Below are positions 1 to 64,000 of a DNA stretch of 64,000 nucleotides, piece by piece (position 1 is the first letter of the stretch; every line of letters starts with the position of its first letter). The position numbers and the translations under genes are program-made. The stretch is from positions 1 to 64,000 of the forward strand of contig JAFAHO010000262.1 of the NCBI GenBank assembly GCA_019237205.1. Direction: 5' to 3'. Below the pieces are notes generated by a model. The model was not told the DNA's origin, did not search any database, and was given only the letters and a program-made list of their open reading frames with translations. Source of the DNA: Hyphomicrobiales bacterium. GTDB lineage: Bacteria > Pseudomonadota > Alphaproteobacteria > Rhizobiales > Beijerinckiaceae.

Positions 1-3
1 AAA

Positions 4-516
4 TCAGGCGGTCCGCTGCTGTTGCTGCCCGCCGGCGGCCGCGAGCCGCTGCAAATAGAGGGAGTGGAAATCGATCGGGTCGATGTAAAGCGGGGGGTAA
101 GAGCCGCCACGCACGGCGTCCGCAATGATCTGTCGCGCAAAGGGAAACAAGAGACGGGGCCCTTCAATCATGACCACCGGCTGCAACTGCTCTGGAGGAA
201 AATTCTCGACCCGGAATACGCCTGCGTAATTGAGCTCGAACTTGAACATCGTATCCGCGCCCTGGCCGGCCCCTCCCTCGAGGACCAGGCTCACCTCATA
301 ATCGGTCGGGGCGAGCTGGCGCGCGTTGACATTGATCTGCACCGAGATGTTGGGAGCAGTCTGCTGGGGACCGAGGGTTCGAGGCGCGTTGGGATTCTCA
401 AATGACATGTCCTTGGTATATTGGGCGAGAACGGAGAATTTCGGGCTCGCGGGAGCCGCGCCTGCTCCGTTGCTGGCCGGCGCTGCGCCTGTTCCGTTGC
501 CGTTCTGATCTGCCAC
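4..516 (-). CDS. secB: Protein-export chaperone SecB (probable GTG start at 516 or TTG at 519; the longer ORF to 801 is likely over-extended)
   Basis: Translation ...[29 protein letters not shown]...[67 protein letters not shown] matches the SecB family core. Confidence 0.93.
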
Positions 517-797
517 CAATCCGCTCCGCGAAAGTGTTGCGCCAAAGCGCGCGACGGCGTCGCCTGGGCTTTCCGAATTCTTCAATAGGGCGTCGCCTAG
601 CACGGCGCTCCCAGCCGAACAAGCGTCCGAGATCCGCCGGACCGCTTCTCGCCGCCCGCCGCCTTCGCCAGGCCGGCGAGAAGAGGCGGGCGAGAAGAGG
701 CGGGCGAACCGGTCCCGCGGGGGGCGCGAGCTTTGAGCGCGAATATCCCGGCATTCGGCGCGCCTCTCAAGACGGCTTGCAAGAACGTGCGAGCCCC

Positions 798-2090
798 TCA
801 CGCGCCCCAGGTCGCGAACATACCGAGGGCGGCGAGCGCCATCGCCGCGGTGGCGAGCCAGCCGAAGGCCTTCAGCAGCGGCCGCAACGCGAACTGACCC
901 ATGACTTTATTTCGCGAGGCCATCACCATGATCATGACCATGATCGGAACCGCGGCGACGCCGTTGATCACCGCGCTCCAGAACAAGGCCTTGATCGGAT
1001 CCAGGGGCGTGAAGTTGAGACTTGCGCCGATCAAAGTCGCCAAGGCGATTGTGCCGTAAAACGCTGGCGCCCGGCCCGGGCGGCGACCCAACCCCACTCT
1101 CCACTTCAGCCCCTCGCCCACCGCATAGGCCGCGCTGCCGGCCAAAACCGGCACGGCGAGCAGTCCGGTGCCGATGATGCCGAGCGCAAAGATCGTAAAG
1201 GCGAAACCGCCGGCGATCGGACGCAACGCCTCGGCGGCCTGCGATGAGGTTTGAATGTCGGTGACGCCGTGCGCGTTCAATGTCGCGGCCGTCGTCAGCA
1301 TGATGAAGAGGGCGATGATGTTTGAGAAGCCCATTCCGACCAGCGTATCGATCCGCATGCGCGCCATATGCGCCGGCGCTTGCTCGGGCGCCTTCAGGAG
1401 CGGCTTGGCGATCGGATCCTGCTTTTCGTCCTCAACCTCCTCGGCGGCCTGCCAAAAGAAGAGATAAGGACTGATCGTCGTGCCGAATACGGCGACGACC
1501 ACGGTGAAATAGCCGCCGTCGAGGCTGATATGCGGCAGAACGAGGTTCTTCGCCACGGTCAGCCAGGGCACGCCGACGACGAACGTCGTGCCGACATAGG
1601 CGAAGAGCGAGAGGGTCAGCCACCTCAGCAGCGAAGCGTAGCGGGCGTAGGTTATGAAAACCTCTGCGAGAACGGTCAAAAGCGCGAAGCCCGCGATGTA
1701 GACGGCCGCGGGTCCATCGATGAGCAGGCGAAGCGCTGCGGCCATGGCGCCGAGATCGGCTCCGAGATTGATCGTGTTGGCGACGACGAGCAGCCCGACG
1801 AGGGGGTAAAGCAGCCACGCCGGATAATGCTTACGGATATTTCCGGCGAGACCTCTGCCCGTTACCCTGCCCATCTGAGCGCTGATCAACTGGATCGCGC
1901 ACATCAGCGGATAGGTGAGCAGCAGCGTCCACCCCAGGCTGTAACCAAACTGCGCGCCGGCCTGGGAATAGGTCGCGATGCCGCTGGGGTCGTCGTCTGA
2001 AGCGCCGGTGATGAGGCCGGGTCCCATGACGTCCCGCCAGCCCTGCGGCTGTCCGATCGCCTCGCGCGTCGGAGCGATCGGCACATTCAT
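798..2090 (-). CDS. NRAMP-family divalent metal (Mn2+/Fe2+) transporter
   Basis: [33 protein letters not shown], the NRAMP TM1 signature, plus a polytopic membrane profile. Confidence 0.9.
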
Positions 2091-2330
2091 AAATTGGCTC
2101 CGCCCGAGATTGCAGGTGGGTCAGCGTGAAGACGCACAAATAACGTCTAAAGCTCCGTCGCAGTTCCGCGCTCAGCGGGCAAAATGCCGGCGAAAATCGT
2201 TCGCCGGTTGTTGAGCTGAAGGGCAATCGAATGATTTCAGGCGCCGTCGCAGAATGTTCGAGTGCAACCCGAGCGGAACCAGCGCCGCGAGCGGGCGTTG
2301 TTCGGATAGGGTCAGTATGTCGCGGATCAG

Positions 2331-2732
2331 ATGATGAATGGGGACCCGTGCCAATCGTCCGAGGCTCAGGTTTGCACGGTGCTCCTGATTGAGGATGAAG
2401 TCCTGATCCGGTTCGACGCAGCAGAAGCATTGCGCGAGGCAGGCATGTGCGTAATCGAAGCGCACAATGCAGATGAGGCAATGGAGCACCTCGAAGCGGG
2501 AAAGTCCGTCGACTTTGTCTTCACGGACATAGAGATGCCCGGCACGATGAATGGTCTCGCATTTTGCGCTGCGGTCGAGCGCCGATTTCCCCGGCTCAAG
2601 TTCCTGGTGACATCGGGCCGAGCATCAGCAGACGAGGCCGCGTCGACCCGGTCGTTTATTTCCAAGCCCTACGACCCAGCCGATGTCGTCGCTTACATCC
2701 GCGCCGCGTTGGCGGAACAGCCCCCGGATTGA
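2331..2732 (+). CDS. Single-domain response regulator receiver (CheY-like)
   Basis: VLLIEDEVLIRFDAAEALREAG...FVFTDIEMPG...FLVTSG...FISKPYDPADVV carries the receiver D, T/S and K motifs. Confidence 0.9.
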   Translation: MMNGDPCQSSEAQVCTVLLIEDEVLIRFDAAEALREAGMCVIEAHNADEAMEHLEAGKSVDFVFTDIEMPGTMNGLAFCAAVERRFPRLKFLVTSGRASADEAASTRSFISKPYDPADVVAYIRAALAEQPPD

Positions 2733-2741
2733 AAGCCATGG

Positions 2742-3146
2742 ATGACAGCAATGTCAGGTAGTCATTGTATTCTTATGGTTGAGCCGGATGTTCTTGTTCG
2801 CCAGCCAATCGCCGAATACTTGCGTGAGTGCGGGTACAAGGTCGTGGAGACGGGGAACACAGACGAAGCGCTTGTGGTCATGAACGCGGGCACAATGGCG
2901 GTCGATATCATCCTCGCCGACGCGCAAGCCCCCGGAAAACTGGACGGATTTGGGCTGGCCCGCTGGATGAGACAAAACCGCCCAAGCGCCAAAGTGATTC
3001 TGGCGGGAACCGTGGCAAACGAGGCGAAGGAAGCTGGCGACCTTTGCGAGGACGGACCCCGTCTCTCCAAACCCTATGATCCACAACTTCTTGTCGATCG
3101 CATTAAGCGCGCGATCGCGACTCGGGATCGCATCAATAAGCCTTGA
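2742..3146 (+). CDS. Single-domain response regulator receiver, divergent
   Basis: ILMVEPDVLVRQPIAEYLRECGYKVVE...IILADAQAPGKLDGFGLARWM...LSKPYDPQLLVDRIKRAI; receiver fold with altered conserved positions. Confidence 0.85.
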   Translation: MTAMSGSHCILMVEPDVLVRQPIAEYLRECGYKVVETGNTDEALVVMNAGTMAVDIILADAQAPGKLDGFGLARWMRQNRPSAKVILAGTVANEAKEAGDLCEDGPRLSKPYDPQLLVDRIKRAIATRDRINKP

Positions 3147-3217
3147 TCCAAATCCGGGCTCGGAGGAGAGAAGGACAGGCGAATTTTCGACGGCGGTCGG
3201 CGTCCAAGGAGTCGGTC

Positions 3218-4678
3218 ATGAGCAATACGCCCCAGGCTGCCACTATTGCCTCGCTGCATGTGCCGGAAACGGGGCGCCCGCGGAAGGACGTACCCGATGG
3301 TTCTGCCACCGCCGACATCGATTTCTTTCAGATCGTTCAAGATCTGCCGGTCGCCGTCTATTCGACAGACGCCGTGGGGCGCATCACGTTCTACAATGAG
3401 GCTGCCGCGTCCCTGTGGGGACGGCATCCGAAATTGGGCGAGGATTGGTGGTGCGGCTCGTGGCGTCTCTATTGGCCGGACGGCAGGCCGATGGGACACG
3501 ACGAGTGTCCGATGGCCGTCACGCTGGAAACGGGTTGCGCCGCGCAAGGGGCGGAGGCGATCGCCGAGCGACCCGACGGCACGCGCGTTCCCTTTCTTGC
3601 TTACCCGACGCCCCTGCGCAACGGCGCCGGACAGCTCGTCGGCGCAGTCAACATCCTGGTTGACATCGCCGAACGCAAACGAAACGAAGCAGCCGCCCAG
3701 CACTACGCCGCGATTGTCGAATCGTCCGACGACGCGATCCTGTCGAAAGACATCAACGGCGTCATTACGAGCTGGAACGACGGCGCGCAGCGTCTCTTCG
3801 GGTATACCAGCGAGGAAGCGGTCGGCAAGCCTGTAACTCTGCTCATTCCAGTCGAGCGCCACGACGAAGAACCTAGAATCCTCGAACGCATCCGTCGCGG
3901 TGAGAGGATCGATCATTACGAGACTGTCCGACAACGCAAGGATGGGAGCTTGGTTGACATTTCGCTAACCGTTTCGCCAGTCAGAGACCGCTCCGGCAAT
4001 ATCATCGGCGCGTCCAAAATTGCCCGTAACATCACCGAGCGGAAAAAGGCGGAAGAGCAGCAAGATTTGCTGCTCAGGGAGATGGATCATCGCATCAAGA
4101 ACCTTTTTGCGCTGGCGATCGGCATCGTGAGCTTGAGCGGCCGCTCGGCGAGAAACGTTCAGGACCTTGTCAAATCGGCGCGCGAACGTCTATCGGCTCT
4201 TGCTCGGGCGTGTGCGCTAACGCTGTTGCGCGGCCCGGGCGATGATCCGCAAGCGAGAAAGCCAACGATGCTGCATTCCCTCATTCGGACAATCATCGCG
4301 CCTCACGAGAACATTGAGGAGGCGCAAGCCGAGCGGATTAGAATCGCGGGACCTGACCTTCAGATTTCCGGCCCGGCGATCTCGAGTCTGGCGCTTCTGC
4401 TGCACGAATTCGGAACAAATTCCGCAAAATTTGGAGCGCTCTCCGCGCAAAATGGGCAGGTCGAGATCGTCGGCGCCGAACATGGCCAAACCCTTGTCCT
4501 CACATGGACTGAACGCGGCGGACCCGCCATCGCCGGTCCGCCAGACCGTGAAGGTTTTGGCGCCGCCCTCACGCGCGCAACAGTCACGGGCCAACTCGGC
4601 GGGGAAATCTCGCAGGACTGGAGGCCCGAAGGACTCGTCATCCGGCTATCCCTGCCGCGCGAGCGGTTGACAGGATGA
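3218..4678 (+). CDS. PAS-PAS HWE-family sensor histidine kinase
   Basis: Two PAS segments (FFQIVQDLPVAVYSTDAVGRITFYNEAAASLWG; IVESSDDAILSKDINGVITSWNDGAQRLFGYTSEEAVGKP), then MDHRIKNLFALAIGIVSLS and an HWE-type ATPase region. Confidence 0.92.
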   Translation: MSNTPQAATIASLHVPETGRPRKDVPDGSATADIDFFQIVQDLPVAVYSTDAVGRITFYNEAAASLWGRHPKLGEDWWCGSWRLYWPDGRPMGHDECPMAVTLETGCAAQGAEAIAERPDGTRVPFLAYPTPLRNGAGQLVGAVNILVDIAERKRNEAAAQHYAAIVESSDDAILSKDINGVITSWNDGAQRLFGYTSEEAVGKPVTLLIPVERHDEEPRILERIRRGERIDHYETVRQRKDGSLVDISLTVSPVRDRSGNIIGASKIARNITERKKAEEQQDLLLREMDHRIKNLFALAIGIVSLSGRSARNVQDLVKSARERLSALARACALTLLRGPGDDPQARKPTMLHSLIRTIIAPHENIEEAQAERIRIAGPDLQISGPAISSLALLLHEFGTNSAKFGALSAQNGQVEIVGAEHGQTLVLTWTERGGPAIAGPPDREGFGAALTRATVTGQLGGEISQDWRPEGLVIRLSLPRERLTG

Positions 4679-4833
4679 ACTGTGCGGCGGAGCGTCCTCG
4701 GCCGATCTCCAGGCGGCAATAAAAAGGACGCGCACGCTCGAGGGATCTTGCGCGCGCGTCTATCCGGAAAGGCCGCCTGCCGGTCGGAGGGGCGAGGGAA
4801 GCCGCAGCAGACGGCCTGCGCCGGAGAAGGCCT

Positions 4834-6048
4834 TTACCTTATGACTTCGACGACCTCGCGGGTGTCCGGGTCGACGAGGACGACTTGGTCGTTCGCGAGG
4901 AAGAGACGGTAGCGCTCGATCATCGGGATCTGAACGACCACCGCGTGCGGGACCGGTTCAAGCGCGATGTCGGAAGGAACCGTCGCGCCGTCGGCGAGAT
5001 CCGCCTGCGCCGGCGCTTCGGGCGCGCCCTCACGGCGAACGGCCTCCAACAGCATACGCTGCTGGGCCTCGGTCAGATTGATCCTTGCGGGCCCTTCCAT
5101 CGCCTGTGTCGGGCCGCCCTCGCGAATGATTTCGACCACGCGGCGCGTGGAGGGCTCGACGATGAAGATCTCCTCGTTTACTGCGACATAATCGTAGCCG
5201 CGATATTCAGGTACGAGTTCGACGACCGCAGGCGGCAGCGGGCGCAGATCCACCTCGCCCGGCAGCAAACCACCGACGCTCACGTTGATGTTCACGTTCT
5301 GTGGCGAAGACGTCGCCAACAGCGTGTCGGCAATCCGCGAGGCGTTCTCCTTGGAGATATGCGCGCCGCCCATCGCCTGAACGTTTCCGCCGCCATGGCG
5401 TGGCGCGGAGGCCGAGGCCTGACCGGTCGCCGGCGGCTTTTCGTTTTGGCCGGACTGCGCCTGGCCCTGAGCGGCGCCGTGGTCGGCGGCAGGCCCGGTT
5501 TGGGCCTCGTTGCCCGCGCCCTTCTGAGGCTGCGGCGTCTGGCCCATCCGCTCTTCGCCTCGGGTCCCGTTTTCGCTCTGTGCGGCTTGGCCGGCCCGCT
5601 TCTCAGCCTTCTTGCTCGGTTCGCCCTGCGCGGCTGTTCCGGTCTCGCGGTTCATTTGCGCGCCCTGCGCGCCGGTCCCGCGTTCAGGCTGAGCCTGTCC
5701 CGTACGCTCCTCGCCGCGCATTGGTTTTTCCGACTGCCCCTGGTTCGATTGGCGGTCGATTTTGCGTTGCTCTCCCTCCGCCGCCTTGCCTTGAGCCCCT
5801 TCCTCTTTCTGCATGCCGGGCTTGAGGCCCTGGCTGCGTTCGCCCGCGCCTGCGGGCGTCTTCTGCTCCTGCTCATGTCCCATCGGAGACTGCGCCTGCG
5901 CGGTCTCACCACGCTGACCCTTCTCCATCTCGTGCTTTGCAGGCGCCTGGTCCTGTCCGGGTTGCCGCTCTTGAGCCGCTGCCCACCCAGTCGCAACAGC
6001 CGCCGTAAGCGCCGCAGCGGATGCGGCGCCGATCCATGTCCTTCTCAT
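4834..6048 (-). CDS. Secreted DUF1236-domain protein with a Gln/Gly/Ala/Glu-rich low-complexity N-terminal half
   Basis: Signal peptide MRRTWIGAASAAALTAAVATGWAAAQ; C-terminal repeats ending ...YVAVNEEIFIVEPSTRRVVEIIREG and ...RYRLFLANDQVVLVDPDTREVVEVIR. Confidence 0.8.
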   Translation of the reverse strand: MRRTWIGAASAAALTAAVATGWAAAQERQPGQDQAPAKHEMEKGQRGETAQAQSPMGHEQEQKTPAGAGERSQGLKPGMQKEEGAQGKAAEGEQRKIDRQSNQGQSEKPMRGEERTGQAQPERGTGAQGAQMNRETGTAAQGEPSKKAEKRAGQAAQSENGTRGEERMGQTPQPQKGAGNEAQTGPAADHGAAQGQAQSGQNEKPPATGQASASAPRHGGGNVQAMGGAHISKENASRIADTLLATSSPQNVNINVSVGGLLPGEVDLRPLPPAVVELVPEYRGYDYVAVNEEIFIVEPSTRRVVEIIREGGPTQAMEGPARINLTEAQQRMLLEAVRREGAPEAPAQADLADGATVPSDIALEPVPHAVVVQIPMIERYRLFLANDQVVLVDPDTREVVEVIR

Positions 6049-6319
6049 GACATTCTCCCAAGGTTCATTCGCGGGAATTGGCCGCGGGGGTCCTCGGAAA
6101 CAAATGTCTGCCCCTATTGTTCCGGGCCGGAAGCGCGCTTGCCGCCGCGTGCCGGGATCAGGTTTCAGGACAACCGCTCTCGTTTGGGCGCGAGGCTGGG
6201 TCATCAGCCGGCGAAAACCCAGAGCGGGACGGAAAGGAGTCGGCTGGCGGTTTCGCCGCGACGCGGCGACGGGACCTGACTGCAGTTCGGCTGCCGCCGG
6301 GAATTCAAACCATTGATAT

Positions 6320-6398
<79 letters not shown>

Positions 6399-6507
6399 AT
6401 CTTCCAGATACTCCGCGCGAGGGGCTTCGATTGGGGCGAAGCGCCGGGTCGTTCGCGCGGGCGGCGATATAGCCGCAATCCATCGGCCGCCACAAGGGCT
6501 ATCTTGA

Positions 6508-8448
<1,941 letters not shown>

Positions 8449-8451
8449 AGG

Positions 8452-9564
8452 TCAGGCAGTCGCGACCCACCGCCCGTCTGTGGCCGAGCGCGCCGCTGCG
8501 TGAATGACGCGCTCGATGGCGAGGCCCGTGTCGAAGTCGATGGCCAGCGATGGCTTCCCCGTGATGCGGTTGAGGAGCTCGTGCGCCTCGATGATTTTGA
8601 GATCGTTGAATCCCATCTGGTGCCCGGGGGCGACGATGAAGCGCTCATAAGGAGGGTGGGCCGGACCCATCAGCACGGTCCTGAAACCCTGATCCTCGGC
8701 GGACCCTTGCGCGAGATATACGGAGACTTCGTTGAAGCGCTCCTGATCGAAAAGGATCGCGCCTTTCGCGCCGAAAATCTGCAGCTGCAGCCGCCCCTTG
8801 CGGCCCCAGGCGCAGCGGCTGACCTGGATCGCGCCCGAGGCCCCATTTGGCATCCGCAGGAGGACAGTCGCGACGTCGAAATTCTCGACTGGTCTCCGGC
8901 TCGCGCCGTCCGGCCGATCGGGGTAGGGCTTGCGCATCTCGCCGAACGCCTCGGCCGGCAGGCCGAACAGCGTCGAGACGAGGCTCGTCGGGTGAACGGC
9001 GAAGTCGTCGAGGGCGCCGTAGCCGGCGCTTTTTTCGCTCTTCCACGAGAACGGCGCTTCGGCGTCCGCCATATAGTCCTCGTCCATCTCGATCCGGAAA
9101 TGCGTGACCGGGCCGATTGCGCGCCGCTCCAGCAGCTTCGCGACGTAGCGGATCGCGGGACTCTGGATGTAATTGTAGCCGAGGATCGCGACCCTGCCGC
9201 TCACGCGCGCGGCGGCAGCCATGCGCTCGGCGTCGGCGAGGGCCGGCGCCATCGGCTTCTCGCACCAGACGTGCTTGCCGGCTTCGAGCGCGGCGACCGC
9301 CATCGGCGCATGCCAGGCGTTGGGGGTCGTGATCGAGACGACGTCGACCTCGGGATTTGCGACGAGCGACCGCCAGTCCGAGGTCGATGTCTCGAAGCCG
9401 AATTCGTCGGCGCGCCTGCGCGCCAGACTCTCCTCGACCTCGCAGAGGGCGACCCGCCTCACGGCCGGCTTATCGCCGAAAACCGCCTTGACCCCCGTCC
9501 ACGCAAGCGCATGACACTTGCCCATATAGCCCGTGCCGATCAGTCCGACCCCGATCGTGTCCAT
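8452..9564 (-). CDS. Gfo/Idh/MocA family oxidoreductase
   Basis: VGLIGTGYMGKCHALAW; VVSITTPNAWHAPMAVAALEAGKHVWCEKPMA. Confidence 0.93.
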   Translation of the reverse strand: MDTIGVGLIGTGYMGKCHALAWTGVKAVFGDKPAVRRVALCEVEESLARRRADEFGFETSTSDWRSLVANPEVDVVSITTPNAWHAPMAVAALEAGKHVWCEKPMAPALADAERMAAAARVSGRVAILGYNYIQSPAIRYVAKLLERRAIGPVTHFRIEMDEDYMADAEAPFSWKSEKSAGYGALDDFAVHPTSLVSTLFGLPAEAFGEMRKPYPDRPDGASRRPVENFDVATVLLRMPNGASGAIQVSRCAWGRKGRLQLQIFGAKGAILFDQERFNEVSVYLAQGSAEDQGFRTVLMGPAHPPYERFIVAPGHQMGFNDLKIIEAHELLNRITGKPSLAIDFDTGLAIERVIHAAARSATDGRWVATA

Positions 9565-9710
9565 GGTCGCCGCCTCCCGTCATGCGTTCGAGTCCAAAAC
9601 GGCTCGCCATAACAAAAATTTCACAAGACGCGCAATTTGGAATATTCATTCTATTCGTGAGTCGGGAGCGCCCAACGCCGAAGGCGGCGGCAGCGGGGCA
9701 GGGAGGAGCG

Positions 9711-10559
9711 ATGGACGACGCGACGACGATGGAGCCGCCGCAGAGTTTGGAAGCGCTGAAGCGCCGGCTGATCGAGATCGAGCCGCATCTGCCCAAGCGC
9801 TTGCGCCAGGCCGCGGGCTATGCGCTCGAGCATCCGGACGAATTCGCCCTCGGCACGGCCTCCGCCATCGCCCGCAGCGCGCATGTGCAGGCCTCGACCC
9901 TGGTGCGCCTGGCCCAGACGCTTGGCTTCGGCGGCTTCTCCGATCTGCAGGAGGTGTTCCGCTCGCACTTACGCAACCGTTGGCCGGCCTATTCCGAGCG
10001 CCTGAAGGCCCTGCACGAGCGCGCGCGCGACAGCGGCGATCCGACCCATCTCCTGTTTGGCTTCGCCGATTCGGCCGCCTCTTCGCTCGCGCGCCTGCGC
10101 GACAGCGTTCAGCGGCGCGATCTCGACCGGGCGATCGCTCTCTTGGCGCGCGCGCGAACGATCTATTGCCTCGGCCAGCGGCGGGCGTTCAGCGTCGCGC
10201 ATTACCTCACCTATGCGCTGGGCCAGCTCGGCCTGCCTGTTCGCCTGATCGACAATGTCGGCGGGCTCGGGCCGGAGCAAATGGCGCGCGCCGGCCCGGG
10301 CGACGCACTGATCGCGATCAGCTTCTCTCCCTATTCGCCATTCACCGTCGACCTCGCCAAACGCGCGCGAGAGGCCGGCGCGCCGATCGTGGTCTTCACC
10401 GACAGCGCGCTTTCACCCCTCGCGGGCCTTGCGGACGTGCGCTTCGAGATCGTGGAGAGCGACTTCGGCTCGTTCCGCTCGCTCGCAGCGACCTTCTGCC
10501 TCGCGATGACGCTTGCGGTCGGGGTCGGCGAGCATCGGGCGGGGATGGCGGGCAAGTAG
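9711..10559 (+). CDS. MurR/RpiR family transcriptional regulator (HTH-SIS)
   Basis: HTH AIARSAHVQASTLVRLAQTLGFGGFSDLQEVFRSHLR and a SIS domain IYCLGQRRAFSVAHYLTYALGQLG; SD-like ggagg before the ATG at 9711. Confidence 0.9.
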   Translation: MDDATTMEPPQSLEALKRRLIEIEPHLPKRLRQAAGYALEHPDEFALGTASAIARSAHVQASTLVRLAQTLGFGGFSDLQEVFRSHLRNRWPAYSERLKALHERARDSGDPTHLLFGFADSAASSLARLRDSVQRRDLDRAIALLARARTIYCLGQRRAFSVAHYLTYALGQLGLPVRLIDNVGGLGPEQMARAGPGDALIAISFSPYSPFTVDLAKRAREAGAPIVVFTDSALSPLAGLADVRFEIVESDFGSFRSLAATFCLAMTLAVGVGEHRAGMAGK

Positions 10560-10601
10560 AAAAATTCCTTGGCGGCGGGAAAAAGAGCCGGCGGCCGATC
10601 G

Positions 10602-11903
10602 TCAGCCGATGGGGGCGGTGCGCGTTTCGCCGGCGCGGGCGCCGCGCGCTGCGGGGCCGCCGCAGGCGTTGATCCGCCGCTGGTAATGGCGCCGCTCCGC
10701 CGGGCTGCGGGCGAGGGCCAGCGCCGCGCGAAAATGCCTGGCCGCGGCGGAGCGGTCGCCGCGGCGCAGCTCGAGCTCGCCGAGCGCGGCGGGAAAGAAC
10801 GGGTATCGGGCGAGGCGGTCCGGCCGGTCGATCGCGCGGATCGCCGCGAGGCCCAGCTCGGGGCCGTCCTTCTCCGCGATGGCGATCGCCCGGTTGAGCG
10901 CGACGACCGGGCCGGGACGGATCGCCATCAGCATGTCGTAGAGCCAGACGATTTTGGCCCAGTCCGTGTCTTGCGGCGCACCCGCGCGGGCGTGCGCGGC
11001 CGCAATGGCCGCCTCGAGGTGGTAGGAGCTGAGTTCGGAGCTTTGCGCCGCGAGCGTCAGCAGTCTCAGGCCTTCCTCGATGAGATCGCCGTTCCATAGC
11101 GAACGGTCCTGGTCGATCAACGGGACGAGATCGCCCGATGCGTCGATCCGGGTCGAAAGGCGCGCCGCGTTGAGGCTCATCAAGGCGGCCAGCGCGTAGG
11201 TCTCCGGCGTCCGGCCCTCAGGATGGTCGATCAGCACGGCGGTGAGCCGCATCGCCTCCCGGCAGAGTTCGGCGCGCACCGCACGCTCGGGCGAGGCGCC
11301 GTGATAGCCCTCGCTGAAGAGGAGATAGAGCGCCCGCCGGACGGCCGGAAGTCGAGCCGCGAAGTCGGCGGCGTTTCCGACGTCGAAAAGCCGCTTTGAC
11401 CCGGCGAGGAGCTGCTTGGCGCGGCCGAGCCTCTTTTCGATCGCGTCGCGGCCGCTCATCAAGGCGGCGGCGACCTCGCCGACGCTGAAACCGCAGAGGA
11501 TGTGGAGGATGAGCGCGACCCGCCCCGCCTCAGGCAGGCGGGGATGGCAGCAGGCGAACATCATCCGCAGGAGATCGTCCTTGATCGCCTCGGCCGCAAA
11601 GAACTCCTCGACCACCGGCGCGAGCGTCCATTCGCTCTGCAGATGCCGCCCGAGCTCCGGCGCAAAGGTTCGCGCCGTGCGCTCGCGCCGCAAGGCGTCG
11701 AGCGCACAGTTCTTCGCCGTCGCCATCAGCCAAGCGGCGGGATTGTCGGGGACGCCGCGGAACTTCCAGACGTCCGCGGCGCGGCAGAACGCTTCCTGGA
11801 CGACGTCTTCCGCCAAAGCGAGATTATGGACGCCGAGAAGCCGCGTCAGCGCCGTGACCATCCGACCCGCTTCATGGCGGAAGAGACGTTCGTCGAGCTG
11901 CAT
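10602..11903 (-). CDS. ECF-type RNA polymerase sigma factor with long C-terminal extension (ECF42-like)
   Basis: AEDVVQEAFCRAADVWKFRGVPDNPAAWLMATAKNCALDALRRERTARTF...MMFACCHPRLP...CGFSVGEVAAALMSGRDAIEKRLGRAKQLL; adjacent YCII/DGPF gene. Confidence 0.88.
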   Translation of the reverse strand: MQLDERLFRHEAGRMVTALTRLLGVHNLALAEDVVQEAFCRAADVWKFRGVPDNPAAWLMATAKNCALDALRRERTARTFAPELGRHLQSEWTLAPVVEEFFAAEAIKDDLLRMMFACCHPRLPEAGRVALILHILCGFSVGEVAAALMSGRDAIEKRLGRAKQLLAGSKRLFDVGNAADFAARLPAVRRALYLLFSEGYHGASPERAVRAELCREAMRLTAVLIDHPEGRTPETYALAALMSLNAARLSTRIDASGDLVPLIDQDRSLWNGDLIEEGLRLLTLAAQSSELSSYHLEAAIAAAHARAGAPQDTDWAKIVWLYDMLMAIRPGPVVALNRAIAIAEKDGPELGLAAIRAIDRPDRLARYPFFPAALGELELRRGDRSAAARHFRAALALARSPAERRHYQRRINACGGPAARGARAGETRTAPIG

Positions 11904-12251
11904 CTACATGTTCATTTTCATCACCGGCCGCACCTCGACCGCGCCGCCGCCCTCGAGAATCGGGCAGCCCTTGGCGATTTCCGCCGCATGGGCGAGATCG
12001 CTGGCCTCGATCAGCGTATAGCCGCCGATGAGATCCTTCGCCTCGGCGAAGGGGCCGTCGCTGACCGCGATCGGCTTGCCGCGGACGAGCTTTCCGCCGG
12101 CTTCAAGTGGATGCCCAGGGTCCTTGACCAGGCCCTTGGCGCCCATGTCCTTGAACCACGCCATCCATTTTTCCATGGTCTTCTGCCGCTCTTCCGGAGA
12201 CCGGGTCGAGAGATCCGAGCCGCCGCGGTAGAGGAATGTGAATTCGCCCAT
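11904..12251 (-). CDS. YCII/DGPF domain protein, partner of the ECF42-like sigma factor
   Basis: MGEFTFLYRGG...MEKWMAWFKDMGAKG...GKPIAVSDGPFAEAKDLIGGYTLIEA; the DGPF motif is present. Confidence 0.9.
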   Translation of the reverse strand: MGEFTFLYRGGSDLSTRSPEERQKTMEKWMAWFKDMGAKGLVKDPGHPLEAGGKLVRGKPIAVSDGPFAEAKDLIGGYTLIEASDLAHAAEIAKGCPILEGGGAVEVRPVMKMNM

Positions 12252-12344
12252 GTGAAGTCTCCTTTGCTGGGAGGGGTTGCGCCGCAAGAACGTTCGAGGA
12301 CCGCGCGCCCCGGACATTATTTTTTTAGCCTGCGACGGGACGGT

Positions 12345-12908
12345 TCACTCCAGGTTCGTATGCCGCGCCCGCATCGTCTCCGACGTCTCACTGAAACGCG
12401 GGCGGAGCTTCAGGATCGCGAGCTCGAAGGCGATCATTTGCGCGGTTTCGAACAGCGAGCCCATCGGCAGGATCGAGACTTTGCCGCCCTGATCGTCGGC
12501 CATCGTCTGCGCCGGGATGACGGTGACGACGTCAACGTGCCTGGCGAGTTCGCCTTTGGGCTGGGCGGTCACGAGCGCGGTCCGGGCGCCCGCCTTGCGG
12601 GCGATGCCGGCGAGCGTGCGAGCGGTCGCGAGATCGCCGGGGCCGGCGGAGACGAAGAAGAGGTCGCCCTTGCCGACCTCGGGCGTCGTCATGTCGCCCC
12701 AGACGGCGACGTTGCGGCCCATGTGGAAGAGCCGCATGGCGAAGCCGCGCATCATGAGGCCCTCGCGACCGAGGCCGAAGACGACGATGCGCCTGGCCCT
12801 GACGATCTCCTCGACGAGCCCGTCGAGCGCGTCCTCCGGCATCGAGCCGAACACGGCCGAAAGATCGCTCAAGGCGCCCTTGGCTAGATGGTCCAGGCTC
12901 TCGGTCAT
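12345..12908 (-). CDS. SIS-domain protein, 6-phospho-3-hexuloisomerase-like
   Basis: ARRIVVFGLGREGLMMRGFAMRLFHMGRNVAVWGDMTTP...LFFVSAGPGDLATARTLAGIARKAGARTALVTAQP. Confidence 0.8.
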   Translation of the reverse strand: MTESLDHLAKGALSDLSAVFGSMPEDALDGLVEEIVRARRIVVFGLGREGLMMRGFAMRLFHMGRNVAVWGDMTTPEVGKGDLFFVSAGPGDLATARTLAGIARKAGARTALVTAQPKGELARHVDVVTVIPAQTMADDQGGKVSILPMGSLFETAQMIAFELAILKLRPRFSETSETMRARHTNLE

Positions 12909-12956
12909 TCAGGTCCCTCCTTTTGCTTTTGATTGAACCGCGTGAAGAGCGACGCA

Positions 12957-13016
12957 CCCTCATCCGGCCCTCGGGAAGAGCCCTTCGCCCGTTTGCGGAG
13001 AGGGGGTTGGGGTGAG
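12957..13016. repeat. Degenerate copy of the intergenic REP-like palindromic element
   Basis: ccctcatccggccctcgggaagagcccttcgcccgtttgcggagagggggttggggtgag resembles the copies at 29177 and 63840. Confidence 0.55.
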
Positions 13017-15362
13017 CTACCCCGCGACCCTCGAGAAATCTGCGACCGCATGCGTCGCGTCGCGCAACTCGCCAAGTAGCCTGAGGCGGTTGAGGCGAAG
13101 CGCCGAATCGTCGGCGTTGACGGTCACGTCGAGGAAGAAGGCATCGACGGGCGCGCGCAAGGTTGCAAGCGCCCGCATCGCGCCCTCAAAGTCCTCGCGG
13201 CCGACCCGCTCGCGCGCGGCCGCGCCGGCTGCGGCCAGAACGTCGGCGAGGTCCTTCTCCGCCGGCAGCACGAGCTTCGCCGGCTCGTGCGGCCCGGCGA
13301 ACGCGCCGGCGCCCTCCTTTCTCTCCTCGGCGCGCAGGATGTTGGCGGCCCGCCGGTAGCCCATGAGCAGGTTCTTGCCGTCCTCCGTGTCGAGGAACCG
13401 CCCCAGCGCCTCGACCCGCCAGACGATCGTCAGGAGATCGTCCTGGCCCGGCAGTGCGAACACCGCATCGATGAGGTCGTAGCGCGCGCCCTTGTCGCGC
13501 AGATAGACCTTGAGCCGGTCGGCGAAGAAGATCAGCAGGCTCGCGGTCGTTTCGCGTAAGCGCGCGTTGTCCGGCGCCGGACTTCGTCGCGCGGCGCGGG
13601 AGAACGCGCCGACGACTTCCTCGAGCTCCGGGCCTTTCGGAAAGCCGCGCCGTTCGAGCGACTGGACGACGGAGCCCGCTTGGTCCTCGCGGGCGAATTC
13701 GATGTCGAGCAGCGCGCCCCAAATCGCCGCGTTGAGTGGGCCGGTCAGCGGGAGTCTCAGGCCGTTTTCAAGAACGATCCGGATGACGCCGAGCGCGGCG
13801 CGCCTCAGTGCGAACGGGTCCTTGCTGCCGGTCGGCTTCTCGTCGATCGCCCAGAAGGAGCCGAGCGTGTCGAGCTTGTCGGCGAGCGCGACCGCGATCG
13901 AAATCGGCGCTGCGGGCACGCGGTCGTTCGGCCCCTGGGGCGTGTAGTGCTCTTCGATGGCGTCGGCGACGCTCGGCTCCTCGCCCTGCGCGAGCGCATA
14001 GTAGCGACCCATCAGGCCCTGCAGTTCGGGGAACTCGCCGACCATTTCGGTCACGAGATCAGCCTTGGCGAGACAGGCTGCGCGCGCCGCAAGCTCGACG
14101 TCCGCGCCGACCTTGCGCGCGAGTTCGTTCGTGAGCGACTCGATGCGCTCGATCCGTTCGGCCTGCGTGCCGAGCTTATCGTGAAAGATAATGCCCAGCG
14201 CCTCGAGCTTGGCGAGGCGCTGGTCGAGCGGCTTGGCGGCCTTGTCCTTGTAATCGGGCAGGGGCGAAAGGTCGGTCAGCCAGAAGTGGCGCGCGTCGGA
14301 GAGCCGCGCGCGTACGACGCGCCCGTTGCCGGCCGCGATGGCCGCGCCGCCATCGCTGGCGACGAGGTTCGAGACGAGGATGAATCGGTTGGCGAGTTTG
14401 CCGTCGGCGTCCTTCAGCACGAAGCATTTCTGGTTCGCCCGGATCGTCGCCCGAATCACCTCGGGCGGAATGTCGAGGAACTCCGGCTCGAATTCGCCCA
14501 TCAAGACGACCGGCCATTCGATGAGGCCCGCGACCTCTTCGACAAGCCCCTCGTCCTCGACGAGTTCGAGCCCCTGCGCGAAGGCGAGGCTCTTGGCGTC
14601 GTTGAGGATGATCGCCTGGCGGCGGTCAGCGTCGAGCACGACCTTGGCCTTCTGCAGGGCTTCGGCATAGTCGTCGTAGCGGCGCACGGTGATCGGCGCC
14701 GGGGCCATGAAGCGATGGCCCCAGGTCACATCGCCGGAGCCGAGCCCGTCGATATCGAAGGGCACGATTTCTGCGACGTCATGCGGCGTTGCGAGCGTGC
14801 AGAGGATTCCGCGTAAAGGACGCACCCAGCGCAGCGTATTCTTTCCCGTGTATTTGGCGCTAATAGTCCCCGGGTCCATACCAGCTTCCATTCCGCTCAA
14901 GCTGACGAGGCGCTCGGCAGGGTGGTAGTCGCCCCAGTGCATCGACTTCGGCCAGGGGAAGGCGCGCACGACTGTCGGGATGATGTCGGCGAGCGCCTCC
15001 TTCGTTGAGCGGCCTGGCTTCTCGATCATCGCGACATAGAACTCGCCCTTTTTCGGGTCCTTCTCGATCGAGGCATCCTCGATCCGCGCAAGGCCGGCGC
15101 TCTTGAGAAAGCCGGCAATCGCGGCCTCCGGCGCGCCGACGCGCGGCCCCTTGCGCTCCTCGCGCGAGGTCGGCTGCGCGGCCGGCAGCCCGATCACATG
15201 CAGCGTCAGGCGTCGCGGCGTGACGAAGGCCTGTGCGCCCTCGTAAAAAAGATTGCGGTCGACAAGCGCGTTGGTGACGAGCCGCTTCAGGTCCTCCGCC
15301 GCCTGGCGCTGCATGCGGGCCGGGATTTCTTCGCTGAAGAGTTCGAGGAGAAGATCGGGCAT
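13017..15362 (-). CDS. glyS: Glycine--tRNA ligase beta subunit
   Basis: [29 protein letters not shown]...; [33 protein letters not shown]...[13 protein letters not shown]. Confidence 0.97.
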
Positions 15363-15421
15363 ATCGGATCAGGCCATCTTGTCCGCGCGCGGGCGAACTG
15401 GATACGAACGGAATCGAACAC

Positions 15422-15901
15422 TTAACGTCGTGATCGGGCGACGAGGACTACAGCTAATCTTTGCTTCGCATCCGGCGCCAAGGCGTCGACAAACCCAATC
15501 GCCTCTCGCGCAAGCGCCACGAATTGCTTAGCTTCCCAGCGGGTAAAGCGGGTCCCGGCGGCGGCTTTCGCGGATTCCGGATGCGGGTCGATGCTGTAGT
15601 CGGCCCAATGCCTCGCCTCTTGCAAAAGTCTGAAGTTGTCGCCAAGTGGCGAGCCGAACTCGGCATGGCCAAGCAAAGCATTGCGGGCGTGCCCGTGGTC
15701 GATAGCGCGGTAGACCAATCTGAAGCCGTCCGAGGAGGGTTCCGCGCGCGCGACACGCCCCGCGCATAGGGCGGCCAGTCGTGAGAACAACGCATAGTAG
15801 GCAGTCGAGACCGAACGCCTCAGTGCGGCGCTTCCGAGCGGAGAAGTTACGCCAGAGAGCAACTCGGCGGTCGCCAGCATGTTGTCCGGCAGCGTCGCCA
15901 T
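15422..15901 (-). CDS. HEPN-like domain protein
   Basis: AALRRSVSTAYYALFSRLAALCAG (HEPN-type R-S-x-YYALF helix) and VYRAIDHGHARNALLG; starts immediately after the stop of the upstream small gene. Confidence 0.6.
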   Translation of the reverse strand: MATLPDNMLATAELLSGVTSPLGSAALRRSVSTAYYALFSRLAALCAGRVARAEPSSDGFRLVYRAIDHGHARNALLGHAEFGSPLGDNFRLLQEARHWADYSIDPHPESAKAAAGTRFTRWEAKQFVALAREAIGFVDALAPDAKQRLAVVLVARSRR

Positions 15902-16228
15902 CTATAGTCGCCCCGAGTTTTCGGGCGAAGAGTCGAACTCGTCCACGTCATCGGGAGATTTGTCGATGTCGAGCGCGTCGAAATAGACATAGGGGAAACG
16001 TGGATCGCCACGTTCGGTCAAAGTCCCCCTAAGCTTTTGCGTCAACTCGCTCTGCCGCCGAGCGTCAGGTATGTCCTTGGCTGATTTCATCGATACGCCG
16101 ATCGAGAGCGCCGGCTCGTCGGCGTGATCGTGATAGGAGGTTATGCGAGTACCGAAGACCCGCTCCGCGCCGAGGCTATCCTCGATTATTCGCTTTAGCT
16201 CGCGCTCGGTTTCGAATCGGTCCGTCAT
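15902..16228 (-). CDS. Small hypothetical protein, translationally abutting the HEPN-like gene
   Basis: 108-aa ORF; its stop TAG is directly followed by the ATG of the next gene (ctatagatgg read on the minus strand). Confidence 0.6.
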   Translation of the reverse strand: MTDRFETERELKRIIEDSLGAERVFGTRITSYHDHADEPALSIGVSMKSAKDIPDARRQSELTQKLRGTLTERGDPRFPYVYFDALDIDKSPDDVDEFDSSPENSGRL

Positions 16229-16237
16229 GGCGACCTC

Positions 16238-17161
16238 CTAAGCCCCGCCTCCCGCCGTCTTAAGCCACGCCGCGCCGCAGGCTTTCGCCAGTTCGCGCAC
16301 CCTAAGGATATAGCTCTGGCGCTCGGTGACCGAGATCACGCCGCGCGCGTCGAGAAGGTTGAAGGCATGGCTCGCCTTGATACACTGGTCGTAGGCCGGC
16401 AGCGCCATCAGGCGTCCTTCGCCCGAGGCGCCGATCTCGAGCAGCGAGCGGCATTCGGCTTCGGCGTCCTTGAAGTGCTGGAAGAGGATCGCTGTGTCGG
16501 CGTACTCGAAGTTGTAGCGCGAATATTCCTCTTCCGCCTGGGTGAAGACGTCGCCGTAGGTGACCCGCTCGGCGCCGTCGCGGCCGTTGAAATTGATGTC
16601 GTAGATGCTGTCGACGCCTTGCACGTAGATGGCGAGCCGCTCGAGGCCGTAGGTCAATTCGCCCGAGACCGGCGCGCATTCGAAGCCCGCCACCTGCTGA
16701 AAATAGGTGAACTGGGACACTTCCATGCCGTCGCACCAGCATTCCCACCCCAGGCCCCAGGCGCCCAGCGTCGGGCTCTCCCAGTCGTCTTCGACGAAGC
16801 GCACGTCATGCAGGGCCATGTCGACGCCGATCGCCTTCAACGAGTCGAGGTAGAGTTCCTGAAGGTTTGCCGGCGAGGGCTTGAGGATCACCTGAAACTG
16901 ATAATAGTGCTGGAGGCGGTTGGGATTCTCGCCGTAACGACCGTCCTTGGGGCGGCGCGAGGGCTGGACATAGGCCGCCTTCCAGGGCTTGGGCCCAAGC
17001 GAACGCAGCGTCGTCGCCGGATGAAACGTGCCGGCGCCGACCTCCATGTCGTAGGGTTGCAGCATGACGCATCCTTGCCTCGCCCAATATTCCTGGAGCG
17101 TCAGGATCAGCCCCTGAAAGGATTTGGCGGGGTCGAGCGAAGCGTCGGCGGCGGACGGCAT
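16238..17161 (-). CDS. glyQ: Glycine--tRNA ligase alpha subunit
   Basis: [78 protein letters not shown]. Confidence 0.97.
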
Positions 17162-17291
17162 TGGACCTTGTCGGAATTGGCGGCGGCGGACCCTAGAGAG
17201 GCGGGCGCCCTGGGTCAACGCGGCGTCTCCCTGGTTTGCCAGGCCGTCGCCGCGCCGCTAAAGCGGGACGCTTTCGAGAAAGGCCAGCCCG

Positions 17292-18005
17292 ATGCGTCCG
17301 TCCAAACGCGCCGCCAACGAGATGCGCAAGGTCATGTTCGAGCGCGGGGTGGCTCGCTATGCAGAGGGCTCCTGCCTCGTCCGGTTCGGCGAGACGCATG
17401 TGCTCTGCGCCGCCTCGCTCGAAGAGAAGCCGCCGCCGTGGCTTCGAGGGCAGGGCAGGGGGTGGGTGACGGCCGAATACGCGATGCTTCCTCGGGCGAC
17501 CTCGACGCGGACGAAGCGCGAATCCTCGACGGGGCGCGTCTCGGGGCGCACCCAGGAAATCCAGCGGCTGATCGGCCGCTCGCTCCGGGCGGTGGTCGAC
17601 CTGCCGCGGCTCGGCGAGCGGCAGATCACCATCGATTGCGACGTCTTGCAGGCGGACGGCGGAACGCGCACCGCCTCGATCACGGGCGCCTGGGTTGCGC
17701 TGCGCGATTGCCTCAACTGGATGACGCAGCGGTCGATCCTGCGCGACAGCCCGCTGAAGGACCACGTGGCCGCGGTCTCCTGCGGCGTTGTTGGCGGCGA
17801 AGCGGTGATCGACCTCGATTACGCCGAAGACTCGACCGCCGAGACGGACGCCAACTTTGTGATGACCGGATCGGGCGGCCTGGTCGAGGTGCAAGGCTCG
17901 GCGGAAGGAGCGCCTTTCAGCGAGGCCGAGCTCCTGCAAATGATGGCGCTGGCCCGCGTCGGTATCGGCCAGCTGGTCGGGTTGCAGAAGGCGGCGATCG
18001 CCTGA
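17292..18005 (+). CDS. rph: Ribonuclease PH
   Basis: [77 protein letters not shown]. Confidence 0.96.
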
Positions 18006-18060
18006 CCGGCCTGAATTCGGCGGTAGCCGCGATCGTTGATTGAAGATCAGCCGGTAACCT

Positions 18061-18153
18061 TCAGCGGGCGGCGAGCATCGATTGAACGGCTCGACGGAAA
18101 TCGTCAAATTCGAACGGTTTCTCGCGCCGCCAGGACCGTGCCGCAGCGATCAT
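18061..18153 (-). pseudogene. C-terminal remnant of a response-regulator receiver domain
   Basis: Minus-strand translation MIAAARSWRREKPFEFDDFRRAVQSMLAAR*, resembling the conserved KPF...alpha5 tail of receiver domains, with an in-frame stop just upstream. Confidence 0.5.
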
Positions 18154-18172
18154 TTCTCATGCGGCTTCGCGT

Positions 18173-18970
18173 TCAGCGGCTTTCAATGACGGGAAAGGCG
18201 GGTTCGGTAAAACAGAGCTCATTTAGCCCCACGCCGGTCGTCGAGTGCATAAACGCCCTACCAACCAGTTCGTCGATCTGCCTCGCCGCTCCCTCGGGCG
18301 GAAGCCCGGCCGCCCGGATATTGGAAATGCAGTTCCGGCGCGAATCCATCGATCCGACCCGAGGCCGCCAGGTGATATAGGCGCCGAGAGAGTCAGCGGC
18401 CGACAGGCCGGGCCGCTCTCCTATCAGAACCAGCGCGAGCTTTGCGTCCATCAACTCGCCGATCTCGTCGCCGATCGCGACGCGTCCTTGCTCGACCAGA
18501 ACGAGTGGACCGATCGTGAGGCGCCGGCGCTGCAGAAGCGGTCTCAGGCTAATGAGCGTCGGCAATAGATTCGTCGCAATAGCCGATGAGGAAAGCCCGT
18601 CGGCGGCGACAACGGACACATCGCTTCCGCGCTCTTGCCTCTCGAGGATCAAGCGTCCCGCAGGGGACAACCGTCTGCCCAAATCTGGACGCCGCAGATA
18701 TTCAGTCCGATCGCCAGCAGCGCTCTGGACATGGATGGGCGTCCAACCGCGCGCGCTGAGCGCTCCGGCGATGGCCTCGAAATCGAGCGCCGCGTGCACC
18801 GCGTCGCGCGCCCGAGCATGGTCGAGCAGGAACTTGAGGTTTGCCGCAGTGGGCTGCCCAGGGCCGGCCCGCCCTAGCCCGATTCGCGCCGGCGTGAACT
18901 GTTTCAGGCGCGCAAGACGGTCGGCGACAGCCGACAGATCGCGCCCATGCGGAGGGTCCGAAGACATCAT
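18173..18970 (-). CDS. eutC: Ethanolamine ammonia-lyase small (light) subunit
   Basis: LKQFTPARIGLGRAGPGQPTAANLKFLLDHARARDAVHAALD...VVAADGLSSSAIATN...VLIGERPGLSAADSLGAYITWRPR. Confidence 0.95.
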   Translation of the reverse strand: MMSSDPPHGRDLSAVADRLARLKQFTPARIGLGRAGPGQPTAANLKFLLDHARARDAVHAALDFEAIAGALSARGWTPIHVQSAAGDRTEYLRRPDLGRRLSPAGRLILERQERGSDVSVVAADGLSSSAIATNLLPTLISLRPLLQRRRLTIGPLVLVEQGRVAIGDEIGELMDAKLALVLIGERPGLSAADSLGAYITWRPRVGSMDSRRNCISNIRAAGLPPEGAARQIDELVGRAFMHSTTGVGLNELCFTEPAFPVIESR

Positions 18971-20367
18971 CGGGCCTCCATCGACTCGATCATCGCCAGG
19001 GCGGGAGCAATGGCTCCAGCCGCCGCCTTCTCGATGAGATCGCCATCCGCGCCGACGAGGCCTGTCCTCATGAGCCAGTCCTCGAATTCCGGAGCGCACC
19101 GTCGACCGAGCGCCTTGCGGACGTAAAGAATGTCGTGGAACGCCAGACTCTGATAGTTCAGCATGACGTCGTCAGCGCCGGGAACCGCGATCACGAAGGT
19201 GACGCCGGCGGCGCTGAGCAGCGTCAGCAACGCATCCATATCGTCCTGGTCGGCCTCTGCATGGTTGGTATAGCAGACGTCGCAGCCCATCGGCAGGCCG
19301 AGCAGCTTGCCGCAAAAGTGGTCCTCGAGCCCAGCCCGAATGATCTCCTTGCCATTGTAGAGATATTCTGGACCGATGAAACCGACGACGGTATTGACCA
19401 GCAGGGGTTTGAATTGTCGCGCGACGGCATAGGCCCGCGCTTCCATCGTCTGCTGGTCGACGCCAAAATGCGCGTCGGCGGATAGCGCGCTGCCTTGTCC
19501 GGTCTCGAAATACATGACGTTTTGGCCAACCGTGCCGCGCCCCAGAGATAGCGCCGCCTCTCGGGCCTCCGCCAAGGCGGAGAGACTGATCCCGAATCCC
19601 CGATTGGCCTTTTCCGAGCCGGCGATAGATTGAAAGACGAGATCGACCGGAGCGCCGAGGTTCATCGCCTGGATCGCTGTCGTGACGTGACCGAGACAGC
19701 ACGCCTGCGTCGGAATATCGAGGCGCCTCCTTATCTCGTCGAGAAGGGTGACGATCCGCACGTAGTCCTGCATGCTGTCGGTCGCCGGGTTGACCCCGAT
19801 CACGGCGTCGCCGACGCCGAACGAGAGGCCGTCGAGCAGGCTCGCGGCGATGCCCCGCGAATCGTCGGTCGAATGATTCGGCTGGAGTCTCGTCGAGAGC
19901 CGGCCGGCAAGTCCGATCCTGTTGCGGAATGCGGTGAGGACGCTGCATTTGGCGCCGACGACGATAAGGTCCTGCAGGCGCATGATTTTCGACACGGCTG
20001 CAGCCATCTCCGGGGTCACGCCCGGAGCCAGCGCGGTCAGGCGGTCGGTCGTCGTCCGCGCGTCGAGCAGCCATTCCCGGAACTGGCCGACCGTCAGATG
20101 GGATATTGCCGCGAACGCCACAGGGTCGTGCGTGTCGTGGATCAACCGGGAAACTTCGTCCTCTTCAAAGGGGACAAGGTCGACCTGCAGGAAAGCCTTG
20201 AGGGGAAGGTCGGCGAGCGCCATCTGGGCCGCCACGCGCTCGATGGCGCTCTGCGCCGCGATGCCGGCCAGCGCGTCTCCAGATCGCGGCGGCGAGGCTT
20301 TGGCGAGAAGGCTCTTGAGATCGGGGAAAACCCGGCCTACGCCGTTGGCTGTCGATTTGTAGGCCAT
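18967..20367 (-). CDS. eutB: Ethanolamine ammonia-lyase large (heavy) subunit
   Basis: DVCYTNHAEADQDDMDALLTLLSAAGVTFVIAVPGADDVMLNYQSLAFHD; FQSIAGSEKANRGFGISL; overlaps eutC by 4 nt. Confidence 0.95.
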   Translation of the reverse strand: MAYKSTANGVGRVFPDLKSLLAKASPPRSGDALAGIAAQSAIERVAAQMALADLPLKAFLQVDLVPFEEDEVSRLIHDTHDPVAFAAISHLTVGQFREWLLDARTTTDRLTALAPGVTPEMAAAVSKIMRLQDLIVVGAKCSVLTAFRNRIGLAGRLSTRLQPNHSTDDSRGIAASLLDGLSFGVGDAVIGVNPATDSMQDYVRIVTLLDEIRRRLDIPTQACCLGHVTTAIQAMNLGAPVDLVFQSIAGSEKANRGFGISLSALAEAREAALSLGRGTVGQNVMYFETGQGSALSADAHFGVDQQTMEARAYAVARQFKPLLVNTVVGFIGPEYLYNGKEIIRAGLEDHFCGKLLGLPMGCDVCYTNHAEADQDDMDALLTLLSAAGVTFVIAVPGADDVMLNYQSLAFHDILYVRKALGRRCAPEFEDWLMRTGLVGADGDLIEKAAAGAIAPALAMIESMEAR

Positions 20368-20450
20368 GGCCAATCCCTCACGCGACCGATCGCCCAATAT
20401 CGAAGCGCGAGTTTTCTCAGCGCTTTTATCGAGGACAAACTGAAGCCGGT

Positions 20451-21281
20451 CTATTCCTGCACGGCGCCGGCGATCCGGCGCGAGCGGCGAGCCAGGAGAT
20501 TTGCGACGATCAGGAGCAGAATCGACAAGCCCATCATCAGTGTGGCGGCCGCGGTGATCGCCGGGCTCAGTTGCTCGCGCAGGCCGGTGAACATTTCGAG
20601 CGGCAGGGTTCGCTGGCTGGCGTTGGCGAGAAACTGCACCACGACGACTTCGTCGAAGGAAGTCACGAAGGCGAAGGCCGCGCCGGAAAGAACCCCGGGC
20701 AGGATCAGCGGCAGCATCACACGAAAGAATCCCGTCATTGGCTTCGCCCCGAGAATGGAGGTCGCGCGCATGAGATTGCGGTCGAAGCCGGTGAGGCTGG
20801 CGCCGACGGTCACAACGACAAATGGGCTCGCCAGAACGGTATGAGCAAGAATGATGCCTGCATAGGTGTTGGCAAGGCCGACGCGGGCATAAAAGAGATA
20901 GGTCCCGACGGCCGTCACCACGACCGGGACGATCAGCGGAGAAATCAGCAGAGGCACGACGAACCGCCGGGCAGGAAATTTCGGGTCCGACAGACCGATC
21001 GCGGTCAGCGTGCCCAGCACAGTCGCCAGAATCGTCGCGCCAAATCCGATCAGCAGGCTATTGCCGATGGCGGCGCGCCAGCGGTCCGTTCCCAGCACGA
21101 CCTCGTACCAGCGCGTCGAAAGGCCGGCGAGCGGAAAGGTGAAGAACGAGCCGCTGTTGAATGATAGGGGAACAGGCACGAAGATCGGAACGACGAGGAA
21201 GACCAGCACCAGGACGCACCAGACCCAGAGCGCGCCAACGCGCATTCTTTCGGCGGCGGTGGGGTAGGGCGACAACAGCAT
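20451..21281 (-). CDS. ABC transporter permease (polyamine-type, PotC-like)
   Basis: Polytopic; GASLTGFDRNLMRATSILGAKPMTGFFRVMLPLILPGVLSGAAFAFVTSFDEVVV (EAA-loop region). Confidence 0.9.
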   Translation of the reverse strand: MLLSPYPTAAERMRVGALWVWCVLVLVFLVVPIFVPVPLSFNSGSFFTFPLAGLSTRWYEVVLGTDRWRAAIGNSLLIGFGATILATVLGTLTAIGLSDPKFPARRFVVPLLISPLIVPVVVTAVGTYLFYARVGLANTYAGIILAHTVLASPFVVVTVGASLTGFDRNLMRATSILGAKPMTGFFRVMLPLILPGVLSGAAFAFVTSFDEVVVVQFLANASQRTLPLEMFTGLREQLSPAITAAATLMMGLSILLLIVANLLARRSRRIAGAVQE

Positions 21282-21287
21282 AGCGCT

Positions 21288-22499
21288 TCAGCCCATCTTG
21301 AAGAGGTCGAGACCGAAAAACCGCGTCATCGTCACGTAAAGGCCGAGGGTCGAGGCGAGCAGCACGAAGCTGAGCGCCGCCGCCATTTCCCAATTGAGTT
21401 CGGCATTAACGTAATTGGCGATGAAATTGCTGATGAGCTGGTCGCTCGCCCCGCCGATCAGGACCGGCGTGATGTAATAGCCGAGACACAAGATGAACGT
21501 GAGCAGACAACCGGCGAGGACGCCCGGCATGACCTGAGGCAGATAGACCCGCCAGAACGCCGTGAATGGCTGCGCGCCCAGCGACTGAGCCGCCCTGAGC
21601 TGCGAGGGCGGAACGGAGCGCATCACGCTGTAGATCGGCAGAAGGGTAAATGGCAGCTGAATATGGGTCATCGCGATGATGAGCCCGGTCCGGCTATACA
21701 TCAATTCGAGGCGTTGGGACGTCAGGCCAAGCCAAAGGAGAAGATCGTTGAGCAGACCATATTTCTGCAGGATCACCGTCCACGCCGCCGTGCGCACGAG
21801 GATCGACGTCCAGAACGGCAGCAGAACCAGAACAAGCACGATCCCGGCGATCGCGGGCCGGAGATTGGTCATGAGATAGGCGAGCGGAAACGCGAGAGCG
21901 AGCGTCGAGAGGGTGACGACCGTCGCAATCAGGAAGGTCCGGCCAAAGACGCGGACAAAGACCGCCTGATCGGCGGGAACCGCCCCGATCGTTCCCTGGT
22001 CGGTCCAGCGCAGGTCAAAGGCGCTGAGGAGAAAGAACGAGGTGAACCGGTTCGCGCCCTCGCGGATCGCCGCCCAGAATCGTGGTTCGCCCAGAAGCGG
22101 CGAAGCCTTGATCATCGCCTCCTTGCTCGTGGCCTGTTCCTGACCGGCGTTGCGCGCGATGCGCAGCACCTGGCTGCGCGCTCCAGAAAGGCGGGTGTTG
22201 AGGCTCTTTGCGAATTCCTGAACGCTGCCCTGCGCTTGCGCCTCCTTCAGGTCGGCCGCGAACGCGAGGAACACCGGCTCGTCAGGCACGCCCGCGCCGC
22301 TGTCCTGTTTCAGCGCCGCGATGGCGCGCGGAAGCGCATTGGCGATCGTCGGCTCGTAGACGGCTCGCGACAGGAGCGCCGCGATCGGGGCGCCGAAACT
22401 GAAAAAGAGAAGCAGGAGCAGCGGTGTGGCCAGTGCGAATGGGCGCAGACTCTCGCGCTGGTCCCTCGTTCGGAGTCTGGGCAAGGCGATCGACGACAT
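21288..22499 (-). CDS. ABC transporter permease (polyamine-type, PotB-like)
   Basis: RAAQSLGAQPFTAFWRVYLPQVMPGVLAGCLLTFILCLGYYITPVLIGG (EAA loop). Confidence 0.9.
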   Translation of the reverse strand: MSSIALPRLRTRDQRESLRPFALATPLLLLLFFSFGAPIAALLSRAVYEPTIANALPRAIAALKQDSGAGVPDEPVFLAFAADLKEAQAQGSVQEFAKSLNTRLSGARSQVLRIARNAGQEQATSKEAMIKASPLLGEPRFWAAIREGANRFTSFFLLSAFDLRWTDQGTIGAVPADQAVFVRVFGRTFLIATVVTLSTLALAFPLAYLMTNLRPAIAGIVLVLVLLPFWTSILVRTAAWTVILQKYGLLNDLLLWLGLTSQRLELMYSRTGLIIAMTHIQLPFTLLPIYSVMRSVPPSQLRAAQSLGAQPFTAFWRVYLPQVMPGVLAGCLLTFILCLGYYITPVLIGGASDQLISNFIANYVNAELNWEMAAALSFVLLASTLGLYVTMTRFFGLDLFKMG

Positions 22500-22571
22500 G
22501 ACGCAATCCTCGCCGGGCGGGGAAGGATCGGGCGCCTATCGCCCGATCCGGTTCCTGCCTGCGCTACGATG

Positions 22572-23621
22572 CTATTGAGCGAGCCAGGCGTTGAAACGCT
22601 TCACCAGATCCTCGCCATTGTCGCCCCAGAATTCGACATCGCCGACCAGATAGGTCTTCATGTGGTCCGGCGCGGTGGGCAGCTTTGGCAGAACGTCCTT
22701 GGGAACAAAGGGCGTAGCGTCCGCCAGAACGGGACCGTAGGGGATGTAGCGGCCAAGCTGCGCGCTCACTTCGGGCTCGGCGGCGTAGGCCAGATATTTG
22801 TACGCGAGGTCGAGGTTCTTGGCGCCTTTCGGAATGGCGATCATGTCGTATTCGACGATCTGGTCGTTCCAGACGATCGCGAATGGCCGATTGTCATGGT
22901 CGATCGCACTTTGAATGCGCCCGTTCCATGCGGTCGTCATCACCACTTCCTTGGAGGCGAGGAGTTGCGGCGGTTGGGCGCCGGCGTCCCACCAGACGAT
23001 ATCGTTCTTGATCGTGTCGAGCTTGTTGAAGGCGCGATCGACGCCCTCGGGCGTCCCCAGCACCTTGTAGACGTCGGCGATCGGCACGCCATCGGCCATC
23101 AGCGCCCATTCGAGATTCTGCGCCGGCGCCTTGCGCATGGCGCGCTTGCCCGGGAATTTCTTAGTGTCGAAAATATCGAGCACGGACGTCGGCGCCTCTT
23201 TCAGGACTGTCGTGTCGTAAGCCAGCACGTCGCCGTAGACGTCGATGCCGACGCCGCAGTCGAGCGCCGTGCCGGGTAGGAACTTCGAACGGTCGGCGAT
23301 CTTCGAATAGTCGAGATGAATCAGAACACCCGCGTCGCAGCCCTGCAGGACGGTCGACGTCTCGACCGTGACCAGATCGATCGGCACATTGCCCGTCTCA
23401 ACCATCGCCTTGATTTTGCCGAGCTCGCCGGTATATTCCTGCTCGTTGAACTTGATCCCCGTTTTCTTGGCGAAAGGCTCGAACCAAGCCTGATGCAGCG
23501 CGGCCTGCCACGCGCCGCCAGTCGCCATGACGGTGAGTTCTTCAGCGCCGGCGGTCTGGGGCTGAAAAATCAGCGCGGCGCCCGCCAAGCCGAGCAAAGT
23601 CGTCCTGCGCAGTCCATTCAT
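22572..23621 (-). CDS. ABC transporter extracellular solute-binding protein (polyamine-type)
   Basis: Signal peptide MNGLRRTTLLGLAGAALIFQPQTAGA; PotD/PotF-like architecture ELTVMATGGAWQAALHQAWFEPFAKKTGIKF. Confidence 0.88.
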   Translation of the reverse strand: MNGLRRTTLLGLAGAALIFQPQTAGAEELTVMATGGAWQAALHQAWFEPFAKKTGIKFNEQEYTGELGKIKAMVETGNVPIDLVTVETSTVLQGCDAGVLIHLDYSKIADRSKFLPGTALDCGVGIDVYGDVLAYDTTVLKEAPTSVLDIFDTKKFPGKRAMRKAPAQNLEWALMADGVPIADVYKVLGTPEGVDRAFNKLDTIKNDIVWWDAGAQPPQLLASKEVVMTTAWNGRIQSAIDHDNRPFAIVWNDQIVEYDMIAIPKGAKNLDLAYKYLAYAAEPEVSAQLGRYIPYGPVLADATPFVPKDVLPKLPTAPDHMKTYLVGDVEFWGDNGEDLVKRFNAWLAQ

Positions 23622-24907
23622 GACGCTCTCCCAATACTTGGTTGATTGCCGTCGGCGACGGCGCTTGCCGGAAAGGCCCGGCAGTCGGTTGAAGACCAAA
23701 AAAGATCGACGGTTTCGTTCGTCGCAGCCGCCATTTCCGGGCCGACCTTGACCGTCAAGACCTGGCCGTTCGCCAGACGCGCAAGCAGACGCTGATGGTC
23801 GCCGTGATAGATCCGGTCATCGACCGTCGCCTGGTGGGAATTGTCCGTCGGTCCTCCGCCGGCGGACAGGGCGATCCGCTCCGGGCGAATCGTCAGGCGC
23901 ACGGGACCGCCGGGCCGAATGTCGCCGATAGAAAGCGCAGTCGCCTTCAGTCCGCCCGGGAGCGCGACGAGGCACTGGCCGGCGCCGACGCTCTCGACGA
24001 CTCCGTCCAGCGCGTTGTTCTCGCCGATGAAGCTCGCCACAAACTCCGTCGCTGGTTCGTTATAAAGGCCGTGCGGCGTTCCGATCTGAACAACGGCCCC
24101 ATGATCGAATACCGCCACGCGGTCGGACATCGTCAGCGCTTCGGTCTGGTCGTGCGTCACACAGACCATCGTCACTCCCAGCATCTCGTGGATTTGCTTC
24201 AACTCGATCTGCATGTGCTCGCGCAGCTTCTTGTCGAGCGCGCCAAGCGGTTCATCCATCAGGACGAGCGTCGGCTCGAAGACCAAAGCGCGCGCCAGCG
24301 CGACGCGCTGCTGTTGCCCGCCTGAAAGCTGGGCCGGCTTGCGATGCTTGAATTGCTCCAGTCGCACCATTTCGAGCGCTCGCCTGACGCGAGGCGCGAT
24401 ATCGGCCTTGGGCGTCTTTCTCACCGAAAGCGGAAAAGCGACGTTCTGCTCGACGCTCATGTGAGGGAAGAGCGCGTAGTTCTGGAAAACCATGCCGATG
24501 TTGCGTTCGTAAGGCGGAAGCCGATCGACCGACTTGCCGGCGAGGGTGATCACGCCTTGGCTCGGCCTTTCGAAGCCAGCCAGCATATTGAGGGTCGTGG
24601 TCTTGCCGGAACCGGATGGCCCGAGGAATGTCAGGAATTCGCCGCGCCCGACCGTCAGACGCAGTCGTTTGACGGCCTGGAAGTCGCCATACATCTTCTC
24701 GACGTCGATGAATTCGACGAACGTCTCGTCCCGGCTTCTCGCGCTCCGGGTCGAGTTGTCTGATCGGGTCGCCGTCGCTGCACTCGCATCCCGGCCTTCA
24801 GCGGGCTCCGCCCGGTCGTCCAGAGGACTGCCGCGAGAAGGCGAGGCGAGGTTGGGACCTGCGGCGAGGCCGCTGCGAGCGGTTGAGTCCTGCGTGGTCG
24901 AGACCAA
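23618..24907 (-). CDS. ABC transporter ATP-binding protein (PotA-like)
   Basis: Walker A GPSGSGKTT, LSGGQQQRVALARALV, Walker B LVLMDEPLGALD, C-terminal TOBE-like region. Confidence 0.95.
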   Translation of the reverse strand: MVSTTQDSTARSGLAAGPNLASPSRGSPLDDRAEPAEGRDASAATATRSDNSTRSARSRDETFVEFIDVEKMYGDFQAVKRLRLTVGRGEFLTFLGPSGSGKTTTLNMLAGFERPSQGVITLAGKSVDRLPPYERNIGMVFQNYALFPHMSVEQNVAFPLSVRKTPKADIAPRVRRALEMVRLEQFKHRKPAQLSGGQQQRVALARALVFEPTLVLMDEPLGALDKKLREHMQIELKQIHEMLGVTMVCVTHDQTEALTMSDRVAVFDHGAVVQIGTPHGLYNEPATEFVASFIGENNALDGVVESVGAGQCLVALPGGLKATALSIGDIRPGGPVRLTIRPERIALSAGGGPTDNSHQATVDDRIYHGDHQRLLARLANGQVLTVKVGPEMAAATNETVDLFWSSTDCRAFPASAVADGNQPSIGRAS

Positions 24908-24959
24908 TCGAGCACCTCGAGTCCGCGTGTGGTTGTCAGATTTATATGATCAGATAACT

Positions 24960-25100
24960 CCTGATTGAATGATGCTATAGCCATACAAGTTAGCGCGTCA
25001 ACCCCCCTTGCGGAATTATTTTCGCTAAAAAATACCGGATAAGTTAGTGAGCCCATTGCAGCGGCGATCGGATAAGCATAATTGTATGGCGTTTTGGCCT
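24960..25100. promoter_or_regulatory. Candidate MocR/GntR operator region between divergent transcription units
   Basis: Inverted repeat GCCATACAA (24980-24988) / TTGTATGGC (25082-25090) plus repeated GGATAAG(T/C)-type half-sites in an AT-rich intergenic stretch. Confidence 0.45.
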
Positions 25101-25132
25101 GTGTTAAGAAGGCCTTGTCCGGAGCTCAAAAG

Positions 25133-26518
25133 ATGCTCGACAAGCTCGAACTGCCTGACACTGACCGACCGGTCTATCAGCGCCTAGCCGATGCAATCGG
25201 CGAACGAATTGCGCGGGGCGAGCTGGTTGAGGGCGAACGCCTCCCGCCGCACCGCGAAATCGCGCGCGCTCTGGGCATCAATGTGACGACCGTGACCCGA
25301 GCCTTCTCCGCGTTGCAACAGCGCGGCCTCGTCGAGGCGCGCCCGGGGCGGGGAACGCTGATCGCCACCCGCACGGCGGACGAAGGCTCATTCAAATCCG
25401 CCCCGACCGACGAGGCTGGACTGATCGATCTATCGGTCAATCGCCCGCCAACCTCAGCCTATCTCGAAGCGCTGGCGACGCTGCTGCCGCGTCTCTCGAA
25501 GGATCGGCGTTTCGGGGCCGCACGGGACTATCATCCGCCGGAGGGCCCGATCTGGGCGCGCGCCGCGGTTGCCGACTGGCTCAATGGCGTCGCCGGCGAT
25601 CGCGATCCTGGCCGTGTGGTATTGACCGACGGCGCCCAGCACGGCCTAGCCTGCGTGTTGCGCGCCTTGACCCAACGTGGCGACGTCATTCTGGCCGATT
25701 CGATTACCTATCAAGGCATCAACGCGCTCTGCCGATCGCAGGGGCTCGAGCTGCGCGGATTGTCCATCGACCGAGACGGGATGCGACCGGAGGCGTTCGA
25801 GGCGGCTTGCGCGAGTTCGCGTCCTCGCGCGGTTTTCCTCGTGCCCAGCCTGCATAATCCAACAACGGTCACCTTGAGCGAAGAGCGCCGTCGCGCGCTT
25901 GCGGCGATCGCCCGCCGTCACAACGTGCTGATCATCGAAGACGACGTCTATCGCCCGCTACTCGATTCCGAGATTCCGTCATTTGCGGCCCTGGAGCCTG
26001 AACTCACCATTCACGTGAGCTGTCTCTCGAAATGCATCGCGCCAGGCCTTCGCTATGGCTTCGTGGTCGCGCCGCGCGCCGTCCTGGGCAACATCGCCGC
26101 TGCGTTGCGCATCGATCGCTGGAGCATCAGCCCGCTCACTTCGCTTGTGGCGACCAACATGCTTGAAGATGGAACGGCGCGCCGGATCGTCGACCTCCAG
26201 CGCGAGGAGTTGCGCCGACGGCAAGCCATCCTGCGCGATGCGCTCGCCGGGTTCGATGTGCAGACCCAGGAGACGTCGCCGCACGCCTGGCTGCACTTGC
26301 CCGAGCCCTGGCGCGGCGCTGTTTTCGCCCGCGCTTGTCGTCAGCGGGGCGTTGGCGTGCTGCCCGCCGATGCTTTCGCGATTGGACGCGAGACTTCAGC
26401 TCACGCCGTGCGCATCAACATCAGCGCGGCGCCCTCGCTTGCAGACCTGAGGCAAGCGCTCTCGACGATGGCCGACCTCCTGCACGCCGGTCATATCGAA
26501 ATCTCCGGCGCGGTCTGA
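25133..26518 (+). CDS. MocR-type regulator (GntR wHTH fused to class-I aminotransferase)
   Basis: VYQRLADAIGERIARGELVEGERLPPHREIARALGINVTTVTRAFSALQQRGLVEARPGRGT plus a PLP domain ending SCLSKCIAPGLRYGFVVAP. Confidence 0.93.
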   Translation: MLDKLELPDTDRPVYQRLADAIGERIARGELVEGERLPPHREIARALGINVTTVTRAFSALQQRGLVEARPGRGTLIATRTADEGSFKSAPTDEAGLIDLSVNRPPTSAYLEALATLLPRLSKDRRFGAARDYHPPEGPIWARAAVADWLNGVAGDRDPGRVVLTDGAQHGLACVLRALTQRGDVILADSITYQGINALCRSQGLELRGLSIDRDGMRPEAFEAACASSRPRAVFLVPSLHNPTTVTLSEERRRALAAIARRHNVLIIEDDVYRPLLDSEIPSFAALEPELTIHVSCLSKCIAPGLRYGFVVAPRAVLGNIAAALRIDRWSISPLTSLVATNMLEDGTARRIVDLQREELRRRQAILRDALAGFDVQTQETSPHAWLHLPEPWRGAVFARACRQRGVGVLPADAFAIGRETSAHAVRINISAAPSLADLRQALSTMADLLHAGHIEISGAV

Positions 26519-26524
26519 AAAGCC

Positions 26525-27772
26525 GTGGTCGCGCCGATCAAGACCCATATCGCGGTAGTCGGAGCCGGGATCATTGGCCTGGCTACGGCGTTTCGATTGG
26601 CCGCAGCTGGCCGGGAGGTCGTTGTCATCGACCCTAACGAGCCAGGTTCGGGCGCCTCCTGCGGCAATGCAGGAACATTGGCTCCATACGCCTGCGCGCC
26701 GGTCGGCAATCCCGACGTCCTTCGCAATCTGCCAGGCCTCCTCTTCAACGCGGAAAGCCCGCTCGCCATCAGACTGGCGGCGTCGCCAAGCCTCGTTCCG
26801 TGGCTGTCGCGCTTCGTTCGGCAGTCGCTGCCGGCCGCCGCGCGCCGCAACGGGGTCGCGCTCGCTGGCTTGCTAAGAGAGGCAATGCCGGCCTGGCGCG
26901 AACTTGCCGATCAAGCCCACGTGACGAACCTTTTGCGCTATGAGGGGTGCCTCTATCTCTATCGTGAAAAGGCGCCAGCGAAAGACTCAGAGTGGGGCGC
27001 CCGCCTGCGCAATGAAATGGGCGTCAGGCAAAAACGGCTGACGGCAGCCGAAGTCGCCGAGATGGAGCCCGCGCTTCCTCCAGTGGCAGGCGGCCTCCTC
27101 TTCCCGGATGCGGCCCACATCATCGATCCCGCCGTCCTGAGTGGACGGATGGCTGCCGCGACGGAATCGCTCGGCGCTTCGTTTCAGCGGGCTCGCGTAG
27201 AGCGGTTGGCGTCGCAAAACGGCGGGACAATCCGGCTGACCTGCGGCGATCGCATTGTGGATGCGCACACGGTCGTTCTCGCCGCCGGGGCGTGGTCCCA
27301 ATCCCTGGCCCTGCAAGTCGGCGACAAGATCCCGCTCGATACCGAGCGCGGCTATCACGTCGAGTTCGATATGGATTCTCCATTGATCAAGAGGCCGGTC
27401 AGCCCCATTGATCTCGGCCTCTACTTCACGCCGATGCTCGGGCGGTTGCGGGTCGCGGGAACAGTCGAGCTTGGCGGCCTCGCCGCGCCCCTCAATCCCG
27501 CACGAATCGCCCTTCTCGAACGGGGCGCGCGTAAGTTATTCCCCAATCTCGGACCCATGAGCGGGCAGTGGTTGGGCTTTCGCCCGTCGCTGCCCGATTC
27601 TCTGCCGGTCATCGGCCGTAGTCGTCACGGCGGAAATCTGATCCATGCATTCGGTCACGGTCACCTCGGGATGACCTTGGCGGCGATCACCAGCCGAGCG
27701 GTTGTGGGTCTGATCGAGCGGCGCAATGACCCTCCAGACCTTTCAGCCTTCGCACCTGACCGGTTCGGTTAG
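26525..27772 (+). CDS. FAD-dependent oxidoreductase, D-amino-acid dehydrogenase (DadA)-like
   Basis: [31 protein letters not shown]-terminal [43 protein letters not shown]. Confidence 0.9.
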
Positions 27773-27853
27773 CCGCCTCTCGAGGCTGCAGACGCTGCCG
27801 GGTCCACGAATGAGAATTCCGCCGCGTCCGGTCCTGCGCTAAGCTCCCCTTGG

Positions 27854-28858
27854 ATGCGCGCGATGGTTCTCAGGCGGGCCGGCGAGCGGCTCGCGATCGA
27901 GGAGCGGCCCGAGCCAGAGCCGGGGCCGGGGCAGATTCGCGTGGCGGTCGAGGCCTGCGGCGTCTGCCGCACCGACCTGCACGTGGTCGACGGCGACCTG
28001 CCCGACCCGAAGCTGCCGATCGTGCCGGGGCATGAGATCGTCGGACGGATCGAGGCGGCGGGCGAGGGCGTCGGCCTGCCTCTCGGGTCCCGCGTCGGCG
28101 TCGCGTGGCTCGGCCATGCGTGCGGCCATTGTCCCTATTGCGTGAGCGCGCGCGAAAATCTCTGCGACACGCCGCTCTTCACCGGCTACACCCGCGATGG
28201 CGGATTCGCCACCCACACCATCGCCGAGGCAGCGTTTGCGTTCCCGCTCGCCGAGGACCTCGATCCGGTCGCCGCCGCGCCGCTGCTTTGCGCCGGGCTC
28301 ATCGGCTGGCGCTCGCTGAAAGCCGCGGGCGAGGGCGAGGCGATCGGCATCTACGGCTTCGGCGCGGCCGCCCATATCATTGCGCAGGTCTGCCGGTGGC
28401 AGGGGCGTCGCGTCTTCGCCTTCACCCGGCCGGGCGACGCGGCGGGGCAGCGGTTCGCGCTCTCGCTCGGGGCCGAATGGGCCGGCGGCTCGGACGAAAA
28501 GCCGCCCGCGCCGCTCGATGCGGCCATTCTGTTCGCCCCGGTCGGAGCGCTCGCGCCGCAGGCGCTGGCCGCCGTGCGCAAAGGCGGGCGGGTCGTCTGC
28601 GGCGGCATCTACATGAGCGACATCCCCTCGTTCCCCTATCGGCTCCTTTGGGAGGAGCGGAGCGTCGTTTCGGTCGCCAATCTGACGCGCGCCGACGGCC
28701 ACGAGTTTCTCGCGCTCGCACCGCGCGCCCAGGTGCGGACGACGACGAGGCCCTACGCGCTGGAAAAGGCGAATGAGGCGCTCGACGACCTGCGCGCCGG
28801 GCGGCTCGAGGGCGCTGCGGTGCTGGCGCCCTATTTTGCACATACTAAGAACGTATAA
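27854..28858 (+). CDS. Zinc-dependent alcohol dehydrogenase family protein
   Basis: [19 protein letters not shown]...[18 protein letters not shown]...[16 protein letters not shown]. Confidence 0.93.
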
Positions 28859-29009
28859 TATGGCGCAGAAGTTGCAAAAAAGAGCACTTAAGCTTCTGCA
28901 AGAACTCATGACATGACGGATTTGGCGTCCGGGGACGCGCAGCCCGTATTTGTGGCCAGAGGTGCTTAGGGATCGCTCGATACCTGGGTGAGGGGAGCGC
29001 AGATACCCC

Positions 29010-29174
29010 TCAGGACCGTTCATCCTCCTCCGGCAGGTCGTCGTCGCTGATCGCCCGCCAGGCGGCGCCGTCGAGGTCCTCGAACTGGCCGTGCTTCAGC
29101 GCCCACAAGAAAGCCGCGAGGCCGAGCGCGCCGAGCGCGAGCGCAAGGGGCACGAGATAGACGAGGACGTTCAT
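29010..29174 (-). CDS. ccoS: cbb3-type cytochrome oxidase assembly protein CcoS (54 aa, absent from the supplied ORF track)
   Basis: MNVLVYLVPLALALGALGLAAFLWALKHGQFEDLDGAAWRAISDDDLPEEDERS*, matching CcoS; start overlaps the ccoI stop (ATGA). Confidence 0.93.
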   Translation of the reverse strand: MNVLVYLVPLALALGALGLAAFLWALKHGQFEDLDGAAWRAISDDDLPEEDERS

Positions 29175-31477
29175 TTCCCCTCTCCCCTTGCGGGAGAGGG
29201 GTCAGGGGTGAGGGGTCGCGCTTCAGGCGCATTCGACTTGGCCTCGTTCGACGCTTCACCCCTCATCCGGCTGCGCTGCGCGCGGCCACCTTCTCCCGCA
29301 AGGGGAGAAGGGGAACGCGCCCGCAGCGCGTTGACCGTCACCAGGATCGACGAGCCGGACATGGCGAGCGCGGCGATCAGCGGCGTCGCGAAGCCGAAGA
29401 TCGCGAGCGGCACCGCAACCAGGTTGTAAACGGCGGAGAGCCAGAGATTCTCCACCATCAGCCGGCGCGCCGTCGCCGCCAGAGAGAGTGCGTCGGCGAC
29501 CGGCTGGAGCCGCTCGCCGAGGAAGAGCGCATCGGCCTGCGCCTGCGCGATGTGCGCGGCCGAGATCGGCGAGATCGAGACATGCGCGGCGGCAAGCGCG
29601 GGCGCGTCATTGAGGCCGTCGCCGACCATCAGCGTCCGCTTGCCGGCGCCTGCGAGCGCCTCGAGACGCGCAATCTTGTCGGCGGGCTTGAGCCCGGCCT
29701 CGAACCGCGACACGCCGAGTTCGCGCGCGACGAGCGCGACCGCTGGCTGCCTGTCGCCCGACAGGATCTCGATCTCGTGATTGCGCGCAACGTCAGCAAT
29801 GACCGAGCTCGCGTCGGGCCGCAGCGATTGCCTCACCGCGAACACGACTGCGCGCTCAGGCGTTCTGAGCGCGATCAGCGAGGCGTCGGGCCATGCGGCC
29901 GCGATCGGAGCCGCATCGGCTTCCGCTTCGCACCAGGTGACGGAGCCGAACCTGACGCGCTCGCCGCAATGAAGCGCGCTGACGCCCTGCCCGGGGACTT
30001 CCTCCACGGCGATCGGCTCCCTCGCCCCGGACGCCTCGGCGACCGCCTTGGCCAGAGGATGCCTGCTCGAGAGCGCGAGAGAGCCTGCGAGCGCGAGGTC
30101 GGCGGCCTCGATGTCGGCGGCGTTGGCGAGGGTGGGGCGAGGCTGGGTCAGCGTGCCGGTCTTGTCGAACACGACCGTATCGGCTTCGGCCAAGCGTTCG
30201 AGCGCCTCGCCGGAATTGAGGATGAGCCCGCGCCGAAAGAGGGCGCCGGCGGCTACGACCTGCACCGCCGGGACAGCCAGTCCGAGCGCGCAGGGGCAGG
30301 TGATGATGAGGACGGTGATCGCGACGATGAGCGATTGCTGCCACCCCGCGCCCACAGCGAGCCAGCCGAGAAACGTCGCCAGCGCCGTCACATGGACAAC
30401 CGGCACGTAGAGCGCCGCCGCGCGGTCGGCGAGTTGCACATAGGAGGAGCGCTGCTCGACCGCCCTGACGAGCAGGCCATTGACTTCATCCAGGAGCGTT
30501 CCGCTCGCGGCGCTCTGAACCCGAACGCGCAAGGCCCCGCTCATGTTGACCGTTCCCGCATAGACCGAGGCCCCCGGCGAGACCGCTACCGGCGCCGTCT
30601 CGCCAGTCACCAGACTCTGGTCGATGTCCGAGCGTCCGTCCTCGACCGTCCCATCGACCGCGATGCGCTCTCCTGCGCGCACCAGCACGAGGTCGCCGGG
30701 TCGGATGGCGCCGATCGGCGTTTCGCGCGCTTCGCCTCCCTCGAAGAGTTTGACCGCGCGATCGGCGCGGATCGCAGAGAGGTTGAGCGCAAAGTCGCGC
30801 GTGCGCCGCCGCATGCGCCGGTCGAGAAACCGCCCGGCGAGCAGGAACATGAGCAGCATCACCGCGCTGTCGAAATAGGCGTCCCGCTCGTGGGCGAGCG
30901 TCTGGACGACCGACATGCCGAGCGCGAGCACGACGCCGAGCGAGATCGGCACGTCCATGTTGAGCGAGCGCGCCCGCAGCGCTTTGGCCGCGCTCTCGAA
31001 GAACGGCAGGCCGGCATAGGCCGCCGTCGGGAGCGCGACCAGGGCGCTGAGCCAGTGGAAGAGATCGCGCGTTGCGGAATTCGGGTCACTGTCGGCGCCG
31101 GCCCACAGCGAGACCGAGAGGAGCATCACGTTCATCGCGCCGAAAGCCGCGACCCCGAGACAGCGCAGGAGCCGCTTTTCCGCCTGCATCTCCACGCTGT
31201 CGACGACGCCGGAAGCGAAGGGAAAGGCGGGGTAGCCGAGCGCTTCGAGCCGTTCGAGGATCGCTGGCGGCTCGAGCGCGCCGTCGTCCCATTCGACTGT
31301 CACGCGCTTGCTCGCCAGATTGACGCGCGCGCCGCGGACGCCGTCCTGCCGGCGCAGACCTTTCTCGATCGTCGCGATGCAGGCGCCGCAAAAGACGCCG
31401 TCGACGACGAGATCCATCGCAGCCACTCCCTCGGAAGGGTGACGCACGAAAAGCGAGAGATCCTGCGCTTCCGACAC
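29171..31477 (-). CDS. ccoI: Heavy-metal (Cu) translocating P-type ATPase CcoI/FixI
   Basis: N-terminal HMA FCGACIATIEKGL, CPCALGLAVP, DKTGTLTQ, MVGDGLNDAPALA; located in the cco cluster. Confidence 0.95.
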   Translation of the reverse strand: MSEAQDLSLFVRHPSEGVAAMDLVVDGVFCGACIATIEKGLRRQDGVRGARVNLASKRVTVEWDDGALEPPAILERLEALGYPAFPFASGVVDSVEMQAEKRLLRCLGVAAFGAMNVMLLSVSLWAGADSDPNSATRDLFHWLSALVALPTAAYAGLPFFESAAKALRARSLNMDVPISLGVVLALGMSVVQTLAHERDAYFDSAVMLLMFLLAGRFLDRRMRRRTRDFALNLSAIRADRAVKLFEGGEARETPIGAIRPGDLVLVRAGERIAVDGTVEDGRSDIDQSLVTGETAPVAVSPGASVYAGTVNMSGALRVRVQSAASGTLLDEVNGLLVRAVEQRSSYVQLADRAAALYVPVVHVTALATFLGWLAVGAGWQQSLIVAITVLIITCPCALGLAVPAVQVVAAGALFRRGLILNSGEALERLAEADTVVFDKTGTLTQPRPTLANAADIEAADLALAGSLALSSRHPLAKAVAEASGAREPIAVEEVPGQGVSALHCGERVRFGSVTWCEAEADAAPIAAAWPDASLIALRTPERAVVFAVRQSLRPDASSVIADVARNHEIEILSGDRQPAVALVARELGVSRFEAGLKPADKIARLEALAGAGKRTLMVGDGLNDAPALAAAHVSISPISAAHIAQAQADALFLGERLQPVADALSLAATARRLMVENLWLSAVYNLVAVPLAIFGFATPLIAALAMSGSSILVTVNALRARSPSPLAGEGGRAQRSRMRGEASNEAKSNAPEARPLTPDPSPARGEGK
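29177..29313. repeat. Composite REP-like palindromic element overlapping the 3' end of ccoI
   Basis: Perfect hairpin CCCCTCTCCC-CTTGC-GGGAGAGGGG (29177-29201) plus CCCCTCATCCGGC...GGCCACCTTCTCCCGCAAGGGGAGAAGG; same architecture at 63840. Confidence 0.85.
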
Positions 31478-31487
31478 CCTCCGGCTC

Positions 31488-31979
31488 CTAGTTGGGCGCC
31501 GTATCCGCCACCGCGAGTTTGTTCTCGCTGCGGTAGAGACGCTCGGCGCCGCGGCTCGCCTCGATCACCAGCGTCCAGCGGCCCGGCCCGACCGGCGTCG
31601 CGACCCCCTCATAGTCCATGCCGTCGGAAGCGAGGCTCGCCTGACGGTCCTTCGCGGCGTCGAACGGATGCTGGAAGCGCGCCGTGACCTCAAGATCGGA
31701 AATCGGCGCGCCGGTCCGATCGCGGAACTCAACCATGACCCGCTCGCCCGGCCCCTCGGCCCGGGTCATCACGCTGGCGGTCCATCCCCGCTCGTCCTGC
31801 GCGCGGGCCTCGGCGATCCGCCGGTTGAAGGCCTGGCTCGCATCGTAAGGGTTTTCGAGCTCGGACCCGTGCAGCGTGTGCAGGGCGAAATAGATCAGCG
31901 CAACGTTCGCAGCGAACATCACGAGGAAGAACCCGCCCAGCATGGCGAGGACATGTCGTCCGGTCAGCTGTTCAGCCAC
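31488..31979 (-). CDS. ccoH: FixH family protein (CcoH)
   Basis: TM LAMLGGFFLVMFAANVALIYFALHT; NPYDASQAFNRRIAEARAQDERGW; cluster context. Confidence 0.9.
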   Translation of the reverse strand: MAEQLTGRHVLAMLGGFFLVMFAANVALIYFALHTLHGSELENPYDASQAFNRRIAEARAQDERGWTASVMTRAEGPGERVMVEFRDRTGAPISDLEVTARFQHPFDAAKDRQASLASDGMDYEGVATPVGPGRWTLVIEASRGAERLYRSENKLAVADTAPN

Positions 31980-32009
31980 AACCCCTTCTCCAACCGATCA
32001 CTCGCAGCG

Positions 32010-32098
32010 TCGCCCCGGCGCAAGCGGGGTCCAGACATGACTGGCGCCAAAGTTTCGACCGAGCAGCGGCGACGCTGGACCCCCGCGTTCGAGGGGTG
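32010..32098. repeat. Second palindromic intergenic repeat type between ccoH and ccoG
   Basis: ccccggcgcaagcggggtccag ... ctggacccccgcgttcgagggg inverted-repeat arms. Confidence 0.6.
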
Positions 32099-32126
32099 AG
32101 AGTGCTGGGAGCCGCCTTCGTCATGG

Positions 32127-33569
32127 TCATGGGCCGAAGAAATTGTCGACGACGACGCTGCGCTCCCCGGTCTTCGCGTCGGTCGCGGTGAAGGTGAGCG
32201 GCGTCGATTTGCCCGGCGCCGCATCCGCAGGCGCGGTGACATAGACAGGAACCTCAAGGGTCGAATCCGGATCGAGGCGGACCGTGAGCTGGCCGGCGTC
32301 CAGCGGCTTCGCCATGGCGCTGGTCATCGTCGCGCCTTTGACGCCGCTGACCTCGAGCGTGAAATCGCCGGGCTCGCTCAGCTTGTTGGAGAAGCGCAGC
32401 GTATAGCCGTTGCGGACGCCGCCCTGGGCCGTCTGGGTGAACAGCGGCGCGCGCACGTGCAGCACGCTCAAGTGCGAGTTGGTGCGCGTGAGCAGCGCAT
32501 AGAGCATGATGGCGCCGGTCAGCGCGATCGCGGCGGCATAGAGGATCGTGCGCGGGCGAATGAGATGATAGACATTCGCTTCGCCTCGTTTGCGGCGCTC
32601 GCGGTTCTCGTCGGTGTCATAGGCGATGAGCTGGGTCGGCCGACGGACTTTGGTCATCACCGCGTCGCAGGCGTCGATGCAGAGGCCGCACTGGATGCAG
32701 CCCATCTGCGCACCCTTGCGGATGTCGACGCCTGTCGGGCAGACGGCGACGCACTGCAGGCAGTCGATGCAGTCCCCCGCAGCCTGGCCGTGCGCATGCG
32801 CCTTGATGGAGTCCTTCACTGACATGCGCGGCTCGCCGCGATCGAAGCGATACGTGACGTTGAGCGCGTCGTTGTCGATCAGCGCCGCCTGGATCCGGGG
32901 CCAAGGGCACATATAGAGGCAGACCTGCTCACGCATGTGGCCCGCTAGCGAATAGGTGGTGAAAGTGAGGATGCCGGCCCAGAGATAGGCGATGAACGGC
33001 CCCTTGAGCGTCACCATGTCCTTGAGCAGCGTCGGCGCGTCGACGAAGTAGAGCATCGCCGCGCCGCCGGTCAGCATCGCGATCAGCAACCAGGCCGCGT
33101 GCTTGGCGACGCGCTTGACGATCTTGTCGGCGGTCCAGGGCGCCGCATCGAGCTTGATGCGGTCGCGCCTGTCGCCCTCGATGAAGCGCTCGACCCAGAG
33201 GAAGAGGTCCGTCCAAACCGTCTGCGGACAGGCGTAGCCGCACCATACGCGCCCGAACAGCGCATTGGACAGGAACAGGATCAGCGCGGCGAGAATCAGG
33301 AGGCCGGTGAAATAATACACCTCCTGCGGCCACAGCTCGATGAAGAAGGCGTAAAACCGCGAATGGGCGATATCGACCAGAACCGCCTGGTTCGGCGCGT
33401 TCGGCCCCCGATTCCAGCGGATGAACGGCAGGATGTAGTAGACCCCGAGGGCGATCCACAATACGATCCACTTGATACGGCGATAGGTCCCCCAGACCTT
33501 CTGCGGGTAGACCTTTTTTGCCGCCTCATAGAGTGGACCGTCGTAGATCTCCTCTGCGCTGATCGTCAC
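32127..33569 (-). CDS. ccoG: Cytochrome c oxidase accessory protein CcoG/FixG
   Basis: CGYACPQTVWTDLF; CIDCLQCVAVCPTGVDIRKGAQMGCIQCGLCIDACD, ferredoxin-type Cys motifs. Confidence 0.96.
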   Translation of the reverse strand: MTISAEEIYDGPLYEAAKKVYPQKVWGTYRRIKWIVLWIALGVYYILPFIRWNRGPNAPNQAVLVDIAHSRFYAFFIELWPQEVYYFTGLLILAALILFLSNALFGRVWCGYACPQTVWTDLFLWVERFIEGDRRDRIKLDAAPWTADKIVKRVAKHAAWLLIAMLTGGAAMLYFVDAPTLLKDMVTLKGPFIAYLWAGILTFTTYSLAGHMREQVCLYMCPWPRIQAALIDNDALNVTYRFDRGEPRMSVKDSIKAHAHGQAAGDCIDCLQCVAVCPTGVDIRKGAQMGCIQCGLCIDACDAVMTKVRRPTQLIAYDTDENRERRKRGEANVYHLIRPRTILYAAAIALTGAIMLYALLTRTNSHLSVLHVRAPLFTQTAQGGVRNGYTLRFSNKLSEPGDFTLEVSGVKGATMTSAMAKPLDAGQLTVRLDPDSTLEVPVYVTAPADAAPGKSTPLTFTATDAKTGERSVVVDNFFGP

Positions 33570-33586
33570 TTACCGCACCCGGGTTC

Positions 33587-34462
33587 TCACGTGCCGCCGC
33601 CCAGGCTGTGAACATACACCGCCAGCGACTTGATCGTCACCGGGTCGAGACGCTTGCCCCACGCGGGCATCACGCTGTTGCGGGCGTAGGTGATCGTATA
33701 GATCAGATCGCTGATGTCAGATCCGTACTGCCAGACCTTGGTCGTCAGATTGGGCGCGCCCATGTCGATGTTGCCCTTTCCGTCCTCGCCGTGGCAGGCC
33801 GAGCAGTTGTCGGCGAAGATCTTCTTGCCGGCGGCGACGTCGACGCCCTGTTCAGGCTCCAGGCCGCCCAGAGTTCGTACGTAGTTGGCGACCTCGCGGA
33901 CTTCCTCAGGTTTCAAGATGCCGTCCTTGCCGAAGGACGGCATGGCGCTCGCGCGCGTGTCCGGATCGTCCGCCCGAATGCCATGCGTGATCGTCCCATG
34001 GATCTGGTCGAGCGTGCCGCCCCAGAGCCACCGGCCGGCCGTCAGGTTGGGATAGCCTCTTTGACCCTGCCCGCCCGAGCCATGGCAAGGCGTGCAGTTG
34101 TCGCCGAAGGCGGCCTTGCCCTCGGCGAGCGCAATCTCCGTCAGCTTCGGATCGGCGGCGATCTGGGCGAGAGTCGCCGTTTCGAGGCCGGCAGCCGCTT
34201 GCATGCGCGCGGCCTGCCCCGCGGCGAGCTCCTCGGCGACCCGACCTCGGTTGGTGTAGCCGAACAAGCCTGCCGTATAGCTCGAGGCCAGCGGCCAGGC
34301 CGGATAGACGATCCAATAGGCGAACGAGAACGCGATCGTCAGATAGAATAGCCACAGCCACCAGCGCGGCAATGGGGTGTTAAGCTCGCGAATGCCGTCC
34401 CACTCATGCCCGGTCGTCGTCTGGCCGGAGATCCTGTCGACTTGAACTGGGTCGGTGCTCAT
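33587..34462 (-). CDS. ccoP: cbb3 cytochrome c oxidase subunit III (di-heme CcoP/FixP)
   Basis: Two CxxCH motifs: CTPCHGSGGQGQRGYPNL and CSACHGEDGKGNIDMGAPNL; N-terminal TM. Confidence 0.96.
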   Translation of the reverse strand: MSTDPVQVDRISGQTTTGHEWDGIRELNTPLPRWWLWLFYLTIAFSFAYWIVYPAWPLASSYTAGLFGYTNRGRVAEELAAGQAARMQAAAGLETATLAQIAADPKLTEIALAEGKAAFGDNCTPCHGSGGQGQRGYPNLTAGRWLWGGTLDQIHGTITHGIRADDPDTRASAMPSFGKDGILKPEEVREVANYVRTLGGLEPEQGVDVAAGKKIFADNCSACHGEDGKGNIDMGAPNLTTKVWQYGSDISDLIYTITYARNSVMPAWGKRLDPVTIKSLAVYVHSLGGGT

Positions 34463-34465
34463 CGC

Positions 34466-34621
34466 TCAATCCTCCCGCAGCGGCATGCGGGCCGCGTCAT
34501 TGAACTGGGCGCCGTTCTTGGGCCAAAGCGCGTAAACAAGCGTCGCGAGGAAAAACAGGAAGCAGTAGACGGTGCCGGCCGATTGCGCGAATTGCGCCAG
34601 CCATTCGTATGTTGTCGGCAT
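34466..34621 (-). CDS. ccoQ: cbb3 oxidase subunit CcoQ/FixQ (51 aa, absent from the supplied ORF track)
   Basis: MPTTYEWLAQFAQSAGTVYCFLFFLATLVYALWPKNGAQFNDAARMPLRED* between ccoO and ccoP. Confidence 0.93.
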   Translation of the reverse strand: MPTTYEWLAQFAQSAGTVYCFLFFLATLVYALWPKNGAQFNDAARMPLRED

Positions 34622-34637
34622 CACGGTCCCCAATTGG

Positions 34638-35402
34638 TCAGCGCAGATTGGCCTTGTCGTCGTAGAGCTTGAAGTCGACGAGCGTGCCTAACATCTGCAG
34701 ATAGGCGATGACGGCGTCTCCTTCGGTGATTTCAGGCGTCGCGGGGTTGAACTTGCGCACGACCGCCTTCGGATAGCGCTTGAGAAGCGCGGCCGCCTCG
34801 GGCGCGTCAGGACTGACCTGGGCCTTCAGGTCCGTCATCACATTCGCCATCATGTCGTCCGTATAGGGGACGCCGACTTCGCGATTGGTCGCAACGTTGT
34901 CGACGAGCGCGCGGGTGTCGAGCGCCGTCGTCATCAGGAAGCCGTAGCTCGGCATGATCGACTGCGGCACGACCGAGCGGGGATCGATCAGATGCGCGAC
35001 ATGCCAGGAGTCGGTGTACTTGCCGCCGACGCGCGCGATGTCAGGCCCGTTGCGCTTCGAGCCCCACTGGAAGGGGTGGTCGTACATGCTCTCTGCGGCG
35101 AGCGAATAATGGCCATAGCGCTCGACCTCATCGCGCAGCGACCGGATCATCTGGCTATGGCAAAGGTAGCAGCCCTCACGCACGTAGATGTTTCGCCCGG
35201 CCAGTTCGAGGGGCGTGTAAGGCCGCATGCCCTGCACTGTCTCGATGGTGCTCTTCAGATAGAAGAGCGGGACGATCTCGACGAGGCCGCCGATAGCCAC
35301 CATGACGAGGATGCCGAGGACGAGGAGGATCGGGCTCGTCTCCAGGATGTGATGTCTGGAGAAAAGCGAACCGCCGTGGTGAGGCTGCCCGGTGCTGCTC
35401 AT
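34638..35402 (-). CDS. ccoO: cbb3 cytochrome c oxidase subunit II CcoO/FixO
   Basis: [56 protein letters not shown]. Confidence 0.97.
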
Positions 35403-35412
35403 TGTCAGGTCC

Positions 35413-37062
35413 TCATTCCGCGGGCTGCAGGGAAGGCTGGGTCACTGGGGCCGCCCGCTCGGACGCTGTGATCGTCATGTAGACGTTGTAGAGCATCAGG
35501 CAGTAGGCGAGCAGGAACAGGGTCCCCCCGAGCGCGCGGATCACATAGAAGGGATGCATCGCCGCGACTGTCTCGATGAACGAATATTCGAGATAGCCTT
35601 GCGGGGTGTAGCTCCTCCACATCAGCCCCTGCAGGATGCCCGACACCCACATCGAGGTGATATAGAGCACGATCCCGAGCGTCGCGATCCAGAAGTGCCA
35701 GGAAACAAGGCGCAACGAGTAGAGATCGCGCTTGTTCCAAAGCCAGGGGACGAGGCAGTAGATCGCGCCGAACGAGACGAAAGCGACCCAGCCGAGCGCG
35801 CCCGAGTGCACATGGCCGACCGTCCAGTCGGTGTAGTGCGACAGCGAGTTCACCGCCTTGATCGACATCGCCGGGCCTTCGAAGGTCGACATGCCGTAGA
35901 AGGCGACCGACACGACGAGCATGCGCAGGACGGGATCGGTGCGCAACTTGTCCCAGGCGCCCGACAGGGTCAGCAGCCCATTGATCATGCCGCCCCAGGA
36001 CGGCATCCACAGCATGACTGAGAAGGTCATGCCAAGGGTCTGCGCCCAGTCGGGCAGAGCGGTGTAGTGCAGATGGTGAGGGCCGGCCCAGATGTAGAGG
36101 AAGATCAGCGACCAGAAATGGATGATCGACAGCCGATAGGAGTAGATCGGCCGCTCCGCACGCTTGGGCACGAAATAATACATGATGGCGAGGAAGCCGG
36201 CGGTCAGGAAGAAGCCGACGGCGTTGTGTCCGTACCACCATTGGAACATCGCGTCCTGGACGCCGCTCCAGACGATGTAGGACTTCGATGAGAACATCGA
36301 CACCGGCACGGCGGCGTTGTTGCCGAGGTGGAGCATCGCAATCGTCAGGATGAAGGCGAGATAGAACCAGTTCGCCACGAAAATGTGAGGTTCCTTGCGG
36401 CGGTAGAGCGTGCCCAGGAAGACCAGCAGATAGACGACCCAGACGACGGTCAGCCAGAGGTCGGCGTACCACTCGGGCTCCGCGTATTCCTTGCTTTCGG
36501 TAATGCCGAGCAGATAGCCCGTGCCGGCGATCAGGATGAAGAAGTTGTAGCCCAGCGCGACGAACCAGGGGGCGAGGTCGCCCGCCAGACGCGCTCGGCA
36601 GGTGCGCTGAACGACATAGAACGACGTCGCCAAGAGCACGTTGCCGCCGAAGGCGAAAATCACCGCCGAAGTGTGAAGCGGGCGCAGCCGCCCGAAGTTG
36701 AACCAGGGCGCGAGATTGATGTCCGGAAACGCTAGCTCGAAGGCGATGTAGACGCCGACGGCCATGCCCGCGAGACCCCAGAACAGCGCCATCAGCGTCA
36801 AGAACTTGACGGGGCCGAAGTTATAGTTCGGAAGGCCGTCGATCTCGAGCGGCGGATGCTCCGAGGGTCGCGCGTTGTAGCGCTGGAAAATCGCGAAGAT
36901 GCTGAGTGCAGCCGCGATCACGCCAAGCCCCATATGGAAGGCGTAGGCGGGCTCGATCGTCCTCGCCGCAATGAATAGGCAAAGCAGGCCGAGGAGCCCA
37001 AGGACCGCGATCAGACCCAATTCCCCGCCCCAGAGCGACTTTGGTTGTGCTACCGTCTGCAT
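35413..37062 (-). CDS. ccoN: cbb3 cytochrome c oxidase subunit I CcoN/FixN
   Basis: [75 protein letters not shown]. Confidence 0.97.
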
Positions 37063-37438
37063 TTCACATCCCCAAGACAGGAGGCGAGGGGCCTCTCTTG
37101 TACAGCGCCGCGCCGCCGCCGCCTCCGGCCGAGACAGGCGATTGAAGCCTCACTCCGCCAGCAGATAGCAATCGGACCGCCGGCGGACTCTTGCTTTGGC
37201 CTTTATAAAGCATAGCGAGTCGCGTAACGTCCACATCTCCGAAGGTCGCAATTTGGCGGCGAGCCTGCGTCCCCCGTACGCGGCGCGCCAATCAGGCCTG
37301 GAAAACAAAGGAAATTCCGTCGTGTCCGACCCCAAGCCGGAACGCCGTGACCATCTGTCGCACCTGAATTCGCAAGCATTCAAAGCGCTTGGGCGGACCA
37401 ATCTGGTGAGGCGCTCGCGCTGACGGCGGCGATTCGCC

Positions 37439-38320
37439 TCAGGCGACGGCCGCCTCCATGTCTTCATCCGACCGCACAGGGCCGATGGGCTCAGCGTCCC
37501 GATCGGCGGCGGCAAGCCGCGCGAGCGCATCCGGTCGCAGGATCAGGACGCGGCGCTTATGCGGGAGGCTGACCAGGCCGCGATCCCTGAACAGCGTGAA
37601 CGTGCGACTGACCGTTTCGATCGTCAGTCCGAGGTAGTCGGCAATGTCCTGGCGCTGCATCGCGAGATCGACCGCACGGGCGTTCGGGGACGCCGAGCGC
37701 GCCGCGAGCATTGTCAGGAACCACGCGAGACGCTCTTCCGCCGAACTGCGCCCGACCATCATCATGTGATCGATAGTCAGCGCCAGCGCCCGGGTTGCGC
37801 CATCGAACAGGGCCGCGTTGAGCTCAGGGTCGTCGTTCATCCGAAACCTGCAAGCGTGGCGCGGCAGAATCGCCATCGCCGCACAATCCACCGCCTCGAT
37901 CGTCAGCTTGTGGCTCCCTTCCGGCTCAAGGCCGCAAAGGTCGCCAGGCATATAGAAAGCGAACACCTGCCGCCGTCCGTCGCAGGTGAATTTCACCCCC
38001 CGGAAAAGCCCACGCATCACCAGAAAGAAATTCTCCGTCGGATCGCCTTCGCCCGTGACCTCCTGCCCCGGCCCGAAAGGGACGATCAGAGCGTCGAAAT
38101 GAGGAAAAGCCGCGCTGAGAAGCTCGCCAATGCACGGCGCGTTCTTGGTGCGATGGTTGAAGGCGTATGCCACGCGGGCCTCCTTATCTGTTTGGAGGAA
38201 GCGCGACCGGCGACTGCCGCCCATCACGTCGGTCGCCACAGCCGCCCGCACTCCCCACGCTTCCGATATAGGTCCGCAGGGCGCCGTCCCGGAACATGGC
38301 GTTTTGACGCACGCGGGCAC
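37439..38320 (-). CDS. Crp/Fnr family regulator, FixK-like (start may lie downstream of 38320)
   Basis: cNMP-binding-like fold and HTH MQRQDIADYLGLTIETVSRTFTLFRDRGLVSLPHKRRVLIL; no obvious FNR-type N-terminal Cys cluster. Confidence 0.88.
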   Translation of the reverse strand: MPACVKTPCSGTAPCGPISEAWGVRAAVATDVMGGSRRSRFLQTDKEARVAYAFNHRTKNAPCIGELLSAAFPHFDALIVPFGPGQEVTGEGDPTENFFLVMRGLFRGVKFTCDGRRQVFAFYMPGDLCGLEPEGSHKLTIEAVDCAAMAILPRHACRFRMNDDPELNAALFDGATRALALTIDHMMMVGRSSAEERLAWFLTMLAARSASPNARAVDLAMQRQDIADYLGLTIETVSRTFTLFRDRGLVSLPHKRRVLILRPDALARLAAADRDAEPIGPVRSDEDMEAAVA

Positions 38321-38405
38321 CGCCGTCGCTCATCGAACCGGAAGATCACCCCGAGGCGGCTCGAATCGCTCGACAGAATCCGCCAAAGGCGCCAATTCGG
38401 GGCTC

Positions 38406-39839
38406 ATGGCTAAGTTTCGCTCATCCTACGTCTGTCAAAACTGCGGGGCCATCACCCAACGCTGGCAGGGCAAGTGCGAATCCTGCGGCGAATGGAATAC
38501 GATCATCGAGGAAGCAGCGGCGCTTGGCGTAGGGGGAGCCGCGGCGCGGCGCGGCGGCGCCGGCCGTCCGTTTCCGCTCGAGGACCTGTCGGGCCCCTCG
38601 AGACCCGAGCTGCGGGTCGCCACCGGAATCGCGGAACTCGACCGGGTGGCCGGCGGCGGGTTCGTCCCCGGGTCCGCGACACTGATCGGCGGGGAGCCGG
38701 GAATCGGCAAATCGACCCTTTTGATCCAGGCCTGCGCCGCGGTCGCGCGCGCCGGTGGGCGCGTGATTTACGTCTCGGGAGAGGAATCCACCGCGCAGGT
38801 GCGCCTTCGCGCCGAGCGCCTCAGGCTCGCCGAAGCGCCAGTGCAACTTGCCGCGCAGACCCTCGTTGAAGACATCGTGGCGACGTTGGGCTCAGGCGAC
38901 CCGCCAAGATTTGTCGTCATCGATTCGATTCAGACCATGTGGAGCGACGCAATCGAATCGGCGCCGGGAACCGTGAGCCAGGTTCGCGGGTCCGCGCAGG
39001 CGCTCATCCGCTTCGCCAAGTCGAGCGGAGCCGCGCTGCTCATCGTCGGCCACGTCACCAAGGATGGCCAGATCGCGGGCCCCCGCGTCGTCGAACACAT
39101 GGTCGACGCAGTCTTTTCCTTCGAGGGCGACGGGGCGCACGCCTTCCGCCTGTTAAGGGCTGCCAAGAACCGCTTCGGCGCCACCGACGAGGTCGGCGTC
39201 TTCGAGATGACCGGGTCGGGCCTCGCGGAGGTGCCAAATCCGTCGGCGCTGTTTCTCGCGGGGCGGGACGGAGGAGCAAGCCCGGGAGCGGCGGTCTTCG
39301 CCGGCGTCGAAGGGGCGCGCCCACTGCTGGTGGAGATACAGGCGCTTGTCGCGCCCACAGCGCTCGGCACGCCCCGCCGCGCCGTCGTCGGCTGGGAGCC
39401 GAGCCGGCTCGCCATGGTGCTGGCGGTGCTGGAATCGCATGGCGGGCTGAAGCTCGGGCAGTACGACGTCTACCTCAATGTCGCAGGGGGCCTTGAGGTG
39501 GCCGAGCCTGCCGCCGATCTCGCAGCGGCGGCGGCGCTTGTGTCTTCGCTCACCGGCGCGGCTCTGCCGCACGACGCGGTCTATTTCGGCGAGATCGCTC
39601 TCTCCGGCTCGGTCCGCGCGGTGGCGCACACGGGGCTACGCCTCAAGGAGGCCGCGAAGCTCGGCTTCACTACCGCCTTTGCCCCCGCGCCGCCCGGCGC
39701 GGAGGGCGAGAGCCTGCGGATCGGAGCGACGCCGATCGCTTCGGTCGCCTCGCTCGTCGCGCTGATCGCGGCGGCCGGCGTCGAGGCCAAGCCTGTGCGC
39801 AGGGACACCGAGCGCCCCCGCGGCGGGGTGACGAACTGA
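38406..39839 (+). CDS. radA: DNA repair protein RadA/Sms
   Basis: MAKFRSSYVCQNCGAITQRWQGKCESCGEWNTI; GGEPGIGKSTLLIQ; KNRFGATDEVGVFEM. Confidence 0.97.
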   Translation: MAKFRSSYVCQNCGAITQRWQGKCESCGEWNTIIEEAAALGVGGAAARRGGAGRPFPLEDLSGPSRPELRVATGIAELDRVAGGGFVPGSATLIGGEPGIGKSTLLIQACAAVARAGGRVIYVSGEESTAQVRLRAERLRLAEAPVQLAAQTLVEDIVATLGSGDPPRFVVIDSIQTMWSDAIESAPGTVSQVRGSAQALIRFAKSSGAALLIVGHVTKDGQIAGPRVVEHMVDAVFSFEGDGAHAFRLLRAAKNRFGATDEVGVFEMTGSGLAEVPNPSALFLAGRDGGASPGAAVFAGVEGARPLLVEIQALVAPTALGTPRRAVVGWEPSRLAMVLAVLESHGGLKLGQYDVYLNVAGGLEVAEPAADLAAAAALVSSLTGAALPHDAVYFGEIALSGSVRAVAHTGLRLKEAAKLGFTTAFAPAPPGAEGESLRIGATPIASVASLVALIAAAGVEAKPVRRDTERPRGGVTN

Positions 39840-39928
39840 GGAGGCTTGTCTATAAGGCGCTCGGCCGGACGGCGGCGGCGGCCTGAAGGCCGCGCCGTCG
39901 TCGCGTGTCGTGACGAGGTTCCATTCGA

Positions 39929-40669
39929 ATGCCTTCCTATCTCGATCTCGCCGTCATCGCGATCGTCCTGGTCTCGGCGTCGCTCTCGATGCTGCGTGGC
40001 TTCAGTCGCGAAGTCCTCGCCATCGCCTCATGGGCGGCGGCCGCGGCGGCGGCCTATTCCTTCTACCCTCTCGTCGTTCCTTACCTGGCGCCCTATATCC
40101 ACAAGGACATTGTCGCCCAGGCGTGCGCCGCGGCGATCGTGTTCTTCGCCACGCTGATTCTCGTGTCGCTGATAACGGTCCGGCTGTCGGACGCGATTCT
40201 CGACAGCAAGATCGGCGCGCTCGACCGGACGCTTGGCTTCTTGTTCGGCGTCGTGCGAGGCTTTCTGCTCGCCGTCGTCGCCTTTGCAATTTTCAACTGG
40301 CTGGTCTCGGAAAAGCAGCAACCCGAATGGGTCAGAACAGCAAAGACGCGGCCGGTCTTGACCGACACGGCAGACAAGATCGTCGCCATGCTGCCCGAAG
40401 ACGCGGCGGCGACGGTCGACGCCTGGATCAAGTCCCGGGCGAGCGCGACGCCGGCCAGCGAGGAGCCGGCAGACGAATCGGCGGCGCCCGCAACGACCAA
40501 GCCGGCCGTGCCGCCGCCGGCGGCCGCGCCAGCCGCGGCGCCGCAGAAGAAGGCGGATTCGCCAGCTTCGAGCGGTTCCGCGACCGACAAGCAGAAGCTC
40601 GACGCGCTTATCAACAAGAACGTCCCTGCGTCAGGACCTGCGACTCCGGCTTTGGTTCCCAAACAATGA
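39929..40669 (+). CDS. CvpA family membrane protein
   Basis: YLDLAVIAIVLVSASLSMLRGFSREVLAIASWAAAAAAAY; four TM segments then an Ala/Pro-rich tail; radA-cvpA-purF synteny. Confidence 0.92.
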   Translation: MPSYLDLAVIAIVLVSASLSMLRGFSREVLAIASWAAAAAAAYSFYPLVVPYLAPYIHKDIVAQACAAAIVFFATLILVSLITVRLSDAILDSKIGALDRTLGFLFGVVRGFLLAVVAFAIFNWLVSEKQQPEWVRTAKTRPVLTDTADKIVAMLPEDAAATVDAWIKSRASATPASEEPADESAAPATTKPAVPPPAAAPAAAPQKKADSPASSGSATDKQKLDALINKNVPASGPATPALVPKQ

Positions 40670-40714
40670 GGCGCCCGAGGTCCGAGCGCTCCCGGGCGAA
40701 TTGAGGAGGACGCC

Positions 40715-42190
40715 ATCGACCGCACCTCCGCCGCGCAAGAGGCCTCAGGCGTTCTGGACGAAGACCGGCTGCGCGAGGAGTGCGGCGTCTTCGGCATCTT
40801 CGGTCATCCGGATGCGGCGGCGATTGTCGCGCTCGGCTTGCATGCCCTCCAGCATCGCGGGCAGGAAGCGGCCGGCATCGTCGCCTTCGACGGCGTCCGG
40901 TTCCACTCTGAACGGCGCCAGGGGCTGGTCGGCGATCATTTCTCCTCCGCTGCGACGATCGACCGTCTGCCGGGGCAGGCGGCGGTCGGCCACGTGCGGT
41001 ATTCGACGACCGGCGAGACGGCGCTGCGCAACGTCCAGCCGCTGTTCGCGGAGCTCGAGTCCGGGGGTCTCGCGGTCGCCCACAACGGCAACCTCACCAA
41101 CGGCCTCACGCTGAGGCGCGAGTTGATCCGGGCGGGCGCGATTTGCCAGTCGACGACCGACACCGAAGTCGTATTGTTGCTCGCGGCGCGTTCGCGCAGG
41201 ACCAGAATCGTCGATCGTTTCGTCGAGGCGCTGGCCGAGATCGAGGGCGCTTACGCCCTCGTCGCGCTAACCAACAAGAAACTGATCGGCGCGCGCGATC
41301 CGCTTGGCATCCGTCCGCTGGTCCTCGGCGAACTGGACGGACGGCCGATCCTTGCCTCCGAGACCTGCGCGCTCGACATCATTGGGGCCAAGTTCGTGCG
41401 CGACGTTGAGAACGGCGAGGTTGTCGTCATCGACGCCGACGGGGTCAGGAGTTTCTTCCCCTTCCCGAGATTGCCGGCGCGTCCCTGCATCTTCGAATAC
41501 ATCTACTTCGCCCGGCCCGATTCGATGGTGCACGGGCGCTCGGTCTACGATGCCCGAAAGGCGATGGGCGAGGAGTTGGCGCGCGAGGCGCCGGCCGCGG
41601 CGGACGTCGTCGTGCCCGTGCCGGACTCCGGCGTTCCTGCCGCAATCGGCTATGCCCGCGGCTGCGGCTTGCCCTTCGAACTCGGCATCATTCGCAACCA
41701 CTACGTCGGACGGACCTTCATTCAGCCGACCCAGTCGATCCGCGAACTCGGGGTCCGGATGAAGCACAATCCAAACCGCGCGGTGGTCGAGGGAAAACGC
41801 GTCGTGCTGATCGACGATTCGATCGTGCGGGGCACGACGAGCGTGAAGATCGTGCGGATGATGCGCGACGCCGGCGCGCGCGAGGTGCATTTGCGCATTT
41901 CCTCTCCACCCATCGCTTTCCCGGACTTCTACGGAATCGACACGCCGGAGCGCGACAAGCTGCTCGCCGCGCGCATGGACCTCGAGGCGATGCGGCAGTT
42001 CATGGACGCCGACAGCCTCGCTTTTCTGTCGATCGATGGGATCTATCGCGCCATGGGTTACTCCGGTCGAAACTCCCGGCAGCCGCAATTCACAGACCAT
42101 TGCTTCACCGGCGACTACCCGACGCGCCTGATCGACAGGGACGGCGAGCCCGGACGCCAGCATTTGCCGCTGCTGGCCGAGGCGAGCTAG
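40715..42190 (+). CDS. purF: Amidophosphoribosyltransferase; proposed non-canonical AUC start at 40715
   Basis: ECGVFGIFGHPDAAAIVALGLHALQHRGQEAAGI; the catalytic Cys lies upstream of the first in-frame ATG/GTG/TTG (TTG at 40838); GAGGAGG SD ends 5 nt before the ATC. Confidence 0.9.
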   Translation: MDRTSAAQEASGVLDEDRLREECGVFGIFGHPDAAAIVALGLHALQHRGQEAAGIVAFDGVRFHSERRQGLVGDHFSSAATIDRLPGQAAVGHVRYSTTGETALRNVQPLFAELESGGLAVAHNGNLTNGLTLRRELIRAGAICQSTTDTEVVLLLAARSRRTRIVDRFVEALAEIEGAYALVALTNKKLIGARDPLGIRPLVLGELDGRPILASETCALDIIGAKFVRDVENGEVVVIDADGVRSFFPFPRLPARPCIFEYIYFARPDSMVHGRSVYDARKAMGEELAREAPAAADVVVPVPDSGVPAAIGYARGCGLPFELGIIRNHYVGRTFIQPTQSIRELGVRMKHNPNRAVVEGKRVVLIDDSIVRGTTSVKIVRMMRDAGAREVHLRISSPPIAFPDFYGIDTPERDKLLAARMDLEAMRQFMDADSLAFLSIDGIYRAMGYSGRNSRQPQFTDHCFTGDYPTRLIDRDGEPGRQHLPLLAEAS

Positions 42191-42302
42191 GTTCGACTTC
42201 GGCCGACGGACGCTTGACGCGCGACGACGAGTCGCGAACATTGCTTACCGCGGGATCCGCCGGGGCTAGAAGTTTCACAGGTTGGCCCGGAAAGGGATGG
42301 AA

Positions 42303-43976
42303 ATGTCGAGCGTCCGCGCCGCCCAGGGGGCGGCGAACCATGGTTTTTTCGATCGCGAAGCCACCATCGCCAAAGCCGGATTCAATCGCTGGCTTGTTCC
42401 GCCCGCTGCGCTCGCGATCCATCTTTGCATTGGCATGGCCTATGGCTTCAGCGTGTTCTGGGTGCCGCTCGGACGCGCGCTCGCCGTTGCGAAGGGCGTC
42501 GCCAAGCCGATCGCCTGCCCGGGTGACGCGACGAGCTTCGCCGGCAAGCTCGCCATCACCGGGCACGCGCTGTTCGCCGTCGACTGCGACTGGACCCAGT
42601 TTGACCTCGGCTGGATGTACACGCTCTTCTTCGTTTTTCTCGGCTCCTCCGCCGCGATCTTCGGCGGCTGGCTCGAGCATGCGGGCCCACGCAAGGCCGG
42701 GGTGGTCGCCGCATTCTGCTGGGCCGGCGGCCTCGTGATTGCCGCCCTCGGCGTCTATGTGCACCAGCTCTGGCTGATGTGGCTCGGCGCTGGCGTGATC
42801 GGCGGAATCGGCCTCGGCCTCGGCTACATTTCCCCGGTCTCGACTCTGGTCAAATGGTTTCCCGACCGGCGCGGCATGGCGACCGGAATGGCGATCATGG
42901 GCTTCGGCGGCGGCGCGATGATCGGCTCGCCGCTCGCGAGCTTGCTCATGAACTTTTTCAAGACGCCGGCCGACGTCGGCGTCTGGCAGACGCTGTTGGT
43001 CCTCGCGCTCGTCTATTTCGCCTTCATGATGGGCGGGGCGCTCGGCTATCGCCTGCCGCCGGCGCACTGGGCGCCCAACGGCTTCACCTTCACGAGACGC
43101 GCCGGCGCGATGATCACGCACGGCAACGTGCATCTCAACGACGCGCACAAGACCCCGCAGTTCTGGCTCGTATGGCTGGTGCTGACATTGAACGTTTCGG
43201 CCGGAATCGGCGTCATCGGCGCGGCGGCGCCGATGCTGCAGGAGACCTTCGGCGGCTATCTCTTCGGCCATCCCTCGGTCGGCTTCGCCCAGTTCACCGA
43301 CGAAGACCGCAAGCTCGCCGGCGGGGTCGCGGCGGGATTTGTAGGGCTCTTCTCGCTATTCAACATCTTGGGCCGTTTCTTCTGGGCCTCCCTTTCGGAT
43401 AGGATCGGCCGCAAGACCACCTATTACTGCTTCTTCGTCCTCGGCATCCTCTGTTACGGCGCGCTGACCACGCTGGCGAACTGGGGCGCCTTGCCCGTGT
43501 TCGCCGCCTCCTGCTGCATCATCGCGTCGATGTACGGCGGTGGCTTTTCGACCGTGCCTGCCTACCTCGCCGACCTGTTCGGCGTGCAATACGTCGGTGC
43601 AATCCATGGTCGTCTGCTCACCGCCTGGTCGACCGCCGGGATCATCGGCCCCGTGCTCGTCAACTACCTGCACGATTCGCGGGTCGCGGAGGGCGTGCCG
43701 CGCGATCATGTTTATGACGCGATCTTCTATGCGCTGACCGGGCTGCTCGTCGTCGGCCTCATCTGCAACGCTCTCGTGCGGCCTGTGGCGGAGAAATGGT
43801 TCATCAAGGCGGCGGGCGAGCATGAGCCGCACCTCACCGCGCCGCGGACGTCGTCGTTCGGCATCGGCTACGGCGGGTTCGACGCCCAAGCGGCCGTCGC
43901 CTGGGCGCTTGTCGGAATACCGCTCGCCTGGGGCGTCTACATGACCCTGCTCAGCGCAGTGAAAATTTTCCAATAG
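42303..43976 (+). CDS. OFA-family MFS transporter (oxalate/formate antiporter-like); ATG at 42297 is an alternative start
   Basis: FNRWLVPPAALAIHLCIGMAYGFSVFWVPLGRAL...GWMYTLFFVFLGSSAAIFGGWLE...SPVSTLVKWFPDRRGMATGMAIMGFGGGA. Confidence 0.9.
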   Translation: MSSVRAAQGAANHGFFDREATIAKAGFNRWLVPPAALAIHLCIGMAYGFSVFWVPLGRALAVAKGVAKPIACPGDATSFAGKLAITGHALFAVDCDWTQFDLGWMYTLFFVFLGSSAAIFGGWLEHAGPRKAGVVAAFCWAGGLVIAALGVYVHQLWLMWLGAGVIGGIGLGLGYISPVSTLVKWFPDRRGMATGMAIMGFGGGAMIGSPLASLLMNFFKTPADVGVWQTLLVLALVYFAFMMGGALGYRLPPAHWAPNGFTFTRRAGAMITHGNVHLNDAHKTPQFWLVWLVLTLNVSAGIGVIGAAAPMLQETFGGYLFGHPSVGFAQFTDEDRKLAGGVAAGFVGLFSLFNILGRFFWASLSDRIGRKTTYYCFFVLGILCYGALTTLANWGALPVFAASCCIIASMYGGGFSTVPAYLADLFGVQYVGAIHGRLLTAWSTAGIIGPVLVNYLHDSRVAEGVPRDHVYDAIFYALTGLLVVGLICNALVRPVAEKWFIKAAGEHEPHLTAPRTSSFGIGYGGFDAQAAVAWALVGIPLAWGVYMTLLSAVKIFQ

Positions 43977-44124
43977 CCGCACAATAGCCGCAGGGACGCC
44001 GGTTCGCGTCGGGTAAAGGCGCCACGCCACGGGCGTGCGCCAGGTTCACAGTACTGTCATGCAGCGCCGCGATAGAATGAGAGCCGAGACAGAATAAACG
44101 CCGTCGCGCCCAGGAGCCGATCTC

Positions 44125-45744
44125 ATGTCTGCTGCATTTGACGCTCGCCTCGGACCTTCGGCCGCGCCGCCGGTGAAACCCCATCTCGACCACCCGCTCG
44201 ACATCCGGCTCGCGCTCATTCTCCTGGCTGTGCTCGCTGGCGGTCTGTTCTATATGGCCTATTCAATTCGTTCGGACATTTCGGAGACCGGCGGCGGACC
44301 GACGACGATCCTGCCGTTCCTGCTGCTTGGCGTAGCGATGCTGATCGCGCTCGGCTTCGAATTCGTCAATGGCTTCCACGACACCGCCAACGCCGTCGCG
44401 ACCGTCATCTACACCCATGCCCTGCCGGCGCAGGCCGCGGTCGTATGGTCAGGATGCTGGAACCTGCTCGGGGTGCTCGCCTCGAGCGGCGCCGTCGCCT
44501 TCGGCATTGTTTCGCTCCTGCCGGTTGAGCTCATTTTGCAGGTCGGCTCGAGCGCGGGGTACGCGATGGTGTTTGCGCTGCTCATCGCCGCGATCATTTG
44601 GAATCTGGGCACCTGGTGGCTCGGGCTGCCGGCCTCGAGCTCCCATACGCTGATCGGGTCGATTGTCGGCGTCGGGGTCGCCAACGCGCTCATGCGCGGC
44701 CAGGACGGGACCTCCGGAGTGGATTGGGACCAGGTGACGAAGATCGGCGAGGCTCTGCTGTTGTCCCCGGTCTTCGGCTTCGTCTTGTCCGCGCTGTTGC
44801 TGCTTCTGATGAAGGGTGTCATCCGAGCGCCGGAACTCTATAAGGCGCCGACGACGAACGCGCCGCCGGCGCCGTGGGTCCGCGGCCTTCTGGTGATCAC
44901 CTGCACGCTGGTCTCCTTCTTCCACGGCTCGAACGACGGCCAGAAGGGCATGGGCCTCATCATGCTGATTCTCATCGGCGTCGCGCCTACAGCCTATGCG
45001 CTGAACCGGGCGCCGCCGGCCGGACACGCCGACGCGTTTATCGCCGCGGCGCAAAACGCCTCGAAGATCGTCGAGGCGCACGGCGCCGGGTACAATGTGA
45101 TTGGCGATCCCCGTCCAGCCGTAACCGATTACATCCACGCCCACCAGATCTCCGAGGGCACCTACCCCTCGCTCGCGGTGCTGGTGAAGCAGATCAGCGA
45201 CTCCGTCAAGGAATACGGCTCGGTCGCCAAGACGCCGCTCGACAAGGTGCAGAACGTGCGTAACGACATGTATCTCGCCTCCGAGGCGATGCGCGTTCTG
45301 AGCAAGGACAAGGAGAGCGAGCTGACGGCGGATGAGAAGAAGCAGATCGGCGAGTTCAAGAAGCAGCTGGACTACGCCACCAAATTCATTCCATTATGGG
45401 TGAAGATCTGCGTCGCAATCGCGCTGGGCCTTGGCACAATGGTCGGCTGGAAGCGCATCGTTGTCACCGTCGGCGAAAAGATCGGCAAGACCCATTTGAC
45501 CTACGGTCAGGGCGCGGCGGCCGAGATCATCGCGGCCGCGACCATCGGCGCGGCGGACGGTCTCGGCCTGCCGGTGTCGACCACGCACGTGTTGTCGTCG
45601 GGCGTGGCAGGCACGATGGTGGCCAACGGTTCGGGGATGCAGTGGTCGACAGTGCGCAATCTCGCGCTGGCCTGGGTGCTGACTCTGCCGGTTGCGATGC
45701 TCCTGTCGGGCTTCCTTTTCGTCATCTTCCGCCAGATTTTCTGA
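44125..45744 (+). CDS. PiT-family inorganic phosphate transporter
   Basis: FEFVNGFHDTANAVATVIYTHALPAQAAVVWSGCWNLLG; LPASSSHTLIGSIVGVG; TLVSFFHGSNDGQKGMGLI. Confidence 0.95.
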   Translation: MSAAFDARLGPSAAPPVKPHLDHPLDIRLALILLAVLAGGLFYMAYSIRSDISETGGGPTTILPFLLLGVAMLIALGFEFVNGFHDTANAVATVIYTHALPAQAAVVWSGCWNLLGVLASSGAVAFGIVSLLPVELILQVGSSAGYAMVFALLIAAIIWNLGTWWLGLPASSSHTLIGSIVGVGVANALMRGQDGTSGVDWDQVTKIGEALLLSPVFGFVLSALLLLLMKGVIRAPELYKAPTTNAPPAPWVRGLLVITCTLVSFFHGSNDGQKGMGLIMLILIGVAPTAYALNRAPPAGHADAFIAAAQNASKIVEAHGAGYNVIGDPRPAVTDYIHAHQISEGTYPSLAVLVKQISDSVKEYGSVAKTPLDKVQNVRNDMYLASEAMRVLSKDKESELTADEKKQIGEFKKQLDYATKFIPLWVKICVAIALGLGTMVGWKRIVVTVGEKIGKTHLTYGQGAAAEIIAAATIGAADGLGLPVSTTHVLSSGVAGTMVANGSGMQWSTVRNLALAWVLTLPVAMLLSGFLFVIFRQIF

Positions 45745-45795
45745 GGGGCGCCGAACAGACGAGTCTGGAAGAAACATCTCTCAGCCGGCGCCGTG

Positions 45796-46449
45796 TCAAG
45801 ACACTGGCTTTGCGCGCTGGCGCGCAATCCTGATGTCGCGCGCCTCCAAATCCCGAAGCTTCAGATACATCATCGCCGTCATCAGCGCGTCCGAATAGGC
45901 GTCGTGCTGATCCAGCAGCGGCAGGCCGAGATCGGTCATGATGCTGATGAAGCGCAAATCGACCTGCGTGCCCGGCGGCGCGTCGCCGTATTTGCGCCGG
46001 TAATAAATCCCCGAAACCTCGATCTGCTGGTTGGGGAGTTCGATCCCGAGCAGGCGGCGCATATGCTTGTTGAGCATCGCGACGTCGAATTCGAGGTAGA
46101 AGCCGACGAGCGGCCGCGAGCCGATGAAGCGCAGGAGCTCTAACAGCACCTCATCGATGGATCGCCCCGAGGCGACGTCCTGCTCCCGCAGGCGATGCAC
46201 CTTGATCGCCTCGGCATTGAGCTTGGCGCGGGGCTTCACCGTCGCCTCGAAGCGCTCGCTCGTCAGGATTCGATTGCCGCGGATTCTGATCGCTGCGACC
46301 GCGACGATGTCGTCCTTGCGCGTGCTGAGGCCAGTCGTCTCGCAATCGACCGACACGGCCTCGCCGGGCGGAGGTGGCTCGAACAGGAAGGCGTAGAGCG
46401 GATCCCGGAGCAGATGTCGATGGAGTCGGCGCTTGAGCGCAAGCAGCAT
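45796..46449 (-). CDS. 3'-5' exonuclease (DnaQ/epsilon-like)
   Basis: AVSVDCETTGLSTRKDDIVAVAAIRI (ExoI), PLVGFYLEFDVAML (ExoII), LDQHDAYSDALMTAMMYLKL (ExoIII). Confidence 0.9.
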   Translation of the reverse strand: MLLALKRRLHRHLLRDPLYAFLFEPPPPGEAVSVDCETTGLSTRKDDIVAVAAIRIRGNRILTSERFEATVKPRAKLNAEAIKVHRLREQDVASGRSIDEVLLELLRFIGSRPLVGFYLEFDVAMLNKHMRRLLGIELPNQQIEVSGIYYRRKYGDAPPGTQVDLRFISIMTDLGLPLLDQHDAYSDALMTAMMYLKLRDLEARDIRIARQRAKPVS

Positions 46450-48245
46450 CAGAACATCGCCAGATTGAAGTGGCGGCGCAGCATCTCGCGCAGGCGTTTG
46501 ACCACGTGGAAGGCGTCGCGCAGCAGGTCGCGCTCCATGGTCGATAGTTCGCCGGGTTTGACAAGACTGGTCGGCGCTGCTTCGGCGATCTGAGCGTCAA
46601 GCCGCAGCGTCATGAGATAATGCAGCGCCTCCGTCAGTTCGCGCGCGAACTGGTGCTCGAAGGCGCCGAGTTCGCCAAGGCGGGCTATCCGGGCCGCTGT
46701 GCCTGTCTCATGCAGGCCGTTCTCCAGCGCGAGCGCGCGCACGCCATGGACGATCGGAAAGATGCCGCCCTTCTTCAAATCGAGCGCGTCGCCTTCCGCC
46801 TTCGAGGTGACGAGATTGTTGAAGAAACCGATCGGCGTCGGGAAAGCGTCGATCGCGCGCGCGAACCGCGCGAGATACACTCTTTCTCCGTGCATCAGAT
46901 CGATCAGGGTCTGCTTGGCCGTGCGCAACAGATCGGCTTCGCCGGCCGTCGCCATCGCATCGTAGAAAATCGCGATGTTCATTGCGCCCGTTTCGTTGGA
47001 AAGCGCGAGCCAGCGACTGAAATCGTCGCGGAAGTCGGCAAGCGTCTTCGACCAGACCGGATTGCGCACCATCACCTCGCCCGGACAGGGCGGAAAGCCG
47101 CATTGCTCGAGCGCGTCGAACATGTCAGTCCGGAACGTCTCGAGATCCGCGGGCGGAACGGACGCCGCCAGAATGAGCCCGTTGTCCTGGTCGGTGCGGA
47201 ACGTCTGCTCTCCCCTCCCCTCGCTGCCCATGACGATGAGGCAACCGGACTCGCGAATCGACTTCGGCGCCACAAGAGAGAACAGCTTCGCGTGCAGATG
47301 GCGGTTGAGGTCGGAAACAATCTCGCAGACGATGTCGACTCGGACGCCCTGGCGGCGCAGCGTCCGGATCTGGGTATCGATGGTCCGCGCCGCGCGCGCG
47401 AGCTCCGCCACGGATGACGAGCGGTCGATTCGTCCGGCCACCAATTGCGAATTGCCGGCGAGGAAACTCAGCAGATCGATGTCTTCGAGCAGGCCGACGA
47501 ATTCGGAGTTCTCCGTGACGGCCACCCGCTGCTTGTTGTGCTTCGTCATCCTTAGTAACGCGGTCGAGACCAGATCGTCGGGAGCGACGCTTATGATCGG
47601 GCGGCGCGCAAGCGACCCGATCGGACTTTCGATGGAGCGGCGATCGAGAACCGCCGCGTTCAGGAGATCTGTCCGGGTGACGATGCCGGTCTCGGCGCCC
47701 TCGCGCACCAGGAGGGCGTGGCAGTTGGCGGCTTTCATCCGTGCGCCTGCGTCGGCGATGGTGTCCTTCGCGTCCATGAACACCGCAGGATGGAGGAATA
47801 GGTCCCGGACCCGGGCGGCCAGCAACGGCGCGAAGCGCGCCGCTTCCTCCTCCCGAGTCGCGGCCCCAAGCTTGCGGGCGATGTCGAGATAGAAGAACGA
47901 GGCGAAGCGCGGATTCTGGTTGATGAGCTTAAGCGTGACATCGCGCGGAAGGAGGTTGCAGAGCGTTTCCTCCCGGGCGATGAAAGCATTGGATCCGCCG
48001 CCCTGCACCAGCGCGCGGCTGTCGAATGCGTCGCCGGGGCCGCGCAACGCGACGAGATCGTCGCCATCGCGCTCCTCGACGAGGCCCTTGATGACGATGA
48101 AGAGACTGTCGGGCGCCTTGCCGCGGCCGAAAATCGTTTCGTTTGGCCGGAAGTAGACGATGTCGAGCGCTTCCCGCACGGCATCGACCTCCTCGGCGGT
48201 CAACCGATCGAACGGGGCATTCTTCGCATCGAAATGGTGCGCCAT
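46449..48245 (-). CDS. cNMP-binding/CBS/DUF294 nucleotidyltransferase-like protein
   Basis: N-terminal cNMP-binding fold, CBS pairs, then IVMGSEGRGEQTFRTDQDNGLIL (nucleotidyltransferase motif). Confidence 0.9.
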   Translation of the reverse strand: MAHHFDAKNAPFDRLTAEEVDAVREALDIVYFRPNETIFGRGKAPDSLFIVIKGLVEERDGDDLVALRGPGDAFDSRALVQGGGSNAFIAREETLCNLLPRDVTLKLINQNPRFASFFYLDIARKLGAATREEEAARFAPLLAARVRDLFLHPAVFMDAKDTIADAGARMKAANCHALLVREGAETGIVTRTDLLNAAVLDRRSIESPIGSLARRPIISVAPDDLVSTALLRMTKHNKQRVAVTENSEFVGLLEDIDLLSFLAGNSQLVAGRIDRSSSVAELARAARTIDTQIRTLRRQGVRVDIVCEIVSDLNRHLHAKLFSLVAPKSIRESGCLIVMGSEGRGEQTFRTDQDNGLILAASVPPADLETFRTDMFDALEQCGFPPCPGEVMVRNPVWSKTLADFRDDFSRWLALSNETGAMNIAIFYDAMATAGEADLLRTAKQTLIDLMHGERVYLARFARAIDAFPTPIGFFNNLVTSKAEGDALDLKKGGIFPIVHGVRALALENGLHETGTAARIARLGELGAFEHQFARELTEALHYLMTLRLDAQIAEAAPTSLVKPGELSTMERDLLRDAFHVVKRLREMLRRHFNLAMF

Positions 48246-48391
48246 TGGCTTCCTCCCCCGGACGGCGGATTGTTCCCGGACCGCGCATGGTTGGCAAGGC
48301 GACGAAGGTCGAGGTGCGTCGGCCTGATTGGAAGAGGGGCCCCCGGCCTGCTACAAGGCGGCCAAAGCTGGGCGACCGGGAGGCGGAGCAC

Positions 48392-49774
48392 ATGGCCACG
48401 ACAGACAACATTCTCGAGGCGATCGACGCCGATCAGGAGTCGGCGCTCGAGCGGCTGTTCGCGTTCCTCTCGATCCCCTCGATCTCGGCTGTGCCCGCCC
48501 ATTTCCCTGATTGCGAACGGGCGGCGGACTGGCTCGTTGGCGAACTCGGCGGCCTCGGATTCGAGGTCGCCAAGCACCCGACCGAAGGGCGGCCGATGGT
48601 CACCGGGCAAGTCAAAGCGAACCGCCGGGACGCGCCCCACGTTCTGTTCTATGGCCACTACGACGTACAACCGGTCGATCCCTTGAACCTTTGGCGCAGC
48701 CCGCCCTTCGAACCGAAGCTCGAAGCCGGCCCCCACGGCGAACAGATCGTGGCTCGCGGCGCCTCCGACGACAAAGGCCAGCTGATGACCTTTCTCGAGG
48801 CCTGCCGGGCCTTCGAGAAGTTCGGCGGTCCGCCGTGCCAGATCTCCGTTCTGTTCGAAGGCGAGGAGGAGACGGGCTCGCCTTCGCTGCCCGCCTTCCT
48901 CGCCAAGAACGCAAAGCTTCTCAAAGCCGATATCGCCCTCGTCTGCGACACCGGCATGTGGGGCCCGGGAACCCCCGCGATCACGACATCGCTACGTGGT
49001 CTGGTCGGCGAAGAAGTGATCCTCACCGGCGCGAACCGCGATCTGCACTCCGGCGTCTACGGCGGAGCCGCCGTCAACCCTATTCACGTGCTCTCGACGA
49101 TCCTTGGCGCCCTGCACGACAGCAACGGCGCCGTCGCGCTGCCCGGCTTCTACGACGGGGTCGAGGAGCTGCCCGCGGAAATCGCGGAGCAGTGGAGCAC
49201 GCTCGATTTCGACGCGTCCGCTTTTCTCGGCGCTGTGGGCCTCACAACTCCGGCGGGCGAGCGCGACCGCACTCCGCTCGAGCAGCTCTGGTCGCGCCCG
49301 ACCTGCGATGTCAACGGAATCGTCGGCGGCTACACCGGAGAGGGCGCCAAGACCGTCCTGCCGGCCAAGGCCAGCGCAAAGATCACATTCCGGCTGGTCG
49401 GCAAACAAAACCCCGAGCGGGTCGCCCAGGCGTTCAGGTCGTTCGTCACGTCGCGCCTGCCGCCGGACGTGAAGGCCGAATTCATCAGTCACGGCGGAAG
49501 CGCTGCGATTTCGCTGCCGATCAAGAACGAGGCCTTGCGCCGGGGGCGCCGGGCGCTCGAGGCCGAGTGGGGCAAGCCCGCGGCGCTCGTCGGATGCGGC
49601 GCCTCGATTCCAATCGTCGGCGCGTTCAAGCGCGAATTGCAGATGGACAGCCTGCTCGTCGGCTTCGCCCTCGAAGACGACCGCATCCATTCGCCCAACG
49701 AGAAATACGAACGCACGTCGTTCCACAAGGGCGCCCGCTCCTGGGCGCGCATCCTGGCGGCGCTCGCCGCGTGA
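48392..49774 (+). CDS. M20/M25/M40 family dipeptidase
   Basis: VLFYGHYDVQPVDPLNLWRSPPFEP; ARGASDDKGQLMTFLEA; LFEGEEETGSPSL. Confidence 0.95.
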   Translation: MATTDNILEAIDADQESALERLFAFLSIPSISAVPAHFPDCERAADWLVGELGGLGFEVAKHPTEGRPMVTGQVKANRRDAPHVLFYGHYDVQPVDPLNLWRSPPFEPKLEAGPHGEQIVARGASDDKGQLMTFLEACRAFEKFGGPPCQISVLFEGEEETGSPSLPAFLAKNAKLLKADIALVCDTGMWGPGTPAITTSLRGLVGEEVILTGANRDLHSGVYGGAAVNPIHVLSTILGALHDSNGAVALPGFYDGVEELPAEIAEQWSTLDFDASAFLGAVGLTTPAGERDRTPLEQLWSRPTCDVNGIVGGYTGEGAKTVLPAKASAKITFRLVGKQNPERVAQAFRSFVTSRLPPDVKAEFISHGGSAAISLPIKNEALRRGRRALEAEWGKPAALVGCGASIPIVGAFKRELQMDSLLVGFALEDDRIHSPNEKYERTSFHKGARSWARILAALAA

Positions 49775-49814
49775 GCGCCAGCTCTGGCCTCGCGCGCAGC
49801 TGGCAGAACGCGCC

Positions 49815-51155
49815 ATGACCGGCGACCGCCGGGCGATCCTCCGCGATCAATTCCTGAGCTCGTTGAAAAAGTCATCCGCGCTCATGGGCATTCTCAACGT
49901 GACGCCGGATTCGTTTTCCGATGGCGGACGCCATTTCGAGGCTGCGGCCGCCGTGGCGCGCGCGAAGACCATGGTCGCCGAGGGCGCGGCGATCGTGGAC
50001 GTCGGCGGCGAATCGACCCGGCCCGGGCACACGCCGGTGACCGAGGACGAGGAGCTTCGGCGCATTGTCCCGGTTCTGGAGGCGCTCCAGCGTGAGGTCG
50101 ACGCGCCGGTCTCGGTCGATACCAGCAAAGCGGCGGTGGCGCGAGAGGCGGCGCGTCTCGGCGCCTCGGTCATCAACGACGTCTGGGGGCTCAGGCGCGA
50201 CCCCGGCATGGCGGACGCCGTCGCGGAGACGGCCTCAGCTGTCGTCGTCATGCACAACCGCGAATCCGTGGATGCGGCGATCGATATTCTCGACGACGTC
50301 GAGCGCGCCTTCGAGCGTTCGCTCAGCATTGCAGCGCGAGCGGGGGTGGCGTTCGGCCGCATCCTTCTCGATCCCGGGGTCGGCTTTGGCAAGACGCCGG
50401 AGCAGAACTACGCCTGCATCTGGAACCTCGGCCGGTTTCGGCGGTTCGGCTGCCCGATCCTCGTCGGCCTGTCGCGCAAGTCGTTCATCGGCCGGATCGT
50501 CGGCGATCAGCGCCTCGTCGGGACCCTCGCCGCCGACGTGATCGCGCTCGTTCGCGGCGCGTCCGTGCTGCGGGTTCATGACGTGATGGAGAACCGGGTC
50601 GCGCTCGACATGGTCAACGCGTTGAGCCCCTCCGCGGAGCCCCCACCGCCGGTAGAACCAGGGCGCGACGGACGGGCGAGCGTCGTATTTGCGCTCGGCG
50701 GCAATGTCGGGGACAAGGCCGGAACGCTGCGTCGCGCGCTCCACGCGCTCGGGAGCGAACCTGGGATCGAGCTCACTGCCGTGTCGCGCCTTTACCGCAC
50801 CGCGCCCTGGGGGAAGACGGATCAGGACTGGTTCGTCAACGCCTGCGCCCTGGCCCGGATCGACCTCGCGCCGGCTGCGCTGCTGGACCGCGCAAAGGCG
50901 CTGGAGGTCGAGCTCGGCCGCCAGCCCGGCGAGCGCTGGGGCCCGCGCGTCATCGACATCGACATCATCGCCTATGACGACGTTGCTCTCGCCGCCCCGC
51001 GGCTCAAGCTGCCCCACCCCGAACTCTTCAACCGCGCCTTCGTGCTCGTCCCGCTCGCCGAGATTGCGCCCGAGCGAGTGATCGGCGGCAGACGCGTCGG
51101 CGAGGCGGCGGCAAACCTCGGCCCGGAAGCGTCCGACGTCGTCCCTCTGGACTGA
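49815..51155 (+). CDS. Bifunctional dihydropteroate synthase - HPPK fusion (FolP-FolK)
   Basis: N-terminal LMGILNVTPDSFSDGG, DVGGESTRPG, VGLSRKSFIG (DHPS); C-terminal VVFALGGNVGDKAGTLRRAL, RLYRTAPWGKTDQDWFVNAC, RWGPRVIDIDIIAYDD (HPPK), all in one frame. Confidence 0.95.
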   Translation: MTGDRRAILRDQFLSSLKKSSALMGILNVTPDSFSDGGRHFEAAAAVARAKTMVAEGAAIVDVGGESTRPGHTPVTEDEELRRIVPVLEALQREVDAPVSVDTSKAAVAREAARLGASVINDVWGLRRDPGMADAVAETASAVVVMHNRESVDAAIDILDDVERAFERSLSIAARAGVAFGRILLDPGVGFGKTPEQNYACIWNLGRFRRFGCPILVGLSRKSFIGRIVGDQRLVGTLAADVIALVRGASVLRVHDVMENRVALDMVNALSPSAEPPPPVEPGRDGRASVVFALGGNVGDKAGTLRRALHALGSEPGIELTAVSRLYRTAPWGKTDQDWFVNACALARIDLAPAALLDRAKALEVELGRQPGERWGPRVIDIDIIAYDDVALAAPRLKLPHPELFNRAFVLVPLAEIAPERVIGGRRVGEAAANLGPEASDVVPLD

Positions 51156-51209
51156 ATGACCCAAAACGGCGATTGTCCGCCTTCCTGATTCCCCACGAGT
51201 TCGAAATCG

Positions 51210-52067
51210 ATGTCCGGCTGGTCGCAAACCTTCACTTTTCTTGACGGCGAATGGATCGAAGGGAACAAGCCGTTCATCGGGGCGCGCACCCACGCCTTCT
51301 GGCTGGGCTCCAGTGTATTCGACGGAGCACGCGCCTTCGAGGGCGTCACGCCCGATCTCGACAAGCATTGCGCCCGCCTCAACCACTCGGCGAAAACGAT
51401 GTGGCTGAAGCCGACCGTGAGCGAGGCCGCGATGGTCGAGCTCGCGCGCGAAGGCGTCAGGAAATTCGCCCCCGGCGCCGAGCTCTATATCCGTCCGATG
51501 TACTGGGCGGAACGGAGCGGCGTGACGTCGGTGCCCCCCGATCCGGAGTCGACCCGCTTCTGTCTCTCTATCTATGAGGCGCCGCTGCCGCAGCCGACCG
51601 GCATAGCGATCACCCGCTCAGGCTTCGCCAAGCCGCTCGGGATCACGATGCCGATCGACGCCAAGGCCGGCTGCCTCTATCCCAACAACGCCCGCGCGCT
51701 TCTTGAGGCCCGCTCGCGCGGCTTCGACAATTGCCTCATGTGCGACATGCTCGGCAACGTCGCGGAGCTCGCAACCGCGAACGTGTTCATGGCCAAGGGC
51801 GGCGTCGTGATGACGCCAGCGGCGAACGGAACGTTCCTCAATGGCGTGACGCGCCAGCGGGTGCTGCGATTATTGCGCGGCGACGGCAAGGATCCGCGTG
51901 AGGCGACGCTCGGCTTTGCCGATTTCGACGAGGCGGACGAGATTTTCGTTGTCGGCAATTTCGGCAAGGTGACGCCGGTCCGGCGCATCGACGGACGAGA
52001 CTTGCAGCCGGGACCCTTCTATCGCCGCGCGCGCGAGCTCTATTGGGAATTTGCTCACTCTCAATAA
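51210..52067 (+). CDS. Branched-chain amino acid aminotransferase family (class IV PLP)
   Basis: FIGARTHAFWLGSSVFDGARAFEG; GCLYPNNARALLEARSRGFDNCLMCDMLGNVAELATANVFM. Confidence 0.9.
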   Translation: MSGWSQTFTFLDGEWIEGNKPFIGARTHAFWLGSSVFDGARAFEGVTPDLDKHCARLNHSAKTMWLKPTVSEAAMVELAREGVRKFAPGAELYIRPMYWAERSGVTSVPPDPESTRFCLSIYEAPLPQPTGIAITRSGFAKPLGITMPIDAKAGCLYPNNARALLEARSRGFDNCLMCDMLGNVAELATANVFMAKGGVVMTPAANGTFLNGVTRQRVLRLLRGDGKDPREATLGFADFDEADEIFVVGNFGKVTPVRRIDGRDLQPGPFYRRARELYWEFAHSQ

Positions 52068-52096
52068 CCGCGCCTCACCAAGCGCAGGGAGGAGAC

Positions 52097-52528
52097 ATGA
52101 CGACCCGGTTGACGATCCGGCTGGACTTCGACGCCGGCCGCCGCCTCGGCGCAGGCAAGGTCGCGCTTCTCGAATCGATCGACAAGACGGGGTCGATCTC
52201 GGCCGCCGGGCGCGCTCATGGCATGTCGTACCGCCGCGCGTGGCTGCTGGTCGATGATCTGAACCGGCTCTTCGCCTCGCCTCTGGTCGCCGCGCACCAC
52301 GGCGGAGTGAACGGCGGCGGAGCCGCGTTGACCCACGAAGGCCGGCGGATCGTCGCGCTCTACCGCGACGCCGAAGCGAAGATGCGCTCCGCGGCCGGAA
52401 CAGAGATCGATTCGATCGAACGCGGTCTCGCTTCCCCCGCTCGCGCTCGAACGACCGCCGCGCCGGAGGGGTCGGCGCTCCCAAACCTTAAGGTCACATC
52501 TTCTTCCCATCGGGGCCGAACTGCTTGA
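52097..52528 (+). CDS. ModE-like winged HTH protein
   Basis: KVALLESIDKTGSISAAGRAHGMSYRRAWLLVDDLNRLFASPLVAAHHGGVNGGGAALTHEG. Confidence 0.88.
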   Translation: MTTRLTIRLDFDAGRRLGAGKVALLESIDKTGSISAAGRAHGMSYRRAWLLVDDLNRLFASPLVAAHHGGVNGGGAALTHEGRRIVALYRDAEAKMRSAAGTEIDSIERGLASPARARTTAAPEGSALPNLKVTSSSHRGRTA

Positions 52529-52889
52529 GGTAGGCGATCACATTGGCGATGTCGCTGTCGCGCGTCAGGCCGGGAAACGCCATCTTGGTGCCGGGAACGA
52601 CCTCGCGGGGACTATGGAGGTATTTCGTCAGCGCGGCCTCGTCCCAGGTGAGGCCCGAGTTCTTGTTCGCGTCGGAGTAGTTGTAGCCAGGAACGGTCCC
52701 CGCCTTGCGGCCGACGACGCCGTTGAGTTCGGGCCCGACGAAATTCCTCGCGCTTTCGCCGATCTGGTGGCAAGTCCTGCAGACCTTGAACGTGGCTTCT
52801 CCCGCCGCAGCGTCCCCATCCGCTGCGGCGACGCGCGCCGATACGACCAAGGAGAAGACTGAAATCAGAGCGAGCGGGATACCCCTCAC
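52494..52889 (-). CDS. Soluble class I cytochrome c, periplasmic (GTG start proposed)
   Basis: Signal peptide then FKVCRTCHQIGESARNFVGPELNGVVGRKAG...YLHSPREVVPGTKMAFPG. Confidence 0.92.
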   Translation of the reverse strand: MRGIPLALISVFSLVVSARVAAADGDAAAGEATFKVCRTCHQIGESARNFVGPELNGVVGRKAGTVPGYNYSDANKNSGLTWDEAALTKYLHSPREVVPGTKMAFPGLTRDSDIANVIAYLKQFGPDGKKM

Positions 52890-53068
52890 GTCGTTCCTCC
52901 AGGCTATTGGCAGTCGAGCCGTCGCGACGCCGCCAGAAACGATGCGGCGCGCCGGAGCGAAAGGCCCGAGCAGGGCGGCGCGTAGAGACAAAAGCCATGC
53001 GGCCTTGTCAAGGAGACCTGGCGCCCATGCCTTTGACAGGCGACGCGCTTTGATCGAAAGAGGCCGCG

Positions 53069-53737
53069 ATGGCCCCAATCGTCAAAATCTGCGGCCTCTC
53101 TAACGCCGCGACCCTGGAAGCCGCGCTCGTCGCAGGCGCGACTATGGCCGGCTTTGTGTTCTTCCCGAAGAGCCCGCGCAATATCGGCTACGAGGAGGCG
53201 CGCGCGCTCGGCGCGCAGGCGCGCGGGCGCGCGCGGATCGTCGCGCTCAGCGTCGATGCCGACGACGACGCGCTCGCCCGGATCGTCGAATGGCTTTCGC
53301 CCGATATCCTGCAATTGCACGGACGCGAAACGCCGGCGCGCGTGGCCGAGATCCGCGAGCGTTTCGGCCGCCCGACAATGAAGGCGATCGGCGTCTCCGC
53401 GCCTGCCGATTTCGCCGCCGCCGCGTCCTACGAGACCGTCGCGGACTTTATGCTGATCGACGCCAAGCCGCCGAAGAACGCCTTGCTGCCCGGGGGCAAC
53501 GGGCTCGCATTCGACTGGGCGCTCGCGCGCGACTTTCAGCCCCGGACGCCCTGGCTGCTGTCGGGTGGGCTCGATCCGGCCAATGTCGCCGAGGCGATCG
53601 CACTCACAGGAGCGCGCGGCGTCGACGTCTCCTCTGGCGTCGAGAGCGCCCCGGGCGTGAAGGACGGGGGCAAAATCCGGGCGTTCATCGCGGCCGCGCG
53701 CGGCGCGTTTCAGCGGGCGACCGAAGGAGTCGGATGA
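53069..53737 (+). CDS. trpF: Phosphoribosylanthranilate isomerase
   Basis: VKICGLSNAATLEAALVAGATMAGFVFFPKSPRNI; LSGGLDPANVAEAI; GVDVSSGVESAPGVKDGGKIRAFI. Confidence 0.96.
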   Translation: MAPIVKICGLSNAATLEAALVAGATMAGFVFFPKSPRNIGYEEARALGAQARGRARIVALSVDADDDALARIVEWLSPDILQLHGRETPARVAEIRERFGRPTMKAIGVSAPADFAAAASYETVADFMLIDAKPPKNALLPGGNGLAFDWALARDFQPRTPWLLSGGLDPANVAEAIALTGARGVDVSSGVESAPGVKDGGKIRAFIAAARGAFQRATEGVG

Positions 53738-54958
53738 ATGACGAAGCTCGACAAGCCCAATTCCTTCCGCAAGGGCCCGGACGAGCGCGGCCGGTTCGGC
53801 ATTTACGGTGGACGCTTCGTCGCCGAGACGCTGATGCCGCTGATTCTCTCGCTGGAGAAGGCCTACGAGGCTGCGAAGGCCGACCCTTCGTTCCAGCAAG
53901 AGCTCGATCATTTCCTCAAGCACTATGCCGGGCGCCCGAGCCCGCTCTATTTTGCCGAGCGGCTGACCGAAAGGCTCGGCGGGGCGAAGATCTATTTCAA
54001 GCGCGACGAGCTCAACCACACCGGCGCGCACAAGATCAACAACGTGCTCGGCCAGATCCTGCTCGCGCGCCGGATGGGCAAGAAGCGTATTATCGCCGAG
54101 ACCGGGGCGGGCCAGCACGGCGTCGCCACCGCCACCGCCTGCGCGCGCTTCGGCCTTGAATGCGTGGTCTACATGGGCGCGGTCGACGTCGAGCGGCAGA
54201 AGCCGAACGTCTTCCGCATGAAGATGCTAGGCGCCGAGGTGAGGCCGGTGCAGTCCGGCGCGCGCACGCTGAAGGACGCGATGAACGAAGCGCTGCGCGA
54301 CTGGGTGACCAACGTCGCCGACACGTTCTATTGCATCGGCACCGCCGCCGGGCCGCACCCGTACCCAGCGATGGTGCGCGACTTCCAGTGCGTGATCGGC
54401 AACGAGACGCGCGCGCAGATGCAGGAACTCGAGGGTCGCCTGCCAGACAGCCTGGTCGCGGCGATCGGCGGCGGCTCCAATGCGATCGGCCTCTTCCATC
54501 CGTTCCTTGATGACGAGGGGGTCGAGATGTTCGGCGTCGAGGCGGCGGGCCATGGACTCGACAAGGCCAACGGCCACGCCGCCTCGATCACCGGCGGCCG
54601 CCCGGGCGTGCTGCACGGCAACCGCACCTATCTTCTCATGGACGGCGACGGCCAGATCCTCGAAGGCCACTCGATCTCCGCCGGGCTCGACTATCCGGGC
54701 GTCGGACCGGAGCACGCCTGGCTGCACGACGTCGGCCGGGTGACCTATCTCTCCGCGACGGATGAGGAGGCGCTGAACGCCTTCCAGCTATGCTCAAAGC
54801 TCGAAGGCATCATCCCGGCGCTGGAGCCCGCCCATGCGCTCGCCAAAGTGATCGAACTCGCGCCGAAGCGGCCGAGGGAGCACCTGATGGTGATGAATCT
54901 CTGCGGCCGGGGCGATAAGGACATTTTCGCCGTCGCCGAGCGTCTCGGCGGGATGTAG
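53738..54958 (+). CDS. trpB: Tryptophan synthase beta chain
   Basis: [60 protein letters not shown]. Confidence 0.98.
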
Positions 54959-54988
54959 CGCTCCTCCCGCGCCGTGGCGCACGGGGTT

Positions 54989-55024
54989 CGGCGCCGAGTC
55001 AATCTTTTCAGGGCTTTGGGCGCC
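54989..55024. repeat. Direct repeat copy A (about 36 nt) downstream of trpB
   Basis: cggcgccgagtcaatcttttcagggctttgggcgcc, compare copy B. Confidence 0.7.
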
Positions 55025-55145
55025 AGAATCTGCAATTTCTGCGGGCTTGTCGCCGCGCGCGTCGATCGCGGTCGGCGACCGCCGTCTACGAAGGCCGCGG
55101 CCCCAGATCTTGTAGGTCGGACGGCGCCGGGGCCATACCGTTTCC

Positions 55146-55181
55146 CGGCGCGGAATCAATCTTTTCAAGCCTTTGCGGCGC
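55146..55181. repeat. Direct repeat copy B (about 36 nt)
   Basis: cggcgcggaatcaatcttttcaagcctttgcggcgc, near-identical to copy A. Confidence 0.7.
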
Positions 55182-55621
55182 TATTTCCATCGCACCCCTC
55201 GCACTGCCGCCGCCCGGGGTTCCGCTTCGCCGCTCGGCGCGGTCGAGCCCTTCGCTCGTCCGCAGGACCCTCCCTGCAATCTTCGCCGGATCGACCCGCC
55301 CCGCCGCCGTCGGGACTCCCCCGGCAGACGCGATCGGCCCTCCTGCGCATCCAGGCTGCTGGACCAAGAGTGAGGTAGCTTAGCAGGAATTCCGGCGCTT
55401 GTACACAGTTTGTTCTCACCCGCCCTCTAATACCATGAACAACCTATTGAAAACCCGATCGTCGACCTCATCATCGCGATGATCGTGCGGCTCAGGGGCG
55501 CTTCGGCCGCAGGAACTGCATGTTGGCCGCGGCGAGGCGGAAACTCTTGCTTTTCGCGCTACAATACACGCCAAACCTGTTTCTTGACCTCGGCTACGAC
55601 GTCAAGGACCGGCCGCGACGA

Positions 55622-56431
55622 TCAGTCGGTTGGCGTTTCGGCCTGAGGTCGGATCGACGGCTTCGTGACGACCGGCGGCGGCCTACCCTCCCGCCCCAGA
55701 TACGCGACGCCCTTCGCCCAGAGGCGCAGCGCCTCCCAATGAATCGCCGCGCTCGTCTTCATCGCCTCGAGGGGCGCCGATAAGCCCGCCTTCAGGAGGG
55801 CCGCGTCCGTCAGCTCCCGCCGCTCTCCCGCGAGCGCCGCGCGCAGCACGACCCCGTCCGGCCCGCTCGCGCGAATGGCCAGCGTCACGGTCTCGCCCGG
55901 CGGCGTCGCATGGAACTCGTACCGCAGTCCCATCGGCAGAAACGGACTGACGAAGAACGTCTTCGCGCAGGCCTGATGCACTGCGCCTCGAGCCTCGGCG
56001 ACCGGCAGCACGTAGCTGTGCCGTTCTCCGAACGTGTTGTGGACCTGATAGATGAGCGCCGCGAGCGCGCCGTCCGGACCGGCGCAGAAATAGACACTGA
56101 GCGGGTTGAAGCCGTAGCCCAATGTGCGGGGCATGCAGAGAAGCCGGATCGACCCGCAGCGCGTATCGATGGCGTGCGCGTCGAGAAGCTCGCGCGCCTG
56201 CGCGCGCAACGACGACGCGCCGCCGTCCCCGTGATCGCGGTCGAAGAGGGAAAAGAGATTGAAACGATTGTGCGAGAAGACCCTGAGGCGCCGGTCGACG
56301 TCGTCGATCTCTTCGAGATCGATCAGAAGCCAGAACAGTCGGTAGCGAAAGCGGTGCGGCTTCGGCTTCAGCCGCCGATGAAAGACCGAGCCGACATAAA
56401 GGCTCGACTGGAGGCAGGTCCCGCGGCTCAT
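55622..56431 (-). CDS. DUF1365 domain protein
   Basis: SSLYVGSVFHRRLKPKPHRFRYRLFWLLIDLEEID...LCMPRTLGYGFNPLSVYFC. Confidence 0.92.
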   Translation of the reverse strand: MSRGTCLQSSLYVGSVFHRRLKPKPHRFRYRLFWLLIDLEEIDDVDRRLRVFSHNRFNLFSLFDRDHGDGGASSLRAQARELLDAHAIDTRCGSIRLLCMPRTLGYGFNPLSVYFCAGPDGALAALIYQVHNTFGERHSYVLPVAEARGAVHQACAKTFFVSPFLPMGLRYEFHATPPGETVTLAIRASGPDGVVLRAALAGERRELTDAALLKAGLSAPLEAMKTSAAIHWEALRLWAKGVAYLGREGRPPPVVTKPSIRPQAETPTD

Positions 56432-57789
56432 GCGGCTCTGTCCAGGGCCGCCGGCTCCGCCCGAGGCGTGACCCAGATGCGCGACGATTCGCCCGCGACG
56501 GTCCACGGGCGCTTCACCCCGCCGAGCTCTTCGGCGACGGCGAGGCCCGCCTGCAGCGCGTCCTCATGGAAGCCCGAACCGAAATGCGCGCCGCAATACC
56601 AGAGGTTGCGCGCGCCCTGCAGCCGCCACAGCGACTTCTGGGCCGCGATCGCGCGCGCGTCGAACAGCGGATGATCGTAAGCAATGGTCTCGAGCACGCT
56701 CTCCTCGCGCGGCGGACGCGACGGGTTCAAGGTCACGAAGACGTTGGTCTTCGTCGGCAGGCTCTGCAGCCTGTTCATCCAGTAGGTCACGCAGACGCGC
56801 TCCGGCGCGCGGGCTTCGCCGCCGATATAGTTCCAGCTCGACCATGCGGCGCGGCGGCGCGGCATCAGGCTCTCGTCCGTATGAAGGACCGCGAGATTGC
56901 GGCTGTAGCGGAACGCGCCGAGCAGCGCGCGCTCCTCTTCGCTCGGCTGGCCGATGAGGGCGAGCGCCTCGTCGGCATGGCAGGCGAGCACGACATGGTC
57001 GAACCTGTCGCGGCCCCCGCGGCCGTCAATCACGGTCGCCCCCGAAAGATTGCGCTCGATCCGGACGGCGTCCGTTCGGTAACGGACGGCGCCCGCGAGC
57101 GAAAGGCCCATGCGGCTCACATATTCCGTGGCGCCGCCGCTGACGGTGCGCCAGATCGGCCGCCCACCGAGCTGGAGGAGGCCGTGATTGTCGTGGAAGC
57201 GGATGAAAGCCGCGGCGGGAAAGGCCATGATCTCGGCTGGCGTCGCCGACCAGATCGCGCTCGCCATCGGAAGAATGTGATGGTCGCGAAACGCCTCGCC
57301 ATAGCGGCCCGCCGCCAGATATTCGCCGAGGCTCAGATGGTCCTCGTGGATGCGGCGGGCGTCGCGGGGCGCACAGCGGTAGAATCGGGTAAGATCCGCC
57401 AGCATTCCCCAAAACCGGGGGCTCACGATGTTCGACGGTTGGGCGAAGAGGCTCAAGAGGTTGGCGCCCGCGTATTCGATCCTTGCGTGATCGAGCGAGA
57501 CGGCGAAGGACATGTCGGATGGCTGCGTCTTCACGTCGAGAGTCTTCAGAAGTTCGACGAAATTAGGATATGTTCTCGGATTGTAGACGATGAAGCCGGT
57601 ATCGACGGGGATTTCCCGGCCATCGACACGCGCAAGGACTGTATTCGAATGTCCGCCGATCCGGTCGGCCTTCTCGTATACGATGACGTCGTGACGGCGG
57701 CCGAGCAGCCATGCGGCGGAAAGGCCGGCGACGCCTGTCCCCACGACGCCAATGCGAAGACGAGATCCTGAACCCATGGCCGCCCCCAT
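56428..57789 (-). CDS. NAD/FAD-binding amine-oxidase-like flavoprotein of the DUF1365-associated type (ATG at 57777 is an alternative start)
   Basis: RIGVVGTGVAGLSAAWLLGRRHDVIVYEKADRIGGHSNTV; overlaps the DUF1365 gene by 4 nt. Confidence 0.92.
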   Translation of the reverse strand: MGAAMGSGSRLRIGVVGTGVAGLSAAWLLGRRHDVIVYEKADRIGGHSNTVLARVDGREIPVDTGFIVYNPRTYPNFVELLKTLDVKTQPSDMSFAVSLDHARIEYAGANLLSLFAQPSNIVSPRFWGMLADLTRFYRCAPRDARRIHEDHLSLGEYLAAGRYGEAFRDHHILPMASAIWSATPAEIMAFPAAAFIRFHDNHGLLQLGGRPIWRTVSGGATEYVSRMGLSLAGAVRYRTDAVRIERNLSGATVIDGRGGRDRFDHVVLACHADEALALIGQPSEEERALLGAFRYSRNLAVLHTDESLMPRRRAAWSSWNYIGGEARAPERVCVTYWMNRLQSLPTKTNVFVTLNPSRPPREESVLETIAYDHPLFDARAIAAQKSLWRLQGARNLWYCGAHFGSGFHEDALQAGLAVAEELGGVKRPWTVAGESSRIWVTPRAEPAALDRAA

Positions 57790-57840
57790 TTCGCCCTTCC
57801 GTCTTCCCCGGCGCCACCTGATCAGCCGCTCCTGGAAACC

Positions 57841-57868
57841 ATTACGGCCCGCCGCAAGGCGTGGATCA
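57841..57868 (-). promoter_or_regulatory. Putative RpoE(sigma-E)-type promoter for the flavoprotein/DUF1365 operon
   Basis: Minus strand TGATCC (57868-57863) - 18 nt - TAAT (57844-57841), upstream of the gene at 57789/57777. Confidence 0.6.
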
Positions 57869-58016
57869 TGTTTCGATGATCCAATGGCCCGCGCCCGCCG
57901 TTCAATCGGAGATGACCCTAGCGCTCTCTCTCCCCGGATCCTTCGACGCGCTTGGCTGGCGCGGCGTCACGCAGCGACGGCGTCGCATGGCTTCAGCCGC
58001 CGCGTCCAGGCCGGCG

Positions 58017-58598
58017 ATGTCGGATAGTTCAGAAGCCGCCAATCGCCGCGAGGATTGGAGCGGCCGGATCGGCGCAATCGCGGCGAGCCATGACCGCGCC
58101 GCCTTCGCGGAGCTCTTCGGGTTCTTTGCGCCGAGGGTGAAAGGCTATCTGCAGAGGACCGGGACCAGCGAGGCTGAAGCCGAAGACCTGGCTCAGGAGA
58201 CCATGCTCGCCGTCTGGCGCAAAGCCGGCCTCTACGATCCGGGAAACGCGAGCCCGGCGACCTGGATCTTCACCATCGCGCGCAATCTCAGGATCGACTC
58301 GCTGAGGCGGGAGCGGCGCGCCGGCGCGGTGAAGGTCGAGGAGGCGGAAGCGGAATACGAAGTCGATCAAGCGCCGCTCGCCGACGCGCGGTTCCTGGCG
58401 GCGGAGGCGGAGGCGCGGGTGCGCAAGGCGCTGAAGACGTTGCCGTCGGACCAATTGCGGGTGATTGAAATGTCGTTTTTCGAGGAGCGGCCGCATGGCG
58501 AGATTGCGCGCGCGCTCGAGATTCCTCTTGGCACTGTGAAGTCCCGCGTGAGGCTCGCAATGCGGAGCCTGCGCGGCCTTGTGGATGGATGGCAATGA
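58017..58598 (+). CDS. rpoE: ECF sigma factor, RpoE/SigK-like, partner of ChrR
   Basis: AEDLAQETMLAVWRKAGLYDPGNASPATWIFTIARNLRIDSLRRERR; IEMSFFEERPHGEIARALEIPLGTVKSRVRLAMRSLR. Confidence 0.92.
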   Translation: MSDSSEAANRREDWSGRIGAIAASHDRAAFAELFGFFAPRVKGYLQRTGTSEAEAEDLAQETMLAVWRKAGLYDPGNASPATWIFTIARNLRIDSLRRERRAGAVKVEEAEAEYEVDQAPLADARFLAAEAEARVRKALKTLPSDQLRVIEMSFFEERPHGEIARALEIPLGTVKSRVRLAMRSLRGLVDGWQ

Positions 58599-59239
58599 CG
58601 ATTGCCCACCACCCCGGTGAAGACTTGCTGGCGGCATACGCCGCGGGCACGGTCGATCTCGGCCAGCGCGTGGCGATTGCGACCCATCTTGCGGCCTGCG
58701 AGTCCTGCCGCAAGTGGGTGCGCGCGATGGAGCAGGTCGGCGGCGCGCTGATCGCCGACATGGCTCCCTCAGCGCTCACCGAAGGGGCGTTGGCCCGCAC
58801 GCTGGCGCAGATCGATGAGCCGCCGCCGCCCGCGCGTCGCGCCCGGCCGGTTTGCGAGGACGCGCCCGAGAACCTGCCGCGTTTCGTCAAGGCTTATGAA
58901 TTCGGCCGCTGGCGCCAGGTCGCGCCGCGCATCGCCATGCGGCCGATCCGGCTGCCCGAACCGGGCCCGACGCGGGTGTTCCTGTTGAAGGCGGGCGCGG
59001 GAACGAAGCTGATCGAGCATGCCCATACCGGGTTCGAGATGACCTGCGTGCTTGCCGGCGCTTTTCGGCGCGAAGGGGAACGCTACGGTCCGGGCGATTT
59101 CGACTTCGGCGACGAAGAGGTCAATCACGAGCCCCACATCGAGCGGGGCGACGATTGCGTGTCGCTCGTGGCCATGCAGGGGGAGCTGCGCTGGCAGGGG
59201 CTCCTGGGGCGGCTGATCCAGCCGTTCATTCGTCTTTGA
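58595..59239 (+). CDS. chrR: ChrR-family zinc-binding anti-sigma factor with C-terminal cupin
   Basis: HHPGEDLLAAYAAGTVDLGQRVAIATHLAACESCRKWV (H...HxxxCxxC zinc motif) plus cupin EHAHTGFEMTCVLAGAFRREGERYGPGDF. Confidence 0.93.
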   Translation: MTIAHHPGEDLLAAYAAGTVDLGQRVAIATHLAACESCRKWVRAMEQVGGALIADMAPSALTEGALARTLAQIDEPPPPARRARPVCEDAPENLPRFVKAYEFGRWRQVAPRIAMRPIRLPEPGPTRVFLLKAGAGTKLIEHAHTGFEMTCVLAGAFRREGERYGPGDFDFGDEEVNHEPHIERGDDCVSLVAMQGELRWQGLLGRLIQPFIRL

Positions 59240-59255
59240 CAATCGGCCGGCGCTG

Positions 59256-60047
59256 ATGAGCCTGGCTGAACTTGTTCTTGACGCCGCGATCGCGCTGGTG
59301 AGCCTCGCCGTCGTCATGTCGGCAGGCTGGACGATCCAGCGGCAGACCGGGAACTCCGGCTGGATCGACGCGGTCTGGACTTTTGGCGTAGGCGCGACGG
59401 GGGTCGCGCTTTCGCTCGCGCCCGCCGGCGGCGCGTTGTGGCGGCGCGCCATCGTCGCCGCGCTTGCCGCCGCGTGGTCGATGCGGCTTGGCCTCCATAT
59501 CGTCAAGCGCACCATGAAGTCGGGCGGCGACCCGCGCTACGCCAGGATGATGGCGAACTGGGGCGAGAGAGCGCCCGCCTGCCTCTTTGCCTTTCTGCAG
59601 GCGCAGGCCGCCGTCGGCGCGCTGCTTGCGCTTGCAATCGCGCTTGCCGCGCATGCGCCGGGCGGGTCTCCGTGGCTGCAGGATGTGGTCGGCGCGCCGC
59701 TGATGGCGGTCGCGATCGTCGGCGAGGCCCTGGCCGATGCCGAGCTCGCGCGTTTCAAGGCCGATCCGGCGAACCGCGGCGCGATCTGCGATGTCGGCCT
59801 TTGGCGCCTGTCGCGTCATCCCAACTATGTTTGCGAATTTGCCGTCTGGCTCGCCGTCGCGATCATCGGCTTCGAGCCAAGCGCCGCTTCGACCTGGCTC
59901 GGGCTGCTTGCGCCGGCTATCATGTACTGGACATTGCGCTACGGCTCCGGCGTGCCGCCGCTAGAAGAGCACATGCAGCGCACCCGGCCGCACGACTTCG
60001 CCGCCTACGCCGCGCGCACCCCTGTGTTCTTTCCGACGCTTTGGTGA
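59256..60047 (+). CDS. DUF1295 (steroid 5-alpha-reductase-like) membrane protein
   Basis: GNSGWIDAVWTFGVG; LWRLSRHPNYVCEFAVWLAVAIIG; YGSGVPPLEEHM. Confidence 0.92.
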   Translation: MSLAELVLDAAIALVSLAVVMSAGWTIQRQTGNSGWIDAVWTFGVGATGVALSLAPAGGALWRRAIVAALAAAWSMRLGLHIVKRTMKSGGDPRYARMMANWGERAPACLFAFLQAQAAVGALLALAIALAAHAPGGSPWLQDVVGAPLMAVAIVGEALADAELARFKADPANRGAICDVGLWRLSRHPNYVCEFAVWLAVAIIGFEPSAASTWLGLLAPAIMYWTLRYGSGVPPLEEHMQRTRPHDFAAYAARTPVFFPTLW

Positions 60048-60070
60048 AGTAGTAGGGGTTTGGTTCTCGT

Positions 60071-60628
60071 TTAATGACGAAGCATTTGCGCAGATAGCAT
60101 TGAGAATAACAACCCACATTGAATAAAAACTAGAATCAATGCTACCAATGAATAAGCAGTAATCCCGTTTTCAGAGTTAAAAAAAGGCAAATGACTATTC
60201 TCTGCAATTTCCCTCAAATTGAGTCTCGCCTTTACCGTGTCATGCTCCTCTCCCGTATCAGATTTAATCGACGTCTTACGAGCGGTTTGCTGACTGTATT
60301 CTGAGTACCATCCCCGCTCGTCTGCGTAAACTGCGCTAAATATCTGCGCGGATTTTGATCGACGGTGAAATAAGTACAGCATAAACACCTCAACAACAAA
60401 AACCAGCAGGGAAATTGCCGTAAGAGCAGCGGTTATTTCTAAGTCTATTGTAGTTATCGGCGAGTCGTGAGCGATAGGATAATGTATGATCATCACCAGC
60501 GCAATATTAATAAGAGGACTCAGTAAAAGGATAAAAGTAGCAGCGATTATATAAAGAGCGAGGCGCTGCAGGCTTTTCCTTATGTCTTCAATGTCTCTTA
60601 GATGAATATCATCCTTTGTATTATTCAT
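60071..60628 (-). CDS. Small integral membrane protein of unknown function, about three predicted TM helices
   Basis: Hydrophobic stretches LALYIIAATFILLLSPLINIALVMIIHY, ITAALTAISLLVFVVEVFMLYLF, YSLVALILVFIQCGLLFSML; AT-rich, Ile/Lys/Asn-rich codons unlike the surroundings. Confidence 0.7.
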   Translation of the reverse strand: MNNTKDDIHLRDIEDIRKSLQRLALYIIAATFILLLSPLINIALVMIIHYPIAHDSPITTIDLEITAALTAISLLVFVVEVFMLYLFHRRSKSAQIFSAVYADERGWYSEYSQQTARKTSIKSDTGEEHDTVKARLNLREIAENSHLPFFNSENGITAYSLVALILVFIQCGLLFSMLSAQMLRH

Positions 60629-60649
60629 GTGCGGACCTATTTAGATTAC

Positions 60650-61438
60650 TCACGCTTCAACCCGCGCAAAATTAGATAAAATCCGTGCGATCAGCGCCGC
60701 TTCATCACGGATTCTCATATTATCAGTATAATAGCCAGACATCCTAACAAGATCAAAGAATTGCTGGTCGTGAGAGGAAAATGGAAAGACGGACGTGTCA
60801 ATGTTCTTAGATTGCCCTAAGTTATCATAATAAGCACCTTCATCATAATACTGAAGGATGGGTGAATGCTCCGTTGGCGTCCACCAGAGGTCTGCCTTTG
60901 AGCAAACCGTGATTAACCAACGCGCGGGGCCGCCCGGCGCGCACAGGGTGTTTTTCCATTCGTCCAATAACAAGATTTCCTCATGCCTTCGATTTTCTAG
61001 AAATCGCTGTTTCACAGTATTATTCTTCGTAATAGCCCTGTTTGAAACAACGTTTCCTTCGTGATATCCATAAGATACCACGTTAATTATACCAAGGTTT
61101 GGCTCCCTCATCGCTTTACTAATGGATTGTCGCCGATGGATGGAAAACGGTTCAATAATCTGGCCTGGCGTCTCGATTATCTTCAGTTTCAATTTTCCTT
61201 TCAATTTTCCCTTTACCGATTCCGACACACGGCTCCGCATTTCTCTTGGGACGTACGGGACAAGACCGCGAAGTCGCCGACAAAAGGAGGTCTTTCCCGT
61301 TCCCGACGCCCCTAACAGAATAATAGTGTGCTTAGTGGGGCGGAGAAGGAATTCATTCATCTTCTCAAGGAGCCCCAATTCCTTTAGGAGAACTGCAGCA
61401 ACTTGTGCAACTTCTTTTGCAGTATTTGGGTCTACCAC
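60650..61438 (-). CDS. P-loop GTPase-domain protein of unknown function (GTG start)
   Basis: G1/Walker A IILLGASGTGKTSFCRRL, G3-like IIETPGQ, G4-like VCSKADLWW; AT-rich. Confidence 0.75.
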   Translation of the reverse strand: MVDPNTAKEVAQVAAVLLKELGLLEKMNEFLLRPTKHTIILLGASGTGKTSFCRRLRGLVPYVPREMRSRVSESVKGKLKGKLKLKIIETPGQIIEPFSIHRRQSISKAMREPNLGIINVVSYGYHEGNVVSNRAITKNNTVKQRFLENRRHEEILLLDEWKNTLCAPGGPARWLITVCSKADLWWTPTEHSPILQYYDEGAYYDNLGQSKNIDTSVFPFSSHDQQFFDLVRMSGYYTDNMRIRDEAALIARILSNFARVEA

Positions 61439-61760
61439 GGGCCTTCCCCAGACAAGTCAAATAATGGCAAATTGTTGTGATGACGCGTCATGAAAGGCAC
61501 AAACATTCTCGTCGCGTCGAAACAGGTTCGCCGACAAAGGCACACGCAAATATGTTCAGCGAGACGCTCCGAGTCAAATGTTCGCGGGGACCCGCGAAAT
61601 GTGCTTAGGCCAGAGCGAATTCTCTGGGCCACCTGCCCAGCCCGAAGGCCTCGACCGTCCGCATGGCGACCCCTGTCTGAAAGGTCCGGTCTCCGGCGGC
61701 CTCTTGCTCTTTCGTGAGCTCAGGCGGACTGTCACGATCGAACGCAAAAGGAGGCCGGCC

Positions 61761-62243
61761 ATGGCGCCGATCGCGTATCTTACCGTTCACGGACAGAGGC
61801 AGGGGGACATCAAGGGCGGCGCTACTGAAAAGAGACGGGAAGGCTCGATCCCGCTGATTTCAGTCGCCTACGAGGTCGACGCGCCCGTCGACCCGGCGAC
61901 CGGCCACGTAACCGGCAAGCGCATTCATAAGCCGGTCACAATCATCAAGGTCATCGATCAGGCGTCGCCGAAACTGCTCGAGGCGCTCGTCACAAACGAG
62001 GTCCTGACCAGCGTCAAGATCGAGTTCTGGCGACCGGCCCCCGAGGCCGCCGCGCCCTATTTCATCATCGCGCTGACGAACGCGCTCGTGACCAACGCGG
62101 CCCTCTCGTCCTCGAGCGGAAGCCACGCGCAGGCGCCTGACGCCCACGAGCTCGAGGAGATTGAATTCACTTACCAAAAGATCACGTGGACCTACCCGGA
62201 GAACGGCGACGAGGCTCAGGACGATTGGGCCTCTCAATCGTGA
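61761..62243 (+). CDS. hcp: Hcp family type VI secretion tube/effector protein
   Basis: AYLTVHGQRQGDIKGGATEKRREGSIPLISVAYEVDAPVDPATGHVTGKRIHKPVTIIKVIDQASPKLLEALVTNEVLTSVKIEFWRP; strong AAGGAGG SD. Confidence 0.92.
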   Translation: MAPIAYLTVHGQRQGDIKGGATEKRREGSIPLISVAYEVDAPVDPATGHVTGKRIHKPVTIIKVIDQASPKLLEALVTNEVLTSVKIEFWRPAPEAAAPYFIIALTNALVTNAALSSSSGSHAQAPDAHELEEIEFTYQKITWTYPENGDEAQDDWASQS

Positions 62244-62265
62244 AGCGTCGCCTCCACGACTATCG

Positions 62266-62634
62266 TTAGAGGCGGCCAGAAGTGGGGCCGATCAGCTCCA
62301 GGATGGTCCCATCGGGACTATAGAAGTCTTGCCAGCTGACGCCGTCCGCGGTTTGAATTTCGCCAATGAACTCGACGCCCGCATCCGCCATCACCTGGCG
62401 CGCGATGGCAAAATCATTCACCCGGAACGCGACGACCGGCCCCGTCGCGAAGAAGGCGTGGAACTCGTCCCCGGGACCATAGAGCTCGAGCAGCGTATTG
62501 TCCGCGAGCCGGAAACGCACCGAGTCGTCGCTCTGCCCCGCGACACGCACGCCCAAAACGTCCCTGAACAGCGCGACCGTCTCATCGAGGCGACTGGTGC
62601 GAATTCCAACGAAGTCGACCTTCAGCACCGTCAT
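62266..62634 (-). CDS. VOC (glyoxalase/bleomycin-resistance) family protein
   Basis: MTVLKVDFVGIRTSRLDETVALFRDVLGVRVAGQ...FRVNDFAIARQVMADAGVEFIGE...WQDFYSPDGTILELIGP. Confidence 0.9.
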   Translation of the reverse strand: MTVLKVDFVGIRTSRLDETVALFRDVLGVRVAGQSDDSVRFRLADNTLLELYGPGDEFHAFFATGPVVAFRVNDFAIARQVMADAGVEFIGEIQTADGVSWQDFYSPDGTILELIGPTSGRL

Positions 62635-63821
62635 GCGATGCTCCCGGAGCGGAACGCCTCGACCGTCTGCATCACGCCGCGCAGTTCGGCGAGGCCCTTG
62701 AGACGGCCGATGAAGGAATAGCCGGGGTTCATCCGCTTCATCCGATCGTCGCCCAAGAGATGGCCGTGATCGGGGCGCATCGGGATTTCGGAATCGGCGC
62801 GTCCCTCCGCGCGGCGGCGCTTCTCTTCGTGCATCACCTCCGCGACCAGCGCGACGAGGTCCGTGTCGCCACCCAAGTGCTCCGCTTCGAAGAACGATCC
62901 GTCCGCCTCGCGCCTGACGTTGCGCAGGTGGACGAAGTGCACGCGCGGCCCGAATTCGCGCGCCATCGCCACGAGGTCGTTCTTCGGGTTCGAGCCGAAC
63001 GAGCCCGCGCAGAGCGTGAGGCCGCAGGCGGGCGACGGCGCCGCGGCGAAGAGCTTCCGCACGTCCTCGGCGGTCGAGAGCACCCGCGGCAGGCCGAAGA
63101 TTGGAAACGCCGGATCGTCGGGATGGATGGCGAGCTTGACGCCTTCCTCTTCCGCGGTCGCGGCGATCTCGCTGACGAAGGCGATCAGGTTGTCCCGCAT
63201 CGCCTCGACGCCCACGTCTTTGTAGCCTGCGAGCGCGCGGCGGAAACTCGAGCGGTCGTAGGTGAACTCGCGCGCCGGCAGCCAGTCGATCAGCGTGCGC
63301 TCGAGCGCCTCTGCGCCGTCGGGCGTCATCGCCTCGAAGCGGGCCTTGGCGGCCTCGATCCGCTCGGGCGCGAAGTCGGCCTCCGCGCCCTCGCGTTTGA
63401 GAATGAAGAGGTCGTAAGCCGCATAGTCGACGGCGTCGAAGCGCAGCGCCGTCGCGCCGTTCTTGAGGCGCCAGTTGAGATTCGTGCGGGTCCAGTCGGT
63501 AATCGCCATGAAATTGTAGCAGAAGGTCTTCACGCCCGCGCGCGCCGCGTTGCGGATCGACTGCTTGTAATTGTCGATCTTCTGCCGGAAGGCGCCGCTG
63601 CGGGTCTTGATCTCCTCGCCGACGCCGATGCTCTCGACCACCGACCAGACGAGGCCCGCGCGTTCGATCTCTGTTCGGCGCTTCGCGATCTCCTCCTCGC
63701 TCCAGACCTCGCCCCGGTTGCGGTGATGGAGCGCGGTGACGATGCCGACCGCGCCGGCTTGCGCGGCGTGTTCCAGCGTGACCGGATCGTCCGGCCCGAA
63801 CCAGCGCCAAGTCTGCAGCAT
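62631..63821 (-). CDS. uxuA: Mannonate dehydratase
   Basis: MLQTWRWFGPDDPVTLEHAAQAGAVGIVTALHH; KLAIHPDDPAFPIFGLPRVLST; LTLCAGSFGSNPKNDL; RPDHGHLLGDD. Confidence 0.95.
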   Translation of the reverse strand: MLQTWRWFGPDDPVTLEHAAQAGAVGIVTALHHRNRGEVWSEEEIAKRRTEIERAGLVWSVVESIGVGEEIKTRSGAFRQKIDNYKQSIRNAARAGVKTFCYNFMAITDWTRTNLNWRLKNGATALRFDAVDYAAYDLFILKREGAEADFAPERIEAAKARFEAMTPDGAEALERTLIDWLPAREFTYDRSSFRRALAGYKDVGVEAMRDNLIAFVSEIAATAEEEGVKLAIHPDDPAFPIFGLPRVLSTAEDVRKLFAAAPSPACGLTLCAGSFGSNPKNDLVAMAREFGPRVHFVHLRNVRREADGSFFEAEHLGGDTDLVALVAEVMHEEKRRRAEGRADSEIPMRPDHGHLLGDDRMKRMNPGYSFIGRLKGLAELRGVMQTVEAFRSGSIA

Positions 63822-63839
63822 GGGCTCCTCCCTTCAACT

Positions 63840-63962
63840 CCCCTCTCCCCTTGCGGGAGAGGGGTTTGGGGGTGAGGGGCCGGCGCCCAAGGCTCATTCG
63901 CGCCTCGGCGCCTTTCCGCACGACCCCTCATCCGGCCGGCTTCGCCGGCCACCTTCTCCCAC
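63840..63962. repeat. Composite REP-like palindromic element, second full copy
   Basis: Identical hairpin CCCCTCTCCC-CTTGC-GGGAGAGGGG (63840-63864) followed by CCCCTCATCCGGCCGGCTTCGCCGGCCACCTTCTCCC. Confidence 0.85.
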
Positions 63963-64000
63963 AAAGCCCGTCGAGAGACGGGCGTCTTTCGCCGCCCTAT

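What the first reader, a model, noticed from the sequence alone, without database searches (positions are those of the whole stretch)
60071..61438. AT-rich island encoding a P-loop GTPase plus a small multi-TM protein
Seen: composition drops sharply to AT-rich between the GC-rich DUF1295 gene and hcp. The two same-strand genes use ATA/AAA/AAT-rich codons. The GTPase has GASGTGKT, ETPGQ and SKADLW motifs; the partner has about three hydrophobic helices and a soluble linker. Inference: horizontally acquired two-gene module, possibly a membrane-acting defence or stress module, since NTPase-plus-TM-effector pairs are a recurrent defence architecture. No known system is recognised.
Basis: partly seen in the sequence, partly recalled or inferred. 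Interest (0 to 1): 0.78.

Follow-up and report, generated by a model that had tools for sequence, protein, structure and literature searches.

The report
Mobile two-gene GTPase plus membrane-protein module
This is a rare pair of genes, a GTP-binding switch protein and a small membrane protein, that travels together on plasmids, prophages and foreign-looking chromosomal islands of very different bacteria; no catalogued family covers it, and the best guess, untested, is that it defends its host or its carrier element by acting on the cell membrane.

Summary
Window 60071-61438 (-) is a 44% GC island in 65% GC DNA, encoding a 262-aa GTPase (G1 GASGTGKT, G3 ETPGQ, G4 SKADLWW) and, 21 bp downstream, a 185-aa protein with three membrane helices. 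No Pfam, NCBIfam, PADLOC or PHROG model covers either window protein. I found nine more GTPases of the family: Rhodococcus, Hymenobacter and Georgenia plasmids, a Streptomyces megaplasmid, a Mu-like phage contig, an integrase-adjacent prophage slot, and three proteobacterial genomes. All ten are linked by pairwise BLAST or a profile match (E 8e-20). In 9 of 10 the next same-strand gene (-43 to +21 bp) encodes a small membrane protein; the Georgenia copy is solitary. Partner type (3TM or 2TM) follows the GTPase tree. The module is AT-richer than its flanks in 9 of 10 loci and absent from ten congeners. So the 'horizontally acquired two-gene module' is supported. 'Defence' fits the mobile-element cargo positions but nothing here tests it. 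The best mechanism is a GTP switch controlling a membrane effector (inferred). DO-GTPase and SLATT_5 membership were tested and not met. Structure models are low confidence. Verdict: a real, uncatalogued, MGE-borne GTPase/membrane pair of unknown trigger.

The parts
60650..61438 (-). GTPase gene, 262 aa, GTG start
   Evidence: nine homologues
60071..60628 (-). Small membrane protein gene, 185 aa, three predicted TM helices, 21 bp downstream of the GTPase gene
   Evidence: homologous partner in Rhodococcus pDK4
61289..61312 (-). G1 / Walker A motif GASGTGKT (residues 43-50)
   Evidence: GxxxxGK[TS] in all ten homologues
61160..61174 (-). G3-like motif ETPGQ (residues 89-93); PG invariant, Q in 8 of 10, the usual Asp is Glu here and Val in most 2TM-type members
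   Evidence: alignment
61058..61072 (-). Family-specific motif after strand 4: YGYHE (residues 123-127), [YWF]G[YHF] in most members
60881..60901 (-). G4 motif SKADLWW (residues 180-186), [NST]KxDL in all members, implies guanine specificity
60773..60778 (-). G5-like SS (residues 221-222) at the end of the predicted strand 6
60485..60541 (-). TM helix 1 of the partner (residues 30-48)
   Evidence: hydropathy; low-confidence model
60368..60424 (-). TM helix 2 of the partner (residues 69-87)
   Evidence: hydropathy
60164..60190 (-). LPFFNSENG motif just before TM3 (LPIVPGRYG in Rhodococcus)
60095..60151 (-). TM helix 3 of the partner (residues 160-178)
   Evidence: hydropathy

Best explanation
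A horizontally acquired accessory module that spreads with mobile elements. SHOWN: the GTPase and a small membrane protein form a conserved two-gene unit (9 of 10 loci), often with overlapping genes, across Pseudomonadota, Actinomycetota and Bacteroidota, on plasmids and phage/prophage contigs as well as in chromosomes. INFERRED: the GTPase is a cytosolic GTP/GDP switch (Ras/Arf/SR-beta-like G domain) that binds the cytosolic helices of its membrane partner; the partner oligomerises in the inner membrane; an infection- or entry-related cue flips the GTPase and this opens or clusters the partner, damaging or closing the membrane, so that the cell arrests or a competing element is excluded. In function it would resemble RexAB-type regulator plus membrane-effector immunity or superinfection exclusion.
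For: Conserved adjacency in 9 of 10 loci, gaps -43 to +21 bp. GTPase sub-groups A and B are homologous over 167 columns, 99.2%, E 8e-20; pairwise links. G1/G3/G4 motifs are kept, MMR_HSR1 is over the gathering score in two members, and Foldseek's best matches are GTPases. The partner type follows the GTPase tree (3TM clade 93/88), as expected if the two proteins work together. MGE cargo positions: between tail-completion and head-protease genes of a Mu-like phage; next to a tyrosine integrase in a 39.6-kb UViG; near TraM/MobF genes of a Rhodococcus plasmid; Hymenobacter plasmid. Module AT-richer than flanks in 9 of 10. Absent from congeners that keep the flanking sigma-ChrR-DUF1295 cluster. 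No catalytic domain recognised in the partner, consistent with a membrane effector.
Against: No direct evidence of anti-phage or exclusion activity. None of the loci inspected lies in a recognised defence island and no PADLOC model matches specifically. The window copy lies among ordinary chromosomal genes. One GTPase (Georgenia) has no partner. The two partner types are not detectably related to each other, so the 'effector' could be two different things. Predicted models are low confidence (pLDDT 43 and 53), so contact between the proteins is untested. No match in 50,697 phage records.
Confidence: 0.45

Rival explanations
1. Element-fitness factor rather than defence: the pair serves the carrying plasmid or prophage, for example as conjugative entry exclusion, a toxin-antitoxin-like addiction pair (membrane toxin held by the GTPase), or lysogenic conversion.
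For: Carried by plasmids and phages; the Rhodococcus copy lies near TraM/MobF genes; the integrase-adjacent and Mu morphogenesis slots are typical for such morons too.
Against: Four copies are in chromosomal settings with no element seen next to them (window, G097, G700, G200). No antitoxin-like or lipoprotein features. A conserved GTPase is unusual for entry exclusion or addiction (general knowledge).
Confidence: 0.25
2. Membrane-organising or trafficking GTPase: an SR-beta/Arf-like G protein recruited to the membrane by a dedicated anchor protein, working in envelope maintenance or protein targeting, moved around as a niche gene.
For: Weak SRPRB profile matches (E 0.002-0.09); Foldseek lists Arl, Gtr and SR-beta G domains; the TM partner could be an anchor.
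Against: Sporadic distribution (4 family genomes found in about a thousand proteobacterial genomes searched) and mobile-element carriage do not fit housekeeping. SRPRB scores are below the cut-off. The model is low confidence.
Confidence: 0.15
3. A divergent DO-GTPase or SLATT conflict system (Kaur et al. 2020, PMC7159879): TRAFAC GTPase with 2TM effector.
For: Same general plan: TRAFAC-like GTPase with TM components in MGE-like settings; those systems can include SLATT 2TM proteins.
Against: PF19993 not matched in the window genome; profile comparison with a real DO-GTPase pair aligns only 22 P-loop columns, 34%. No GAP1-like gene in the neighbourhoods read. No SLATT model hit; hhalign with SLATT_5 under 1%.
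Confidence: 0.07
4. Part of a T6SS locus: the adjacent hcp and the pair form an effector/immunity unit.
For: hcp (61761-62243 +) is divergent from the GTPase gene and close to it; a TipC immunity model matches the partner very weakly (E 0.09).
Against: No other copy of the pair was seen beside an hcp. hcp has native GC3 (0.81) while the pair has 0.40-0.47. A GTPase plus TM layout is not an effector/immunity layout.
Confidence: 0.03

Closest known systems
TRAFAC-class GTPases (MMR_HSR1 PF01926; Ras/Arf/SR-beta-like G domains)
   Same: P-loop G1, xxPGQ at G3, [NST]KxD at G4, SS/CS at G5, strand/helix order of the low-confidence model; PF01926 over gathering score in the Rhodococcus and G200 members.
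   Different: Window protein itself is below the cut-off. The G3 Asp is Glu in the window protein and Val in most 2TM-type members. Family-specific [YWF]GY and KxDLWW...YY blocks, and an N-terminal helix, are not part of those families.
DO-GTPase (PF19993) / GAP1 conflict systems (PMC7159879)
   Same: Sporadic GTPases in operons with TM components; a predicted conflict role.
   Different: No profile match beyond the P-loop, single GTPase, no GAP1 seen, no zinc ribbons, G3 reads PGQ and not xAGE.
SLATT two-TM predicted pore effectors (SLATT_5 PF18160)
   Same: Small protein with a TM hairpin followed by cytosolic helices, next to a nucleotide-binding partner.
   Different: No sequence or profile similarity to SLATT_5; no Pfam SLATT model matched any partner.
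RexAB-type phage exclusion (compared from general knowledge)
   Same: Prophage-borne two-gene unit of a soluble regulator and a small multi-TM protein.
   Different: RexA is not a GTPase and no sequence relation is claimed; analogy of plan only.

Membership tests
TRAFAC-class P-loop GTPase | G1 GxxxxGK[ST] | tested here: met
   All ten sequences
TRAFAC-class P-loop GTPase | G3 DxxG with Mg-binding Asp | tested here: inconclusive
   xxPG[QEN] in all, but the Asp is D in 2, E in the window protein, I or V in the rest
TRAFAC-class P-loop GTPase | G4 [NT]KxD for guanine | tested here: met
   [NST]KxDL in all ten
TRAFAC-class P-loop GTPase | Profile match over curated cut-off | tested here: inconclusive
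   Window protein 18.8 bits (cut-off 21.9); Rhodococcus 28.4 and G200 27.4 bits over it
DO-GTPase (PF19993) | Profile match over the whole domain | tested here: not met
   No window-genome match; profile-profile 22 columns only, 34%
DO-GTPase (PF19993) | Associated GAP1 gene | tested here: inconclusive
   No GAP1-like neighbour seen among the ORFs and annotations read; neighbours were not systematically scanned with GAP1 models
SLATT | SLATT profile match | tested here: not met
   hmmscan negative for the partner proteins; hhalign against SLATT_5 under 1%; other SLATT subfamilies tested by hmmscan only
GPN-loop GTPase (PF03029) | GPN tripeptide and PF03029 match | tested here: not met
   14.3 bits against cut-off 27; no GPN in the window protein (sequence)
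Known PADLOC defence system | PADLOC model match | tested here: not met
   Only weak, mostly P-loop partial matches
Anti-phage defence system (functional) | Protects against phage | not testable with these tools
   Needs an experiment

The most novel reading that the evidence does not exclude
A new class of mobile bacterial immunity or exclusion system in which a small G protein with an unusual G3 motif (Asp lost in most members) acts as the infection switch that gates one of two unrelated types of small membrane effector.
Probability: 0.25. Interest if true: 0.85.

Novelty: new variant of a known kind. Interest (0 to 1): 0.62.

Why it matters
A two-gene unit kept together at 20-40% identity across three phyla, on plasmids and phages, is under selection for a joint function, yet no family database searched here names it. 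If it is immune or exclusion machinery it would give bacteria a Ras/Arf-like GTP switch gating a membrane effector, a parallel to eukaryotic immune GTPases, and it is small enough to test directly. If not, it is still a defined, testable family of moron genes.

Tried and rejected
The genome-contig scan with the single protein found nothing and the second scan recovered only the G097 locus plus two RsgA genes, rejected as off-target. Weak HMM matches in many genomes (E 1e-5 to 3e-8, partial, mostly in longer frames) were read as other TRAFAC or P-loop GTPases and not counted; this was judged from match length and score, not gene by gene. Midasin as top PDB hit is a summed multi-P-loop artefact. 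DO-GTPase, SLATT_5, GPN and T6SS readings were tested and dropped. Rfam was not searched. Fold search on the TM model gave nothing. An imperfect 20-nt inverted repeat around the module (59809-59828 / 61471-61490, 85%) is weak, lies partly inside the DUF1295 gene and was not used as evidence. Literature searches for such a pair found no description in the open-access library; subscription papers and preprints are not covered.

Full report
OBSERVATION. The window carries two same-strand genes at 61438..60650 (GTPase, 262 aa, GTG) and 60628..60071 (185 aa), 21 bp apart. They occupy the lowest-GC kilobase-scale stretch in the 64 kb window: 0.437 against 0.667 in the flanks, next lowest stretch 0.589. 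GC3 is 0.47 and 0.40 against 0.78-0.89 in neighbouring genes, including hcp (0.81). So the island is the two genes and not hcp. The partner has three hydrophobic helices with the linker between helices 2 and 3.

NO KNOWN FAMILY. The GTPase gives only sub-threshold P-loop matches in Pfam, NCBIfam, PADLOC and PHROGs (MMR_HSR1, 18.8 bits against 21.9), and the partner gives nothing significant. No solved structure is a clear sequence relative.

HOMOLOGUES. The best relative is on plasmid pDK4 and its copies in Rhodococcus sp. DK17/DK176/DK180 (29.5% over 97%, E 4e-24). Its next gene is annotated as 129 aa, but an upstream start 4 bp after the GTPase gene gives 182 aa and it is homologous to the window partner around LREx..S.LP....G..AY (E 0.001 for one comparison, 1.7e-4 in the set). 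Iterating gave: G097, an alphaproteobacterial MAG of the same order; G700, same class, followed by two partner-like genes; a Streptomyces sp. BHT-5-2 megaplasmid; G200, another class; Georgenia and Hymenobacter plasmids; a Mu-like phage contig and a 39.6-kb UViG. All ten GTPases are connected by pairwise BLAST, and the two sub-groups match by profile over 167 columns, 99.2%, E 8e-20.

THE PAIR. In nine of ten loci the next gene on the same strand encodes a small membrane protein, with gaps of 21, 4, -7, -43, -11, 6, 4, -8 and -4 bp. Only the Georgenia copy lacks one. Partners fall into a 3TM type with an LPxxxxG-like block before the last helix (window, Rhodococcus, G700 twice; the last helix is weaker by hydropathy in G700) and a 2TM type, most of which end in a conserved basic helix. 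The types are not detectably related, yet type follows the GTPase tree: the 3TM carriers form one group with support 93/88. Deep branches are long, so this tree is a guide only. Two partner types tied to two GTPase clades are what one expects if the proteins act together.

MOBILITY. Three smaller plasmids and one megaplasmid carry it. In the phage contig it lies between a tail-completion protein and the head maturation protease of a Mu-like morphogenesis block, after an ion-channel ORF. In the UViG it is followed directly by a tyrosine integrase (PF00589, 8.4e-10). The module is AT-richer than its flanks in nine of ten loci. In the window's genus, the sigma-ChrR-DUF1295 cluster is kept in G004 and G008 (DUF1295 55-62% identical) and sigma-ChrR in G005, without the pair and without hcp in the stretches read. 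Across the proteobacterial genomes searched (about a thousand), only four members were found; the search scores a limited number of candidates per genome, so this is a lower bound.

MECHANISM. The motif set G1, PGQ at G3, [NST]KxD at G4 and SS/CS at G5, the predicted strand order and the Foldseek list, which consists of G domains, make a GTP-binding switch the sound reading even though the model is poor (pLDDT 43). The G3 Asp is missing in most 2TM-type members (VIPGQ), so slow or activator-dependent hydrolysis is possible (inference). The partner model is a helical hairpin with a long extension (pLDDT 53). I infer that the GTPase controls the oligomerisation or opening of the partner. The cue is unknown. 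Defence or exclusion is the likeliest use because of the cargo positions, but this is inference and I put it near even odds.

COMPARISON. DO-GTPase systems (PMC7159879, read) share the plan but not the family: only 22 P-loop columns align with a real DO-GTPase pair. SLATT models do not match and SLATT_5 proteins do not align. PADLOC has nothing specific. Ten searches of the open-access library found no description.

VERDICT. Observation confirmed; 'horizontally acquired two-gene module' supported; 'defence' plausible and untested. It is an uncatalogued family within a known architectural theme (NTPase plus membrane partner on mobile elements).

Noticed in passing
window 61761-62243 (+): Lone hcp/tssD gene next to the island, with native composition but not found by tblastn in the congeneric stretches read.
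   Followed up: partly
L070 3635-4384: Ion-channel ORF (PF07885, 9e-10) overlapping the tail-completion gene of a Mu-like phage and preceding the GTPase pair; perhaps a second cargo gene.
   Followed up: partly
L003 6758-7306: Rhodococcus pDK4 partner gene is annotated from an internal start (129 aa); the full frame of 182 aa starts 4 bp after the GTPase gene and restores TM1.
   Followed up: yes
L018 6219-6536: A further 105-aa TM ORF overlaps the end of the Streptomyces partner gene; that locus may be a three-gene version.
   Followed up: no
L077 7050-7745: Gene of 231 aa without any Pfam match beside the G200 pair, which lies in a low-GC stretch between housekeeping genes.
   Followed up: partly
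window 59809-59828 and 61471-61490: Imperfect 20-nt inverted repeat (85%) around the module; may be chance.
   Followed up: partly
L071 504-3140: A DO-GTPase pair in G034, same family as the window's organism, sits directly downstream of an IS-like transposase ORF.
   Followed up: no
window about 24901-25200: The only other 300-bp stretch below 52% GC in the window.
   Followed up: no
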